Shown one piece after another: positions 1 to 64,000 of a DNA stretch of 64,000 nucleotides. The stretch is from contig NZ_CP151634.1 in assembly GCF_038397725.1 (NCBI RefSeq), forward strand, positions 1,612,001-1,676,000, read 5' to 3'. Both the position numbers and the translations under genes were made by a program. The first letter of the stretch is position 1. Every line of letters begins with the position of its first letter. The notes beneath the pieces are model-generated. The model had not been told where the DNA came from. It did no database searches and worked only from the letters and a program-made list of their open reading frames with translations. Source of the stretch: Microbacterium sp. LWO13-1.2. Lineage in GTDB: Bacteria > Actinomycetota > Actinomycetes > Actinomycetales > Microbacteriaceae.

Positions 1-977
1 GCAATGTACGGGGTCGGGGTGTCGTAGAGGGCGTCAACACCGCGCAGCAGTTTCAGGTAGAGGGGGGCGAGTTCGTCGCGCTCCGCTTCCGTCGTCTCGG
101 CGAAGTCGGGCACGTGGCGGTGCGGCATGAGGTGTACCTCGAGCGGCCAGCGGGCTGCGAAGGGGACGAACGCCGTCCAGTGCTCCCCCTGGAACACCAC
201 GCGCTCCGACCCCTGTTCGAACTCGAGGATGCGCTGGAACAGATCGGGCGCGGTGCGGTCGATGCTCTCCAATACCCGGGCGGTGCGCGGGGTGACGTAC
301 GGATAGGCGTAGATCTGGCCGTGGGGGTGCGGGAGGGTCACGCCGATCGCCTCGCCGCGGTTCTCGAACGGGAAGATCTGCTCGATGCCGGGGAGGAGCG
401 AGAGCGCGGCGGTGCGGTCGGCCCAGGCCTCGATCACGGTGCGGGCGCGGGTGACGGACTGGGTGCCGAAGGATCCTGCGTGCTCGGGGCTGAAGCACAC
501 GACCTCGCAGCGGCCGACCGAGGTGCGGGTGCGGCCGAGGCCCAGGGCCGCGAGATCATCGAGGCCTCGTGGCGGATTGCTCGCGCCCGGCGCGGTGCCG
601 ACGGCCTCGGCGAGGGCAGGGCCGAACGCGGGAGAGCGGTTCTCGAAGACGGCGACGTCATAGAGCGACGGCACCTCGGACGGGTTCGTCGGCGTCTGCG
701 GCGCGAGCGGATCTGCGTCGGCGCTGGGCATCATGACGCGGTTCTGACGGTTCGCGGCGACCGTGATCCAGTCGGCGGTGAGCACATCGAGGCGCATCGT
801 CGCCGTCGCGGGCCGCGGGTCGAGGGTGCGGGCGTCGACGGAACGCTCGGCGTCGAGCGTCGTGTCTGGGTCGTCGTAGTAGATGAGGTCGCGGCCGTCG
901 GCCAGCACGGTGGCGCGCTTCGTGACGCCGGCGCTCAGTGCTTCGATTCGCGTCTGGGGGGTTTCGTGCGTGTTCAC
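1..977 (-). CDS. galT: galactose-1-phosphate uridylyltransferase (3' end cut by window)
   Basis: Transfers UMP between UDP-glucose and galactose-1-phosphate in the cytoplasmic Leloir pathway. Reading the minus strand from GTG at 977 gives about 325 residues, open to the window edge. The active-site motif HPHGQIYAYP is encoded near 300-330, and a second His-rich stretch, HLMPHRHVPDF, follows. The usual CPxC zinc cysteines near the N-terminus are replaced by DADPLAP, so the structural metal site seems absent. It is divergent from a LacI regulator 55 bp away, which probably controls it. The C-terminus and any galK partner lie outside the window. Identification is firm; the start is inferred. Confidence 0.93.
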   Translation of the reverse strand, partial: MNTHETPQTRIEALSAGVTKRATVLADGRDLIYYDDPDTTLDAERSVDARTLDPRPATATMRLDVLTADWITVAANRQNRVMMPSADADPLAPQTPTNPSEVPSLYDVAVFENRSPAFGPALAEAVGTAPGASNPPRGLDDLAALGLGRTRTSVGRCEVVCFSPEHAGSFGTQSVTRARTVIEAWADRTAALSLLPGIEQIFPFENRGEAIGVTLPHPHGQIYAYPYVTPRTARVLESIDRTAPDLFQRILEFEQGSERVVFQGEHWTAFVPFAARWPLEVHLMPHRHVPDFAETTEAERDELAPLYLKLLRGVDALYDTPTPYI

Positions 978-996
978 GTAAACATGGTGACATAGC

Positions 997-1020
997 CTCC
1001 GTGGTAACGTCAACACGGAG
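997..1020. promoter_or_regulatory. inverted repeat in the galT/LacI divergent promoter
   Basis: CTCCGTG (997-1003) and CACGGAG (1014-1020) are perfect 7-bp arms around GTAACGTCAA. It lies between the two divergent start codons and just ahead of the regulator's ribosome site, a sensible place for a LacI operator. No second copy was seen, so its role is inferred. Confidence 0.4.
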
Positions 1021-1032
1021 AGGGGGATTGCG

Positions 1033-2067
1033 ATGACCGCTGAGGATCTCGTGCTTGGATCGGACCAGGCAGAGCCGACACCACGTCGCCGCCGCGGCTC
1101 GACCGGACGGGTCTCGATGGCCATGGTCGCCGCGCGTGCCGGGGTGTCGGGCCAGACCGTCTCCCGCGTCGTGAACGACAGCCCCCGCGTCGACCCCGAG
1201 ACCCGTGCGCGCGTCGAGACCGCGATGGCCGAGCTCGATTATCGCCCGCACCGCGCCGCCCGCGCCCTGCGCACCGGTCGCTCCCAGACCATCGGTCTCG
1301 TCGTCACGACACTCGCCACCGTCGGCAACTCGCGCATGCTGCAGGCGACGGCCGAGGCTGCAGCCGAGCGGGGCTATGCACTCACTCTCGTCACCGCGTC
1401 GAACGGCGTCGCGGCCGCATTCGAGAGCCTCGCCGAACAGGAGGTCGATGGCGCGATCGTCCTGAACGAGGCCTCGGCCCAGGTCGCCACGGTCGAGCGC
1501 CCTCGTGGGCTGCGACTGGTCGTCGTGGACGCGGCTGTGGATGCCGGGTTCGTCTCCGTGCACAGCGATCATGCGGGCGGTGCAGCCGCCGCCACCGCGC
1601 ATCTCCTCGCCCAGGGGCACGTCGCGGTGCATCACGTCGCCGGCCCCGCCGACTCCTTCGCTGCGGCCGAGCGCGAGCGCGGCTGGCGCGAGACGCTCGT
1701 CGCCGCGGGGGCCGATGCGCCGGCTCCTGTTCGCGGCGACTGGAGTGCCGAGTCGGGGTACGCGGCCGGGGTCGCCCTGGACGCGGCGTCCGCCGTCTTC
1801 TGCGCCAATGATCAGATGGCTCTCGGCGTGCTGCGCGCTCTCGCGGACAGTGGTCGAAGGGTGCCGGAGGACGTCGCGGTGATCGGTTTCGACGACGTGC
1901 CGGATGCGGCGAACTACCGGCCGCCGCTGACCACGATCAGACAGGACTTCGCAGCCCTCGCGCACCGCGCCGTTGAGGCGCTCGTGGCAGAGATCGAGGG
2001 TGGCAGCGTGGCGGCAGGTCCCGTCATCGTGCCGACGTCCCTGATCGAACGCGCGAGCGTGCGCTGA
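1033..2067 (+). CDS. LacI-family transcriptional regulator (divergent from galT)
   Basis: A 344-residue sugar-responsive repressor. A basic N-terminal tail precedes a LacI helix-turn-helix at about residues 28-48 (AARAGVSGQTVSRVVN) and a hinge helix near 74-84. The periplasmic-binding-protein-like sensor domain fills the rest, with the usual GFDDVPDA motif near the end. The ATG follows a GGAGAGGGGG ribosome site. Its divergence from galT suggests it controls galactose or galactoside genes; the effector is unknown. Confidence 0.9.
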   Translation: MTAEDLVLGSDQAEPTPRRRRGSTGRVSMAMVAARAGVSGQTVSRVVNDSPRVDPETRARVETAMAELDYRPHRAARALRTGRSQTIGLVVTTLATVGNSRMLQATAEAAAERGYALTLVTASNGVAAAFESLAEQEVDGAIVLNEASAQVATVERPRGLRLVVVDAAVDAGFVSVHSDHAGGAAAATAHLLAQGHVAVHHVAGPADSFAAAERERGWRETLVAAGADAPAPVRGDWSAESGYAAGVALDAASAVFCANDQMALGVLRALADSGRRVPEDVAVIGFDDVPDAANYRPPLTTIRQDFAALAHRAVEALVAEIEGGSVAAGPVIVPTSLIERASVR

Positions 2068-2105
2068 CGCCTCCTCGCCTCAGGCCGAGATCACGCACTC
2101 ACTTG

Positions 2106-3194
2106 TCAGCGCGCCGGCGCCGTGGATTCGCGCGCATGCAGCGTCGGGCTCAGGATGACCCGGTGCACGGGGCGCGAGGGGTCGGCGAGGCGCCGAGCGA
2201 GCAGATCGACCGCCGCGGCGCCGACCGCACCGCGCGGAGGGCTGACCGCGGTGAGCGCCGGGGTGAACAGCTGGGCGACCTCATCGTCGTAGGCGATGAC
2301 GGACAGGTCCTCCGGCACGGCGAGGCCGCGGTTGAGGGCGATGTCGATGAAGGCCATCGCCGCGGGGTCGGGGTGGATGAGCAGCCCGGTCGCCCCCTTC
2401 TCGAGCGCGGTGTCGATCGCGGCGTTCACGGCCGAGGTGAAGCCGGGGACGTTGCGATCGGGGATCAGGCTCTCGAAGTGGGCATCGGGACCCAGTTCGA
2501 GTTCCTCGCACGCGGCGGCCCACCCCTTCACGACCTTGCGGCCGGTGGGGGAGTCGCGCGAGACGATCAAGCCGAGGCGGCGGTGGCCCAGTTCTGCGAG
2601 GTGCCTGGCAGCGAGCACGGCGCCGAACGCGTGGTCGGTCGTGACGCTCTCGACGGGCTCTCGTCCGGGGAGCACGACCGCATCGCGCTCGACGAACACG
2701 CTCGGGATGTCGGAGGACGCGAGCCACTGCACCACGTCCTGCGCGTGGGCGGCGTCGGGGTTCGGGGCCACGATCAGGCCCCGGATGTCATCGGATGCCA
2801 CGAGGCGCTCGAGGACCGGTCGCTCGTCCTGCAGCTCGTACGAGGCTCCGCGGAGCACCAGGCGCAGGCCGCGGCGCTGCGCTTCGGTCTCCATGCCGCG
2901 GAAGACGCCGGGCCAGTAGTACGCGAGCGAGGGAACCAGCACGGCGATCGCCCCGCCGCTGACGGACTCCGTGGCCTCGACAGACACCGCGCCCGACGTG
3001 GGAACGGCTCCGCCGTGCACCCGCTCGAGGTGGCCTTCCTCCTCGAGCTGCTGCAGATCCCGGCGAAGAGTGACGGGGGCGACGCCGAGCTCCTCGGTGA
3101 GCTGCGAGACCCGCACGATCCCGTCGCGCACCAGGGCGGCGAGGATGTGCGCATGGCGCGCCGGCGCCAGGGGGACGTGCTGCTGATCGGTCAT
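2106..3194 (-). CDS. hybrid regulator: DeoR-type HTH fused to LacI-type sensor
   Basis: A 362-residue protein. Residues ~10-65 form a DeoR-like winged helix (RVSQLTEELGVAPVTLRRDL, then the HGGAV motif typical of DeoR proteins). From ~75 a LacI/ribose-binding-protein-like sensor follows (VPSLAYYWPGVFRGM, SVIAYDDEVA). True DeoR proteins carry a DeoRC sugar-phosphate domain instead, so this is a chimera. It is divergent from the DUF2264/ABC operon at 3338, which it probably regulates through the repeats at 3209-3259. A paralog of the same architecture is at 21583-22656. The ligand is unknown, probably an imported oligosaccharide. Confidence 0.88.
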   Translation of the reverse strand: MTDQQHVPLAPARHAHILAALVRDGIVRVSQLTEELGVAPVTLRRDLQQLEEEGHLERVHGGAVPTSGAVSVEATESVSGGAIAVLVPSLAYYWPGVFRGMETEAQRRGLRLVLRGASYELQDERPVLERLVASDDIRGLIVAPNPDAAHAQDVVQWLASSDIPSVFVERDAVVLPGREPVESVTTDHAFGAVLAARHLAELGHRRLGLIVSRDSPTGRKVVKGWAAACEELELGPDAHFESLIPDRNVPGFTSAVNAAIDTALEKGATGLLIHPDPAAMAFIDIALNRGLAVPEDLSVIAYDDEVAQLFTPALTAVSPPRGAVGAAAVDLLARRLADPSRPVHRVILSPTLHARESTAPAR

Positions 3195-3208
3195 GGATTC
3201 AGCATAGC

Positions 3209-3259
3209 TGATCGAAAATGATCGAATGTGGATTAATTACGGGTTGTCTTGATCGAAAC
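3209..3259. promoter_or_regulatory. helically phased TGATCGAA direct repeats, candidate operator
   Basis: TGATCGAAAA at 3209, TGATCGAATG at 3219 and TGATCGAAAC at 3250 are direct repeats spaced 10 and 31 bp, close to one and three helical turns; a weaker ACGATCGCGAA lies near 3278. They sit between the hybrid regulator and the operon starting at 3338. Direct repeats are usual for DeoR-type readers, so this is the likely binding region. Confidence 0.6.
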
Positions 3260-3337
3260 AGAATGATAATCTCCAAACGATCGCGAACGGAGAGAGTCCG
3301 ACGGCGGTACCCGGAGCAGTATTCAAAGGAGAAGCCC

Positions 3338-5269
3338 GTGGCGTTCGAGCCCACCAGCGAAGCGGCGAAAAGTCACCGCAGCGATGCGGAATGGACCCGC
3401 GATGATCTGCTCGCCTACGCCGACGGACTGCTGGCGGCCGTGCGTCCCTGGGCGTCCGAGACCGGCGCCCGCATCACGCTCCCCGGAGCATCCGGCGGCT
3501 ACGGCGTCGACGTCGACGGGCTCGAGGGCTTCGTGCGCACCTTCCTGCTGGCCGGCTTCCGCATCGCCGGCGCCCGAGGTGAAGGAGTCGACGATCTCAT
3601 CGACTTCTACTCGCGCGGCATTGTCGCCGGCGTCGATCCCGAGAACGAGGATCGCTGGGTGCGCCTCGATGAGTATGCGCAGGCCAAGGTCGAAGCCGCC
3701 TCCATCGCGCTCATCCTCGACATGACCCGGCCGTGGATCTGGGATCGCCTCGACGCTCTCACCCGGCAACGCATGATCGACTACCTCTCGCCGGTCGTCG
3801 GTGACGAGACCTACCCCGGCAACAACTGGCTGTGGTTCCGGGTGGTCGTGCAGACCTTCCTGCGTTCGGTGGGCGGCCCGTGGTCGCAGGCCGACATCGA
3901 CGACGATCTCGCCCGTCACGACTCCTACCTCCGTGAGAGCGGCTGGATCTCCGACGGAGACGAGCGCGCCTATGATCACTACGTCGGCTGGGCACTGCAC
4001 CTCTATCCCGTGCTGTGGGCGCGGATGCAGGGCGCAGCCGAACTCGCGAACGGCCGCACGGCCGGTGATATCGCGCGTCTCGACGCCTTCCTGCAGGACG
4101 CGATCGCGATGGTCGGCGCCGACGGCTCGCCGCTCATCCAGGGTCGCAGCCTCGTCTACCGCTTCGCGGCGGCCGCGCCGTACTGGGCAGGCGTGATCGC
4201 GGAGGTGCCGTCGGTTCCGGCGGCGCAGCTGCGCCGTGCGGCATCCGGCATCGTCCGCCATTTCTCCGCCAACGGCGTGCCGAACGGCGAGGGGCTTCTC
4301 GACCTCGGCTGGCACGGAGAATGGCGCCGTCTCGCGCAGAACTACTCGGGCACCGGGTCGCCCTACTGGGCGGCCAAGGGGCTGCTCGGCATCGCCCTGC
4401 CCGAAGACCACCCCGTCTGGTCAGCGCCGCCCGTGCCGCTGCCCGCCGAGACCGCAGACACCCTGCGTATCGCCGTCGCTCCGGCGTGGATCATCTCGGC
4501 CACCGTCGATGACGGCATCGTGCGCATCATCAACCACGGCGCCGACCACGCGCGCCCCGGCGACCTCGTCGGAGACTCACCCCTGTACGCCCGCCTGGGC
4601 TACTCCACCGCTGCGAGCCCGTTGCTGAACGGCGACGCCTGGGCCGAACCGCTCGAGCAGTCAGCCGCCCTGATCCACGCCGACGGCCGGGCGACGCACC
4701 GTGCCGGTATGCAGGTGCAGGGCATCCGGCTCGATGGCGGGGCGGCGATCGCCGGATCCCTGGCGAATGCGCACTGGATCGCTCCGGCAGCGAACCAGAC
4801 CCGACATGGCTCGGGGATCGTCGGCTCCGTCGAGATCGCCGGTGCCGTCTCCACCTGGTCGATCGTGCGGGGAGCCTGGGAGGTGCGCCTGGTGCGCGTC
4901 GACGCCGTGGCAGCGGATGCCGCGCCGACCGTGCTGCGCATCGGCGGCTGGGCGATCGCAGCGGATGCCGTCGACGATCTGGTCTCCGCCGACAGCGCCG
5001 CAGCCGCGGCCGGCGGCCGTCACAGCACGATCGTCGCCCTCACCCCCGGAGGTGCGCCTGCCGTCGAGACCCGAAAGGATGCGAGCCCGCTCGGTGCTGC
5101 GGCATCCGTTCCTGTCATCACCTACCCGGTCGTGATCGGCGGGTGGATCGCCACCGCGGTGCACCTCTCCGATCACGCGCCGGTATCCGCCCCCTCCGTC
5201 CGGATCGACGGCGACGCTGTCGCCGTCACCTGGCCCGATTCCACCGCCACCGAACACCGGCTCGCCTGA
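3338..5269 (+). CDS. DUF2264-family protein, putative polysaccharide-processing enzyme
   Basis: A 643-residue protein, first gene of the operon. GTG at 3338 is chosen because AAAGGAG precedes it; the frame stays open upstream to 3218 without a ribosome site. It matches the DUF2264 pattern: an LEGFVRTFLLAGFR helix, a central (alpha/alpha)-toroid-like part with DGDERAYDHYVGWALHLYP and GDGSPLIQGRSLVYRF-like segments, and a beta-rich C-terminal half. That layout resembles heparinase-type lyases and unsaturated glycoside hydrolases, but no activity is established that I know of. There is no signal peptide, so it probably acts in the cytoplasm on material imported by the transporter encoded next. 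Confidence 0.8.
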   Translation: MAFEPTSEAAKSHRSDAEWTRDDLLAYADGLLAAVRPWASETGARITLPGASGGYGVDVDGLEGFVRTFLLAGFRIAGARGEGVDDLIDFYSRGIVAGVDPENEDRWVRLDEYAQAKVEAASIALILDMTRPWIWDRLDALTRQRMIDYLSPVVGDETYPGNNWLWFRVVVQTFLRSVGGPWSQADIDDDLARHDSYLRESGWISDGDERAYDHYVGWALHLYPVLWARMQGAAELANGRTAGDIARLDAFLQDAIAMVGADGSPLIQGRSLVYRFAAAAPYWAGVIAEVPSVPAAQLRRAASGIVRHFSANGVPNGEGLLDLGWHGEWRRLAQNYSGTGSPYWAAKGLLGIALPEDHPVWSAPPVPLPAETADTLRIAVAPAWIISATVDDGIVRIINHGADHARPGDLVGDSPLYARLGYSTAASPLLNGDAWAEPLEQSAALIHADGRATHRAGMQVQGIRLDGGAAIAGSLANAHWIAPAANQTRHGSGIVGSVEIAGAVSTWSIVRGAWEVRLVRVDAVAADAAPTVLRIGGWAIAADAVDDLVSADSAAAAAGGRHSTIVALTPGGAPAVETRKDASPLGAAASVPVITYPVVIGGWIATAVHLSDHAPVSAPSVRIDGDAVAVTWPDSTATEHRLA

Positions 5270-5323
5270 GCCGGACCCCCGACCCGTCCTGGGCACCCGC
5301 AATTGCAAAGGAGCAGTACCCAC

Positions 5324-6604
5324 ATGAACCGCAAGATCCTCGCCGCCGGCAGCATCGCCGCAGTCGCGGCCCTCGCCCTCGCCGGCTGTTCCGGTGGCAC
5401 CGACGCCGCTGAGAGCACCGACCCCGACGCCCCCATCACCCTGACGCTGTCGGGCTGGAGCATCGAGACCACGCCCGAGTTCCAGACCCTCGCCGACGCG
5501 TTCACGAAGGAGCACCCGAACGTCACGATCGACCTCAAGGAGTACGACGCCGCCGAGTACAACACGCTCGTCACTGCCGACCTCGCCGCCGGCTCAGGTC
5601 CCGACATCATCACGCAGAAGGAGGTCAAGTACGTCACCACCTTCCAGGAGGGCGGTCAACTGCTCGACGTCTCCGATGTGAAGCTCCCCGACGGCATCAG
5701 CGGCGCCGACTCCTACAAGGTCGACGGCGCCTCGTACGCGGTGCCCTACCGCCAGGACTCCTGGGTGCTCTTCTACGACAAGGACCTGTTCGACGCCGCG
5801 GGCGTCGAACACCCCGACGGCTCGTGGACTTGGGACGACTACGCCGACGCCGCGAAGGCGCTCACCACCGACACTGTCAAGGGCGCCTACCTGCACCGCT
5901 GGCAGTCGACCGTGCAGGGCTTCGCGAACGCGCAGACCGGCACCAGCGTCCTCGACGGCGACTACGGCAATCTGAAGGACTACTACGACAACACGCTGGC
6001 GCTGCAGGATGCCGGCTACCAGGTCGACTTCAACACCTCGACCGCCAACCAGCTCACCTATCAGGGCGAGTTCGGTACCCAGAAGGCGGCGATGATGCTG
6101 ATGGGCACCTGGTACACGGCGACCCTGATCGCCCAGCAGGCCTCGGGCGACGCGAACGACTTCGAGTGGGGCATCGCTCCCGCTCCGCAGCTCGACGCGA
6201 AGACCGCGGGCACCGACAACACCCCGGTGACCTACGGCGACCCGACCGGCTTCGGCATCAACGCGAACATCGACTCCGCGAAGGCCGACGCGGCCAAGCA
6301 GTTCCTCGAGTTCGCTGCGTCCGAGGACGGCGCCCAGGCGCTCGCCGGGATCGGAATCACCCCGGCGCTGACGAACGACGCCGTGGTCGACACCTACTTC
6401 TCGGTCGAGGGCGCTCCGTCCGACGAGCTGTCGAAGTTCGCCTGGTCGACCCACGAGGTGCTCCCCGAGAACCCGACGTCCAGCAAGACGGCGACGATCC
6501 AGGGCATCCTCGCCGACCTGCACACCGCCGTGATGTCCGGCTCGGCGGCGATCGGCGACGCGATCAAGACGGCCGAAGACCGCGTGAAGAACGAGGTCGG
6601 CTGA
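5324..6604 (+). CDS. ABC transporter sugar-binding lipoprotein
   Basis: A 426-residue extracellular solute-binding protein of the CUT1 (MalE/UgpB) type that captures oligosaccharide for the two permeases downstream. The ATG at 5324 follows AAAGGAG. A lipoprotein signal ends in LALAGC with Cys22 as the lipidated residue. The body shows the usual features YAVPYRQDSWVLFYDKDLF and GSWTWDDYADAAKAL. It is separated from the permease gene by a strong hairpin (6611-6637) that may raise its expression relative to the permeases. The substrate is unknown; neighbours point to uronic-acid oligomers. Confidence 0.93.
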   Translation: MNRKILAAGSIAAVAALALAGCSGGTDAAESTDPDAPITLTLSGWSIETTPEFQTLADAFTKEHPNVTIDLKEYDAAEYNTLVTADLAAGSGPDIITQKEVKYVTTFQEGGQLLDVSDVKLPDGISGADSYKVDGASYAVPYRQDSWVLFYDKDLFDAAGVEHPDGSWTWDDYADAAKALTTDTVKGAYLHRWQSTVQGFANAQTGTSVLDGDYGNLKDYYDNTLALQDAGYQVDFNTSTANQLTYQGEFGTQKAAMMLMGTWYTATLIAQQASGDANDFEWGIAPAPQLDAKTAGTDNTPVTYGDPTGFGINANIDSAKADAAKQFLEFAASEDGAQALAGIGITPALTNDAVVDTYFSVEGAPSDELSKFAWSTHEVLPENPTSSKTATIQGILADLHTAVMSGSAAIGDAIKTAEDRVKNEVG

Positions 6605-6610
6605 CCCACT

Positions 6611-6637
6611 CGGGGGCCGGCCGCCGGCCGGCCCCCG
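6611..6637. terminator. GC-rich hairpin between binding-protein and permease genes
   Basis: A perfect 27-nt inverted repeat, CGGGGGCCGGCCG on one side and its complement on the other, in the 70-bp gap inside the operon. There is no U-run. It is more likely a partial terminator or mRNA-stabilising 3' structure than a full stop. Confidence 0.6.
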
Positions 6638-6674
6638 ACATCGCGCCCCGCGCCGCATCCAGGAGATGAGAGAC

Positions 6675-7577
6675 ATGACCACCACCGAGGCCCCGCCCCG
6701 CGGCACGGCGCTGCGCCGCCGCAACGCCCTGATCGGCTGGAGCTTCATCCTGCCGAACTTCATCGGATTCGGGTTCCTCACCCTGCTGCCGGTGCTGATC
6801 CTCTTCTACATGGCGTTCACGAACTGGAACGTCTTCGGCAAGGCCGACTGGGTGGGACTGGCGAACTTCCAGCGCCTGATCGGCGATGGCAGCTTCCGCA
6901 TCGCCTTCGGCAACACTCTCTACTACTCGGTGATGCACATCCCGCTGACGATCATCGTCTCGCTGGGGCTGGCGCTGCTGCTGAACAACAAGCTGCGCGG
7001 CGTCGCGTTCTTCCGCACCGCCGCTTTCTTCCCGTACATCACCTCGATCGTCGCGATCGCGGTCGTCTGGAACCTGCTCTTCAGCCCGGATTACGGGCCC
7101 ATCAACGAGATCCTCCGTGCGATCGGCATCTCAGAGCCCCCCGGTTGGCTCACCTCGTCGGAGTGGGCGATGCCCGCCGTGGTCATCGTCAGCACCTGGC
7201 GAGACATGGGTTACTACATGATCCTGTTCCTCGCGGGGCTCCAGACGGTGCCGAGAGAACTGCACGAGGCCGCCAGGGTGGACGGCGCGAGCGTCTGGCA
7301 GCGCTTCGTGAACGTGACGCTGCCGTGCCTGCGGCCGACGATGTTCTTCGTCACCGTGATGCTCACCATCAACTCCTTCAAGATCTTCGATCTGATCCTC
7401 GTGATGACCGACGGCGGCCCCGGCCAATCGACGCTCGTCCTGTCGCAGTTCATCTACAAGAAGGGCTTCGAAGAATCGCAGTTCGGCTATGCATCCGCCG
7501 CAGCCGTCGCGTTGTTCTTCCTTTGCATCATCGTCACCATCGGCCAGTTCCTCTGGAACAAGAAGCGGAGCGCATGA
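6675..7577 (+). CDS. ABC transporter permease, MalF/UgpA type
   Basis: An integral membrane subunit of about 300 residues with six predicted helices. The cytoplasmic EAA loop reads ELHEAARVDGASVWQRF, the coupling site for the ATPase. ATG at 6675 is preferred over 6666 because AGGAG at 6661-6665 abuts the latter with no spacing. The stop overlaps the next permease (ATGA). No ATPase subunit is encoded in the window; CUT1 systems in actinobacteria commonly share one MsiK-type ATPase encoded elsewhere. Confidence 0.93.
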   Translation: MTTTEAPPRGTALRRRNALIGWSFILPNFIGFGFLTLLPVLILFYMAFTNWNVFGKADWVGLANFQRLIGDGSFRIAFGNTLYYSVMHIPLTIIVSLGLALLLNNKLRGVAFFRTAAFFPYITSIVAIAVVWNLLFSPDYGPINEILRAIGISEPPGWLTSSEWAMPAVVIVSTWRDMGYYMILFLAGLQTVPRELHEAARVDGASVWQRFVNVTLPCLRPTMFFVTVMLTINSFKIFDLILVMTDGGPGQSTLVLSQFIYKKGFEESQFGYASAAAVALFFLCIIVTIGQFLWNKKRSA

Positions 7578-8479
7578 TGACCGCGACCCAGGTCCTCGTC
7601 ACCGGGGGCTCGCTGCGCAAGCTCAGCGACCCCACCCCGGCCGGCCGCATACGCACCCGCCGCACGGTCGGCCGCGTCATCGGCTACATCGCCCTGATCA
7701 TCGCCGCGATCGGTCTGCTCGCCCCGTTCGCCTGGATGGTGATGAGCTCGCTGAAGAACGCCAACGAGGTGTTCTCGGTGCCGGTCGTCTGGGTGCCCGA
7801 GATCTTCGTGTGGCAGAACTACGTCGACATCTGGACGAAGTCGGACATGCTCGTCTGGATCCGCAACACCCTGTTCCTGGCAGTGAGCGTCACGTTCCTC
7901 CAGGTGCTCACCGGATCGTTCGCCGCCTACGGCTTCGCCCGCATCCGCTTCGCCGGCCGAGACATCCTGTTCCTCGCCTACATCGGCACGATCGCTGTGC
8001 CGTGGCAGTCGTACATGATCCCTCAGTTCATCCTGCTGTCGAACCTCAAGGTGTCGAACACTCTGTGGTCGATCATCCTGCTGCAGGCCTTCGGCGCCTT
8101 CGGCGTGTTCCTCATGAAGCAGTTCTACGAGACGATCCCCGAGGAGCTCAGCGAGGCCGCACGCCTGGACGGTCTCAGCGAGTACGGCATCTGGCGGCGC
8201 ATCATGCTGCCGCTGTCGATCCCGGCGATCGCGAGCCTCACGCTGCTCACCTTCGTGAACACATGGAACGACTACCTCGGACCACTCATCTATCTGCGCA
8301 ACCCCGACCTGTGGACGATCCAGCTCGGACTCAAGAGCTTCGTCTCGAACCTCTTCGACACGAATTACGCCCTGCTGTTCGCCGGCCTGACGATCTCGGT
8401 CCTGCCGATCGCGATCATCTTCCTGCTCGGCCAGAAGTACTTCGTCGAGGGCATCGCCACGAGCGGGATGAAGGGCTGA
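7574..8479 (+). CDS. ABC transporter permease, MalG/UgpE type
   Basis: A 301-residue partner permease with six helices. The EAA loop is EELSEAARLDGLSEYGIWRR, followed by the C-terminal KYFVEGIATSGMKG tail usual for MalG-like proteins. The start overlaps the previous stop by 4 bp (ATGA), so the pair is translationally coupled. With the lipoprotein at 5324 it forms the first of three CUT1 importers in the window. Confidence 0.93.
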   Translation: MMTATQVLVTGGSLRKLSDPTPAGRIRTRRTVGRVIGYIALIIAAIGLLAPFAWMVMSSLKNANEVFSVPVVWVPEIFVWQNYVDIWTKSDMLVWIRNTLFLAVSVTFLQVLTGSFAAYGFARIRFAGRDILFLAYIGTIAVPWQSYMIPQFILLSNLKVSNTLWSIILLQAFGAFGVFLMKQFYETIPEELSEAARLDGLSEYGIWRRIMLPLSIPAIASLTLLTFVNTWNDYLGPLIYLRNPDLWTIQLGLKSFVSNLFDTNYALLFAGLTISVLPIAIIFLLGQKYFVEGIATSGMKG

Positions 8480-8482
8480 CCG

Positions 8483-9151
8483 ATGAAGCGCATCTCACAC
8501 GACACCTGGGCGACGATCCTCGGCGTCGTCTACCTCGGCCTGATGGTGAACTTCCTCGTGCTCGTCACCGCAGCGCCCCTCATGGTGCTGCTGATCACCA
8601 CCGACCCGGTGCTCTCCTGGCCGCTGCTGGCTCTCGCGGTGCCCCTGGCTGCGCCGGCGCTCACGGGCGCGTTCGCCGCGTTCCGTGAGTTCGGGCGCGG
8701 TGAGCCGCAGGTGGTGCGGTCGTTCTTCCGAGGCTGGAAGGCGACCTGGCGCAAGGGGATGCTGATCGGCGCTGCCGCCGCGGCATCCGTCGTCGTCCTG
8801 CTCGTCGACGTGCGCGCGGTGGCGGCGCTGCCGGCGTCCGTCGTCGTGGTCCCGGTTCTGGCCCTGCTCACCGTGGTCGCCGTCGCTACTGCGCTCGTCG
8901 CCCTCGCCGCACTCGCCGAGGCACCGCAGGCACGGCTGCGTGACATCCTCAAGGCGGCGCTCTACCTGAGCGTGCGGCGCTGGTACCTGACGGCGCTGTC
9001 GTTCGCGGTTCTGGGGGTGCAGCTGGCGCTGTTCACCACGATGCCGGCGATCGCGATCGGCCTGACCTGCGCGCCGGCGCTGTACGTCGCGTGGGCGAAC
9101 AGTCGTTACACGTTGCGCCCTGTTCTCGACCTCGAAGAGGTGCGGGCGTGA
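8483..9151 (+). CDS. YesL-like DUF624 membrane protein
   Basis: A 222-residue protein with about five hydrophobic helices, starting 3 bp after the permease stop. It resembles the YesL/DUF624 family: an N-terminal WATILGVVYLGLMVNFLVL helix, a central cytoplasmic FFRGWKATWRKG motif and a C-terminal helix pair. YesL-family genes accompany carbohydrate ABC transporters, for example in the Bacillus rhamnogalacturonan (yes) cluster. A role in assembling or modulating the importer is plausible but unproven. Confidence 0.8.
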   Translation: MKRISHDTWATILGVVYLGLMVNFLVLVTAAPLMVLLITTDPVLSWPLLALAVPLAAPALTGAFAAFREFGRGEPQVVRSFFRGWKATWRKGMLIGAAAAASVVVLLVDVRAVAALPASVVVVPVLALLTVVAVATALVALAALAEAPQARLRDILKAALYLSVRRWYLTALSFAVLGVQLALFTTMPAIAIGLTCAPALYVAWANSRYTLRPVLDLEEVRA

Positions 9152-10125
9152 GGGTTCGCACCGCGATGAGCCCCGAGGTGTTCGAGTTGCTGTTCGACTC
9201 CGCCCGTCTCGAGCGGCTGCGCGCGCTGACCTCGTCGTCGCCGCGTCTGGCGATCGACGACGGCGATCTTGCAGACACCGAGATCCTGTTGACCTCGTGG
9301 GGGGCACCCCGTCTCGACACCGAGCTGCTCGACCGCATGCCGCGGCTGCGCGCCGTGGTGCACGCCGCCGGGAGCGTCCAGGGGCTCGTCTCCGATGAGC
9401 TGTGGGAGCGCGGCATCACTGTGACCTCCGCGGCCGATGCCAACGCGGTGCCCGTTGCGGAGTACACGTTCGCCGCGATCATCCTCGCGTTCAAGCGTGC
9501 CTTCGTGCACATGCGCTCTCCCGCGGCGGTCCTCGGCTGGGGAGACCTGGTCGGTTCGCCGAAGTACGGCAGCGTCGGCAGGACGGTGGGCATCGTCGGC
9601 TTCTCGCGGATCGGGCGCCGGGTGGTGCGGATGCTGCGGCAGCTCGATGATGTGCGCATCCTCGTCGCCGACCCCTTCGTCGCGCCGGATGCCGTCGCGG
9701 CGGCGGGGGCGGAACTCGTCCCTCTCGGGTCGATGCTCGGACAGGTGGATGTGCTGTCGCTGCATGCTCCGGCCCTGCCGGAGACGCACCACATGATCGG
9801 CGGCACCGAACTCGCCGCCCTGCGCGACGGTGCCACCGTGATCAACACGGCGCGCGGCTGGATCCTCGACCACGAGGCCCTCCTGCGGGAGTGCGCCTCC
9901 GGGCGGCTGGACGCCGTCCTCGACGTGACGGAGCCCGACCCCCTGCCGGCCGAATCGCCGTTGCGCGAGCTGCCCAATGTGGCGCTGACCCCGCATATCG
10001 CCGGATCGATGGGCACCGAGGCGCGGCGGCTCGCAGACTCGGCCCTCGACGACATCGAGACCCTGCTCCGCGGCGGAATCCTGTCGCAGGTGATCACGCG
10101 GCCGGACATGGAGCTCAGCGCGTAG
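9148..10125 (+). CDS. D-2-hydroxyacid dehydrogenase, copy 1
   Basis: A 325-residue NAD(P)-dependent dehydrogenase starting at a GTG that overlaps the previous stop (GTGA). The Rossmann motif is GIVGFSRIGRR, the substrate-binding Arg lies in NTARG, and the Glu and His acid-base partners lie in DVTEPDPLP and TPHIAGSMGTE. It shares the subfamily signature VHAAGSVQGLVSDELWERG with the copies at 19240 and 48743. Each copy accompanies one ABC importer. The substrate is unknown; a 2-keto acid derived from the imported sugar acid is a reasonable guess. Confidence 0.88.
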   Translation: MRVRTAMSPEVFELLFDSARLERLRALTSSSPRLAIDDGDLADTEILLTSWGAPRLDTELLDRMPRLRAVVHAAGSVQGLVSDELWERGITVTSAADANAVPVAEYTFAAIILAFKRAFVHMRSPAAVLGWGDLVGSPKYGSVGRTVGIVGFSRIGRRVVRMLRQLDDVRILVADPFVAPDAVAAAGAELVPLGSMLGQVDVLSLHAPALPETHHMIGGTELAALRDGATVINTARGWILDHEALLRECASGRLDAVLDVTEPDPLPAESPLRELPNVALTPHIAGSMGTEARRLADSALDDIETLLRGGILSQVITRPDMELSA

Positions 10126-10131
10126 CGGCAC

Positions 10132-12003
10132 ATGGACGGACAGGATGAGGGCCCCGCTGGGCTGATCGAGCGCGGAGCGCTGCTGCGCATCTGGCAGTCG
10201 TCGCAGCCAGACGCCGCGCCGCATCTGGTGCCGAAGTCCTCCGATCGCGCCGCCTGGGAGTCGATCGACCAGGAGGCGCGAGATCTCATCCTGTCGGCGG
10301 CCGACGCCGAGCGAGGCGAAGCCTGGCTCGTACCTCGGCTCTCGCAGTGGTCGGACTTCGCACGGACCGGGGATCGCCGAGGCTACGAAGCGGCCGAATT
10401 CGCACACAAGCGGCGCATTCGGCTGGCCGTCCTCGCCGCCGCGATCGACCCGTCACCGGCGCGTGTCATCGAGGCGGCCGACGGTCTGTGGACGCTCTGC
10501 GAGCAGTCGACCTGGTGCTGGCCTGCGCACGACGACTCGTTCTCGCGGGGGCTGCTCACCACCGACGTCGACCGACCATTCCTCGATCTGGGGGCGGGGG
10601 AGTGCGCGGCTCTCGCCGGATGGGCGGCTCTCATTATCGGCGACGCCCTCGATACCGAGGTGCCGGGACTGATCCCGCGGCTGCGCGCCGAGGTCGAACG
10701 CCGCATCCTGTCGCCGTTGATGCAGCGCCGTGACTGGTGGTGGGAGAACCGCGAGATCAACAACTGGCTGGCGTGGATCGTCGGCAACGTCATCCCTGCC
10801 GCGGTCGCGTTCAGCGCGGGGGAGCGCCGAGCCCGACTGCTCGAGAGATGCGTCGACGGCATCGACCGGTACCTGTCGCATCTCCCGGCCGACGGCGGCA
10901 TCGACGAGGGCTTCGCATACTGGTGGCAGGGGGCCGGTCGTGCCTTCGACGGCCTGGTGCTGCTCGACACGTTGTCCGGTGGCTTGATCAGGGCGGAGGC
11001 GGTCGACGGTGCGCTGGCCGGACTGCGCGAGCTCGCTCGCTTCCCCGAGAGGATGCTGCTCGGCGAGGATTGGGTCGCCAGCTACTCCGACGCGGAGGCA
11101 CGGATCGGAGCGGATACGCCCTGGTTCTCGCTGTTTCGCGCGGCCCACCTCTGCGGGCTCGAGGAGACCGCGGCGTTCGCGGCGGGCCGGAGGCGCGAGG
11201 GAAGGATCCTCGGGCTGGAGGCCGACACGGTCGGTGGAATCGGTCGCATGGTCGGCGAGTCGTTCGATGCCCGGTGGCGCACGACCCCGCCGGGCGGGGC
11301 ACCCTATCCCCGCCTCGCCGAGTGGGCTTCGATCGCGGTCGGCATCCGTCGCGAGCGTGAACGTGAATCCACCGGGCTCACCGTCATCGCGAAGGCGGGG
11401 CACAACGGCGAGAGCCACAACCACAACGATCTCGGATCCGTGTCCGTCGCGGTCGACGGGGTGCCGCTGCTCGCCGATCTCGGCCGTGGCGTCTACACCG
11501 CGACGACCTTCTCCGAGCAGCGGTACTCGCTGTGGCATCTGAGCAGCGAATGGCACAGCCTTCCGCATCCGTCCGGGCTCGAGCAGCTGCCCGGTCCGGA
11601 ATGGGAAGCACCGATGCGGCCTCTCGACGACGGCTGGTCGATCGACCTGAGCGCGGCATACCCGTGGCCCGAGGGCGCCGAGCGCGAGTGGACGAGGGAG
11701 ATCCGCCTCCGCGACGGCGAGGTGATCATCCGCGACCAGGGAGCCGCCGTCGGCGCAGCGGGCACCCGCATCGCCGTCGTATGCGCCGGCGTGCCCGAGC
11801 GGGTGGGCGACGGCATCCTCGTGCCCGGTCGGCACGCATCCCGTTCCCTTCTGCTGGTCCATGACCCCGCAGAGGTCGTGATCGAGACGCGGACCGTCGA
11901 CGATCCCTATCTGCATCGGTCGTGGGGCGAGTTCATCTCGCGGATCGTGTTCGCACCGGAGACGGCGGGCGGGCGGTGGGAGCTGCGAGGGAGCGTCGCA
12001 TGA
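10132..12003 (+). CDS. heparinase II/III-family polysaccharide lyase
   Basis: A 623-residue protein that ends the operon. The N-terminal ~350 residues look like an alpha-helical toroid (WWENREINNWLAWIVGN, DEGFAYWWQGAGRAFDG). The C-terminal beta-sheet domain carries the Hepar_II_III motif NGESHNHNDLGSVSVAVDG around residue 425, with a likely catalytic or metal-binding His pair. No signal peptide is present, so it should degrade imported uronate oligosaccharides in the cytoplasm by beta-elimination. The family includes heparin, alginate-oligomer and other uronan lyases; the substrate cannot be assigned. Confidence 0.85.
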   Translation: MDGQDEGPAGLIERGALLRIWQSSQPDAAPHLVPKSSDRAAWESIDQEARDLILSAADAERGEAWLVPRLSQWSDFARTGDRRGYEAAEFAHKRRIRLAVLAAAIDPSPARVIEAADGLWTLCEQSTWCWPAHDDSFSRGLLTTDVDRPFLDLGAGECAALAGWAALIIGDALDTEVPGLIPRLRAEVERRILSPLMQRRDWWWENREINNWLAWIVGNVIPAAVAFSAGERRARLLERCVDGIDRYLSHLPADGGIDEGFAYWWQGAGRAFDGLVLLDTLSGGLIRAEAVDGALAGLRELARFPERMLLGEDWVASYSDAEARIGADTPWFSLFRAAHLCGLEETAAFAAGRRREGRILGLEADTVGGIGRMVGESFDARWRTTPPGGAPYPRLAEWASIAVGIRRERERESTGLTVIAKAGHNGESHNHNDLGSVSVAVDGVPLLADLGRGVYTATTFSEQRYSLWHLSSEWHSLPHPSGLEQLPGPEWEAPMRPLDDGWSIDLSAAYPWPEGAEREWTREIRLRDGEVIIRDQGAAVGAAGTRIAVVCAGVPERVGDGILVPGRHASRSLLLVHDPAEVVIETRTVDDPYLHRSWGEFISRIVFAPETAGGRWELRGSVA

Positions 12004-12033
12004 TCGAGGGCGCGTATGCGCCGAGCCTGGAAA

Positions 12034-12384
12034 TCACCGGAAAGCGGCGGTGGCCGCCGCGAGCACCACGACGAGGGACGCTACTCCACAGGCGGTGAGG
12101 CCGATGGTGAGGGCCAGCGCGAGACTTCCGTCCGGAAGCCGCGCGCGATCACCCTGTTCGTCGAGAGCGGCAGACATCGTGCGGGAGCGGCGCCGCGAGG
12201 CGATCCACAGCGTGGTCGACAGCGCGACCCCTGCCGCGCCACCGAGCGTCCAGAGCGCATCGCCGAAGACCGCCGGCAGCAGCCTCATCGCCACGAGAGA
12301 CGCAGCGCCAAGGGCGAGACACGTGCGTCGCCAGGAGAGTTCGGAGCGTTCGAGCTGCAGACCGGGATCGAACGGCGGCTTCAT
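12034..12384 (-). CDS. DUF202 membrane protein, second of a pair (YidG-like)
   Basis: A 116-residue small membrane protein. The start is ATG at 12384, overlapping the previous stop as ATGA; the frame open further upstream reads through the neighbour and is rejected. It begins with a DUF202-like LQLERSELSWRRTCLALG segment, then two or three hydrophobic helices. It is the last gene of the sulfatase/FGE operon. Function is unknown. Confidence 0.78.
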   Translation of the reverse strand: MKPPFDPGLQLERSELSWRRTCLALGAASLVAMRLLPAVFGDALWTLGGAAGVALSTTLWIASRRRSRTMSAALDEQGDRARLPDGSLALALTIGLTACGVASLVVVLAAATAAFR

Positions 12385-12746
12385 CGCAGCAGTGTCGCGA
12401 GCACGACGAGGATGCCGGATGCCGTGACGGCGACGCCGAGCAGGATTCCGAGCGGCGATCCGGGCAGCGGTGCATCCTCGCGCAGTGCGCGCTCGGTGCG
12501 GCCCCAGCCGAGCCATGCCAGGACGGGTGTGACCGCGCCGGCGATGACGAGGATCAGCGACGCGGCCAAGCGCAGCCGCGGTTCGAGGTCGAGGCCGAGC
12601 AGCTCCAACGCGACGCCGCCAGCGAGCAGCGCAAGGGATGTACGGATCCAGGCGAGGAATGTGCGTTCGTTGGCGAGCGTGAATCGTGCATCCGGTTCCC
12701 GCCCGTGGTCATAGACGTGCCGCGGGAAGCGGCGCCCGCGGCTCAT
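12381..12746 (-). CDS. DUF202 membrane protein (YidH-like)
   Basis: A 121-residue protein with the family hallmark LANERTFLAWIRTSLALLAGG followed by two more helices. Start and stop both overlap neighbours (ATGA), coupling it to the FGE gene upstream and the second DUF202 gene downstream. From memory, E. coli also keeps two DUF202 proteins (YidH, YidG) next to a sulfatase and a maturase-like gene, so the pair may serve sulfatase maturation, export or sulfate handling. That is inference. Confidence 0.85.
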   Translation of the reverse strand: MSRGRRFPRHVYDHGREPDARFTLANERTFLAWIRTSLALLAGGVALELLGLDLEPRLRLAASLILVIAGAVTPVLAWLGWGRTERALREDAPLPGSPLGILLGVAVTASGILVVLATLLR

Positions 12747-13741
12747 CGCGCGACCGTCCGGAAGCCGGCGTTGCCCATCGACGAATCCGGAGTGTTCCGG
12801 GAACGTGCCGAATTGCGATATCGGTTGCAGTACGAGTCATGGCAGAGATAGCTTCCGCCGCGCAGTACCCGTTCTGTGCCTGTCGAGGGGCCGGTGGGAG
12901 AGAACGACGGGGAGTCTCGGTAGTAGCCCGCCGAGAACCAGTCCTGACACCACTCCCAGACGTTGCCGACCGCCTGGTGGAGTCCGTAACCGTTGGGCGC
13001 AAATGAGTCGGCCGGCGCGGTGGTGAGGTACCCGTCGTCGAGGGAGTTGTCGTGGGGGAATCGCCCCTGCCAGATGTTGGCCCGCCAGCCGCCGGCATCC
13101 GGCGCGTCGTCGCCCCACGGATACGTGGCAGCGTCCAGTCCGCCGCGCGCGGCATACTCCCATTCGGCCTCGGTGGGAAGGCGACGACCGGCCCATTCGC
13201 AGTACGCGATGGCATCATTCCAGCTGACGTGCACGGCGGGATGCCTTCCGAAGCCGTCACCGTCGACATCCGAGAGGCGTCCGCCGGGATGCCGCCAATC
13301 CGCACCCTTGACCCCTACCCACCACGGCGTGCGAGCAGCCGGGCCCATGATGTCGCTCTCTGCTGCGGTGATCGCGAGGTGGAACACGGCGGAGTATCCG
13401 AAGACCTCGGCCTCCGTGCGGTACCCGGTCTCTTCGGCGAAGCGCGAGAAATCATCGTTGGTCACGGTCGTGGCGTCGATCGAGAACCCATCGAGGGTGA
13501 TCGGATGCCGTGGCTCCTCGCCGTCGCCGTGATTGCCGTCGCCGGAGGAATCGCCCATGAGGAATCGTCCCGGCGGAACCTCCGCCTGCCGCACCGCATG
13601 CGCGCCAGGGTCCGCGGTCGCGCTGAACTGGGGAGGGCCGACGTTGATCGACAGCAGCCGGCTGCGAGCTGGTGGCCCGCAGGTGCAGGACGCCCCGCAG
13701 TCGTTGGGGGTCTCGAGAGTCATCGCGGGACACCGTACCAT
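12743..13741 (-). CDS. formylglycine-generating enzyme (aerobic sulfatase maturase)
   Basis: A 332-residue oxidase that converts the active-site Cys of sulfatases into formylglycine using O2 and copper. The C-terminal GGSYLCHDSYCNRYR carries the two catalytic cysteines, about residues 300 and 305, with the spacing known from Streptomyces FGE. The FGE-sulfatase (SUMF1) core includes HPAVHVSWNDAIAYCEWAG, LPTEAEWEYAARGG and GNVWEWCQDWF. The N-terminus has a CGASCTCGPPAR cluster and no signal peptide. The start may be ATG 13741 or ATG 13723. Its client is surely the Cys-type sulfatase at 17868 in the same operon. Confidence 0.93.
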   Translation of the reverse strand: MVRCPAMTLETPNDCGASCTCGPPARSRLLSINVGPPQFSATADPGAHAVRQAEVPPGRFLMGDSSGDGNHGDGEEPRHPITLDGFSIDATTVTNDDFSRFAEETGYRTEAEVFGYSAVFHLAITAAESDIMGPAARTPWWVGVKGADWRHPGGRLSDVDGDGFGRHPAVHVSWNDAIAYCEWAGRRLPTEAEWEYAARGGLDAATYPWGDDAPDAGGWRANIWQGRFPHDNSLDDGYLTTAPADSFAPNGYGLHQAVGNVWEWCQDWFSAGYYRDSPSFSPTGPSTGTERVLRGGSYLCHDSYCNRYRNSARSRNTPDSSMGNAGFRTVAR

Positions 13742-13784
13742 TCGGCATCCCGGTCATTCGCGAGCACGATGGACTCCTGCCGGT

Positions 13785-14696
13785 TCAGATCGCGCTGGGG
13801 CGCGGCGGTCGTCGGGTGAGGTCGACCGGCGCGTGGCGCGCGCGCACGGAGGTACCGGCGGCGACGAGCTCGGAGATCTCGAGGATCTGCGCCGCATCGA
13901 TGTTCGGTTCGCGGGTGAGGCAGGACTCCACGACCGAGGCCAGCAGGCCGGTCAGCATGTCCTCGTTCGCTTCGATCTCGAACGCGGTATCGCCTTCCGC
14001 GGTCCGTGCGCGACCTCTCGTCCACGGCGCCCATTCCGCGGGTCCGTCGATCGTCGCTGTCCTGGAGTCCGGCCACACCATGCGCACGCCGCTGCCCGCG
14101 GGCTCGACGCGAATGCACCCAGGCCCGAAGATCGCGACGGCCAGGTCCACGAGATGCACGCCGTACCACGCGAGCCCCGGATGCCCTGGCTGCTCGACCA
14201 GAGGCCCGGTGAGCTCGATCGATTCGATCTCCTGCGAGAGCACGGTCTGGAACTCCGGCGTGAATCGCTTGGGCGAACCGCTCAGCACGAGACAGCCCGA
14301 TTCCTCCGCGAGCTGCAGCATCTGCTGGGCATCCTGCAACCCTGCGGCGAAGCGGGTGTCGACGTACACGGGCTTCCCGAAAGGCGCGACACGTGCGAAC
14401 TGCTCACGACGGGTGCGCACGTCCGAGCTCACCAGCAGAAGTGCGTCGGACGCCTCGGCGACCGCCTCAGCGGAATCGCGCATCTCGACTCCCGTTGCCG
14501 CCAGCAAGGCGGCGTTCGCGTCGCTGCGGTCGCGGCTCGGTGGGAAGTCTGCGGAGACCGGGCCCTGCCACGCCGTGGCAACCGTGCCGCCTTCGATCCG
14601 ACCGGTGCGGCCGTCGCCGAGAAGCCGGGTGAACTGGATGGCGTGCGATGAGTCGACGCCGATCAGGCCGAATCTGATCGGCTCCTGCGTGATCAT
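13785..14696 (-). CDS. Gfo/Idh/MocA-like protein lacking the EKP motif
   Basis: A 303-residue protein, starting at ATG 14696 overlapping the permease stop. The N-terminus FGLIGVDSSHAIQF is a degenerate Rossmann motif. Where the family normally has EKP with its catalytic Lys, this protein reads GKPVYVDTRFA. It may therefore use another catalytic residue, bind a sugar without oxidising it, or have a different chemistry. Position between transporter and FGE suggests it acts on the imported, possibly sulfated, sugar. Confidence 0.78.
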   Translation of the reverse strand: MITQEPIRFGLIGVDSSHAIQFTRLLGDGRTGRIEGGTVATAWQGPVSADFPPSRDRSDANAALLAATGVEMRDSAEAVAEASDALLLVSSDVRTRREQFARVAPFGKPVYVDTRFAAGLQDAQQMLQLAEESGCLVLSGSPKRFTPEFQTVLSQEIESIELTGPLVEQPGHPGLAWYGVHLVDLAVAIFGPGCIRVEPAGSGVRMVWPDSRTATIDGPAEWAPWTRGRARTAEGDTAFEIEANEDMLTGLLASVVESCLTREPNIDAAQILEISELVAAGTSVRARHAPVDLTRRPPRPSAI

Positions 14697-15580
14697 CCCT
14701 TGATCCCGCTTGCGGTGATGCTCTCCACGATGTGACGCTGCAGGAAGATGAAGATCAGGAAGCAGGGGATGAAGCTGATCAGCGCGGCGGCCATGATGTT
14801 CGAGGTCGACACGGTCTCGGTGTTGAGGGTCGCCAGCCCGACGGTGAGCGTGCGGGCCTCGTCGGACTGGCCGACGACGAGCGGCCAGAGGAGGTCGTTC
14901 CAGTGCCAGAGGAAGACGAAGATCGCGAGAGTCGCCAGCACCGGCTTGAGCAGCGGCAGCACGATCGAGACGAACGTGCGCCATTCGCCGGCGCCGTCGA
15001 TGCGTGCGGCGTCGAAGAGCTCATCGGGCATGTCGATGATGAACTGACGGATCAGGAAGACGGCCTGGGCGTTCGCGAGCGTCGGCAGGATGAGACCCCA
15101 GAGCGTGTTCACGCCTCCGGCGCCGGCGACCAGGATGAAGGTCGGGATGAGTGTTGCCTGCATCGGGACCATGAGCGTCGCGATGATCGACCACAGGAGC
15201 GCGCTGCGACCGGGGAATCGCTTCCTGGCGAGCGCATAAGCGGCCATCGATGCGGTGAACAGCACGATCACGACCGACACCACGGAGTACACGACCGAGT
15301 TCCAGACCCAGGTCGGGAACTCGCCGACGCGGAAGATGCGGAAGATGTTGTCGAGTGTCAGCGCCTCCGGGATCGCGTAGGGGATCGTCGGCGCGTCCGC
15401 CGGAGACAGCGCGAGGACCACGACGGCGATCAGCGGGGCGACCGTGAACAACGAGATCGCGGTGAGCGCGATGACCGTCCACCGCTGGCCTGATCGCCGC
15501 CTGCGACGGGGGGCAACGGATGCTGCGCTGTGACCGCCGGAGTTCGGAGCGGTAACACGGGGGGCGAGTGCAGAGGTCAT
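14693..15580 (-). CDS. ABC transporter permease, MalG type (second importer)
   Basis: A 295-residue inner-membrane permease. ATG at 15580 shares one base with the preceding TGA. The EAA loop is DELFDAARIDGAGEWRTF and the C-terminus VESITASGIKG is typical of MalG-like subunits. It pairs with the permease at 15580-16503 and the lipoprotein at 16559-17833. The cytoplasmic N-terminal tail is basic (PRRRRRSGQRW). Confidence 0.92.
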   Translation of the reverse strand: MTSALAPRVTAPNSGGHSAASVAPRRRRRSGQRWTVIALTAISLFTVAPLIAVVVLALSPADAPTIPYAIPEALTLDNIFRIFRVGEFPTWVWNSVVYSVVSVVIVLFTASMAAYALARKRFPGRSALLWSIIATLMVPMQATLIPTFILVAGAGGVNTLWGLILPTLANAQAVFLIRQFIIDMPDELFDAARIDGAGEWRTFVSIVLPLLKPVLATLAIFVFLWHWNDLLWPLVVGQSDEARTLTVGLATLNTETVSTSNIMAAALISFIPCFLIFIFLQRHIVESITASGIKG

Positions 15581-16503
15581 CACCGCTCCTTCCTTTCGAA
15601 GAATCCTCGCTGGATGAGCGAGAGGATGAGGACGATGGCGAACAGGACCATGCCGACGGCCGCGGCGTATCCGAAGTCGAAGAACTTGAAGCCCTGGTCG
15701 TAGAGGAAGTAGATGAGGCTGTAGCTCGCACGGGCGGGGCCGCCGCCTGTCATCACGTAGATCGTGTCGAAGACCTGGAATCCGACGATGGTCTCGATGA
15801 CGAGGACGAAGAACACCACGGGTTTCAGCAGCGGCAGCGTGATGTGCCAGAACGTCTTCCACGGCCCCGCGCCGTCGATCGTCGCGGCTTCGTGCACTTC
15901 GGCCGGCTGGGCCTTGAGCCCCGCGAGGAAGATCAGCATCGAGTATCCGAACCCCTTCCAGACGGCCACCATCGCGAGGCTGGCAAGCACGAGCCACTGG
16001 TCGCCGGTGAGGAACGGCACAGGGTCGAGCCCGACCGAGGCGATCACAGCGTTGAGGGGGCCGTCGACGCCGAAGATCCACTTCCAGATGATGCCGGCCA
16101 TCACGAACGAACTGAGGTACGGCACGAACAGCAGGGCCCGGAACAAGCCGCTCATCCGCACCAGACGGTTGAGGAGAACCGCGCCGGCGAGAGAGATGAT
16201 CATGATCAGTGGAACGAAGATGACGACGTAGACGAGAGTCACCCAGAGGCTCTGCCAGAAATGCGGGTCGGCGAAGAGTCGGGTGTAGTTCTCGGCGCCG
16301 AGAAACTCGATGTCACCGTTCAGGCGGTATCTGGTCAGGCTCATGGCTCCTGCGCCCGCGATGGGGAGGAACTTGAAGAGCGCGAAGATGACCAGCGTCG
16401 GCAGGATGAAGAGCACCCCGGCCCAGGCCTCGCGGCGGCGCGTGGCTCGGCCCGCGATGAGGCGTGCATCCGACGCTCGTCGTGATGTGGTGCTGACGGA
16501 CAT
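15580..16503 (-). CDS. ABC transporter permease, MalF type (second importer)
   Basis: A 307-residue permease with six helices and the EAA loop EVHEAATIDGAGPWKTF. It begins after a 55-bp gap that contains a perfect GC-rich hairpin, the same arrangement as in the first importer. It ends by overlapping the MalG-type gene. Confidence 0.92.
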   Translation of the reverse strand: MSVSTTSRRASDARLIAGRATRRREAWAGVLFILPTLVIFALFKFLPIAGAGAMSLTRYRLNGDIEFLGAENYTRLFADPHFWQSLWVTLVYVVIFVPLIMIISLAGAVLLNRLVRMSGLFRALLFVPYLSSFVMAGIIWKWIFGVDGPLNAVIASVGLDPVPFLTGDQWLVLASLAMVAVWKGFGYSMLIFLAGLKAQPAEVHEAATIDGAGPWKTFWHITLPLLKPVVFFVLVIETIVGFQVFDTIYVMTGGGPARASYSLIYFLYDQGFKFFDFGYAAAVGMVLFAIVLILSLIQRGFFERKER

Positions 16504-16525
16504 GTCGTTCCTCTCAGAGGATGTG

Positions 16526-16552
16526 CGGTGCGGGGGACGAACCCCCGCACCG
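16526..16552. terminator. GC-rich hairpin between binding-protein and permease genes
   Basis: CGGTGCGGGGG (16526-16536) and CCCCCGCACCG (16542-16552) pair perfectly around ACGAA. It lies right after the binding-protein stop inside the minus-strand operon and has no U-run. It probably attenuates read-through or protects the upstream message. Confidence 0.62.
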
Positions 16553-16558
16553 GTCGGG

Positions 16559-17833
16559 TCAGGAGCGGTCGAGAGCTGCCTGCGCCTCGGCGGCGGCCTT
16601 CTCGAGAGCCTCCTCGGCGGAGATGTCGCCGCGCAGAGCGGCCTGGATGTAGGGCGCGAGGACGGCCATGACCTGGCGTGCTGCCGGGTTGGGCTCTCCG
16701 GGGTTCGCCACCTCGAGGGCCGCCTCGTACGCGGCCCTGTCGGCTTCGGCGCCGGCGATCTCGACGTCGGTGCGGGTCGGGAAGTTCCCGGCCGTCGCGT
16801 TCAACTCGGTCTGGAAGTCAGCCGACGTGAGGAACGAGAGCACCTCGTAGGCAGCCGCCCGGTTCTCCTTCTTGTTGATCGAAGTGAGCGACAGCAGGCC
16901 GGGGTTCCCGTAGGTCGCCTGCGCCTCGCCCTTCAGCGGCGGGCCCACCACCACGGCGTCTTCGCCGAGCGCGGCCCGCATCTGGGCGAGCTCGGCCGGC
17001 GACGTGGTGGAACGGATGCCGACCTTGCCGGCGGCGACGGGGGAGCCTTCGATGCCGGTGGTCTGGGTGGCTGCATCCGCAGGAATGCCGCCTTCCTTCT
17101 TCAAGTCGACCAGGAACTCGAGCGCCTCGACGCCCTCCTTCGAGTCGAACGCGATCTCGGTGCCGTCCTCGGAGAAGACGGTGCCGCCTGCCTGCCACAG
17201 CAGCGGATAGAAGGTGAGGTTGAGGGTCTGCTCGGGCGAGCCCACGTAGTCGAGCACGGCGGCGCCGTTCTCGGCGAGCACGGGCGCAGCATCGCGGATG
17301 TCGTCCCAGGTCTTCGGCAGATCGAGACCGGCATCCTCGAACAGGGCCTTGTTGTAGGCCGTGGTGAAGACGTTCTGGAACAGCGGAACACCGTACAGCT
17401 CGTCCTCGAACGTCGCGGCATCCAGCGTCGCCGGGTAGAAGACGTCGCGCTCGGCAGCGATCGCGTCGTCGACCGGGAGCAGGCCGCCGACATTGAGGTA
17501 CGTCGCCGCCTGGTCCGGCGTGATCAGAACGATGTCGGGGCCGGAGTTGGCGGCGAGAGCAGCCGAGATCTGCTCGTCCCGCTTGTCGAACGTCTGCAGC
17601 TCGATGGTGAGATCGATCGAGGGATTGGCCTTCTCGAAGGACGCTTCGGTGTCCTCCCAGAAGCTCTTGCTGGCCGCTTCGTCGCGGATGACCGGGTACA
17701 TCCACAGCGTCACTTCGCCCTTCGCCTCGCCATCGACGGGCTTCTCCGTCTCCGCAGAGGGAGAGGAACAGGCGGTGAGTGCCAGAAGGGCGACGCCGGT
17801 GAGGGCGGTGGCTCGTACGATGCGGTGCGTCAT
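16559..17833 (-). CDS. ABC transporter sugar-binding lipoprotein (second importer)
   Basis: A 424-residue solute-binding protein with lipoprotein signal LLALTAC (Cys22). Family features include LYGVPLFQNVFTTAYNKALFEDAG and PKTWDDIRDAAPVL. It follows the sulfatase gene in the same operon by 34 bp, so a sulfated oligosaccharide is the likely cargo. Confidence 0.92.
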   Translation of the reverse strand: MTHRIVRATALTGVALLALTACSSPSAETEKPVDGEAKGEVTLWMYPVIRDEAASKSFWEDTEASFEKANPSIDLTIELQTFDKRDEQISAALAANSGPDIVLITPDQAATYLNVGGLLPVDDAIAAERDVFYPATLDAATFEDELYGVPLFQNVFTTAYNKALFEDAGLDLPKTWDDIRDAAPVLAENGAAVLDYVGSPEQTLNLTFYPLLWQAGGTVFSEDGTEIAFDSKEGVEALEFLVDLKKEGGIPADAATQTTGIEGSPVAAGKVGIRSTTSPAELAQMRAALGEDAVVVGPPLKGEAQATYGNPGLLSLTSINKKENRAAAYEVLSFLTSADFQTELNATAGNFPTRTDVEIAGAEADRAAYEAALEVANPGEPNPAARQVMAVLAPYIQAALRGDISAEEALEKAAAEAQAALDRS

Positions 17834-17867
17834 TGCAGTGATCTTTCTCTCAGGGGTGTGTTGCAGG

Positions 17868-19238
17868 TCAGGCGGGGGCGTCGATCGGTTCGGCTCGGTG
17901 CATCCGTGCGATGCGGTCCAGACTCGTCAGAGCGAGACGGTGCCGCGGCGATGCCGGGCTCGACAGCAGCGGATCTTCGGTTTCGCGCATCCATTCCTGC
18001 AGCGCGGTGGCGAGTTCGGCGATCTGCGGTGCCCGTGCCGGCTCGTCGATGAGATTGACGAGCTCCTCAGGATCGGCGCCGAGGTCGTAGAACTCCATCA
18101 GTGGGCTGGTCCCGATGGTGGGCCCGGTCAGGTCCACCGGGATGCTGCGGTGCATCCAGGACTGGGTCGGGTCCATCGCGCGCGGAGCGTTGGACAGGTT
18201 GAGGATGAGCTTCGCATCGGCCGACCGAACGGAGCGCTTCGGGTCGAAATAGGTGTGGTACGTCAGCTGCCCGAACGTGAAGGCGCGTGGTGCCGCGTCG
18301 TGCTCGACGAGTGCGACCAGGCTGGTCCCGGCGGCGCCCGCGGGATCGGCGGATGCCGCGAGCTCGAGAAGCGTGGGCACGACGTCGACGTGGCTGACCA
18401 GGCTGCGGATGCGTCGGCCGTGCCAGGCCGCCGCACCTGGCACCCGCATGAACAGCGCGACGCCGACGCCGGCGTCATACAGCGTGCACTTCGCGCGAGG
18501 CAGCGCGAGACCGTGGTCGGTGGTGAATACGACGAGGGTGTCTTCGGCGAGGCCGAGCTGATCGAGTTCGGCGAGGATGGCGCCGACGCCCTCGTCCATG
18601 TGCCGGACCGCGCCCTGCAGCTCGGCCATCTCCTCGTGCGCCTCGGCGGTGTCGGAGAGGTAGGCCGGAACCGAGACGCCGCGCGATTCGTCGGCCTCGA
18701 AGCCGTCGCCGAGGAAGCCCATGATGCCGTCGCGGTCGCGACGGGAGGGGGTGCGGTGAGGCTCGTGGAATCCGACCTGGAGGTAGAAGGGCTGATCGGA
18801 CGACGCCGCTCGCCGGAGCGCATCGGTGGTGCGCTCGACCACCACGTCGCGATCGCCGCCGGTGCGCACGAGGCCGAATCCGAGTCGGGAGGCGAGCTCA
18901 TCGTCGGGGAGCGTGCGGGATTCATGATGGACGCCGATGAGCTCGGTGGCGTACCCGAGCCGGCTCAACCGGTGCGCGATGTGCGTGGTCGGGTCGATCA
19001 GATCCCAGCCGAAGGGTTCGTGGGTGAGCCCGAGCACGCCGTGCTGCTGCGGGTACGACCCGGTGAACAACGAGGCGCGCGCAGGGCTGCAATGCGGCGA
19101 TGTGGCGAAGGCCGACTCGAACACCGTCGATTCGGCGGCCAATCGGTCCAGGTGCGGAGTGCTGACCGTCGTGACCCCGTATGCGCCGAGGAAGCGACCG
19201 AGGTCGTGGCAGTGCAGGAGCAGGATGCTGCGCGCCAT
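17868..19238 (-). CDS. Cys-type sulfatase, no signal peptide
   Basis: A 456-residue sulfatase that hydrolyses sulfate esters or sulfamates after conversion of Cys50 to formylglycine. The signature CSPARASLFTG matches C-x-P-x-R. N-terminal SILLLHCHDLGRFLGAYG supplies metal ligands and VVFTTDHG the second metal site. ATG at 19238 is chosen because it lies 1 bp after the dehydrogenase stop; the longer frame runs into that gene. Lack of an export signal implies action in the cytoplasm after import. The FGE in the same operon is the obvious maturase. The subfamily looks closer to heparan N-sulfatase-like S1 enzymes, a tentative reading. Confidence 0.92.
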   Translation of the reverse strand: MARSILLLHCHDLGRFLGAYGVTTVSTPHLDRLAAESTVFESAFATSPHCSPARASLFTGSYPQQHGVLGLTHEPFGWDLIDPTTHIAHRLSRLGYATELIGVHHESRTLPDDELASRLGFGLVRTGGDRDVVVERTTDALRRAASSDQPFYLQVGFHEPHRTPSRRDRDGIMGFLGDGFEADESRGVSVPAYLSDTAEAHEEMAELQGAVRHMDEGVGAILAELDQLGLAEDTLVVFTTDHGLALPRAKCTLYDAGVGVALFMRVPGAAAWHGRRIRSLVSHVDVVPTLLELAASADPAGAAGTSLVALVEHDAAPRAFTFGQLTYHTYFDPKRSVRSADAKLILNLSNAPRAMDPTQSWMHRSIPVDLTGPTIGTSPLMEFYDLGADPEELVNLIDEPARAPQIAELATALQEWMRETEDPLLSSPASPRHRLALTSLDRIARMHRAEPIDAPA

Positions 19239-19239
19239 C

Positions 19240-20271
19240 TCAGCCCATCCTCTCGAGTGCTTCGCGAGTGATGCGGTGCTGGAGCTGCGCACCGGCGAGG
19301 AACCGGTCGATCTCATCGATCACGATCCGTCCGGCTCGGGCGCGTGATTCTGCGGTAGCACCGGATACGTGGGCGGTGAGCAGGGCGTTCGGAAGCTCGC
19401 GCCAGCGATCGTCCAGCGGCAGCGGCTCGGTGTCGAACACGTCCAGCGCGGCGTCCAGCCGGCCGGAGGCGACCTCGCCGTACAGGGCGTCCATGTCGAT
19501 GATCGAGCTCCGCGCTGTGTTGACGAGGGCGGCGCCGTCGCGCATCGACGCGAGTTGCTCACGGCCCAGCATCCCGGAGGTCTCCGCCGTCGCCGGAGCG
19601 TGGACGGCGACGATGTCACTCGTGGCGAGCAGGTCGGCGAGATCCGTCGCGAACGCTGTGAGCGGGTCGCCCGCCGGGAGATACGGGTCGTACACCCGCA
19701 CCTGCGCGCCCAGAGCGCGGCACATCCGGATGAACTCGCGTCCGGTGCGGGACGCGCCGATGACGCCGATGCGCGACCCGGAGATCTCCCGTGCACGATC
19801 GATCGCTCGCGCCTGGTCCCAGGGGCGACCTGTGCGCAGCGCGTGATCCATGCGGTGCGTGCGGCGCAGCAATGCGAGCGTCAGCGTGAGCGACATCTCG
19901 GCGACGGCAGGCGACATGGCCGCCCCCGCCTGGCTGATCGGGATCCCGGCGTCCCAGAACGCATCGCTGACGAGGCCGCGCACGGAGGAGGCGGCGTTGA
20001 CGACAAGGCGCAGACGCGGCATCCGCGACAGCAGGTCGGCGTCCAGCCGCGGGAATCCCCATGCGACGACGGCGATCTCGGTCTGCGCGAGCGCCGCGGA
20101 TGAGGTGATCGCCGCGGGCTCGCCGGTATCGAACGCGGATGCTCGTGCCGCGAGGGCGTTCAGCGCCGCGGTCGGGAAGAACGCGGTGCGCTCGGCCGTG
20201 GCGATGCTCACCAGGATGCGCGCGGTGGGATGCGGCTCGGAGTCCGCTACTCGGACGGCGTCGTTCGACAT
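19240..20271 (-). CDS. D-2-hydroxyacid dehydrogenase, copy 2
   Basis: A 343-residue paralog of the enzyme at 9148 and first gene of the sulfatase operon. The Rossmann motif GVIGASRTGREFIR, the Arg-bearing NTARS, Glu in DTEPLPLDD and His in LTAHVSGAT are visible. The shared signature reads VNAASSVRGLVSDAFWDAG. It starts at ATG 20271, divergent from the ROK regulator, with a perfect palindrome in between. The substrate is unknown. Confidence 0.87.
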   Translation of the reverse strand: MSNDAVRVADSEPHPTARILVSIATAERTAFFPTAALNALAARASAFDTGEPAAITSSAALAQTEIAVVAWGFPRLDADLLSRMPRLRLVVNAASSVRGLVSDAFWDAGIPISQAGAAMSPAVAEMSLTLTLALLRRTHRMDHALRTGRPWDQARAIDRAREISGSRIGVIGASRTGREFIRMCRALGAQVRVYDPYLPAGDPLTAFATDLADLLATSDIVAVHAPATAETSGMLGREQLASMRDGAALVNTARSSIIDMDALYGEVASGRLDAALDVFDTEPLPLDDRWRELPNALLTAHVSGATAESRARAGRIVIDEIDRFLAGAQLQHRITREALERMG

Positions 20272-20298
20272 GCCGAGAATTCAATCAGCCGATATTCG

Positions 20299-20315
20299 TT
20301 TTGTCAATGACAAAA
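20299..20315. promoter_or_regulatory. perfect palindrome, candidate ROK operator
   Basis: TTTTGTCA-A-TGACAAAA is a perfect 17-nt palindrome in an unusually AT-rich 85-bp divergent promoter region. The position between the ROK gene and the operon headed by the dehydrogenase fits a shared, autoregulated operator. Confidence 0.65.
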
Positions 20316-20356
20316 ATAATAGAATCAAGGGACGACCTGACGACGAAGGAGTGGCG

Positions 20357-21532
20357 ATGGCCGACGAGGCAACAGCGGAGCGTGCGGCGGGGCGCGTCGG
20401 CAGCAAGGCGCTCATTCGGGAGATCAACGAGGCGCTCGTCCTCGATGTCGTGCGTCGCAGGGGCACGACGTCCCGCGCCGAGATCACGAGCTCCACAGGT
20501 CTCAGCCCGGCCACGGTCACGGGGATCACCGGGCAGCTCGTCGGGGAAGGGTTGCTCCTCGAAAGCGATGTGCTGCGTGGCACGGGAGGCCGCCCCGCGC
20601 GGTTGCTCCAGCTCGGCAGGGATGCGGTCGTCGTCGCCGGCGTGCAGCTCTCACCAGACGCCGTCGAGATCGCGCTCGTGGATCTGCGCGGAGACGTCGT
20701 CTCGACCCTGCAGGTCCCGCTCTCCTCGACGACTCCCGACACTGCCGCCGACATCGTTGCTGCGGCCGTCTCATCCGTGATCGCGAGCCATCCTGGTTCC
20801 GAGCTCCGGGGCGTCAGCGTCGCGCTCTCCGGTGTCGTCGACCGTCCTCGCGGCATCGTCCGCCACAGCGGGGCGCTGGGCTGGGAGGATGTGCCGTTCG
20901 CCGCGATGCTCGCCGGCCGCCTCGGTCGGCGGGTAGCGATCGACAGCCTCGTCAACAGCTTCACCACGGGACTCCTCCTCCTCGACACCGATCTTGCAGA
21001 GCGCGACGTCATCGTGTTCAGCGTCGGTGCGAGTCTCGGCGCGTCGATGCTGACGCACGGGCGGATCCACCGCGGATTCCGGGGCGGGGCGGGGGGCTTC
21101 GCGCATTCCGCAATCGGTCGTCGAGACGGTGGGGCGCTCTGCCACTGCGGGGCTCACGGATGCCTCGAGACGCAGAGCAGCGTGTGGGGCTTGCGGCAGG
21201 CTCTCGAGACCCGCGGGATCGATCCGTCTGATCTCGTCGCCCCGGCCGCCTCCGCTGTGCTCGGCGATGGCGGGGCGAAGCTCGGGCTCGCGATCGCGAA
21301 TGCGTCGAAGATGTTCGGCCCTGAGCGGGTGGTGCTCGTGCTTGCGGCCGAGATCGGCCAGACCGTGTTCGAGGAGGCGTGTCGGGAAGCCTTCACGGCG
21401 GAGTACGCGTTCGGTGACGCCGTGCCGCCGTTCCTGGTCACCGTTCCGGCGGATGGCGACATCTTCGCGCGCGGGGCCGGGTACGACATGATCACGGAGC
21501 TGTTCAGCGCGGAGCCCGTCGGGGGGCTCTGA
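20357..21532 (+). CDS. ROK-family transcriptional regulator
   Basis: A 391-residue repressor. The N-terminal winged helix (RRGTTSRAEITSSTGLSPAT) is followed by a ROK sugar-kinase-like domain with the zinc motif CHCGAHGCLE. The phosphate-binding DxGxT motif of true ROK kinases is not preserved (AGVQLSPDAVEIALVD), which supports a regulator rather than a kinase. ATG at 20357 follows AAGGAG. It probably controls the divergent sulfatase/transporter operon in response to an imported sugar. Confidence 0.9.
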   Translation: MADEATAERAAGRVGSKALIREINEALVLDVVRRRGTTSRAEITSSTGLSPATVTGITGQLVGEGLLLESDVLRGTGGRPARLLQLGRDAVVVAGVQLSPDAVEIALVDLRGDVVSTLQVPLSSTTPDTAADIVAAAVSSVIASHPGSELRGVSVALSGVVDRPRGIVRHSGALGWEDVPFAAMLAGRLGRRVAIDSLVNSFTTGLLLLDTDLAERDVIVFSVGASLGASMLTHGRIHRGFRGGAGGFAHSAIGRRDGGALCHCGAHGCLETQSSVWGLRQALETRGIDPSDLVAPAASAVLGDGGAKLGLAIANASKMFGPERVVLVLAAEIGQTVFEEACREAFTAEYAFGDAVPPFLVTVPADGDIFARGAGYDMITELFSAEPVGGL

Positions 21533-21582
21533 CGGAGCTCCGGGAGATCGAATCGAGCCGAATCGACCTCGGGCTCGCGCGT

Positions 21583-22656
21583 CTAGGTCGAGTCGCGCAC
21601 GTTCAAGGCCGGTGCGAGCTTGGTGCGCTGCGAGGGCGTCTCGTCTCGTTCCTCGAGCCTCATGAAGCAGGTCTCCAGAGCCCGGCGACCGACGGCGAGC
21701 TTGGGAGGTGCGACGGCCGTGAGCGGCACGCTGGCGAGCGACGCGATCTCGTCGTCGTATGCGACGATCGCGAAGTCCTCGGGGACGCGCAGCCCGCGCT
21801 CCTCCGCGACGCCCAGAAGACCGAGGGCGAGGTCGTCGGGAAGGACGAGTGCCGCCCGTGCCCCGGCGGCCAGACAGCCGTCCAGGAACTGCCGCAGCAC
21901 GTCAGCGGTCGACCCGTCGCCCCATCGCGGGGACGGGGCGGTGGCGACCGGCGCGCTCGGGTCGAGTCCCCACCGTTCGATCGCCCTGGCATGACCCCGC
22001 ACGATCCAGGGTGCCGTCGCGCTCTCGCGGCAGAGCAGGCCGACGCTGCGGTGACCGCGCTCAGCCAGGTGATCGACCGCGATCTCGGCGCCGTAGCTGT
22101 GATCGCTGCGGACCGCGTCGATGCGCAGCGAGGTCGGAGCGCCGCCGGCTGAGCGCTCGACCAGAACCACGGGCGTGCCGATCTTCGCGATCGTGTCCCA
22201 CGTGGCCTGGTCGTCGATCTGCGGCCGTGCCGTGACGAGCATGATCGCGTCGACGCCGCTTTCGCTGAGCCGGATGAGCTGGCGCGCCTCCTCGCGGGCG
22301 TCGTAGCTCGTCGTTCCCAGCACGAGCCGGACACCGGCCGCCCTGGCCGCATCGCTCGCGCCGCGGATGACGGGCGGGAAGTAATACGTGGCATCCGGCA
22401 CGATCAGCCCGATCGTCGCGATCGGCCTGCCTGACGAGCCGATGCCGCGCGCGCCGATCGCCGGCGCATCCGCCGCGTCGGGCAGCACAGCGCCGCCGTG
22501 CACCCGCCGGAGCAGCCCGCGCTCGGCGAGTACAGCCAGATCGCGGCGGATCGTCATGCCGGAGAGGCCGAGGCGTGCGGCGAACTCTGGCACCTCGACC
22601 CGGCCCCGCAGCACGAGTTCGCGAAGAATCCGCTCGCGTCTCTCCTCGGCTATCAC
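21583..22656 (-). CDS. hybrid regulator: DeoR-type HTH fused to LacI-type sensor, copy 2
   Basis: A 357-residue protein built like the one at 2106: a DeoR winged helix (VPEFAARLGLSGMTIRRDLA, HGGAV) and a LacI-type sensor from ~75 (IGLIVPDATYYFPPVIRGAS, FAIVAYDDEIASL). It lies downstream of the secreted NPCBM protein on the same strand but beyond a hairpin, so it likely has its own promoter. No TGATCGAA repeat was seen ahead of it, so its site probably differs from that of copy 1. Confidence 0.88.
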   Translation of the reverse strand: MIAEERRERILRELVLRGRVEVPEFAARLGLSGMTIRRDLAVLAERGLLRRVHGGAVLPDAADAPAIGARGIGSSGRPIATIGLIVPDATYYFPPVIRGASDAARAAGVRLVLGTTSYDAREEARQLIRLSESGVDAIMLVTARPQIDDQATWDTIAKIGTPVVLVERSAGGAPTSLRIDAVRSDHSYGAEIAVDHLAERGHRSVGLLCRESATAPWIVRGHARAIERWGLDPSAPVATAPSPRWGDGSTADVLRQFLDGCLAAGARAALVLPDDLALGLLGVAEERGLRVPEDFAIVAYDDEIASLASVPLTAVAPPKLAVGRRALETCFMRLEERDETPSQRTKLAPALNVRDST

Positions 22657-22715
22657 GGCATCAGGCTAGCGAGTCGCCGGGTGGGCGTGTTCATGGGCAT
22701 GCATCCTGCGTGAGT

Positions 22716-22753
22716 CCGGGCGGCACGTCTCTCGCGAGAGACGTGCCGCCCGG
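22716..22753. terminator. 38-bp perfect palindrome
   Basis: The sequence from 22716 to 22753 is fully self-complementary around CTCGCGAG, with arms including GGGCGGCACGTCT. It follows the stop of the gene at 22763 on the minus strand. There is no T-run, so termination is probable but not certain. Confidence 0.6.
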
Positions 22754-22762
22754 GTGAAGGGT

Positions 22763-25700
22763 TCAGCGGCAGCTGCGCGCTGCGTAGGGGACCTCGAGTG
22801 TGGTGGTGTCGCCGCCGGCCGTCGCCGTCACCTCGACGGTTCCGGCAGGGAACCGCAGCGGGGCCTTGAAAGACACCGTCATCGATTTCCCGGATGCGAG
22901 GCGCTGATCGGCTTTGGTGCCCAATGGTGTCGTCACGGTGACCGTGATCGCCCGGTTCTCCGAACTGCTCACTGTCACGGCGAGCTCTGCCTTGCCGCCG
23001 TTGCAGCGGGTGCTCACTGAGGCCGCCGCGTTCACGTCGGCCTGATGCAGTCCGGCACCGAACAGGTTCAGCCCTTCGCCCACCATCGCGCTGCCCGCGG
23101 GCAGCGTCACACTGGCGACCGGCTTCCCGGACAGCGGAATCCGCTGCGCGAAGACGGATGCCGCGCCCTGGATCTCGGCGACGGTGCCGCCGAGATACGG
23201 GCGGTCGCGCTTCAGATACGACGAGGCGCTGCCGATGAGGGTCGTGTCGGGGTCGCTGCCGGCGTCCGCCGTCGACCACAGCGGCAGTTCGATCACGACC
23301 TTCTGGCTGCTGCCGTCCTGATAGTGCACCGTCGCCGTTCCGGCGGTCGCCTGCCCCGTCGAGAAGCCGACCACGACGAGAGCATCGCCGGATCCTTCGA
23401 GCGCCAACTGCTGCCCGGCCGCCTTCACGGTGTCCGGCGTGCCGATCGCATTCGGATGCCAGTCGATCTCGGTGTCGAACGCCCTGACCTGCTCGCCGAC
23501 CCGCAGTCCGGCGTCCGCCAGCGCCGACGCGGAGAACACCCGGTAGTCGGTCGTGATCGCGCCGTTGCGCGGATTCGCCGCGCTCGCCACCGACGTCTGG
23601 TTGACCAGGGCGGTGAAGGGGAGTGGGGCGACGGCGACCCCGGTTCCCTGATCGGCGCCGATGTTCGGAGCATCCGCGGGGATCGGGTTCCCGAAGAAGT
23701 CCTGCGCACCGGCGTCGGCGATCGCCGTGCCCGCACCGATCAGGGGCGAGCCCACCGCGAGGCGATAGCCGGGCAGCTCACGCGTCTGCTGGCCGCTGCC
23801 CGCCGCGATCAGGCCGGGATCGGCGGTGACCGCGCCGGTCTCGATCGCCGGGGGCTGGATGCCACCCGAGTACGCGTTGTTCGAGTACACGGCGTTCGCG
23901 GTCTTCAACGTTCCGCCCGGCGCGATGAAAATATTGTTCTTCATCTCACGCGGCGCGGTCATGTCGTCTTCGAACGGTCGGTTCATGCACGAGAAGGTGT
24001 TGTTGTAGATGAGGTGCATACCGGGACCTCCGCTGGCGCCGCCGAGGCGGCAGTCGTCCTGCGAGACGTTGTAGCGGAGCACGGCGTTCGCCGTCGTGGA
24101 GGCCGTCCCGCAGCCGGAGATGCAGTCCAGGTAGAAGCCGCCGGCGTTGCCGTATGAGTAGTTGTACTGGAACGTGCACGTGCCCTTGATCTTCATGTCG
24201 CAGTCCCACGCGGTGGAGTCGTAGATCGAGCGCACGCTGTTGCCGACCACGTTGTACTGGAACAGCGGGTCGACCGAGTTGTACGGCCACATGCCGGCGA
24301 AGTTGCCGTTGATGAACGGGTACTCGCCGTGTCCGAGGTCGATCGCCGAGTTGTACTCGATGACCGGCTTGTCGGAGTTGTGGATCACGATGCCGTCTCC
24401 GCCGACGTCGTGGATGTCGTTGCGGGCGACGTAGACGTCGGTGTTGTAGAGCTTCGTCGTGTCCGGCGCGGAGAGCTTGATTCCGCCGGCCGCGGTGTCG
24501 TTCACCTCGTTGTCGGTGATCGTGATGCCCGCGAATGCTCCGACGCCGTCACCGAGCACCGAGATTCCGGCCGAACGGGAGAACGCATTGCCGAGTGTGG
24601 TCTTGTCTGACCAGCCGGCGACCTTCTCGACGTGGTTGTTCGTGAGCACGACTCCTCGTCGCACGGTGCCGTCATTGATCTCGTAAAGAATGCCGACGCG
24701 GCGCTGATCGGGGGTGCCCGGATTGATCACCCGCATCCCGTCGACGGTCCAGTTGCTCACGTTCAGCAGGTGGATGCCGGCGAGGGCGCCGTTCCCGTTG
24801 ATCGTGGCCTTCTGTTCACCCTCGCCGTAACCGGAGACCACGATCGGCGCGTCGTCGAAGCCGGACCCGTTCGGGGCGAAGGTGCCGAGGCATTCGGTGC
24901 CGCGCCGGAACAGCACGCGCTCGCCGGGGTAGAACGCGCCGACGCCGGCCAGTTCCTCCAGCGACGAGAACGGCGCCTGCTCGGTGCCGTCGCCCGGTTC
25001 CTCGCGCGAGCAGTCGACGAAGTAGGCCTGGTCGGAGACGCGCACGACGCGTGCCGCGATGGTCCCCTCGGCGATCGTGTCGAACAGAGACGGAGCGGAC
25101 GCGGTGATCGTGTGGTCGCCCTTCTGGGCGTCTGCCGGCACGACGAATGTCACGAGGGCGACGCCCTGATCGTCGGCGTTGGTGACGGTCGGCTCGCCGT
25201 CGAACGCAACGGTCACCGGGGTCTGCGGGTTCGCGCCTTCGACCCGCAGGGTGACGGGCATCCCCGGCGAGAGCAGCGAGAGATCCGCGTCCTGCGGAGT
25301 GAGCGTGAGGGGCTGCGCGAGGAAGGCGTCGGTGCAGTTGAACCTCAGGTCGGCCCAGTCCGCGTGATCGTTGCCGTTCCCCTCAGGGCCCGCTTCGGCG
25401 CGGAGCTCGATCAGGTCGGCACCCCGGAGATCGAGGTTCAACCGGCCAGCAGGATCGGAGCCGGTGCGCTGCAGACGGAACTGCTCCACACCGTCGACGG
25501 CGACCACGAAGTCGACGCGTCCCTTGCCCGCCTGGCTGTCGTCGATCCCGACGTAGCCGAGCAGTTGCGTGCACTCCTGGTTCACCTCGTAGACGATCTT
25601 CGAGGGAGCGTGCGTGCCGAGTCCCTTGTCGTAGACGGTGCCGCGGATGGAGATTTTCTGGCGCGTGGTGTCGGGGACGGCTCTGGCGCCGTTGTTGAAG

Positions 25701-25870
25701 TCCCTCTCGACCGGTCCCCAGCCGTTGTCCGCCGTGATCCAGTCGAGATCGCTGGCGTAGTGGACTCCGCCGGGCAGGCCCTCGACGGCCGCGGCCGAGA
25801 GGGGTGCTGCGGTCAGGCAGATCGCGCTCGCCGCGATTGCCGCCAGCATCCGTGTTCGTGTCTTGTGCAC
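22763..25870 (-). CDS. secreted NPCBM/beta-helix polysaccharide-active protein
   Basis: A 1035-residue exported protein. GTG at 25870 is chosen because GAGGAGGAG precedes it and a signal peptide follows (MLAAIAASAICLTAAP, about 30 residues). Residues ~35-180 form an NPCBM carbohydrate-binding module with the KGLGTHAPS motif. Residues ~185-285 look Ig-like. Residues ~300-760 show repeated beta-helix turns (GITITDNEVNDTAAGGIKLS, VVGNSVRSIYDSTAWDCD) with several Cys. The ~270-residue C-terminal part is beta-rich and unassigned. It is probably a lyase or glycosidase of right-handed beta-helix type, but no specific family could be assigned. Confidence 0.8.
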   Translation of the reverse strand: MHKTRTRMLAAIAASAICLTAAPLSAAAVEGLPGGVHYASDLDWITADNGWGPVERDFNNGARAVPDTTRQKISIRGTVYDKGLGTHAPSKIVYEVNQECTQLLGYVGIDDSQAGKGRVDFVVAVDGVEQFRLQRTGSDPAGRLNLDLRGADLIELRAEAGPEGNGNDHADWADLRFNCTDAFLAQPLTLTPQDADLSLLSPGMPVTLRVEGANPQTPVTVAFDGEPTVTNADDQGVALVTFVVPADAQKGDHTITASAPSLFDTIAEGTIAARVVRVSDQAYFVDCSREEPGDGTEQAPFSSLEELAGVGAFYPGERVLFRRGTECLGTFAPNGSGFDDAPIVVSGYGEGEQKATINGNGALAGIHLLNVSNWTVDGMRVINPGTPDQRRVGILYEINDGTVRRGVVLTNNHVEKVAGWSDKTTLGNAFSRSAGISVLGDGVGAFAGITITDNEVNDTAAGGIKLSAPDTTKLYNTDVYVARNDIHDVGGDGIVIHNSDKPVIEYNSAIDLGHGEYPFINGNFAGMWPYNSVDPLFQYNVVGNSVRSIYDSTAWDCDMKIKGTCTFQYNYSYGNAGGFYLDCISGCGTASTTANAVLRYNVSQDDCRLGGASGGPGMHLIYNNTFSCMNRPFEDDMTAPREMKNNIFIAPGGTLKTANAVYSNNAYSGGIQPPAIETGAVTADPGLIAAGSGQQTRELPGYRLAVGSPLIGAGTAIADAGAQDFFGNPIPADAPNIGADQGTGVAVAPLPFTALVNQTSVASAANPRNGAITTDYRVFSASALADAGLRVGEQVRAFDTEIDWHPNAIGTPDTVKAAGQQLALEGSGDALVVVGFSTGQATAGTATVHYQDGSSQKVVIELPLWSTADAGSDPDTTLIGSASSYLKRDRPYLGGTVAEIQGAASVFAQRIPLSGKPVASVTLPAGSAMVGEGLNLFGAGLHQADVNAAASVSTRCNGGKAELAVTVSSSENRAITVTVTTPLGTKADQRLASGKSMTVSFKAPLRFPAGTVEVTATAGGDTTTLEVPYAARSCR

Positions 25871-25990
25871 GTGACTCCTCCTCGAATCAGCATGATGAGC
25901 CGTCGTCGGGAGACGGCTGCTGTCATCGTGACAGCCGCGGCTGCACAGACGTGAACAGATGAACAGAGTTGAACATGCCGATGTCGTCTT

Positions 25991-26051
25991 CTTCGCAGAG
26001 CGCAAACGGCTCCATCTGGCGGCGAGATCCAGCCGTTTGCGCTCTGCGAAG
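25991..26051. repeat. 61-bp long inverted repeat in a divergent promoter region
   Basis: CTTCGCAGAGCGCAAACGGC plus T (25991-26011) is perfectly complementary to 26031-26051. The spacer also pairs on the same centre (ATCT at 26014, AGAT at 26025), giving an almost complete 61-bp cruciform. It sits between divergent genes, so it is not at a transcript end. It may be a REP/MITE-like element or a regulatory structure. The rest of 25871-26158 holds only the LacI-like site at 26105. Confidence 0.7.
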
Positions 26052-26104
26052 CGCCGCGGCGGGAGGAGTCGCTTGCAGTCCTCACGGAACCGTGGCATGC
26101 TGTC

Positions 26105-26118
26105 GGAAAGCGCTTACC
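26105..26118. promoter_or_regulatory. LacI-type operator candidate
   Basis: GGAAAGCGCTTACC is palindromic except for one base pair, centred on AAGCGCTT, 41 bp ahead of the start at 26159. It has the form of LacI-family sites but differs from the TGGCAA operator found further on. No LacI gene is adjacent. Confidence 0.45.
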
Positions 26119-26158
26119 CGAATGGCGGCGCAACGACTTCCCAGAGAACGGACCAGCA

Positions 26159-27319
26159 ATGTCACAGACGACGACCCGCGAGATCGGGATCATCATGAAC
26201 GGCGTCTCCGGGCGCATGGGCTACCGGCAGCACCTCGTGCGCTCGATCCTCGCGATCCGCGACCAGGGCGGCATCGAACTCTCCGACGGCACCCGCGTCA
26301 CGGTCAAGCCGATCCTCGTCGGCCGCAGCGAGCAGAAGCTCGCCGAGCTCGCTGCCCTCCACGGCATCGAGGACTGGACGACCGACCTCGACGCGGCGCT
26401 CGCCGACCCGCGGTGGGAGATCTACGCCGACTTCCTGGTCACGAAGGCCCGCGCATCCGCGATCCGCAAGGCGATCGCCGCAGGCAAGGCGATCTACACC
26501 GAGAAGCCGACCGCCGAGTCCCTCGAAGAGGCCCTCGAGCTCGCGCGCCTCGCCCAGGAAGCCGGCGTCAAGACCGGCGTCGTGCACGACAAGCTCTACC
26601 TGCCCGGCCTGCAGAAGCTCAAGCGCCTCATCGACTCCGGCTTCTTCGGCCGCATCCTCTCGGTGCGCGGCGAGTTCGGCTACTGGGTCTTCGAGGGTGA
26701 CTGGCAGCCGGCTCAGCGGCCGAGCTGGAACTACCGCACCGAAGACGGCGGCGGCATCATCAGCGACATGTTCCCGCACTGGAACTACGTGCTGGAGAAC
26801 CTCTTCGGCGAGGTGAAGAGCGTCTACGCGCAGGCGGCGACGCACATCCCGGAGCGCTGGGATGAGAACGGCGAGAAGTACACCGCAACCGCCGAGGACG
26901 CTGCATACGGCATCTTCGAGATCGAGGGCGGCATCGTCGCCGAGATCAACTCGAGCTGGACCGTCCGCGTCAACCGCGACGAGCTCGTCGAGTTCCAGGT
27001 CGACGGCACCCACGGCTCCGCTGTCGTCGGTCTGTTCGGGGCGAAGATCCAGCCGCGCAACGCCACTCCGAAGCCGGTCTGGAACCCGGACCTCGAGGAC
27101 ACCCGCGACTACGACGCCGACTGGCAGAACGTGCCGACCAACGACGTGTTCCTCAACGGCTTCCGCCAGCAGTGGGAGGAGTACCTGGAGTCGTACGTGT
27201 TCGGCACCGTCTACCCGTTCGACCTGCTCGCGGGTGCGAAGGGCGTGCAGTTCGCGGAGGCCGGTCTCATCTCGAGTGCCGAAGGACGCAAGGTCGCCAT
27301 CGAGAAGCTGTCCCTCTGA
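26159..27319 (+). CDS. Gfo/Idh/MocA-family oxidoreductase
   Basis: A 386-residue NAD(P)-dependent sugar oxidoreductase, first gene of a coupled cluster. It has an N-terminal Rossmann segment (IGIIMNGVSGRMGYRQHL) and keeps the EKP motif (AIYTEKPTAES) with the presumed catalytic Lys. The C-terminal half is the family alpha/beta domain (GGGIISDMFPHWNYVLE). Its stop overlaps the DUF993 gene (TGATG). With the two isomerase/epimerases downstream it resembles oxidation-elimination sugar pathways such as levoglucosan breakdown. The substrate is not known. Confidence 0.9.
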   Translation: MSQTTTREIGIIMNGVSGRMGYRQHLVRSILAIRDQGGIELSDGTRVTVKPILVGRSEQKLAELAALHGIEDWTTDLDAALADPRWEIYADFLVTKARASAIRKAIAAGKAIYTEKPTAESLEEALELARLAQEAGVKTGVVHDKLYLPGLQKLKRLIDSGFFGRILSVRGEFGYWVFEGDWQPAQRPSWNYRTEDGGGIISDMFPHWNYVLENLFGEVKSVYAQAATHIPERWDENGEKYTATAEDAAYGIFEIEGGIVAEINSSWTVRVNRDELVEFQVDGTHGSAVVGLFGAKIQPRNATPKPVWNPDLEDTRDYDADWQNVPTNDVFLNGFRQQWEEYLESYVFGTVYPFDLLAGAKGVQFAEAGLISSAEGRKVAIEKLSL

Positions 27320-28491
27320 TGGCAGGGCTGACGCTTCTCGCCGCCGACGGGTCCCTGTCCGAAGCGCCGCTGAACGCCGCGGGAGCCTATGCGCGACCGA
27401 CGGCTCCGCTGCGGAGCCGAGTCGCCTACGCCGCAGCGCACGTCGTGCCGCGCGTCTCGGCCGACAACACTCCGGGTCAGCCGGCCGACATCGACTGGGA
27501 TTCGACTCTCGCGTTCCGCCGCAACGTCTACTCGTGGGGCCTCGGCGTCGCCGACGCGATGGACACCGCGCAGCGCAACATGGGGCTGGATGCCGCGGCC
27601 ACGCGCGAGCTGATCTCCCGCAGCGCCGAGGTCGCCCGTGAGGAGGGCGGTTCGGTCGTCGTGGGCGTGAACACCGATCACGTTCTTGATTCCCGCATCT
27701 CGCTCGATCAGGTGATCGACGCGTACAAGGAGCAGCTGCACTTCACCGAGGAGCAGGGCGCAGGTCCTGTGCTGATGGCCTCCCGCCATCTCGCCAGGGT
27801 GGCGCAGGATGCCGCCGACTACCGTCGCGTGTACCGCGCGGTCCTCGAGACGGCCACGACTCCGGTCGTGCTGCACTGGCTCGGCACCGCTTTCGACCCG
27901 GAGCTGGCCGGATACTTCGGCGCGGACGACTGGCAGACGGCATCCCAGGTGCTGCTGGAGATCATCGGCGAGAACCCAGGCAAGGTCGCCGGTGTGAAGA
28001 TGAGCCTGCTGAACGCGGAGTCCGAGATCTCGGTGCGATCGCAGTTGCCCGAGGGCGTGCGCATGTTCACCGGTGACGACTTCAACTACGTCGGCCTCAT
28101 CGGAGGCGACACCGTCGGACAGGGCGACAGCCACTCCGATGCGCTGCTCGGCGCATTCGCGGCGATCACTCCGGTGGCATCCGCAGCGATCCAGGCGCTC
28201 GACGCCGGCGACCCCGCTCGATACCTGGAGATCCTCGGCCCGACCGAGGAGCTCAGCCGTCAGGTGTTCGCCGCGCCGACGTTCTATTACAAGACGGGCG
28301 TCGCGTTCCTCTCCTGGTTGAACGGGCACCAGCCCGCGTTCCAGATGGTCGGCGGCCTGCACTCCGCCCGCAGCCTGCCGCACCTGAGCCGCATCGTCGA
28401 GCTCGCGAACGCCTCGCTCGCCCTGGAGAATCCAGAGCTCGCGCGCGAGCGCTGGCACGGGATGCTGCGCGTGAACGGAGTGGACGCATGA
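27319..28491 (+). CDS. DUF993-family protein (DapA-like TIM barrel)
   Basis: A 390-residue protein whose ATG shares a base with the previous stop. It matches the DUF993 family, related to dihydrodipicolinate synthase/N-acetylneuraminate lyase barrels (GVNTDHVLDSRISLDQVIDAYKEQ, RMFTGDDFNYVGLIGGD). That fold suggests an aldolase or dehydratase acting on a keto sugar through a Schiff-base Lys, but no activity is established. It is coupled on both sides. Confidence 0.83.
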   Translation: MAGLTLLAADGSLSEAPLNAAGAYARPTAPLRSRVAYAAAHVVPRVSADNTPGQPADIDWDSTLAFRRNVYSWGLGVADAMDTAQRNMGLDAAATRELISRSAEVAREEGGSVVVGVNTDHVLDSRISLDQVIDAYKEQLHFTEEQGAGPVLMASRHLARVAQDAADYRRVYRAVLETATTPVVLHWLGTAFDPELAGYFGADDWQTASQVLLEIIGENPGKVAGVKMSLLNAESEISVRSQLPEGVRMFTGDDFNYVGLIGGDTVGQGDSHSDALLGAFAAITPVASAAIQALDAGDPARYLEILGPTEELSRQVFAAPTFYYKTGVAFLSWLNGHQPAFQMVGGLHSARSLPHLSRIVELANASLALENPELARERWHGMLRVNGVDA

Positions 28492-29354
28492 GCGCCGCCC
28501 ACCCGCGTCTGTCGATCAACCAGGCCACCATCAAGTACGCCGACCTCGCCACGGCGCTTCAGGTCACGGCCGAAGCCGGAGTGCAGTCCATCGGACTCTG
28601 GCGCGAGCCGGTGAACGCGGTCGGCCTCGACGTCGCCGCGCGGATGCTGTCCGATTCCGGTCTGCGTTTCTCGACCCACTGCCGTGGCGGCTTCTTCACG
28701 CTGCCGGAGGGGCCGGAGCGGGATGCCGCGCTCGATGACAACCGCCGGGCGATCGAGGAGACCGCGACACTCGCCGCCGCGGGCGCCGAAGGATCGACGG
28801 CCGTGCTGGTGCTCGTCGCCGGCGGGTTGCCGGAGGGGTCCCGCGACCTCGTCGGCGCGCGAGAGCGTGTGCGCGACGCGATCGGCACGCTCGCACCGGA
28901 TGCGAAGGCGGCGGGCGTGACGCTTGCGATCGAGCCCCTGCATCCGATGTACGCCTCCGACCGTGCCGTCGTCTCGACTCTCGGTCAGGCACTCGATATC
29001 GCCGCCGACTTCGACCCCGATGTGGTCGGAGCCGCCGTCGACACGTTCCACATCTGGTGGGACCCGCAGGTGTTCGAGCAGATCGCTCGAGCCGGCCGCG
29101 AGGGGCGCATCGCCACGTACCAGGTGTGCGACTGGAAGACGCCGCTGGCCGCGGACGTGCTGCTGTCACGGCACTACATGGGTGATGGTGTGATCGACTT
29201 CGGTGCGCTCACGCGTGCGGTGATCGAGACCGGGTACGTCCGCGACATCGAGGTGGAGCTCTTCAACGCCGACATCTGGGCGGATGCTCCCGCCGATGTC
29301 GTCCGTCGCACCGCCGAGGCGTTCGGCGCCGTAGTCGCCCCGCACCTGCCCTGA
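28488..29354 (+). CDS. sugar phosphate isomerase/epimerase (xylose-isomerase-like TIM barrel), copy 1
   Basis: A 288-residue protein starting with an ATGA overlap. Likely metal ligands are Glu in LAIEPLHP, Asp/His in AAVDTFHIWWDP, Asp in VCDWKTP and Glu in DIEVELFN. The family covers isomerases, epimerases, dehydratases and 3-keto-glycoside lyases/hydratases. Given the Gfo/Idh neighbour, a keto-sugar elimination or hydration step is plausible. Confidence 0.85.
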   Translation: MSAAHPRLSINQATIKYADLATALQVTAEAGVQSIGLWREPVNAVGLDVAARMLSDSGLRFSTHCRGGFFTLPEGPERDAALDDNRRAIEETATLAAAGAEGSTAVLVLVAGGLPEGSRDLVGARERVRDAIGTLAPDAKAAGVTLAIEPLHPMYASDRAVVSTLGQALDIAADFDPDVVGAAVDTFHIWWDPQVFEQIARAGREGRIATYQVCDWKTPLAADVLLSRHYMGDGVIDFGALTRAVIETGYVRDIEVELFNADIWADAPADVVRRTAEAFGAVVAPHLP

Positions 29355-29366
29355 CAGGATGAACGT

Positions 29367-30125
29367 ATGACGACGATCAGGCCGGGGCTGTGCTCGGTGA
29401 CTTTCCGGGAGCTCCCGCCCGAGCGGATCGTGGGGCTGGCGGCGGACGCCGGGCTCGAGGTGATCGAGTGGGGCGGCGACGTGCACGTCCCGCCCGGTGA
29501 CGCCGTGCGCGCCGCGCAGGTCGCTCGGGCGACGGTGGATGCCGGACTCGCCGTCTGCTCGTACGGCTCGTACTTCCGGGCGGGGTCGGGGGAGGAGCTC
29601 ACTCCGATCCTGGACAGCGCCGAGGCGCTCGGAGCCGATCGCATCCGTATCTGGGCCGGCCCTGTCGGCTCGGGTGAGGCGACCCAGGCGGACTGGGCCG
29701 GCACCGTCGCGCGGCTCCAGTCGGCGACGTCCGAGGCGTCCGCGAGGGGGATCGGATTGGCGCTCGAGTTCCACTCCGGAACCCTCGCCGACACGGCGCC
29801 GACGACGCTGCGGCTCCTTGCCGATGTCGGCAGCGCCGCGCTCACCACCTACTGGCAGCCGACGGTCGCGGCGCCCGATGATGTCGCGCTCGCCGAGTAC
29901 CGCGCGATCGCGGCGCATACGAGCGCCGCGCATGTCTTCTCCTGGTGGCCGACGAATGAGAGGCTGCCGCTGCGCGCCCGCGATGAGCTGTGGAGTCGGT
30001 TCTTCGCGGCAGCATCCGCCGCCGAGCGCCCTCCACGCGACGCCCTGCTCGAGTTCATTCCCGACGCCGACCCGGACCTCCTCGCTTCCGAAGCCGCGGC
30101 CTTGCGCGGATACCTTTCCCGCTGA
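29367..30125 (+). CDS. sugar phosphate isomerase/epimerase, copy 2
   Basis: A 252-residue TIM-barrel protein 12 bp after copy 1 but only distantly similar. It opens with RPGLCSVTFRELPPERIVGLA and has the Glu of LALEFHSGTL as a metal ligand. Fewer of the usual metal residues are obvious in its C-terminal half (VFSWWPTNERL). It ends the four-gene cluster, converging on the POT transporter. Confidence 0.82.
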   Translation: MTTIRPGLCSVTFRELPPERIVGLAADAGLEVIEWGGDVHVPPGDAVRAAQVARATVDAGLAVCSYGSYFRAGSGEELTPILDSAEALGADRIRIWAGPVGSGEATQADWAGTVARLQSATSEASARGIGLALEFHSGTLADTAPTTLRLLADVGSAALTTYWQPTVAAPDDVALAEYRAIAAHTSAAHVFSWWPTNERLPLRARDELWSRFFAAASAAERPPRDALLEFIPDADPDLLASEAAALRGYLSR

Positions 30126-30168
30126 TCTTCAGAATCGGCGAGGGACGGCGGGTGAACGGCATCCGGTG

Positions 30169-31650
30169 TCAGCGCACGCGCCCCAGGTGGCGACGGATCC
30201 ACGGACCGAAGGCGAACATCAGGCCGCCCGCGGCGACGCCCGCGAGGCCGATCACCAGGAAATAGGCGAACTCGCTCGTCGAGTGGTAAAAGCTTCCGAT
30301 CACGCCGGAGAGCGAGGATCCAAGGGCTGAGGCGATGAAGTACAGCGCCATCAGCTGCGCACGGAAGGCCTGAGGCGCGAGCTTCGTCGTCACCGCGAGT
30401 CCGATCGGCGCGACGAGCACCTCGGCGACGGCGAGGATCAGGAGGATGAGGAAGACGTACAGGGCCGGGGTCGTCTTGCCGGTGCCGCCCGCGAACGGCA
30501 GGAACAGCAGGAAGCAGATTCCACTGAGCATGATTCCCACGCCGAGCTTCGTCGGCGTGGACGGAGCACGGTCCCCCAGGCGGACCCAGATCGCGCTGGC
30601 CATCGCGAGCAGCGGCATCACCCAGACGGTCTCCGCGAGGAACAGCCAGGATGACGGGGCCGTCCACCCGAAGATGTTCCAGTCGATCCGCTCGTCGGAG
30701 TAGGCGGCGAATGCCGTGAACATCTGGGTGAACAGAGCAGCGAAGACGGTGATGGACAGGAACATGGGGATGAAAGCCCGGACCCTGGAGCGCTCGTCCT
30801 TCGTCACCTTCGGGCTGGTCAGGATGACCACGAAGTACACGACGGCCGCAAGTGAAACGACGATGCTCAGCACCTGCGCAAGGTTCGACAGATTCACCAC
30901 CCCGGTCAGCAACGCGGCGGCGACGACCGAGGCGGCCGCGACGGCGAGTACGACCGTTCTCGTGATCGCAGTGCGCGGCAGCGGGTTGCCTGGAGCTTTT
31001 CCGGCCGTGCCGAGGTTGCGACGGAAAGCCACGTACTGCACGAGCCCGAGGAGCATGCCGACCGCCGCTGCGCCGAACGCGAAGTGGAAGCCGCGCGAGT
31101 CGTTCAGCAGGCCGGTCAGCAGCGGTCCGAAGAAGGAACCGACAGTGATGCCGAGATAGAAGATCGAGAATCCGCTGTCCGTTCGCCGGTCATCCCGGGC
31201 GTACAGCGTGCCGAGCAGGGACGATGCGTTCGCCTTGAGCGCCCCGGCTCCGATCGCCACGAGCACCAGCCCGGTCGAGACGCCACCGAATTCCGGCAGC
31301 AGTGCCAGTGCGACATGACCGAGCATCACGACGAACCCGCCGTAGAAGACCATGCGCTCCATTCCGAGCACGCGATCCGCCAGCCAGCTGCCGAGCATGG
31401 TCGACAGGTACACCAATCCTGCGTACGCCCCGACGAATCCCAGTGCGGCGGGCTGCGGGATGCCCAGCCCGCCTTCGTCGAGGGAGTAGTAGAGGTAGTA
31501 CGGCAGGATCGTCACCATGCCGTAGAACGAGAACCTCTCCCACAGTTCGACTCCGAGGAGGTTGGCGAGGCCGATGGGGTGCCCGAGGATCGTTCGCGGG
31601 GGCCGGGCCTCGACTGTCGCGTCGTCTTCTCGCTCTGCAGTCTGGGACAT
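30169..31650 (-). CDS. POT/PTR-family proton-coupled oligopeptide transporter
   Basis: A 493-residue major-facilitator protein with about 14 hydrophobic segments. The N-terminal ELWERFSFYG is the diagnostic ExxERFxxYG motif of proton-coupled peptide transporters (DtpT/YjdL type). ATG at 31650 is chosen over 31680 because the intervening residues are basic and lie outside the family alignment. It faces the sugar cluster, so it may simply be a peptide transporter bystander. Confidence 0.9.
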   Translation of the reverse strand: MSQTAEREDDATVEARPPRTILGHPIGLANLLGVELWERFSFYGMVTILPYYLYYSLDEGGLGIPQPAALGFVGAYAGLVYLSTMLGSWLADRVLGMERMVFYGGFVVMLGHVALALLPEFGGVSTGLVLVAIGAGALKANASSLLGTLYARDDRRTDSGFSIFYLGITVGSFFGPLLTGLLNDSRGFHFAFGAAAVGMLLGLVQYVAFRRNLGTAGKAPGNPLPRTAITRTVVLAVAAASVVAAALLTGVVNLSNLAQVLSIVVSLAAVVYFVVILTSPKVTKDERSRVRAFIPMFLSITVFAALFTQMFTAFAAYSDERIDWNIFGWTAPSSWLFLAETVWVMPLLAMASAIWVRLGDRAPSTPTKLGVGIMLSGICFLLFLPFAGGTGKTTPALYVFLILLILAVAEVLVAPIGLAVTTKLAPQAFRAQLMALYFIASALGSSLSGVIGSFYHSTSEFAYFLVIGLAGVAAGGLMFAFGPWIRRHLGRVR

Positions 31651-32005
31651 GTTCTTCAACCTCCGGGCTCGGCGTCTCACGGCTGCACTGCCGCGAGCTC
31701 ATCGATGCGCCGGGAATCGTTGACGAGTTCACGTCGACGGCGCATCGCGATGTACCAAAGTGTGGGCGGTCGCGCCGCCGTCGCCTTGTTGTTGTCGGCC
31801 AACATCACGGCGACATTTCATGATTTCCCACAACGGTCGTGGCGCGGCCGCGAGAGGGGCGCCGTGAAAAAGATCAGTTTCTCCATTGAATGGCAACCGT
31901 TTGCCAGATACTCTGAGGCGGCACGCTACTGAACGGTAAGAACGTTTACTAATCACGTGGCGCACGAACCGTCGAGAAGCAGTTCCCGCCGAGTAGGAGA
32001 CACCG
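31651..32005. promoter_or_regulatory. 355-bp divergent promoter region
   Basis: This gap separates the POT transporter from the modular enzyme at 32006. It holds a promoter candidate, TTGAAT (31886-31891), 17-bp spacer, TACTCT (31909-31914), whose spacer contains the operator at 31891-31906. AGGAG lies ahead of the ATG at 32006. A weaker GTAAGAACGTTTAC near 31936 may be a second imperfect site. I see no gene in it. Confidence 0.55.
31891..31906. promoter_or_regulatory. LacI-type operator, site 1 of 5
   Basis: TGGCAACCGTTTGCCA, matching the consensus TGGCAANCGNTTGCCA. It fills the spacer of the promoter for the enzyme at 32006, where a repressor would block RNA polymerase. Confidence 0.75.
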
Positions 32006-35491
<3,486 letters not shown>

Positions 35492-35544
35492 TGGGTGAGC
35501 CTCGTGCGTCAACCCCCACTGAATCAATGAAGATCGGAGTCTGA

Positions 35545-37506
35545 ATGTTGAACATGACACAGCGTGTCGTCGCGGCCGCCGCCGCGGCGGCGCTCTCAGT
35601 GACCGGAGCGGTCGTGGTCGGCAGTGCCGCGCACGCGAGCGCCCAGGAAACAGTCCCGGCGACGGCGTTCGGCCAGGCCGGCCCGCTCAGCGCGACCGAG
35701 GTCGGTCCGCTCGCCGAGACCCTCATCTCGCAGGGACGTCCCACCACGGCCTCCTCGGTCGAGACCTCCTCCTTCCCGGCGAGCAACGCCGTCGACGGAT
35801 CGACCACCACGCGATGGGCGAGCGTCGAGTACGTCGACCCGCAGTGGATCACGGTCGATCTCGGCGAGGGTGCGACGGTCTCGCGCGTGCTCCTGAATTG
35901 GGAGGCCGCCTACGCCAGCAAGTACAAGGTGCAGATCTCGGTCGACGGCACGACCTGGACCACGCTCAAGGATGAGACGGCCGGCAACGGCGGCACCGAC
36001 GACATCACGGGCCTCAACGGCACAGGCCGCTACCTGCGGGTCCACGGCACCGCGCGCGGTACGGCCTACGGCTACTCCCTGTACGAACTGCAGGTCTTCG
36101 GCAGCACCGGCGGCGGCACTCCCACCCCGACGCCCACCCCGACCCCGACCGTTCCCGCCGGGCAGACCCTCGTCACCTCGATCTCGCAGCTGCAGAGCGC
36201 GATCAACAGCTCCGACCCCGGTGACACGATCGTGCTGAAGAACGGCAGCTACAGCGTCTCCTCCGCGGTGAGCCTCGGATCCAGCGCCTCCGGAAGCTCG
36301 TCCGCGCCGGTGACCATCAAAGCCGAGACCGTCGGCGGCGTGACGCTGACCGGCGCGTCGAGCTTCAGCTTCTCGAGCGTGCAGTACGTCAGCATCCAGG
36401 GCTTCAAGTTCACACAGTCGACGACGATCGACGTGGGCTCGAGCAGCAAGGCGGTGGACTTCGTCCGCAACGAGTTCGCGTTCTCCGACGCGGCGGAGCA
36501 CAACCTGATCGTCCGCTCGGACGACTCGGAGATCGCGTACAACTGGTTCCACGGCAAGGACTCGCTCGGCGTCTACCTCGGCATCGAGGGCCCCGGCAGC
36601 GACACCGTCGCCAAGAACTCCCACATCCACCACAACTACTTCTCCGACCACAACTTCACCGGCACCAACGGCGGCGAGTCGATCCGGCTCGGCACCAGCC
36701 CGAAGGCGCTCTCCAGCGGCGGCGCGATCGTGGAGTACAACCTGTTCGAGAACGCCAATGGAGACCCGGAGACGATTTCGGTCAAGTCGAGCGGGCACAC
36801 CATCCGGTACAACACGATCCGCGACAGCGTCGGCGGCATCGTGCTGCGCCACGGCAACGACAACAAGGTGCTGTCGAACTACATCCTGAACGGTGACAAC
36901 GGCATCCGCATCTACGGCAACGACCACGTCATCATGAACAACTACGTGAGTGGCATCAGCAACGACGACGGTGCGATCGTCGTCGGCTCGGGCACGGTGC
37001 GCGACCACTTCGTGGGCGAGAGCGCCGATTCGCGGAAGAAGTACGATGCCCCCGACCGTGTTCGTATCGGCCTGAACACCGTGGCGAACAACGTCAACGG
37101 CCTCGCCGGCGAGACGCACCGCACGGTCAAGCCGCTCAACGTCACCATCGTGGACAACATCTTCCAGGGCGCCACCGGCAACCTCGCAGATGTGCCGCTC
37201 ATGCAGGACTTCTACTGGCGCGGCAACATCCTGTGGGGCTCGGCCGCCAATGGGAACATCCCGACAGTGGGCTACACGCGGGTGAACCCGCAGCTCGCTC
37301 AGGACTCGGCCGGAGTGTGGAAGATCGGCTCGTCGAGTCCCGCGGTGAACGCGGCGTTCATGACCAACCATGGGACCTGGGCCACAGACGACATCGAGGG
37401 ACGCCAGCGCTCCGGCACCTACGACGTCGGTGCGCATGAGGTCACCAGCAACGCGGCGACCCGCGCTCCGCTGACCACGTCGAACGTGGGGCCGACCGCC
37501 CCGTAG
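35545..37506 (+). CDS. secreted PL6-family polysaccharide lyase with CBM32-like domain
   Basis: A 653-residue exported protein, 53 bp after the two-headed enzyme and likely co-transcribed. It has a signal peptide (~33 residues, AHASAQE), an F5/8-type C domain at ~55-190, a short Thr-Pro linker, and a PL6 beta-helix at ~205-640. PL6 motifs ETISVKSS and GGIVLRHGN carry the expected catalytic Lys and Arg 21 residues apart. The family covers alginate lyases and chondroitinase B (dermatan sulfate), so substrate is open. A 46-bp palindromic terminator follows. Confidence 0.9.
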   Translation: MLNMTQRVVAAAAAAALSVTGAVVVGSAAHASAQETVPATAFGQAGPLSATEVGPLAETLISQGRPTTASSVETSSFPASNAVDGSTTTRWASVEYVDPQWITVDLGEGATVSRVLLNWEAAYASKYKVQISVDGTTWTTLKDETAGNGGTDDITGLNGTGRYLRVHGTARGTAYGYSLYELQVFGSTGGGTPTPTPTPTPTVPAGQTLVTSISQLQSAINSSDPGDTIVLKNGSYSVSSAVSLGSSASGSSSAPVTIKAETVGGVTLTGASSFSFSSVQYVSIQGFKFTQSTTIDVGSSSKAVDFVRNEFAFSDAAEHNLIVRSDDSEIAYNWFHGKDSLGVYLGIEGPGSDTVAKNSHIHHNYFSDHNFTGTNGGESIRLGTSPKALSSGGAIVEYNLFENANGDPETISVKSSGHTIRYNTIRDSVGGIVLRHGNDNKVLSNYILNGDNGIRIYGNDHVIMNNYVSGISNDDGAIVVGSGTVRDHFVGESADSRKKYDAPDRVRIGLNTVANNVNGLAGETHRTVKPLNVTIVDNIFQGATGNLADVPLMQDFYWRGNILWGSAANGNIPTVGYTRVNPQLAQDSAGVWKIGSSSPAVNAAFMTNHGTWATDDIEGRQRSGTYDVGAHEVTSNAATRAPLTTSNVGPTAP

Positions 37507-37517
37507 TCGCAGGGAGA

Positions 37518-37563
37518 GATGGAAAAGGCCGGTGAAGATCGATCTTCACCGGCCTTTTCCATC
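37518..37563. terminator. bidirectional intrinsic terminator
   Basis: A perfect 46-bp palindrome with GGAAAAGGCCGG on the left and CCGGCCTTTTCC on the right. T-runs in both orientations serve the convergent PL6 and uxaC genes. Confidence 0.92.
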
Positions 37564-37619
37564 CCTGTGGACGGATGTGCGGTGGGCGCACCGTAGCGGC
37601 GGGCGGCGGATGCCGCGAC

Positions 37620-39035
37620 TCAGGCCTGCGGGATGCGGAACGTGTCGTAGGGGATGCGCCGGACCAGGTCGTCGGCGATGTCGGCGGCATCCGCCTCGGT
37701 GAGCCGGTGGGTGGCGACGAGGGAGGCCAGGTACGAGGCATCCGCTCTGCGTGCCATATCGTGCCGCGCGGGGATCGAGCAGAATGCCCTGGTGTCGTCG
37801 ATGAACCCGGAGGTCTTCGCGAAGCCGGCGCTGTCGGTGATCGAGCGGCGATAGCGCTCCATGGCATCCGGAGTGTCCAGGAACCACCACGGAGCTCCGA
37901 CGTACACGCTGGGGTAGAAGCCGGCGAGCGGAGCGAGCTCTCGCGAGAACGCGGTCTCGTCGACGGTGAACAGCACGAGCCGCAGCTGTGTGTCGGTGCC
38001 GAAGTCGTTCAGCGCCCGTCGCAGCGGCTCGGTGAACGTGGTCGGCAGGGGCAGGTCGTGGCCGGTGTCGGCGCCGTGGCGCTCGAGCGTGGGCTCATGG
38101 TGGTTCCGGTGCACGCCCGGATGCAGCTGCATCACCATGCCGTCCTCGGCGGACATCTCGATGAGGCGGTAGAGGATGTCGCGGCGGTAGGCCGTGCCCT
38201 CGGCGACAGTGGCTGTTCCGCGCAGGCCTGCAGCATGGATGCGCTCGGCCTCGGCGTCGTCCAAGGGGAGAGCCCAGGCATCCGCCACGCCCGTGTCGGT
38301 GGCCGTGCCGCCAGCGGCGCGGAAGTACGCGCGACGGGCGCGCAGCGCGGCGAGAAGGCCCGCGTGCGTATCACAGGCGATATCGGATGCGGCGGCGAGG
38401 CGATCCAGCGCGGCGATCCAGCCGGTGGCGGCCGGGTCCATGCTGCGGTCGGCCCGGAATGTCGGCAGCACGCGGCCGCGGAACGTCGGATCCTCGGCGA
38501 GGATGCGGTGCGCGGCGAGATCGTCGGCAGGGTCATCCGTGGTGGCGAGCACGTCAACGCCGAACCGTTCGAAGAGGGCGCGCGGCCGGTAGGCGTCGTC
38601 GGTCAGTCGCTCGGCGATCTCGTCGTAGACGAGGTCGGCCGTGTCGGGGGTCAGCCGGGTGGTGACCCCGAACACTTCGCCGAGCTGATACTCCAGCCAG
38701 TACTGCACGGGGGTGGCACGGAACAGGCGCCAGTTCGCGGCGAGCACGCGCCATGCTTCCCGCGGGTCCACCGGCGGCGCCCCCGCGGGGGCCTGCACCT
38801 GGCCGAGCGGAACGCCGGCTCCGTGCAGCACCCTGGTCACGTAGTGGTCACCGGTGATCAGCAGGTCGGTCGGCGAGGCGAACGGCGCGTTCTCGGCGAG
38901 CATCGCGGCCGGGACGTGGCCGTGCGGGGAGCAGATGGGGGCATCGCTGACGCGGAGATAGAGATCCCGGGCGATATCCCGGGTGGCCGGGTCGCTGGGG
39001 AAGAGGCGGTCCGGGTGCATCATCGTGGTCGGCAT
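37620..39035 (-). CDS. uxaC: glucuronate/galacturonate isomerase
   Basis: A 471-residue uronate isomerase converting D-glucuronate to D-fructuronate (or galacturonate to tagaturonate) in the cytoplasm. The metal-binding N-terminal motif SPHGHVPAAMLAENAPF is clear, as are MQLHPGVHRNHH and FYPSVYVGAPWWFLD, all typical of UxaC. GAAGGA precedes the ATG. It is divergent from the uxuB-like gene across an operator at 39110, so both steps are likely co-regulated. Its presence argues that glucuronate or galacturonate is a product of the pathway. Confidence 0.95.
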   Translation of the reverse strand: MPTTMMHPDRLFPSDPATRDIARDLYLRVSDAPICSPHGHVPAAMLAENAPFASPTDLLITGDHYVTRVLHGAGVPLGQVQAPAGAPPVDPREAWRVLAANWRLFRATPVQYWLEYQLGEVFGVTTRLTPDTADLVYDEIAERLTDDAYRPRALFERFGVDVLATTDDPADDLAAHRILAEDPTFRGRVLPTFRADRSMDPAATGWIAALDRLAAASDIACDTHAGLLAALRARRAYFRAAGGTATDTGVADAWALPLDDAEAERIHAAGLRGTATVAEGTAYRRDILYRLIEMSAEDGMVMQLHPGVHRNHHEPTLERHGADTGHDLPLPTTFTEPLRRALNDFGTDTQLRLVLFTVDETAFSRELAPLAGFYPSVYVGAPWWFLDTPDAMERYRRSITDSAGFAKTSGFIDDTRAFCSIPARHDMARRADASYLASLVATHRLTEADAADIADDLVRRIPYDTFRIPQA

Positions 39036-39109
39036 GCTGTCCTTCGGGGGTCGTGCGCGGCGACGGAACGGTCGTCGCCACGGTTGACGTTACCCGGCCT
39101 CGCCCACGA

Positions 39110-39125
39110 TGGCAACCGCTTGCCA
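39110..39125. promoter_or_regulatory. LacI-type operator, site 2 of 5
   Basis: TGGCAACCGCTTGCCA lies between divergent uxaC and the uxuB-like gene. A TTGACG and a TAGAAT box are nearby but not at standard spacing, so the promoter itself is not defined. Confidence 0.75.
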
Positions 39126-39178
39126 TAGAATGGTTCCGAAGTCGACGCTGAAGTCGGCGGGGAACACGAGGAGACGGC

Positions 39179-40510
39179 ATGTCGCAGCGTCCACAGGGCA
39201 TCGACGAACACACCATCGCCCACCTGGGCGTCGGTGCGTTCCACCGTGCACACCAGGCCTGGTACACGCACCGTGCGACCGATCAGGACGATCCGTGGAG
39301 CATCGCCGCCTTCACCGGACGATCGCCAGAGCAGGCGCAGATCCTGCAGGCGCGGCAGGGCGCATACACGCTGATCACCCGCAGCGCCGACGGGGATGAC
39401 TTCACCCAGATCACCAGCATCCGCTCGGCCCATGACGGCGCCGAACGCGCGCAGTGGGAATCCGTGATCGCCGATCCGCAGACGGCCGTCATCACGCTGA
39501 CCATCACCGAGGCCGGGTATCGGCTCGGGGCCGACGGCCGGCTCGACACCACCGCCGTCATCGACGCCGACCTCCGGAATGCGATCCAGTCCCCGGATGC
39601 TCCGATCGCGACGGCGCCGGTGCGTCTCGCTCTCGGTCTCGCCGCCCGCCGCGCGGCAGCTGCGCCGCCCCTCACGGTCATCAGCTGCGACAACCTCAGT
39701 GGCAACGGCGAGATCGCGCGGTCCGTCGTGCTCGCTGCGGCCGCCGTGCTCGATGCGACCCTGCCGGACTGGATCGACGAGAACGTCGCCTTCCTCTCCT
39801 CGATGGTCGACCGCATCACGCCGCGGACGACGGCTGCCGACGTCACCGCGGTCGAGCAGGCGACCGGCATCCGCGACGAGGGGACCGTCGTCGCCGAACC
39901 CTTCTCGGAGTGGGTGATCGAAGACGGCTTCGTCGGTCCGCGACCCGCGTGGGAGCGGGGCGGTGCGCGGCTGACCGTCGATCTCGCGCCGTTCGAGGAG
40001 CGCAAGCTGCGCATCCTCAACGGGGCGCATTCGCTGCTGGCCTATCACGGACTGCGCAACGGGTTCGATGATGTGGCCGGCGCCTTCGGCGATCCCTACC
40101 TGCGCTCCCTCGTCGAGGACTACTGGGCGATCGCGGCCTCGAGCTGTGCTCTGCCCGCCGATGAACTTGAGGACGCGATCGACGCCACGCGGCAGCGGTT
40201 CGCCAATCCGCGCATCCGCCATCAGCTGGCGCAGATCGCACTCGACGGCGCGCACAAGCTGCCGCACCGCATCGTGCCGGTGCTCGAGCACGCCATCCGG
40301 TCAGGTGCGGACGCGGAGGTGCCGGCGTCCGTCATCGCCGCGTGGTGCCTGCGTGGCGGTCAGTCCGCCGACGACGCCGCAGCGCTGCTCTCCGGGGTTC
40401 AGGACGCATCCGCCGCGGACGCAATGCTCACCGTGATCGGGCGCGAACTCCGTAGGCTGGAGGGTGACCCCACCGGCGCCCCCCGAAGCGCCGGTGCAGT
40501 GAGGAGCTGA
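39179..40510 (+). CDS. uxuB: mannitol-dehydrogenase-family reductase, probable fructuronate reductase
   Basis: A 443-residue NAD-dependent polyol/uronate dehydrogenase. It has IAHLGVGAFHRAHQAWY at the N-terminus, the SCDNLSGNGE motif and the catalytic-region DLAPFEERKLRILNGAHS with its Lys. Mannitol dehydrogenase, fructuronate reductase and tagaturonate reductase share this family. The divergent uxaC favours fructuronate to mannonate reduction. The next step (uxuA mannonate dehydratase) is not in the window. The stop is 2 bp from the LacI gene, so they form an operon. Confidence 0.85.
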   Translation: MSQRPQGIDEHTIAHLGVGAFHRAHQAWYTHRATDQDDPWSIAAFTGRSPEQAQILQARQGAYTLITRSADGDDFTQITSIRSAHDGAERAQWESVIADPQTAVITLTITEAGYRLGADGRLDTTAVIDADLRNAIQSPDAPIATAPVRLALGLAARRAAAAPPLTVISCDNLSGNGEIARSVVLAAAAVLDATLPDWIDENVAFLSSMVDRITPRTTAADVTAVEQATGIRDEGTVVAEPFSEWVIEDGFVGPRPAWERGGARLTVDLAPFEERKLRILNGAHSLLAYHGLRNGFDDVAGAFGDPYLRSLVEDYWAIAASSCALPADELEDAIDATRQRFANPRIRHQLAQIALDGAHKLPHRIVPVLEHAIRSGADAEVPASVIAAWCLRGGQSADDAAALLSGVQDASAADAMLTVIGRELRRLEGDPTGAPRSAGAVRS

Positions 40511-40512
40511 GC

Positions 40513-41559
40513 ATGGCCGAAGACGGCACCGCCGACGCCGAGCTGCGAGCGGAGCGGGCACCGGCGGCCGGCTCGGAGAGTGTGACGATCTACGACGTCG
40601 CCAAGCTGGCCGGCGTGAACCCGTCGACGGTGTCCCGGGCGCTGAACAGGCCGGGCAGAGTCAATGCCGTCACCGAACGGCGGATCCGAGCGGCTGCAGA
40701 ATCGCTCAACTATCACGTGAATCCGATGGCCCGAGCGCTGCCGACAGGGCGCACCTCGATCATCGGTCTCGTCGTCTCCGACATCACGAACCCGGTGTTC
40801 TTCGACGTGATCCGCGGCGCCGAGGCTGCTGCCGCCCGGGCCGGATACACCCTGGTGCTCACCGAGTCCGAGGAGTCGGACGAGCGCGAGTACGAGAGCG
40901 CCCAGCGGATGCTGCGCATGGTCGACGGCCTGCTCCTCGCGACTCCCCGCATGTCGGATGACCAGATCCGCGCGCTGGCGCGGCAGAAGCCCATCGCCGT
41001 GGTGAACCGACTGGTCGAGGACGTGCTGTCCGTGGTCCCGGACGTGCAGCACGGCATCGCCGAGGCCGTGCGGCATCTGCGCAGCCTCGGGCACAGCCGG
41101 ATCGCATACGTGCCGGGTCCTCCGCTGTCCTGGATGGCTCGGCACCGCGGCGAGCTGCTCTCCCAACGCTGCGAGTGGGCCCACATCGAGCTGCTGCAGC
41201 TCGCACCGGTCGCGCCCACGGTCGTCGGCGGGCGCAGCGCGGCGATGGCGGCCAGGGACAGCGGAGCGACGGCGGTCATCGCGTACAACGACCTCATCGC
41301 GATCGGTCTCATGCAGGAGCTCGTCGAGACCGGCATCCGGATCCCGGCGGACATCAGCGTGCTGGGCTTCGACGACATCTTCGGCGCCGACTTCACGTCG
41401 CCGCCCCTCACCACGGTCAAGTCGCCGCTGCGGGAGGAGGGCGATCACGCCATGGCTGCGCTGCTCAGCCGGGTGACCGAGGGCTCTCTTCCTCCCGTCG
41501 GATTCGACCTGGCGACCAGCCTCGTCGTCCGCGGCTCGACGGGAATCGCCGCCGGCTGA
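40513..41559 (+). CDS. LacI-family regulator, coupled to uxuB
   Basis: A 348-residue repressor. The LacI helix-turn-helix is VTIYDVAKLAGVNPSTVSRAL at about 22-42, the hinge follows, and the sensor has IIGLVVSDITNPVFFDVIRG and VLGFDDIFGADF. GAGGAGC precedes ATG 40513. It is one of two candidates, with the protein at 49858, to bind the TGGCAANCGNTTGCCA sites. The effector may be a uronate or its keto acid. Confidence 0.92.
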   Translation: MAEDGTADAELRAERAPAAGSESVTIYDVAKLAGVNPSTVSRALNRPGRVNAVTERRIRAAAESLNYHVNPMARALPTGRTSIIGLVVSDITNPVFFDVIRGAEAAAARAGYTLVLTESEESDEREYESAQRMLRMVDGLLLATPRMSDDQIRALARQKPIAVVNRLVEDVLSVVPDVQHGIAEAVRHLRSLGHSRIAYVPGPPLSWMARHRGELLSQRCEWAHIELLQLAPVAPTVVGGRSAAMAARDSGATAVIAYNDLIAIGLMQELVETGIRIPADISVLGFDDIFGADFTSPPLTTVKSPLREEGDHAMAALLSRVTEGSLPPVGFDLATSLVVRGSTGIAAG

Positions 41560-41604
41560 GCGGGCGGCCCTTGCGGCATTCGCTTTCTGCAACGTTTCAC
41601 AGTG

Positions 41605-41620
41605 TGGCAAGCGATTGCCA
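41605..41620. promoter_or_regulatory. LacI-type operator, site 3 of 5 (orphan position)
   Basis: TGGCAAGCGATTGCCA lies in the 242-bp gap between two converging genes, where no known start codon follows on either strand. It may mark a small transcript, a lost gene, or act as a remote looping site. Confidence 0.65.
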
Positions 41621-41752
41621 AACGCGGGAGCGAAGTACTTGCCGCTGGCCTCGAAACCGATTCCGGTCGCAGTTCGTGCGGGTGTGGGATGCGGGGGAAG
41701 ACGTCAAGTGGGACCGGAGCGGCGCGATCGCAGGGGCCGGCATGAGGCCGGG

Positions 41753-41789
41753 CCGAGGTCGGCGTCTCGGGGGAGGACGCCGACCTCGG
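41753..41789. terminator. strong hairpin terminator of the minus-strand operon
   Basis: CCGAGGTCGGCGTC (41753-41766) and GACGCCGACCTCGG (41776-41789) pair perfectly around a 9-nt loop. It lies just downstream of the PL6 stop on the minus strand and may also stop transcripts from the LacI gene. Confidence 0.75.
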
Positions 41790-41801
41790 TCGCGGGGGGG
41801 C

Positions 41802-43289
41802 TCAGGGGGCGAGCGGTCCCACGTCAGCCGGGGTCAGCGGTGCGCGCTTCGCGATCGCCGAGCTCGACTCATGGCAACCGACGTCGGCGGCGCCGATGCG
41901 CTTGCGGCCGCCGATGTCGTCTCGCACCTGGCCGGAGTGATCCTGAGTCGCGGCGTCGATGGCCGGGCTCGATGCACTGATCCGCCACACGTCGGCGGAG
42001 TCCCGCTCGAGCTGCGGGTCGACGCGGGTGAAGCCGGTCGTCGGCAGATCTCCGTCGGCGGCAGCGCCCCAGAGAACGTTGCCCGACCAGGTGAAGCCGT
42101 TCGACACGGGCACCTTGGCGAGCGTTCCGACGTCGCCCTGGATGATGTTGTCGACGATCACGCAGTCGTTCGGCTCGATCGGCCGGTGCGTCTCTCCGGA
42201 GATGCCGCCCGTGTTGCCGACGAAGTTGTTCAGCGCGATGCGGACGCGGTCGGCCGCGTCGTTCTTGTTGCGCGAGTTGGCGGGCTCTCCCTCGTAGTGA
42301 TCGCGCAGCGTGCCGGCGCCGAGCACCAGTGCCGTGTCTGCCGTCTCGCCGACGTAGTTGTTGACGATGACGTGGTCGTTGCCGTAGATGCGGATGCCGC
42401 GCTGGCCGCGGATGATGTGGTTCGACTCCACGACGGTGCGGTTTCCGTGACGCAGCACGATGCCGCCGCCGCTGTCGCGCATGGTGTTGAAGCGGATCGT
42501 GTTGTCGCTGGACTTCACCGAGATCGCCTCAGGGTCGCCGTTCGTGCGCTCGAAGAGATTGAACTCGACCAGTGCGTGGGCGCTGCTGAGCGCGCGCGGG
42601 CTGACGCCGAGACGGATCGGCTCGCCGCCGTTGTCGCCGGCGAAGCTGTGATCGGAGAAGTAGTTGTGGTGGATGTGCACATTCTCGGCCATCTCGGTCG
42701 ACCCCGCGCCCTCGACGCCGAGGAAGATGCCGAGCGTCGACTTGCTGTGGAAGTGGTTGTACTCGATGACCGTGTTGTCGGCGCGCACCATCACGCAGTG
42801 CATGCCCTCGATATCGGCGAGCACGAACTCGTTGCGGCTGAGCGTGATCGCCGTGCAGCTCGCCGGGATCTCGAACGTCGTCGACTGCGTGAAGACGAAG
42901 CCCTGGAGCGCCAGATCGTGCGTGGCATCGAAGGTGAAGCTCTGTGCGCCCGTGAGGGTGACGCCGCCGATCGATGCGGCCATGATCGTGAGCGGCTTGT
43001 TCCAGCGGCCGCCGGCGCCGGCGAGGCTGATCGGAGCGCCGTCGGGCACCGCGTAGGTGCCGTCGGCGACGATGATCGTTCCACCGTTGGTCATCGCGGA
43101 GATCGCGGTACGCAGCTCGTCCAGCGACGAGACGTGCGAGTACGGCCCGCGACCGGGAAGCAGCGGTGCGATGCGCGAGGCCACGGATGCCGAGGCAGGG
43201 CCCCCGAACACGGATGCTCCCGCCTGCTGCGGGATCGCGATCGCTGCCGCACCGGCGACAGCGGACAGGATGAACGTACGACGCTTCAT
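41802..43289 (-). CDS. exported PL6-family polysaccharide lyase
   Basis: A 495-residue beta-helix lyase, paralog of the PL6 domain at 35545 but without CBM or linker. The Tat-like signal MKRRTFILSAVAGAAAIAIP suggests folded export. Lys259 in EAISVKSS and Arg280 in GGIVLRHGN are 21 residues apart, the same spacing as the catalytic Lys250/Arg271 of chondroitinase B. Asn/His/Glu-rich turns (VHIHHNYFSDH) fit a calcium site. It is the last gene of the operon that starts at 48610. Substrate: alginate, dermatan sulfate or related uronan. Confidence 0.9.
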   Translation of the reverse strand: MKRRTFILSAVAGAAAIAIPQQAGASVFGGPASASVASRIAPLLPGRGPYSHVSSLDELRTAISAMTNGGTIIVADGTYAVPDGAPISLAGAGGRWNKPLTIMAASIGGVTLTGAQSFTFDATHDLALQGFVFTQSTTFEIPASCTAITLSRNEFVLADIEGMHCVMVRADNTVIEYNHFHSKSTLGIFLGVEGAGSTEMAENVHIHHNYFSDHSFAGDNGGEPIRLGVSPRALSSAHALVEFNLFERTNGDPEAISVKSSDNTIRFNTMRDSGGGIVLRHGNRTVVESNHIIRGQRGIRIYGNDHVIVNNYVGETADTALVLGAGTLRDHYEGEPANSRNKNDAADRVRIALNNFVGNTGGISGETHRPIEPNDCVIVDNIIQGDVGTLAKVPVSNGFTWSGNVLWGAAADGDLPTTGFTRVDPQLERDSADVWRISASSPAIDAATQDHSGQVRDDIGGRKRIGAADVGCHESSSAIAKRAPLTPADVGPLAP

Positions 43290-43311
43290 GTTTCCTCCTC
43301 GTTGAGGCGGC

Positions 43312-43330
43312 CCCTTCGACGAGCTCAGGG
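43312..43330. repeat. short intergenic repeat of a widespread type
   Basis: CCCTTCGACGAGCTCAGGG resembles a short sequence that I recall being scattered through many bacterial genomes. Only one copy is in this window. Function is unknown. Confidence 0.35.
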
Positions 43331-43371
43331 ACCAGGGTTCAGGGTCAGGGACCCAGGGGTGGGGTGGGGGA
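43328..43371 (+). other. potential G-quadruplex tract
   Basis: Seven runs of three or more G are separated by 1-5 bases on the plus strand (GGGACCAGGGTTCAGGGTC, then GGGG-T-GGGG-T-GGGGG). It lies between the fucosidase stop and PL6 start, in the template strand of the operon. Confidence 0.6.
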
Positions 43372-43380
43372 GAGGTGCGG

Positions 43381-44664
43381 TCAGGGGGTCTCGGTGAGGA
43401 ACAGCTCGATCACCGGGACGGGGGTCTCGGGGCGCTGCACCGGAAGCTGGAGCGTGAGCGTGCCATCGGGCAGCCCGCCCATCAAGGTGTTCTGCGCCTG
43501 ACGGTTCGGGTCGATGTGCAAGGGGACGAGCTCGGACGCATCCGACATCAACTGGGCGTAGCGGACCTTGCCGGCGAGTCCGGGCAGGTGCAGGTGCTTG
43601 AACGGCCAGGAGAAGAGGTGCACGTACAGGCGGTCTCCGCGCAGGGTGTATCGCGCATCGTTCGGGGCCTGCCAGGGAGCGGCGCCGGCACCGTGGATCG
43701 AGCGGGCGTGGTCGTCCATCCACGCGGCGATGTCGTCGAAGGTGCGCTGCGCCGTGCGGTCGATCCGGCCGCGGCCGTCGGGCCCGACGTTCAGCAGCAG
43801 GTTCCCGTTCTTCGCGACGCCGTCGATGAGGAGCTTGATCAGCGATTCCGAGCTCTTCACGTCGAGGTTGTCGCGGTCGTAGCCCCAGCTGCCGTTGAGG
43901 GTCTGGCATGCCTCCCAGGCCACGGGAGCGCCGTCGCGCTCCATCGGCTTCAGCGGCTGGTACTGCTCGGGGGTGACGATGTCGCCGGGAATGCCGAGAC
44001 GGTCGTTCACGATGCAGCCCGGCTGCAGTGCACGCACCAGGCAGAGCAGGTTCTCGGCATCCCAATCGGCGGCGCCCTTGCCACCCCAGTAGTCAGGACG
44101 GTGCGTGTACGAGAAGTCGAAGAAGAGGTAGTCGATCTGGCCGTAGCCGGTGAGCAGCTCGCGCACCTGCCCGTGCAGGTAGCGCTGGTAGTCGCGGATG
44201 TCGCGGTCGGCCGTCGCCGCCTTGAACTCCTCATCGTCGCGCTGCGGGTGGGTTCCGTCGACGGGGAACCTGTCGTGGTGCCAGTCGATGAGCGAGTAGT
44301 AGATGCCGACGCGCAGGCCTTCAGCGCGGCATGCCTCGACGAACTCGGCCACTGCGTCGCGGCCGAACGGGGTGTTCACGGAGGTGTAGTCGGTGAGCTT
44401 CGAATCCCACAGGCAGAAGCCGTCATGGTGCTTGGCCGTGAGGACCACGTAGCCGGCACCGGCATCCTTCGCGGTGCGCGCCCAGGCGCGCGGGTCGTAG
44501 CGATCAGGGTCGAAGTGGTCGAAGTACGGCGCGTACTGCGCGTCCGTCATGTGTTCGCGGTTCTTGACCCATTCGTGGCGGGCGGCGAGGGAGTAGAGCC
44601 CCCAGTGCACGAACATGCCGAGGCGCGCTTCTGCGAACCACTCGAGATCGGCGGATGTTGTCAT
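43381..44664 (-). CDS. GH29-family alpha-L-fucosidase-like glycosidase, cytoplasmic
   Basis: A 427-residue glycoside hydrolase. The GH29 N-terminal motif RLGMFVHWGLYSL, the TAKHHDGFCLWDS loop and IDYLFFDFSY are present, with Asp183 the probable nucleophile. ATG at 44664 overlaps the phosphatase stop (ATGA). No signal peptide exists, so it works on imported oligosaccharides. The length fits a single catalytic domain with a short beta C-terminus. Some GH29 members cleave other residues, so fucose specificity is likely but not proven. Confidence 0.87.
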   Translation of the reverse strand: MTTSADLEWFAEARLGMFVHWGLYSLAARHEWVKNREHMTDAQYAPYFDHFDPDRYDPRAWARTAKDAGAGYVVLTAKHHDGFCLWDSKLTDYTSVNTPFGRDAVAEFVEACRAEGLRVGIYYSLIDWHHDRFPVDGTHPQRDDEEFKAATADRDIRDYQRYLHGQVRELLTGYGQIDYLFFDFSYTHRPDYWGGKGAADWDAENLLCLVRALQPGCIVNDRLGIPGDIVTPEQYQPLKPMERDGAPVAWEACQTLNGSWGYDRDNLDVKSSESLIKLLIDGVAKNGNLLLNVGPDGRGRIDRTAQRTFDDIAAWMDDHARSIHGAGAAPWQAPNDARYTLRGDRLYVHLFSWPFKHLHLPGLAGKVRYAQLMSDASELVPLHIDPNRQAQNTLMGGLPDGTLTLQLPVQRPETPVPVIELFLTETP

Positions 44665-45434
44665 GACGAGGCTCCCGGGATTGTGGGTGCGGATTCGACG
44701 AGGGCGGCGCGCAGCGCGCTCAGCTCCGAGGCGGTGAGGCCGTGGGCGATCAGGTAGTCGGCGGCGGAGCCCCACTCGGCATCGAGGTTCGCGAGAGTCT
44801 CGCGCATCACCTCGGCGGGGGATTCGGTGGCGAGCATCCAGGCGTGGCTCGACTGCGGGTACTTCTTCGCCAGCCGTTCCGAGGTCGCTCGGCGGTGTTC
44901 TGCGGGGATGAGGTCGCCGGTCAGGGCGTAGTCGGCGACGACGGATTCTCGATCCGCGCCGACAGCGGCGAGGGCGAGCGCGATCGTGACCCCGGTGCGG
45001 TCCTTGCCGGCCGTGCAGTGCACGAGGGTCGGCTCGCCCGCGGCGATGATCCGCACAGCATCCACCAGCCGGTTCGATCCGCCGCCGAGCAGGTGCGCAT
45101 AGATCTCGCCGAGGCTGTAGTCCTCGAGGAAGAACGAGCGCGTGGAGCCGAGGTAGAGAGGCAGTCGGGTGATCTCGACGCCGGCGACCGCCGTGACATC
45201 GGCCGCCACCTCGTCATCGGCGCGCAGGTCGACGATGCGGCGCACGCGGGCGCGGACCTCATCCGCGCCCTGCGCACCGAGCCCGGCGAGGTGACCCGAG
45301 CGGAACAGTCGCCCTGTGCGGATCACCCCGCCGTCTGCGGGAATGCCACCGACATCCCGGAAGCCGGTCACGCCGTCGATCTCGACGATCGCCGTCGGCT
45401 CCGTCGTCGCTGTCATCGCTCGCTCGCCCGTCAT
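44661..45434 (-). CDS. tyrosine-phosphatase-like protein (Y_phosphatase3 type)
   Basis: A 257-residue protein with the complete phosphatase loop HCTAGKDRTG (Cys140, Arg146) and the N-terminal FRDVGGIPADGGVIRTGRLFRSG segment of bacterial DSP/PTP-like enzymes. The start is ATG 45434 or 45416. It lies between the permeases and the fucosidase gene in one coupled operon, an unusual place. Substrate could be phosphotyrosine, a phosphoinositide-like lipid or a sugar phosphate. Confidence 0.87.
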   Translation of the reverse strand: MTGERAMTATTEPTAIVEIDGVTGFRDVGGIPADGGVIRTGRLFRSGHLAGLGAQGADEVRARVRRIVDLRADDEVAADVTAVAGVEITRLPLYLGSTRSFFLEDYSLGEIYAHLLGGGSNRLVDAVRIIAAGEPTLVHCTAGKDRTGVTIALALAAVGADRESVVADYALTGDLIPAEHRRATSERLAKKYPQSSHAWMLATESPAEVMRETLANLDAEWGSAADYLIAHGLTASELSALRAALVESAPTIPGASS

Positions 45435-45441
45435 GGTTCGA

Positions 45442-46308
45442 TCAGCCCTTGAGCGCGCCGGAGGTGAGTCCGCGAGCGAACGAGCGCTGGAACAGGAGGA
45501 ACACGATCACCGAGGGGGCGAGCGCGAGCAGCGATGCCGCCATCACCACGCCGGGGGTGACCTCCGGTTCGATGCGCAGAGTGCGCAGCGCCAGCGGCAG
45601 CGTGTACGTGTCGCTCGAGGTCGAGACGAGCAGCGGCAGCAGGTACTGGTCCCAGATCATCGTGAATCCGAAGACCCCGATGACGCCGATGGCCGGCTTG
45701 CACAGCGGCACGATGATCTGTGCGAACACGCGCAGCTCGCTGGCACCGTCGATGCGCGCGGCCTCCTCGAGCTCGAGGGGCACGTCCTTCATGAACTCGG
45801 TCATCACCAGGATCGAGAACGCCCAGGCGCCGATCGGCACGATCATGCCCGCGAGGGTGCCCATCAGGTTGATGTGCAGGAAGGGGATGTCGGCCAACAG
45901 GATCGACAGCGGCAGCGCGAGGATCTCATCGGGCAGCATCATCGTCGCGAGGATCGCGACCAGCGCCAGCGCCGAGAAGCGGAACTTCTTGCGGGCGAGG
46001 GCGTAACCGGCGAGGACCGAGACGATCACCTGCAGGAGCAGGCCGAAGCCGACGACGAAGAACGAGTTCATGAGGTAGCCGAGCACGCCGAAGTCGAACG
46101 CGACGGAGAAGTTCTCCAGCGTCGGCCGGTTCGGAATGATGCTGAGCTCTGTCGGGTCGGTCACCTCGCTGAAGGCGCCGGAGAGCAGCGCGAGCAGGGG
46201 GCCGGCGAACAGTGCGACGACGACCGCGTACAGCAGCACCTTCACGCCGATACCGACGATGGTGCGGCTCTCGGTGAGTCCGAGAGCGGTATCCGTTCCG
46301 GCGGTCAT
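45442..46308 (-). CDS. ABC transporter permease, MalG type (third importer)
   Basis: A 288-residue permease whose ATG overlaps the previous stop. The EAA loop is ELEEAARIDGASELRVF and the C-terminus FARGLTSGALKG is MalG-like. It is coupled to the MalF-type partner upstream and 7 bp from the phosphatase gene. Confidence 0.92.
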   Translation of the reverse strand: MTAGTDTALGLTESRTIVGIGVKVLLYAVVVALFAGPLLALLSGAFSEVTDPTELSIIPNRPTLENFSVAFDFGVLGYLMNSFFVVGFGLLLQVIVSVLAGYALARKKFRFSALALVAILATMMLPDEILALPLSILLADIPFLHINLMGTLAGMIVPIGAWAFSILVMTEFMKDVPLELEEAARIDGASELRVFAQIIVPLCKPAIGVIGVFGFTMIWDQYLLPLLVSTSSDTYTLPLALRTLRIEPEVTPGVVMAASLLALAPSVIVFLLFQRSFARGLTSGALKG

Positions 46309-47276
46309 GCGTCCTTCTTCCTTCGCAGCATCAGCTGCACCGCGAGGGTCAGCACCAGCGTCGCGAGGAACAGCAGCACGGCTCCCGCCGAACCGACGCC
46401 GAGCTTCTGCTGTTCCAGGCCGAGTTTGTAGAGGAGGGTCATCACGACCTCGGTGGCGCCGTTGGGGCCACCGTTGGTCATGAGGTACACCTCGGTGAAC
46501 ACCCGGAAGCCGCGGATGGCGGCGAGGATGAACAGGATCGAGAACACCGGGCGCAGGCCCGGAAGAGTGACGTGCAGGATGCGCTGCCAGCGGTTCGCAC
46601 CGTCGACGGTCGCGGCCTCGTAGAGCCCTCGGTCGATGCCGGCGAGTCCCGCGAGGATGATCATCATGTCGTAGGGGCCGCCGCGCCAGATGCCCATCAG
46701 CATGATCGACCACATGGCCGAGTCCGGGCTGTTGATGTACTCACTGGGGGCGAGGCCGACGATCCCGATGATGGAGTTCAGGAACCCGTTGTCGGTCGGG
46801 TGGTACATGATTCGCCAGAGTTCGGCGATCACGGCCATCGGAACGACCACCGGGAGGAAGGCGGCGGAGCGGATGAAGGAGAGCTTGCGGGTCTGGCCCT
46901 CGAGGAGGAGTGCCAGCAGGAAGCCGAGCACCAGGCATCCGAGCGTCTGGCCGAATGCCAGGACGAGGGTGTTGACCGTCGCGTCTCGGAAGGCCGGATC
47001 GGAGAGGATCGTCTCGTAGTTCTTCAGCCCGACGAACTCGTTGCCGAGGTAAGGGCGGACGTTCTCGACCGACATGCCGATGGCCTGGACCATGGGGATG
47101 TAGCGGAAGACGAGGAACAGCAGCAGGGCGGGCATGAGGAAGGCCCACGGGACCCACCACTGTCCCTGTACGCGATGGCGGCCACGCCGCCGGGCGGGCG
47201 GCGGGGACACGCTGGTCCCCGCCGCCGACTTCGGAGCGTCTGCCGTGTTCACGGCGTCGGCTGTGTGGATTGTCAC
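46305..47276 (-). CDS. ABC transporter permease, MalF type (third importer)
   Basis: A 323-residue permease starting at a GTG that overlaps the binding-protein stop (GTGA). The long N-terminal tail is basic (PARRRGRHRVQGQWW). The EAA loop is GLYEAATVDGANRWQRI. Unlike the other two importers, no hairpin separates it from its binding-protein gene. Confidence 0.92.
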   Translation of the reverse strand: MTIHTADAVNTADAPKSAAGTSVSPPPARRRGRHRVQGQWWVPWAFLMPALLLFLVFRYIPMVQAIGMSVENVRPYLGNEFVGLKNYETILSDPAFRDATVNTLVLAFGQTLGCLVLGFLLALLLEGQTRKLSFIRSAAFLPVVVPMAVIAELWRIMYHPTDNGFLNSIIGIVGLAPSEYINSPDSAMWSIMLMGIWRGGPYDMMIILAGLAGIDRGLYEAATVDGANRWQRILHVTLPGLRPVFSILFILAAIRGFRVFTEVYLMTNGGPNGATEVVMTLLYKLGLEQQKLGVGSAGAVLLFLATLVLTLAVQLMLRRKKDA

Positions 47277-48610
47277 TGCTTGAGGATTCCCTGCGTCAGG
47301 AGCTCGGCCGTCAGCTTGCCGTCGAGCTTGGTGAGTTCTTCTTCGACGTCGAGGGAGCAGTCAGCGAGCAGGGCGTTGATGGTGTCAGCGCTCATCTGGC
47401 GTACCGGCGTCCAGCTCGGGATGGTCGGCGCGTAGTGGCCGCTCTCCTTGTAGGCGGTCGCGAACGTCTCCCAGCGGGGGTCGTCGCGGACCTCGCTGAT
47501 GTCGACCTTCTCGTTGACCGGGAGCTGGATGGCGAAGGCATCCGTGCCCTCCATGCCGTAGGTCTGCGATTCTTCGCCGACGTACCAGTCGGCGAAAGCC
47601 GTCTGACCCTTCTCGTTCTCGGAGCCGGCCATCAGGTAGACCGTGCCGCCCTCAGCGAGCACCGAGGCGTCCTTCGGGCCCTCAGGCGCCGGGACCACGG
47701 TGTACTTGTCGGCGCCGAGCACCTTGTCGAAGCGCGGCATCATGTAGGGGCCGGTCACGTACATGCCCGCGACGCCGGACTCGAAGGCCTCGTTCGTCGG
47801 CGGGGTGTCCATGCTCGGGGCTCCCGGCTGGATGACGCCGGCCGTGCACTGCAGGTCGCGGAACCAGGTCGTCGCCTCGATCGCCTCGTCCGTGGTCATC
47901 GACGGCAGCCATTCGTCGCCGGAGCCGGTGATGAAGTCGCCGCCCGCGGCCCAGAGGAAGTTCGAGAAGTACCAGGAGGCGTAGCCGCGCTTGGTCGAAC
48001 CGGGAACGGCGAGTCCGTAGGTGTCGGCCTGGCCGTTGCCGTCGGGGTCGTTCTTCGTGAACGCCTCGGCGACGGCGAGCATCTCGTCCCAGTCGGTCGG
48101 TGCCTCGAGTCCGAGGTTCGCCAACCAGTCGCTGCGGATCATGAGCGCGTTCGCCTGAGCGGAGTAGGGGATGCCGTAGGTCTTGCCGTCGATGGCCTTG
48201 CCGGCCTCGAGGGCCTGCGCTGTCATGTTCTTCGAGTTCTTGATGTCCTTGAGGTCGACCTCGCGGAGGATGCCCTGCGACTGCATCGTGCCGAGCTGGC
48301 TGACGTCGTTGAGCACGATGTCCGGCAGGTCCTTCTGGCCGGCGCGCTGGGCGAGCTTGATCTCGAAGTCATCGAAGATCGCGGTGACCTCGGCTTTGTA
48401 GCCGGTTGCCTCCATGAATGCTTCTACCTGTCGGATCGTCGCAGCCTCGCTGGGGCTGCCGGGGGTGGTGCGGGTCCAGACTTCGAGGACGGCCTCTTCG
48501 TCCTGCTTGACGCCCGAGCTGTCGCCTTCGGGGGCGGCTGCGCTGGAGCAGCCGGCGAGCGCAAGCGTGACGACGCCCAGGACTGCGGCTGCTTTCATCT
48601 TTGTGTGCAT
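47273..48610 (-). CDS. ABC transporter sugar-binding lipoprotein (third importer)
   Basis: A 445-residue solute-binding protein with lipobox LALAGC (Cys21). The ATG at 48610 follows GGAG; the longer frame upstream crosses the operator and promoter and is rejected. Body features include YGIPYSAQANALMIRSDWL and PTDWDEMLAVAEAF. It heads a six-gene operon (importer, phosphatase, GH29, PL6) under a consensus promoter and operator just upstream. Confidence 0.93.
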   Translation of the reverse strand: MHTKMKAAAVLGVVTLALAGCSSAAAPEGDSSGVKQDEEAVLEVWTRTTPGSPSEAATIRQVEAFMEATGYKAEVTAIFDDFEIKLAQRAGQKDLPDIVLNDVSQLGTMQSQGILREVDLKDIKNSKNMTAQALEAGKAIDGKTYGIPYSAQANALMIRSDWLANLGLEAPTDWDEMLAVAEAFTKNDPDGNGQADTYGLAVPGSTKRGYASWYFSNFLWAAGGDFITGSGDEWLPSMTTDEAIEATTWFRDLQCTAGVIQPGAPSMDTPPTNEAFESGVAGMYVTGPYMMPRFDKVLGADKYTVVPAPEGPKDASVLAEGGTVYLMAGSENEKGQTAFADWYVGEESQTYGMEGTDAFAIQLPVNEKVDISEVRDDPRWETFATAYKESGHYAPTIPSWTPVRQMSADTINALLADCSLDVEEELTKLDGKLTAELLTQGILKQ

Positions 48611-48626
48611 GGTTTCTCCAGGGTTT

Positions 48627-48642
48627 TGGCAAACGCTTGCCA
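48627..48642. promoter_or_regulatory. LacI-type operator, site 4 of 5
   Basis: TGGCAAACGCTTGCCA lies between the predicted transcription start and the ATG at 48610, so a bound repressor would act as a roadblock. Confidence 0.8.
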
Positions 48643-48664
48643 CTTTGCAAGACGTCGATGGCGA

Positions 48665-48693
48665 ATCTAACCTAGGGATGCGAACACTGTCAA
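48665..48693 (-). promoter_or_regulatory. sigma-70-type promoter of the third importer operon
   Basis: On the minus strand TTGACA (48693-48688), a 17-bp spacer and TTAGAT (48670-48665) form a near-consensus promoter. Transcription would start near 48658. Confidence 0.72.
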
Positions 48694-48742
48694 TCATTGA
48701 TCGGATGTTTCGCTTTCAATCGTGATGAAGTCGGGAGACGAA

Positions 48743-49753
48743 GTGGTCGACAGGGATGACAAGTTTCGGGTGCGTCTGGTGATGGAGGAGCGGCGTCGGG
48801 GGGATGTCTATCCCGCCGACGTGCTGGCCGATATCGACCGTATCGCGGACCTGGAGCGCCCGTTCCTCACGGCGCAGGAGCTCGCGGCCGATCCGGAGGC
48901 CCTGCGCGACACCGACGTGCTCCTCACCGGCTGGGGTGCGCCCGTCATCGATGCCGAACTGCTCGCTCGAGCACCGCGGTTGCGGGCAGTGCTGCACGGT
49001 GCGGGATCCGTGAAGCACCTGATCACGGATGACTTCTGGGCGCGCGGACTCTCGATCGTCTCCGCGGCCTCCGCCAACGCCGAGCCGGTCGCCGAGATGA
49101 CCGCTGCGCAGATCGTCCTCGCGGCTCGCGGAGTGCCGGCATCCCGCCGCCGGTATCGTTCCGAGCGCACTCTCGCTGCAGCCCAGGCCGCCTCCGGTAC
49201 CAGGGGGAGCGTCGTCGGCCTGGTCGCTCTGGGGGAGATCGGACGGCGAGTGGCGGAGCGGCTGCGCGGCTCGGGTCTCATCCTGCTCGCCGCTGACCCG
49301 TTCGCGGATGCGGCGGCTGCTGCCGAGCTGGGCGTCTCCCTCGTGTCGCTGGACGAGCTGTTCGACCGGGCCGACGTCGTGAGCCTGCACGCGCCTCTCC
49401 TCCCGGCGACGGAGGGGATGATCGACGCCCGCCTCCTGGAGCGGATGCCGGAGGGTGCCACGCTCATCAACACCGCGCGGGGTGGCCTGATCGCCGAGGC
49501 TGACCTGGTCGACGTGTTCCGCCGTCGGCCCGACCTGACCGCGCTGCTGGACGTCACCGCGCAGGAGCCGCCGGCGCCGGATTCGGCGCTCTGGGACCTG
49601 GAGAACGTCGAGCTGACGCCGCACGTGGCCGGCTCCATGGGCACTGATCGTGGAGCGATGGGGCAGCTCGTCGCCGAGGAGCTCGAACGCCTGGTCGGAG
49701 GCCGGCCGCTGCAGCACGCGATCGCGCGGAGCACCCTCGAGCGCATGGCCTGA
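48743..49753 (+). CDS. D-2-hydroxyacid dehydrogenase, copy 3
   Basis: A 336-residue paralog of the enzymes at 9148 and 19240. The signature is LHGAGSVKHLITDDFWARG, the Rossmann motif GLVALGEIGRRV, Arg in NTARGG and His in TPHVAGSMGTD. GTG at 48743 is preferred because GGGAG lies 5 bp before it; GTG 48722 and ATG 48725 are in frame. It is divergent from the importer and followed by a LacI gene and glycerate kinase, which makes a keto/hydroxyacid intermediate likely. Confidence 0.86.
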   Translation: MVDRDDKFRVRLVMEERRRGDVYPADVLADIDRIADLERPFLTAQELAADPEALRDTDVLLTGWGAPVIDAELLARAPRLRAVLHGAGSVKHLITDDFWARGLSIVSAASANAEPVAEMTAAQIVLAARGVPASRRRYRSERTLAAAQAASGTRGSVVGLVALGEIGRRVAERLRGSGLILLAADPFADAAAAAELGVSLVSLDELFDRADVVSLHAPLLPATEGMIDARLLERMPEGATLINTARGGLIAEADLVDVFRRRPDLTALLDVTAQEPPAPDSALWDLENVELTPHVAGSMGTDRGAMGQLVAEELERLVGGRPLQHAIARSTLERMA

Positions 49754-49790
49754 TTCGGAGGCGGAAGGGCGCGGGGTTCGGCGATTGGTC

Positions 49791-49806
49791 CGGCAACCGA
49801 TTGCCA
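49791..49806. promoter_or_regulatory. LacI-type operator, site 5 of 5
   Basis: CGGCAACCGATTGCCA differs from the consensus only in its first base and lies 51 bp ahead of the LacI gene at 49858, consistent with autoregulation. Confidence 0.68.
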
Positions 49807-49857
49807 CGATGGAGGGACGCGCCGGGTCCGGGTGGGCGACGCCGCTATGCTCGGTTC

Positions 49858-50955
49858 ATGGATACGTCCGAGCCGACTCCGGAAAGCCCCTTCCGCGTTC
49901 GCGCGACACGGCCGGGCCGACACAGCGCTCCCACGCTGGAAGACGTCGCGCGCGTCGCCGGAGTGTCGCTGGCCACGGCATCCCGCGTCCTGAACGGCTC
50001 GGAGCGGAAAGTCGCCGAGTCGTTCCGGGAACGGGTCGAGCAGGCAGCCGAAGAACTCGGATACACAGCGAACGTGTCGGCGCAGGCCACCGCCCGCGGG
50101 ACCTCGCCGGTCATCGCGCTGCTCGTCGCGGACATCGCCGACCCCTACTTCGGCCTGATCGCCTCGGGTGTCGCGCGCGGTGCCGACGAGCACGGCCTCG
50201 TCGTGACCATCGCGATCACGGAACGCGACCCCGCCAGGGAGAAGCGGATCGTGCGGGCGTTGCGTGGTCAGCGACCGCAGGGGCTCATCCTGGCGGCGTC
50301 GCGCACGCACGAGCCCATGGAGCAGGAGACCAGACAGGAGCTGGCGGAGTTCGCCCGGTTCGGTGGTCAGGTCGTCGCTCTCGGCGCAGGTGAGGCGGGG
50401 GAGCGCAGCGTCCAGATCGACAACGCCGCCGGTGCCGAGGCGCTCGGACGCCGGATGGCCGATCTCGGATACCGTTCGGCGGTGGCCCTGGCCGCCGCGG
50501 CGGGGGTGGACACCTCCGATGCGCGACTCGACGGATTCCGTCGCGGCTTCGGTGCAGGCGGCGGCGCGGTGCAGAAGGTCTACCGGGGCGACTTCCGGCG
50601 GGAATCGGGAACGGACACCATGGCGAAGGCGCTGGCAGACGGCATCGACCGCGGCACGCTCGTCTTCGCGATCAGCGACGTCGTCGCGATCGGGGCGATG
50701 ACCGCCATCCGCGACGCCGGACGCGAGATCGGCGCGGACATCGCGGTCTGCGGTTTCGACGACGTGCCGTCGAGTCTTGACGTCACTCCGCCGCTCACGA
50801 CGGTGCACGTCCCGCTGAGCGACGTCGGCTACCAGGCGTTCCGCGCGACGATCGATCCCGACTGGAAGCAGGGGCCGCTCCCGCTCGACGTCATCGTGCG
50901 CGCGAGCACGCCCGCGCTCGCGACCGGCGGCGCTGCGGAGAAGGAGCTCGGATGA
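49858..50955 (+). CDS. LacI-family regulator, coupled to glycerate kinase
   Basis: A 365-residue repressor with HTH PTLEDVARVAGVSLATASRVL at about 24-44 and a sensor domain (ALLVADIADPYFGLIASGVA, CGFDDVPSSLDV). ATG 49858 is chosen by position of the HTH; the ribosome site is weak. It overlaps the glycerate kinase start by 4 bp. With an operator in its own promoter it is the better candidate for binding the five-site regulon. Confidence 0.91.
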   Translation: MDTSEPTPESPFRVRATRPGRHSAPTLEDVARVAGVSLATASRVLNGSERKVAESFRERVEQAAEELGYTANVSAQATARGTSPVIALLVADIADPYFGLIASGVARGADEHGLVVTIAITERDPAREKRIVRALRGQRPQGLILAASRTHEPMEQETRQELAEFARFGGQVVALGAGEAGERSVQIDNAAGAEALGRRMADLGYRSAVALAAAAGVDTSDARLDGFRRGFGAGGGAVQKVYRGDFRRESGTDTMAKALADGIDRGTLVFAISDVVAIGAMTAIRDAGREIGADIAVCGFDDVPSSLDVTPPLTTVHVPLSDVGYQAFRATIDPDWKQGPLPLDVIVRASTPALATGGAAEKELG

Positions 50956-52055
50956 AGGTCGTACTGGCACCGGACAGCTTCAAGGGCACGATCACCGCGG
51001 CGGATGCGGCGTCTGCGCTTGCTGAGGGCTGGGCGTCCGTCGATGCCGCCGCATCGTTCGTCTTCCGCCCGATGGCCGACGGCGGCGAAGGCACGGTCGC
51101 CGCGTTCGCAGCGGCCGTCGCAGGCGCGCAGCGCATGCCTCTCGTCGTGGACGGCCCCGCTGGCACACCGGTCGAGACCGCGTGGCTGCTGCTGCCCGCC
51201 TCTGCAGATGCCCCCGACGGAACCGCCGTCATCGACCTGGCCTCCACCTCGGGCATCGAACTGCTGGACGAGCTGCGACCGTGGGATGCCGATACGACCG
51301 GCTTCGGGCAGGCCGTCGTCGCGGCCCTCGACCACGGCGTCTCGCGCCTCGTGGTCGGCATCGGGTCGAGTGCGTCGACGGATGGCGGCACCGGTCTGCT
51401 CACCGCGCTCGGCGCCCGATTCCTCGATGCCGCCGGCGCGCCGGTCGTGTCGGGAGCGCGAGGACTCGCAGACATCGCCGACGTCGACCTCAGCGGGCTC
51501 CGGCCGGCGCCGGAGGTGCGGGTGCTCACCGACGTCACCAATCCGCTGACCGGCCCACGCGGCGCGGCAGCGGTGTTCGGACCGCAGAAGGGACTCGTCG
51601 AAGGCGACATCGCCGTCGTCGACGCCGGTCTGGAGCAGCTCGCCAGGCTGCTCGACATCGACGCGTCGTTCCCCGGTTCGGGAGCGGCCGGCGGTACCGG
51701 AGCGGCGCTCGTGGCCTGGGGCGCGACTCTCGCGCCGGGCTCTGCCGAGGTCGCACAGTTGATCGGCGTCGCGGAGGCTCTGGCCGGCGCGGACATCGTG
51801 ATCACCGGCGAAGGGTCCTTCGACGGACAGTCCGGAGACGGCAAGGTTCCCTCGTTCGTCGCGGGCCTTGCCGAGGACGCCGGAGTGCGCGCGATGCTCG
51901 CCGCCGGTCGGATCACCGCGGATGCCGATACGACGCTGTTCGCGGCATCCGTTTCGCTCACCGACCTCGCCGGGTCGCCGGCGGCCGCCCTCGCGGAGCC
52001 CGCACGCTGGCTGCGCGAGGCCGGCGCTGCACTCGCCCGGGCCGCAGCATCCTGA
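50952..52055 (+). CDS. glycerate kinase (GlxK/GarK family)
   Basis: A 367-residue enzyme that phosphorylates D-glycerate. The N-terminal LAPDSFKGTITAADAA, the RPMADGGEGT motif, GIGSSASTDGGTGLL and ITGEGSFDGQS are all typical. It is translationally coupled to the LacI gene. In sugar-acid catabolism glycerate arises by reduction of tartronate semialdehyde or hydroxypyruvate, which links it plausibly to the nearby hydroxyacid dehydrogenase. Confidence 0.93.
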   Translation: MKVVLAPDSFKGTITAADAASALAEGWASVDAAASFVFRPMADGGEGTVAAFAAAVAGAQRMPLVVDGPAGTPVETAWLLLPASADAPDGTAVIDLASTSGIELLDELRPWDADTTGFGQAVVAALDHGVSRLVVGIGSSASTDGGTGLLTALGARFLDAAGAPVVSGARGLADIADVDLSGLRPAPEVRVLTDVTNPLTGPRGAAAVFGPQKGLVEGDIAVVDAGLEQLARLLDIDASFPGSGAAGGTGAALVAWGATLAPGSAEVAQLIGVAEALAGADIVITGEGSFDGQSGDGKVPSFVAGLAEDAGVRAMLAAGRITADADTTLFAASVSLTDLAGSPAAALAEPARWLREAGAALARAAAS

Positions 52056-52081
52056 GCTGAGCGTCACACGCGTTCGGGGAT

Positions 52082-52120
52082 GGTTTCGACCGGTTCCAGG
52101 CCGTGGGAACCGGTGAAACC
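52082..52120. terminator. bidirectional hairpin between glycerate kinase and pgm
   Basis: GGTTTC-g-ACCGGTTCC pairs with GGAACCGGTGAAACC around an 8-nt loop, a 15-bp stem with one bulged G. It lies between convergent genes. No long T-run. Confidence 0.72.
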
Positions 52121-52159
52121 TCTCCCTGAACTGCGGTCAGGCGGCGTCGGGGGACGGTG

Positions 52160-53803
52160 TCAGCCGCCCAGAGCGGCCGACACGACGGCGCGGGCCTCTT
52201 CCTGCACCTCGGCGAGGTGCTCCGGGCCGAGCAGGCTCTCGGCATAGAGCTTGTAGACGTCTTCGGTGCCGGACGGACGGGCGGCGAACCATGCGTGTTC
52301 CGTCTGCACCTTCAGGCCGCCGATCGCCGCGCCGTTGCCGGGGGCGTGCGAGAGCTTCGCCGTGATCGGCTCGCCGGCGAGGGTCGTCGCGGAGATGCTC
52401 TCCGGTGCGAGCTTGCCGAGGGTCGCCTTCTGCTCCGGGGTCGCGGCCGCGTCAACTCGCTGGTAGGCGGATGCTCCGAACGCCTGCTCCAGCTCGGCAT
52501 AGCGCTCCGACGGAGTCTTCCCGGTGACCGCGATGATCTCAGCGGCCAGAAGGCAGAGCAGGATGCCGTCCTTGTCGGTCGACCAGACCGAGCCGTCTTT
52601 GCGCAGGAACGATGCTCCGGCCGACTCCTCGCCGCCGAAGGCGACAGAGCCGTCGAGCAGCCCGGGCACGAACCACTTGAATCCGACCGGAACCTCGAGC
52701 AGACGCCGGCCGAGCGACTCGGCGACGCGGTCGATGATCATCGACGAGACCAGGGTCTTGCCGATCGCGGCATCCCGCGGCCACTCCGCACGGTGCGAGA
52801 ACAGGTAGTCGATGGCGACCGCGAGGTAGTGGTTCGGGTTCATCAGCCCGGCATCCGGGGTGACGATGCCGTGCCGATCGGCGTCGGCGTCGTTGCCGGT
52901 CAGCACGTCGTAGTCGCCCTTCTTGGCGACGAGCGAGGCCATCGCCGAGGGCGACGACGGATCCATCCGGATCTTCTCGTCCCAGTCCAGCGTCATGAAA
53001 CGCCACGTCGGGTCGACTTCGGGGTTCACCACGGTGAGGTCGAGTTCGTAGACCTCGGCGATGAGCGCCCAGTATTCGACGGATGCTCCGCCCAGCGGAT
53101 CAGCCCCGATGCGGACGCCCGCCTTGCGGATCGCGTCGACGTCGATGATCGAGGCGAGATCGCGCACGTAGGCGTCGCGGAAGTCATAGGCGGGGAGCGC
53201 GTCCCAGTCGACGTCGGCGAAGCGCTCCCGCTTGACACCCTCGAGGCCGGTGGCGATCAGCTCGTTCGCGCGGTCGGCGATCCAGCTGGTGGCATCGGTA
53301 TCGGCGGGGCCGCCGTGCGGGGGGTTGTACTTGAAGCCGCCGTCGCGGGGCGGGTTGTGGCTCGGCGTGACGACGATGCCATCGGCTCGGCCCGCAGCAT
53401 CCGCCGCCAGATCGCGGTTGAAGGTGAGGATCGCGTGACTGAGCGCCGGGGTCGGCACATACGAGTCGCGGGAATCGACGCGGACGTCGATGCCGTTCGC
53501 GACCAGCACCTCGATCGCACTGCGCTCCGCCGGGAGAGACAGCGCGTGGGTGTCGCGGCCGAGGAACAGCGGACCACGGATGCCCTGACTGTCGCGGTAG
53601 TCGACGATGGCCTGCGTCGTCGCGAGGATGTGGTTCTCGTTGAAGCTGCCCGACAGCGAAGACCCGCGATGACCGCTGGTGCCGAATGCCACGCGCTCAG
53701 CGGCGACGTCGGGCTTCGGGATGCGGTCGTAATAGGCGGCGATCAGTTCGTCGACATCGATGAGGTCAGTTTCCTCCGCGGGGAGGCCGGCACGGCTCGT
53801 CAT
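52160..53803 (-). CDS. pgm: phosphoglucomutase (alpha-D-glucose phosphate-specific)
   Basis: A 547-residue enzyme interconverting glucose-1- and glucose-6-phosphate. The phosphoserine loop is [13 protein letters not shown] (Ser148), the metal loop contains DADADRHG, and the sugar-binding GEESAG is present. Full length for the bacterial Pgm family. It marks the shift from the catabolic island to housekeeping genes. Confidence 0.95.
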
Positions 53804-53880
53804 GCACTCAGTCTGCCCTCTGTGCGGCGGGACCGCATCCGCGATCCGGGCGGATTACGCACAGGGCGCCGAGGGCTAAG

Positions 53881-54831
53881 GTGAAACGCGTGACTGAACG
53901 CCGTACCTACAGCTACCTCGGCCCTGCCGGAACATTCACCGAGGCGGCGCTCGAGCAGGTCGCCGAAGCCCGCGGCCAGGACTGGCGCGCCGTGCACAAC
54001 GCCGGTGAGGCGTTCGCCGATGTGCTGGAAGGTCGCAGTCATGCGGCGATGATCGCGATCGAGAACTCCGTCGAGGGCGGGGTGTCGACCACGCAGGATG
54101 CACTCGCGACGCTCCCGGGGCTCCGCATCATCGGCGAGTATCTGGTGAAGGTGAACTTCGTCCTCGTGGCGCCCCGAGGAACGACGCTCGACGACGTGCA
54201 GGTCATCGCGGCGCATCCCGTCGCCTACGCGCAGTGCCACGGATGGCTCGGCGAGCATCTTCCCGCGCACTCGCACGTCCCCGCTGCGAGCAACGTCGCC
54301 TCCGCCATCGGCATGCTCGACGGCACCCTGCCGGTGCAGGCCGCCATCGCCCCTCCGGGGATCGTGCGGCACTACGACGTCGACGTGCTGGCGACCGAGA
54401 TCGGCGACAATGCCCAGGCCGTCACCCGTTTCGTGCTCGTCACCCGCACCGCGCGGCCGCCCGCGCCGACCGGGGCCGACAAGACATCCATGATCGTCGA
54501 GCTGCCGCACGACCATCCCGGTTCGCTGCTTGAGATGCTCGAGCAGTTCTCGACGCGGGGCATCAACCTCTCGCTCATCGAGTCGCGGCCGATCGGCGAC
54601 GAGCTCGGACGCTACCGCTTCGTCATCGACGCCGACGGCCACATCGAACACGAGCGCATGGCGGACGCCGTGCTCGGCATCCGCCGGTTCAGCCCCCGTG
54701 TGGTGTTCCTCGGCTCGTACCCGCGTGCCGACCGGCAGATCGTTCAATACCCGGAGCGCTACGCCGACGACGTGTTCGTCGAGGCGCGGGATTGGCTGCG
54801 CGGCATCCTGAGCGGCGAGCCCGAGGAGTAG
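53881..54831 (+). CDS. pheA: prephenate dehydratase
   Basis: A 316-residue monofunctional enzyme making phenylpyruvate from prephenate in phenylalanine synthesis. The N-terminal SYLGPAGTFTEAAL, the catalytic TRFVLV motif and the C-terminal ACT domain with the allosteric ESRPIGDELGRYRF region are all present. GTG 53881 or GTG 53890 may start it. Probably feedback-inhibited by Phe, as in the family. Confidence 0.95.
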   Translation: MKRVTERRTYSYLGPAGTFTEAALEQVAEARGQDWRAVHNAGEAFADVLEGRSHAAMIAIENSVEGGVSTTQDALATLPGLRIIGEYLVKVNFVLVAPRGTTLDDVQVIAAHPVAYAQCHGWLGEHLPAHSHVPAASNVASAIGMLDGTLPVQAAIAPPGIVRHYDVDVLATEIGDNAQAVTRFVLVTRTARPPAPTGADKTSMIVELPHDHPGSLLEMLEQFSTRGINLSLIESRPIGDELGRYRFVIDADGHIEHERMADAVLGIRRFSPRVVFLGSYPRADRQIVQYPERYADDVFVEARDWLRGILSGEPEE

Positions 54832-54847
54832 GCGCCCGCCACGCGCC

Positions 54848-55888
54848 TCAGATCGCGGCGGCGATGAGCTCCAGCGTCTGGGCGCGGCCGAACGGCTCGG
54901 CGAGAGGTTCCGCATCGAAGGCTCCGGCCACGGGCGAAAGCATGACCTCGTCGACGCCGAATCGCTCGGCGAAGGAACGGACCTCGGCGGCGACCGTCTC
55001 TCCGGTGCCGACGAACCAGCGAGACCGCGCGGCCTGCACGACCTGGTCGGTCGCGGCATCCGTCTCCGCCGCCAGCGCCTGCTCGACCGTGTCGAGCGCC
55101 GTGAGCGGCTTGTTCAGACGCAGCCGGGCCATCATCCGCAACTGCGGGAGGGCGCGGGCCTCCGCCTCCTCCGAGGTGGGAGCGGCGACGGCGTTGACAG
55201 TGAGGAACGTGCGAGGCTCCGCGAGCGCCTCGGAAGGCCGGAACCCGGAGCGGTACAGGTCGAGCGCACGTTCGAGCCCCTCTCCGGAGAAGTGGTTCGC
55301 GAACACGTACGGCAGTCCCTGCGCGGCGGCGAGCTGTGCCGAGTAGTCGCTGGATCCGAGCAGCCACACCTCTGGCACGCCGGTGGCTGCGGGTGTCGCG
55401 TGCACCGTGTATTCGCCGCCGGAGGTGAAACGCACGGTGGCGCCATCGTCGGAGAGCAGCAGCGAGATGTCCTGCACGTGGCGCGGGAACTGTTCGACGT
55501 CGCTGGTGGTGCCGGCCGTGCGCAGCAACTGGGTGATCACGGGGTCGCTGCCCGGCGCGCGGCCGATGCCGAGGTCGATCCGCCCCGGGGCGATCGCCTC
55601 GAGGGCGGCGAACTGCTCGGCGACGATGAGCGGGGCATGGTTGGGGAGCATGACGCCGCCCGAGCCGAGTCGGATGCGGCGGGTGCGACCGGATGCCGCG
55701 GCGATCAGCACCGGCGGAGACGTCGACGCGACCGCCGGCATGTTGTGGTGCTCGGCGAACCAGTACCGGCGGTAGCCGAGCTGATCCGCGTGTTCGGCGA
55801 GGGCCAGTGATGCGGCCACCGCCTCTGCACTGGTCTGTCCGGTGCGTACCGGAACGAGGTCTAGGACGGAGAGGGCGGTGGCAGTCAT
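54848..55888 (-). CDS. LLM-class flavin-dependent oxidoreductase
   Basis: A 346-residue luciferase-like monooxygenase with RYWFAEHHNMPAVASTSP, the GSGGVMLPNHAPLIVAEQFA segment and GRIDLGIGRAPGSD that are typical of the family. The long frame upstream of ATG 55888 is discarded as non-coding. Substrate is unknown. It converges on pheA. Confidence 0.92.
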   Translation of the reverse strand: MTATALSVLDLVPVRTGQTSAEAVAASLALAEHADQLGYRRYWFAEHHNMPAVASTSPPVLIAAASGRTRRIRLGSGGVMLPNHAPLIVAEQFAALEAIAPGRIDLGIGRAPGSDPVITQLLRTAGTTSDVEQFPRHVQDISLLLSDDGATVRFTSGGEYTVHATPAATGVPEVWLLGSSDYSAQLAAAQGLPYVFANHFSGEGLERALDLYRSGFRPSEALAEPRTFLTVNAVAAPTSEEAEARALPQLRMMARLRLNKPLTALDTVEQALAAETDAATDQVVQAARSRWFVGTGETVAAEVRSFAERFGVDEVMLSPVAGAFDAEPLAEPFGRAQTLELIAAAI

Positions 55889-56014
55889 CCTCCTCCCTAA
55901 CCTCGCGGGGCGGCGGGGCATTCCCTCGCGGCGGCAGGCGGATGCGCGCGCGCCAAGGGCTTGACCCGCCCGCCTCGCAGGGGTAATCCGGAGGGGAGGA
56001 CGGAGGCGGCGACG

Positions 56015-56638
56015 GTGTGGTTCGCAGATCGAACGCAGGCGGGGCGGATGCTCGCTGAGCGGTTGGCGGAGCATCCGCTCACCGACCCTGTCGTGCTGGG
56101 ATTGCCGCGCGGTGGTGTCCCGGTCGCGGTGGAGATCGCACGGGTGCTCGATGCGCCGCTGGATGTTCTCGTCGTCCGCAAGCTCGGCTTCCCCGGTCAT
56201 GAGGAGTTCGCGATGGGGGCTGTGGGCGAGGACGGGGCGAGAGTGCTCGATCAACGGGTGGCCGCCGGCGTCGCGCCTCGCGATCTCGAGCAGATCGAGA
56301 CCAGGGAGACGATGGAGATCGGGCAGCGCGTCGCCCGGTTCCGCGACAGGCGGCCGGCCGTCGATCTGCGCGGACGCACCGCGATCATCGTCGACGACGG
56401 TGTCGCGACCGGGGCGACCGCCAGGGCGGCCTGCGCGATCGCGCGGGCGAGGGGCGCCGCCGTCATCGTGCTCGCGGTGCCGGTCGCTGCTCCCGACTCG
56501 CTCGCCGAACTCGCGGATGCGGCGGACGAGATCGTGTGCCTGTACGCCCCCGCTGGGTTCATGGCGGTGGGCATGCACTACGTGGACTTCCGCCAGGTCG
56601 AGGACACCGAGGTCGTCCGGCTGCTCCGCGCGGAGTGA
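56015..56638 (+). CDS. phosphoribosyltransferase-family protein
   Basis: A 207-residue type I PRTase fold with the PRPP-binding loop IIVDDGVATGATARAA and an N-terminal VVLGLPRGGVPVAVEIA. GTG at 56015 follows GGAGG by 8 bp. Members of this group often occur beside hydrolase or stress genes; no nucleobase specificity can be read. It ends 39 bp before the antiporter gene. Confidence 0.86.
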   Translation: MWFADRTQAGRMLAERLAEHPLTDPVVLGLPRGGVPVAVEIARVLDAPLDVLVVRKLGFPGHEEFAMGAVGEDGARVLDQRVAAGVAPRDLEQIETRETMEIGQRVARFRDRRPAVDLRGRTAIIVDDGVATGATARAACAIARARGAAVIVLAVPVAAPDSLAELADAADEIVCLYAPAGFMAVGMHYVDFRQVEDTEVVRLLRAE

Positions 56639-56677
56639 CGCATCGGGCGCAAAGGGCCATCCCGCTACGCTTCGACC

Positions 56678-58405
56678 ATGGATGCCGGGATCTTCTTCGT
56701 TCTCACAGGCGCACTCATCGTCGCCGCCATCGCGCGCTGGCGCGGGTGGCCGGCGCCGCTGCTGGTCACGGTCGTCGCGCTCGCCGTGTCGTTCGTGCCG
56801 TTCGTGCCGAACCTCGAGATCGACGGTCATCTGCTGCTGACCCTCGTGCTGCCGCCGCTGCTGTACTCGGCCGCTCTCGACGTCTCCTTCATCAGCTTCG
56901 CGCGCAGTCTGCCCCAGATCCGTCGTCTGGGCATCGGGCTGGTGCTGGTGACGACGCTGGTGGTCGGGCTCATCGCCTGGTGGATCCTCCCCTCGCTGAC
57001 CCTGCCCGGCGCGCTGCTCCTCGGAGCGATCGTCGCGCCGCCCGATGCCGTCTCCGCCGCCGCGATCGGCCGCAAGCTCGGGCTGCCCCGACGCGTGATG
57101 ACCGTGTTGTCGGGAGAGAGCCTCATCAACGACGCGACCTCGCTGACGCTGTACCGGGTGTTCGCGTCGATCGTGCTCGGCGCCACGGTCAGCGTCTGGG
57201 GAGGCATCGGCCAATTCGCGCTCGCCGTCGTGTTCGGCGTGGGTATCGGCCTGGTCTTCGGCATCGTCATCCACCAGCTGCGCCTGCGGATCGCGGATCC
57301 CGTCGTCATCGGCACCTTCGGCCTGCTCGTGCCGTTCGGCGCCTATGCGATCGCCGAGCACGTCGGGGGATCAGGTGTGCTCGCAGTCGTCGCGATGGGC
57401 CTGTTCGTCGGCTTCAACTCGCCGAGCACCAGCTACACGACGAGGCAGCAAGAGGCGCCGCTGTGGCTCTCCGCCGACTTCCTGCTGGAGAGCTTCGTAT
57501 TCGCCTACATCGGCTTGCAGTTCCCTCGAGTGATCAGCGACCTCGGTGACGAATCCGTCGTTCATGTGATGCTGCTGTCCGGGGCCGTGCTGCTCGCCGT
57601 CCTGCTGGTGCGCCCCGCGTTCGTGTATCCCGCGAATGCGTGGGGTCGCTTCCAACAGCAGGTGCGGCTGCGTCGCTTCGACCGACGGGTGCAGTCGGGG
57701 CGAGTCCAGGCGCGGTTGGCGCGCGGGAAGCATCCGCGAAAGCCGCAGATGTCCGTGGAGCAGCTGCGCGGGCGGATGATCGCGCCCGCCCTGACCTGGA
57801 AGGACAACGCCGTCATCTCGTGGGCCGGGATGCGCGGGGTCGTCACTCTCGCGACGGCTCTCGCCGCCGCGGATCTGGCTGACCTGGACAGAGGCGCAGG
57901 TCATGCGATCGTCGTCGTCGCGTATGTCGTCACCCTCGGCACTCTGCTGTTGCAGGGCTTGACGCTGCCGTGGCTCATCCGTGTTCTCGGGGTGGTGGCC
58001 GATTCGGAGCACGAGGAGGACCGACGCCAGCTCGCCGCAGTCCGTGCGCGCAGCAAGGAGGCGGGTAAGGAGTATCTCGAACAGCGCCGTTCCGAGTGGA
58101 TCGCGGAGCACGGCAAAGGCAGCACGGCAAAGTTCGACGCCTTCGAGACGCGCCTGCTGAAGATGGAGACGGATGCTGATCGCGCACAGGCGAGCACAGA
58201 CGGTTCGGGTCCTGCGCATCCGACCTACGCCGAGCTCGAGGAGCTGTCGCGAGGGTGGCTGCAGGTGCGGCGCGAGGTGCTGCGGCAGGAGCGCGACGCC
58301 GGGAAGCTGAACGAGGAGGTGATGCGCGAGCTGATCGCGGCGATGGATGCCGAGGAGCTCGCGCTCGACACTCGGGGTGCGCTGCGGTTGCCCGGGCGGG
58401 CGTAG
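56678..58405 (+). CDS. Na+/H+ antiporter (CPA1/NhaP type)
   Basis: A 575-residue antiporter with about 12 hydrophobic helices over residues 1-430. The ion-site region LLGAIVAPPDAVSAAAIGRKLG and GESLINDATSLTLY are characteristic. The hydrophilic C-terminal tail of ~140 residues is charged and likely regulatory. Functions in pH and Na+ homeostasis. Confidence 0.93.
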   Translation: MDAGIFFVLTGALIVAAIARWRGWPAPLLVTVVALAVSFVPFVPNLEIDGHLLLTLVLPPLLYSAALDVSFISFARSLPQIRRLGIGLVLVTTLVVGLIAWWILPSLTLPGALLLGAIVAPPDAVSAAAIGRKLGLPRRVMTVLSGESLINDATSLTLYRVFASIVLGATVSVWGGIGQFALAVVFGVGIGLVFGIVIHQLRLRIADPVVIGTFGLLVPFGAYAIAEHVGGSGVLAVVAMGLFVGFNSPSTSYTTRQQEAPLWLSADFLLESFVFAYIGLQFPRVISDLGDESVVHVMLLSGAVLLAVLLVRPAFVYPANAWGRFQQQVRLRRFDRRVQSGRVQARLARGKHPRKPQMSVEQLRGRMIAPALTWKDNAVISWAGMRGVVTLATALAAADLADLDRGAGHAIVVVAYVVTLGTLLLQGLTLPWLIRVLGVVADSEHEEDRRQLAAVRARSKEAGKEYLEQRRSEWIAEHGKGSTAKFDAFETRLLKMETDADRAQASTDGSGPAHPTYAELEELSRGWLQVRREVLRQERDAGKLNEEVMRELIAAMDAEELALDTRGALRLPGRA

Positions 58406-58721
58406 GGGCGCATCCGCCTCCATAACTCCGGAGATTCGCGGGGCCGGACGTACGGTGCCCGCGTGATCTCGGGAGATCGGATGCCGGCCGGAGTTGAATC
58501 TCCGGAGTTGTGGAGCCGGTATCGGCGGAACCTCCGTTCATAACTCAGGAGATATGCGGCGCCCGGTTGGCGGCGCCCGCGTGATTCCAGGGAGTCGGAT
58601 GCCGGCGGGCCGCGTTCTTCCTGAATTGTGAACGGCAGGCCGTCGGAGCCTCCGTCACCCGGATGCCGAAAGCGCCCCGTCCCGCAGGGGACGAGGCGCT
58701 CTCGAGGGGTGACGCGGCGGG
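58406..58721. repeat. gene-free region with two tandem structured repeats (period 118 bp)
   Basis: Copy 1 (58421-58515) and copy 2 (58539-58633) align without gaps at an offset of exactly 118 bp. Each begins CATAACTC and ends TTGTG. In copy 1 the ends pair perfectly: AACTCCGGAGATTC (58424) with GAATCTCCGGAGTT (58496). An inner stem GATCTC/GAGATC lies at 58465-58478. Copy 2 differs, yet 58547/58622, 58586/58593 and 58587/58592 change together to keep pairing. This suggests a structured RNA or palindromic repeat family. No ORF of interest is present; the symporter terminator lies at 58671-58700. Confidence 0.72.
58671..58700. terminator. hairpin downstream of the dicarboxylate symporter
   Basis: AGCGCCCCGTCCC and its partner GGGACGAGGCGCT form a 13-bp stem with one mismatch and a 4-nt loop, 22 bp after the minus-strand stop. 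Confidence 0.72.
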
Positions 58722-60164
58722 TCAGCGGGCCCCGACCGGCTCCGGATCCTTGTCACTGACGGCATCCGTCTCCGGCACGCCGTCGGAGTCGTCCGAGTCG
58801 CCGGAGTCGTCCGCGAACGGAAGGCCCTCGCGCGGAGCGTTGTAGAGTTCCTCGTCGAGGATGCCCTCGCGCTTGGCGACGATGGTCGGGACGAGCGCCT
58901 GGCCGGCGACGTTGACCGCGGTGCGGCCCATGTCGAGGATCGGGTCGATCGCGAGCAGCAGACCGACGCCCTCGAGCGGCAGGCCGAGTGTCGACAGCGT
59001 GAGCGTCAGCATCACGGTCGCGCCGGTGGTGCCGGCTGTTGCCGCCGAGCCGACGACCGAGACGAGGACGATCAGCAGGTACTGCACGATGTTCAGCTCG
59101 ATGCCGAAGAACTGCGCGACGAAGATCGCGGCGATGGCCGGGTAGATCGCGGCGCATCCGTCCATCTTCGTCGTCGCGCCGAACGGCACGGCGAACGATG
59201 CGTAAGAGCGGGGCACGCCGAGGTTGCGTTCGGTGACGCGCTCGGTGAGGGGCAGCGTGCCGATCGAGGAGCGGCTGACGAACGCCAGCTGCACGGCGGG
59301 CCAGACACCCGAGAAGTACTGCTTGATCGAGAGGCCGTGCGCCTTCACGATGGCCGGGTAGACCACGAAGAGCACCAGCGCGAGGCCGATGTAGATCGCG
59401 GCGGCGAACCAGGCGAGCGAGGTGAGCTTGTCCCAGCCGTACTCGACAACGGCCGCGCCGATGAGGCCGAAGGTGCCGAGCGGGGCGATGCGGATGATCC
59501 ACCACAGCACGCGCTGGATGACCTTCAGCAGCGACTCGGTGAAGACGAGGAACGGCTCGGCCTTCTTGCCGGCCTTGAGTGCGGCGATGCCGACCACGGT
59601 CGCGACGACGATGACCTGCAGGATGTTGAAGCCGACGCTGGACGTGACGGCGCCCGCCTCGGGGTTGAAGGAGCTGTTCACGCTGAGGCCGAGGAAGTTC
59701 TGCGGGATGAGCCCGAGCAGGAAGTTCCACCAGGTGCCGACCGTGTACGGGTCGCCGGGCTCGAGGCCTGCACCCGCACGGGATCCGGGCTGGATGACCA
59801 GACCGAGCACGATGCCGATGGTGACGGCGATGAACGCGGTGATCGCGAACCACAGCAGCGTCTGCCCGGCGAGGCGGGCGGCGTTCTGCACCCGACGCAG
59901 GTTCGAGATGCTGGCGACGATGGCGGTGAAGATCAGCGGGACCACGGCGGCGCGGAGCAGCGTGACGTAGGAGCCGCCGATCGTGTCGAGCGTGGCGGAG
60001 AGTCCGTTCGGAGCCTCAGCGGTGGCGCCGAGCTGGCGGGCCAGCAGGCCGGCGGCGATGCCGAGAACGAGGGCGGCCAGGATCTGGAAGCCGAACGAGG
60101 TCAGCAGCTTCCGGACGGGTCCGCGGGTATCTGGCGCTTTCTGGGCGCGGGCGGTGGTGCTCAT
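58722..60164 (-). CDS. dicarboxylate/amino acid:cation symporter (DAACS/GltP type)
   Basis: A 480-residue membrane carrier with the family's serine-rich SRSSIGTLPLT hairpin, the FAVPFGATTKMDGCA motif and VNVAGQALVPTIVAK near the C-terminus. ATG 60164 gives the N-terminus MSTTARAQK; the longer frame has no support. An acidic Ser/Asp tail (DDSGDSDDSDG) follows the last helix. Substrate may be glutamate, aspartate, succinate or serine. Confidence 0.92.
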   Translation of the reverse strand: MSTTARAQKAPDTRGPVRKLLTSFGFQILAALVLGIAAGLLARQLGATAEAPNGLSATLDTIGGSYVTLLRAAVVPLIFTAIVASISNLRRVQNAARLAGQTLLWFAITAFIAVTIGIVLGLVIQPGSRAGAGLEPGDPYTVGTWWNFLLGLIPQNFLGLSVNSSFNPEAGAVTSSVGFNILQVIVVATVVGIAALKAGKKAEPFLVFTESLLKVIQRVLWWIIRIAPLGTFGLIGAAVVEYGWDKLTSLAWFAAAIYIGLALVLFVVYPAIVKAHGLSIKQYFSGVWPAVQLAFVSRSSIGTLPLTERVTERNLGVPRSYASFAVPFGATTKMDGCAAIYPAIAAIFVAQFFGIELNIVQYLLIVLVSVVGSAATAGTTGATVMLTLTLSTLGLPLEGVGLLLAIDPILDMGRTAVNVAGQALVPTIVAKREGILDEELYNAPREGLPFADDSGDSDDSDGVPETDAVSDKDPEPVGAR

Positions 60165-60246
60165 GAGACTCCAAGTCGTTGCGCGCCGGTTGCGCGCCAT
60201 GGGAGACAACGCTAGGAGCACCCATTCATTCCGAGGGTCGAAATGA

Positions 60247-60285
60247 CGAAGGATGACGGATGCTGTGCGCATCCGTCATCCTTCG
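60247..60285. terminator. intrinsic terminator of the small lipoprotein gene
   Basis: CGAAGGATGACGGATGC (60247-60263) and GCATCCGTCATCCTTCG (60269-60285) pair perfectly around a 5-nt loop, just after the minus-strand stop at 60303. Confidence 0.8.
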
Positions 60286-60302
60286 GTGATTGCTGCCGGA
60301 GA

Positions 60303-60644
60303 TTACTTACCGGACTTCTCGGCGCACTCCTGGATGTTCTCGGAGATGAGCTTGGTGGTGAGGTCGCGGTCAGCGATGTCCTTCTGCTTGTCCTCGCCGT
60401 TGGCGATGTAGTTGAGGGTCTCGTCGCTGAGCTTCGAGTCGACGAGGACCTCGGCCAGGCATGTGGCGACGTCCTTGGTGACCACGTCTTCCTGGCCCTG
60501 CTCGACGAAGACCTGGTGAATGCCTTCGGCGACCTTGTCGACCGAGGGGCGTGCGGGGCCGGCGCAGGCGGCGAGGGAGAACGCCACGGCCGCGATGGGC
60601 AGGGCGAGAAGAAGGCGGGTGCGCAGTTTCCGGTCGATGTTCAT
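60303..60644 (-). CDS. small lipoprotein of unknown function
   Basis: A 113-residue protein with a lipoprotein signal ending LAAC (about residue 27) and a short soluble domain (VATCLAEVLVDSKLSDETL, NIQECAEKSGK). Two further Cys could form a disulfide. ATG 60644 is preferred over 60665 because the signal then has the normal length. I do not recognise a family. Confidence 0.78.
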   Translation of the reverse strand: MNIDRKLRTRLLLALPIAAVAFSLAACAGPARPSVDKVAEGIHQVFVEQGQEDVVTKDVATCLAEVLVDSKLSDETLNYIANGEDKQKDIADRDLTTKLISENIQECAEKSGK

Positions 60645-60739
60645 GAGTTCAGGGTATCGGCTCACAGTGAATTGATAGGGGTGGCCGAGTGGGGAGAATT
60701 GCCCATGTATTCGCGGCGTCCGTCTGTCACGATGGCCTC

Positions 60740-61078
60740 ATGTTCATGGTGACGACGAATGACATCCCCGGCTATCGGATCACCCAGGTGCTCGGCGAGG
60801 TGATGGGTCTGACGGTGCGGTCCACCGATTTCGGCCAGAGCTTCACCGGAGCGTTCCGCTCTCTCGGCGGCGGCGAGATCCCCGAGTACACGAAGGTGAT
60901 GTACGAGAGCCGTCAGGAAGTGATGGCGCGGATGTGGGGCGAGGCGCAGCAGCGCGGCGCGAACGCGATCATCGCGATGCGATTCGACACCGGCTCGATC
61001 GGCAACTTCAGCGAAGTCTGCGCATACGGGACCGCGGTCGTCGTCGAGCCGGTGGGTGCGGCGGCCACGCCCGCATGA
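60740..61078 (+). CDS. YbjQ/UPF0145-family protein
   Basis: A 112-residue cytoplasmic protein with TTNDIPGYRITQVLGEVMGL and RGANAIIAMRFDTGSIG, the two conserved halves of the family, which forms pentamers in known structures. The function is unknown. ATG 60740 or ATG 60746 may be the start. Confidence 0.88.
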   Translation: MFMVTTNDIPGYRITQVLGEVMGLTVRSTDFGQSFTGAFRSLGGGEIPEYTKVMYESRQEVMARMWGEAQQRGANAIIAMRFDTGSIGNFSEVCAYGTAVVVEPVGAAATPA

Positions 61079-61168
61079 GTTCCCGGGCCGGCGGCCCGTC
61101 GACCCGTGGATAGGATGATCGCACACCGGATCTCGCGGTGCCTCATGCGCTCCGACCGAAGGATCCCG

Positions 61169-61750
61169 GTGACCGATAACCACGCTGCCCAGCCCACCCG
61201 CCGCACGGTTCTCGCCGTGGCCGCATGGTCGGCCCCGGTGATCGCCACCGCCCTCGCGGTTCCGCTCAGCGCCGCGAGCACTGTCGGAGCCATCGACGCG
61301 GCCGGCGTGGAGCTCGTCTTCACCGGGCCGGAGTTCAGCTCCGAGTTCCGGCTCAGCGGGCAGCTGTCCTTCCCGCAGGCGCCCGCCGCTGCGACGATCG
61401 TGTCCGCGACGGTCACGTGGCAGGGCACGGGGTCGAACTCCGGCGCTCAGGGGCTCTATCTCTACAAGGGCAATATCGCCGGCGGTGACGCAGGGATCGT
61501 CGGGTGGGCGACGGTGCAGGGTGCGGCCGACGACCAGCTCCACCCCACCTTCGTGTTCCAGGCTTCGCTGGGCACCGGTGAGACGCAGCTGCCGGTGGTA
61601 TCGAGCTACGACGGCTCCACGCTGAACCCGATCATGTACGGGGCCGAGACGCCGAGTGGCGGCACCTCTTTCTGGGACGGCGTCATCACCATTCGGTTCT
61701 CCGCGCCTGGGTACGCGGATGCCGTGCTCACCGCCCCTTACGTGCAGTAG
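61169..61750 (+). CDS. exported protein of unknown function
   Basis: A 193-residue protein starting at GTG 61169 behind GAAGGA. The N-terminus TRRTVLAVAAWSAPVIATAL looks like a twin-arginine signal peptide. The mature part is Gly/Ser/Thr-rich and probably beta-sheet (SATVTWQGTGSNSGAQGLYL, GGTSFWDGVITIRFSAPG). I do not recognise a domain. Confidence 0.75.
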   Translation: MTDNHAAQPTRRTVLAVAAWSAPVIATALAVPLSAASTVGAIDAAGVELVFTGPEFSSEFRLSGQLSFPQAPAAATIVSATVTWQGTGSNSGAQGLYLYKGNIAGGDAGIVGWATVQGAADDQLHPTFVFQASLGTGETQLPVVSSYDGSTLNPIMYGAETPSGGTSFWDGVITIRFSAPGYADAVLTAPYVQ

Positions 61751-61762
61751 CCGCGGCGCCGA

Positions 61763-61996
61763 TCAGCGAGCCAGCACCAGCAGCTCGCCGACCTCGCATC
61801 CGAGCGCATCGCAGATCGCGCGCAGCGTCGAATACCTGATCGCGCGAGCCCTGTCGTTCTTCAGCACCGACAGGTTCACGATGCTCACCCCGACTCGAGC
61901 GCTCAGCTCGGTCAGCGTCATCCCCCGTTCGGCGAGCAGCTCATCGAGTCGGCAGTGGATGCCGGTGTCCTCCTCGTCCTGAGGCGCGGGATTCAT
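61763..61996 (-). CDS. XRE-family HTH regulator (YozG-like)
   Basis: A 77-residue Cro/CI-type DNA-binding protein (LLAERGMTLTELSARVGVSI, LRAICDALGCEVGELLV). Its ATG overlaps the stop of the DUF2975 gene, a pairing common across Gram-positives. Likely represses its own operon through the sites around 62618-62661. Confidence 0.9.
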   Translation of the reverse strand: MNPAPQDEEDTGIHCRLDELLAERGMTLTELSARVGVSIVNLSVLKNDRARAIRYSTLRAICDALGCEVGELLVLAR

Positions 61997-62601
61997 ACCA
62001 GTCCCTCGGTCTCGCGCCGCAGCCGGTCGCCGACGACGAAGACCGTGCCGATGATCGCGAGGGCGAAGGCGGCAAGGAGAAAGGGGAACGGCTGCACGGA
62101 CATGACGGCGGTGTCGAACGCGCCGTCTGTGACCTGAGAGATGGCGGCATTGGCCAGCACGTTGTCGCAGAAGCGAGACGCGGCTGATCCGACCAGGCCG
62201 AGGATTCCGCCACCCATTACGAGACCGGTGTTGACGCGGCTGAACACGACGCCGCGGAGGAGATTACGGCTGAGTGCGATCAGGCACACCACCACGCCGA
62301 CGATGGTGAGCGCGAAGGCGATCTGACCGAGGACGCCGAAAACGACGCCCGTTGGCATGAGGTCGGTCACAGTGACGACCGCACGGTCGAGCAGGACGGG
62401 CAGCGTCTCGCCGTCGGCCGTCGCCTCTGCGGGGACGTCGATGAACTCGGCGAGCACCTGGACGGATCCGCCGGACGAGAGTTCGGCGATGCGAACGATC
62501 GCCATGCAGACCGACGTCACGGCGATCCCGATGCCCAGGATGGTGAACAGGGCGAGCGCGACGGTGTCGCCGGTGCTCAGTACGCGCTGCTGGTTCTTCA
62601 T
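61993..62601 (-). CDS. DUF2975 membrane protein
   Basis: A 202-residue protein with four hydrophobic helices (TVALALFTILGIGIAVTSVC, VFGVLGQIAFALTIVGVVVC and two more). Ribosome site AAGGAG precedes ATG 62601. Coupled to the XRE regulator; function unknown, possibly a membrane partner that modulates it. Confidence 0.87.
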   Translation of the reverse strand: MKNQQRVLSTGDTVALALFTILGIGIAVTSVCMAIVRIAELSSGGSVQVLAEFIDVPAEATADGETLPVLLDRAVVTVTDLMPTGVVFGVLGQIAFALTIVGVVVCLIALSRNLLRGVVFSRVNTGLVMGGGILGLVGSAASRFCDNVLANAAISQVTDGAFDTAVMSVQPFPFLLAAFALAIIGTVFVVGDRLRRETEGLV

Positions 62602-62617
62602 CTCAACTCCTTATCGA

Positions 62618-62661
62618 ATATCGTTGTTATCGATTCCCGTTAACGTAACGACAATCGATAT
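62618..62661. promoter_or_regulatory. AT-rich inverted repeats ahead of the DUF2975/XRE operon
   Basis: ATATCGTTGTT (62618) faces ACAATCGATAT (62651-62661), with TATCGATT between. Similar half sites in opposite orientation fit binding by the XRE protein or an AT-rich promoter. Nothing else is evident in 62602-62796. Confidence 0.45.
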
Positions 62662-62796
62662 GGGTGTCAACCCCGCCTGACGAACGCCGAGCGCTATGCC
62701 GACGGCGAACACGGGCATACCGGCATCCGCCGCTGGTTACTCTCGATGTACAAGCGCTACACGCGTCTTCGCCCCGTGCGAATAAGGAGTCACAGC

Positions 62797-64000
<1,204 letters not shown>

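Follow-up and report, generated by a model that had tools for sequence, protein, structure and literature searches.

Two similar repeats stand between a pair of converging transporter-like genes in the window, the 64,000-nucleotide stretch of Microbacterium sp. LWO13-1.2 DNA that was analysed, and they raise the question of whether what is preserved in them is a folded RNA or a property of the DNA itself. The preliminary description left both readings in play, proposing either a structured RNA or a palindromic repeat family. The features of the locus are as follows.

56678–58405, plus strand: left flanking gene, putative, antiporter-like (open reading frame; synteny with relatives).
58418–58515, no strand: copy 1 of the palindromic element, on the 98-bp rung of the length ladder (family model, repeat, letters).
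58418–58436, plus strand: copy 1 left half-site, CTCCATAACTCCGGAGATT, type CGGA (letters).
58497–58515, minus strand: copy 1 right half-site, CTCCACAACTCCGGAGATT, type CGGA (letters).
58516–58535, no strand: 20-bp spacer separating copies 1 and 2 (alignment of the copies).
58536–58633, no strand: copy 2 of the palindromic element, 98-bp rung (family model, strict paired pattern).
58536–58554, plus strand: copy 2 left half-site, GTTCATAACTCAGGAGATA, type AGGA (letters).
58615–58633, minus strand: copy 2 right half-site, GTTCACAATTCAGGAAGAA, type AGGA (letters).
58671–58700, no strand: terminator-like hairpin, AGCGCCCCGTCCC...GGGGACGAGGCGCT, outside the element (by-eye reading).
58722–60272, minus strand: right flanking gene, putative, dicarboxylate symporter-like (open reading frame; synteny with relatives).

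The two copies are offset by 118 bp and are 75% identical across 71 nt, with an interior identity of 0.64, so that the repeat noticed earlier is real. All 12 letters of the three base pairs cited as covarying were correct in both copies, but two of these pairs (58468–58475 and 58469–58474) fall in the interior, outside the set of mirror pairs that make up the palindrome. A family model of 37 relatives of the 86-bp class recognised copy 2 (E 8.1e-10 on the minus strand, 1.9e-9 on the plus strand) and copy 1 (E 7.7e-9 plus, 2.4e-7 minus) in a search of the window, where the best other match had E 0.88. With G-U counted, 19/19 mirrored arm pairs are formed in copy 1 and 16/19 in copy 2; pairs 1, 3, 12 and 19 differ on both sides between the copies, and pairs 9, 17 and 18 are lost in copy 2. 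The pair may have arisen by tandem duplication of a single 118-bp unit that later diverged.

Each element consists of inverted half-sites, GTTCAYAACTC-MKSA, flanking a non-conserved interior. In 95 elements of 86 bp the half-site reads GTTCAYAACTC, then M (A/C), K (G/T), S (C/G) and A, followed by a purine-rich stretch, and position frequencies in the same set give no consensus for the interior. The 11-bp arm core is nearly invariant in sequence, contrary to the earlier proposal that selection acts on structure and not on sequence. A palindromic repeat family, on the other hand, was confirmed: in the LWO13-1.2 genome (4.0 Mb, one contig) the 16-mer TTCATAACTCAGGAGA has 42 matches with up to three mismatches and none when reversed, 36 of the 42 being grouped in 22 elements and six unpaired. 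Single half-sites were searched in this genome and in a set of 14 genomes that includes G121 (G and L numbers are our handles for genomes and loci). Among exact cores in fetched loci, 765/770 have an inverted partner at 55–115 bp, a count in which overlapping loci recur and most loci were fetched by paired patterns.

The homologs that had been predicted are numerous in the genus. The exact paired pattern is present in 69/366 genus genomes and never in reversed controls, a stricter paired pattern in 13/149, and the 37-sequence model, with at most 12 candidates scored per genome, finds matches at E ≤ 0.001 in 276/366, although these E-values are rough and weak matches may be other hairpins. Among the matches listed, named genomes are mostly Microbacterium with some Plantibacter, and metagenome-assembled genomes are assigned to Glaciihabitans, Salinibacterium, other Microbacteriaceae and an Actinomycetales bacterium; single matches in Bifidobacterium, Similichlamydia and Kosmotogaceae, also among those listed, look like chance. 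In an order-wide search, 4/297 genomes match, all four from the genus of the window. Carriage by phages was rejected, as the exact pattern has no match in viral contigs. We found no description of the family in the titles and abstract openings of the top-ranked literature matches, in a search that covered few subscription papers.

Were the family a structured RNA, whether a small RNA or an mRNA element, its stems should be under selection, and the hairpins are indeed strong: against dinucleotide shuffles, copies 1 and 2 fold with z-scores of −7.5 and −5.6 on the plus strand and −6.3 and −3.5 on the minus strand. Shuffling only the interiors of 22 copies, some of them folded on the opposite strand, also weakened the folds slightly on average, with a mean z of about −1.1 on the plus strand, and more so for the window copies (−2.8 for copy 1 and −2.1 for copy 2). 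When 37 elements of 86 bp were aligned, the mirrored structure as a whole exceeded shuffles in covariation score (0.201 versus 0.160; 0/500) and in paired cells (62.8 versus 60.6%; 4/500), yet a per-pair table localises this covariation to the arms, and the consensus fold comprises 14 pairs. The same confinement is seen in a set of 222 elements (ladder lengths only, at most two core mismatches, at least 250 bp of flank, thinned from 287 for similar interiors), in which arm pairs 12–15 covary and pairing stands above shuffles to about position 19 and stays within z 2 of them at positions 20–44; positions 45–46, present in the longer classes only, reach z 2.3 and 3.9. On the transcribed strand, the 19-bp arms of 125 elements contain 72 G-U and 100 C-A mismatches (24 and 38, respectively, when only the first 15 bp are counted), and this excess of C-A means that pairing in a transcript is not what is favoured. 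No Rfam family matched the window at gathering scores.

The matching of one arm to the other has, for the most part, another source. Shuffling half-sites within genomes (123 elements, 17 genomes) accounts for most of it, since some genomes use a uniform half-site type, such as AGGA in G121 (all 17 used), CGGA in G219 (7/7) and AGCA in G001 (4/4), while others, for example G075, G176 and G208, are mixed. The window site itself illustrates this: the element at the orthologous site in G014 carries another type, CTCA, in both arms, which indicates that most of the apparent covariation reflects genome-specific half-site types. A smaller residue remains within elements, the arms agreeing at positions 12–14 in 0.93, 0.91 and 0.95 of cases versus 0.83, 0.83 and 0.89 in shuffles, and this excess over within-genome shuffling implies some real coupling of the two arms. 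Taken together, interior pairing that is slight or no better than chance, the G-U counts, the within-genome shuffles and the restriction of covariation to the arms led us to reject a structured RNA, which we regard as very improbable; covariation as a sign of structural selection accordingly falls away for the most part.

The lengths of the elements point instead to the double helix. In a set of 217 thinned elements of 50–170 bp with at most one core mismatch, collected without any restriction to rungs, four length classes hold 215: 74–76 bp (n = 21), 84–88 bp (n = 155), 96–98 bp (n = 35) and 107–109 bp (n = 4), the two others being 100 and 104 bp long. Lengths are best fitted by a single period of 11.2 bp, with a slope across rungs of 10.8; as the fetch patterns mostly spanned about 72–110 bp, the ladder is near-unbiased only in the gaps inside that range. 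At a looser cut-off of up to three core mismatches, 308/404 candidate pairs fall on rungs, and those off the rungs include pairings across the arms of neighbouring elements. Measured between the AA steps of the cores, the spacing is about 6, 7, 8 or 9 helical turns, for total lengths of about 75, 86, 98 and 108 bp.

The interiors, which have no common sequence, are phased with the same helix. In the 222-element set, interior A+T content has a power at 10 bp of 2.81 ± 0.13, compared with 0.94 and 1.16 in the flanks. By class, phasing is strong at 86 bp (z 13.7, n = 33), present at 108 bp (z 3.2, n = 5) and weak at 98 bp, the class of both window copies (power z 1.7, coherent z 5.0, n = 9); in copies 1 and 2 taken alone, the 10-bp A+T phasing is not visible. 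Peaks in the 86-bp class lie at about 8, 18, 28.5 and 38.5 and at the mirror positions, a peak is also central in the 75- and 98-bp classes, and the 108-bp class has about 10 peaks (n = 5). Both bases are used at the peaks (at position 38, for example, 39% A and 28% T), so the phasing is not simply the remnant of one ancestral sequence. Ladder and phasing together place the half-sites on the same helical face at a distance of 6 to 9 turns, a geometry that would be expected of DNA and not of a hairpin RNA.

On this basis, the explanation that we consider probable, with real room for doubt, is that the family goes back to an old mobile element, palindromic in sequence, and persists as a DNA micro-loop bridged by protein. 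Ends lying near-whole helical turns apart argue for a protein that grips and bends DNA rather than for a folded RNA, and inverted same-face half-sites 6–9 turns apart, with phased flexible steps between them, argue for a bridge over a very short loop or wrap. A putative protein, acting as a dimer or as two dimers aided by a DNA-bending protein, would keep the two half-sites on the same helical face, and the intervening DNA would then be bent into one tight loop or wrap. The family may have spread as a short mobile element, in the manner of miniature inverted-repeat transposable elements (MITEs) or Rickettsia palindromic elements (RPEs), and its ends may still need the bridge. Conservation of cores and lengths at orthologous sites suggests that the structure is still used.

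Lac repressor loops offer a parallel in mechanism only. These loops join same-face sites over integral turns, with a period in vivo near 11 bp (PMC5081198, PMC1762422), they span 6–8 turns, similar in size to the elements here (PMC5081198), and the fitted in-vivo helical repeats are 11.08 and 11.60 bp (PMC1762422). We counted the closeness of these repeats to the ladder in favour of a bridged loop, and two sites at an integral number of helical turns, as in such a loop, are what the elements contain. Unlike lac loops, the elements occur as copies at many loci, have phased interiors and lie between divergent genes in only 24/222 cases.

The genomic surroundings, as called by a simple codon-model gene finder, bear on another possibility, that the element is a bidirectional transcription terminator between convergent genes. 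Tandem genes flank 90 of the 222 elements, convergent genes 69 and divergent genes 24; another 35 are inside predicted open reading frames and 4 at edges. The convergent cases would suit a terminator, as would the tandem ones, in which the element begins a median of 38 bp past the upstream stop, but the divergent and ORF-internal cases would not. Nor is there an outward T-tract beyond the element ends, T making up 1% at +1 and 5–11% at +2 to +8 (n = 222), and at the window site a separate terminator-like hairpin is available at 58671–58700, which element-free relatives also possess. The missing T-tract and the genomic context led us to reject this reading, which is very improbable.

We compared the window site in nine relatives with the antiporter–symporter neighbourhood, leaving out the partial matches in G030, G032 and G033. 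Six of them (G001, G002, G021, G022, G023 and G029) have an intergenic region of 69–99 bp without an element, against 322 bp in the window genome, and these six retain, with changes, the hairpin of 58671–58700 between the same convergent genes; this hairpin is independent of the repeat. In G005 and G034 the site is taken up by other sequence, 142 bp and about 151 bp long, respectively. The element in G014 is 98 bp long, on the same rung as the window copies, and its interior identity to either of them is 0.42, so that here length was kept while half-site type and interior changed.

The same pattern holds across the family. At 204 pairs of orthologous sites the core is 96% identical, while mean identity is 0.60 in the interior and 0.80 in the flanks; random interiors give 0.42 with gaps and, as the better figure, 0.35 without. 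The two elements are of equal length in 139/204 pairs, 1 bp apart in 13 and 12 bp apart in 20. Interiors average 0.88 identity when flank identity reaches 0.9 or more, and 0.50 when it is 0.7–0.8. These 204 pairs, and a set of 188 with mean flank identity above 0.7, are non-independent (several loci appear twice, and one RsmC-like site recurs across many species); neither count includes rows whose elements were identical. The possibility that the interior becomes inverted as DNA was rejected, as only 2/188 pairs fit better inverted, both weakly. At L054, L165 and L190, ortholog flanks are 98–100% identical and interiors 79–83%, the interior changing much faster.

At one site, G176 and G177 differ from G240 in half-site type and have interiors only 0.29–0.31 identical, although the flanks are 92–95% identical over 60 bp; interiors at about the random level between such similar flanks imply that the element was replaced in place. 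Among 48 pairs of equal length whose flanks average at least 0.85 identity, it is seen in 2, both from one locus. In a search of 12 genomes, full-length matches above 76% to the elements of G176 and G240 were confined to their own site and its G177 ortholog. At a second site, G197 and G198 have the right flank and right half-site in common and differ in interior and left flank, and a 95% copy of the G198 element lies 420 bp away; at a third (L406, G197:C1:1997100-1997800), G197 carries another palindrome, GGTGCGAAGTG...CATTTCGCACC, in the position of the G198 element. The two elements of L404 (G198:C1:1269400-1270300), separated by about 420 bp, have interiors 94–95% similar and differing flanks, and this 95% copy so close by means that a local duplicate could be the source of the G198 interior. 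The L404 pair is a second local doubling, like the pair in the window.

Similar interiors at separate places of one genome are otherwise scarce: 319/327 similar-interior pairs also share flanks, and 8, several of them sub-matches of a single case, are clearly at different places, including pairs in G143 (95% over 43 bp) and G198 (94% over 49 bp). No target-site duplication was found for lengths of 1–12 bp (n = 222), 2 and 3 bp being at background and 4 bp giving 7 cases against 2.7 ± 1.6 expected; the copies may be too old to retain one. The fetched loci contain neither inverted lone cores 300–9000 bp apart nor a longer element sharing these ends, and neither a binding protein nor a transposase was found for the element.

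Some of the ORF-internal elements are in-frame insertions. In a gene that we take from its motifs to encode an RsmC-like methyltransferase, the linker of 30 fetched orthologs, judged by eye, contains a clear element of various types in 20, a degraded one in 2 and another repeat in 5, and is short in 3 (G022, G111 and G122). An 85-bp element occupies the same place of a presumed ABC-type ATPase gene, likewise named from motifs, in the window genome (G000) and in G075. By eye, the encoded peptides are not conserved and differ by gene and frame, although in the RsmC-like linker the reading SQLRKN or SQLLKN recurs from the half-site. In other species, at L113, L122, L126, L129 and L130, the linker contains two other repeat families, around CCTTCGACAAGCTCAGGGACC and CTTCGACTCGCTCCGCTCGCTCA. 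Their insertion marks this linker as a hotspot for tolerated insertions.

In-frame insertion, patchy presence, element-free sites and rare copies at new places together argue for a mobile origin, and known short elements resemble the family in part. RPEs, which are about 150 bp long and encode a conserved peptide (PMC10969869), are likewise short, dispersed, palindromic and tolerated in frame in protein genes; here, in contrast, interior and peptide are unconserved and length moves in helical-turn steps. MITEs, defined by terminal inverted repeats, no coding gene and a length under about 500 bp (PMC10969869), include Correia, QMITE and similar elements, and are similarly gene-less, mostly intergenic and patchy; the present family differs in its lack of target duplication, in interiors rarely common to loci and in quantised length, and no parental insertion sequence was found in the fetched loci. 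REP/BIME palindromes with their RAYT (TnpA-REP) proteins are dispersed, mostly intergenic and gene-less, as here. The half-sites here, compared with REP sequences, are simple inverted pairs. We excluded a REP/RAYT system since Y1_Tnp (PF01797) occurs in 1/361 genus genomes and is absent from the window genome.

Retention of the cores and, mostly, of lengths across species while interiors diverge could also mean that these are host-owned architectural or regulatory sites of a chromosomal looping or wrapping protein, with no part for mobility. In line with this, almost no lone exact half-sites occur in the fetched loci, and half-site type is uniform in some genomes, as if following a trans-acting factor, though mixed in others. 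Such sites would hardly be so patchy (69/366 genomes by the exact pattern), missing at the corresponding sites of relatives, placed inside predicted genes in 35/222 cases and between divergent genes in only 24/222, and we therefore judge this alternative unlikely, though well short of negligible. Beyond the mobile, protein-bridged micro-loop that we prefer, a more far-reaching version is conceivable, which we advance tentatively and do not expect to prove correct: selection would act on DNA mechanics, not letters, with fixed half-sites, a mutable phased interior, a ladder of 7, 8, 9 or 10 turns and interiors replaceable as a whole, and a putative Microbacteriaceae protein would wrap the element as one superhelical turn and co-evolve with the half-site type. 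Knowing the protein would place the family among selfish elements, among systems that shape the chromosome, or in both groups. With hundreds of natural copies conserved only in their end motifs and helical length, the family amounts to an evolutionary experiment on short DNA loops in vivo, and it is a caution that matched changes in the arms of a palindrome can reflect two copies of one protein site and not RNA pairing.

Individual loci add variations in arrangement. At L119 (G126), the left half-site is tandemly duplicated within the RsmC-like gene, giving a 104-bp off-rung element. In G121, 11 of the 14 listed exact-half-site pairs are 75 or 76 bp long, and at L066 of the same genome (G121:C1:3662581-3663012) three elements of 88, 98 and 75 bp follow one another, the first two with similar interiors.
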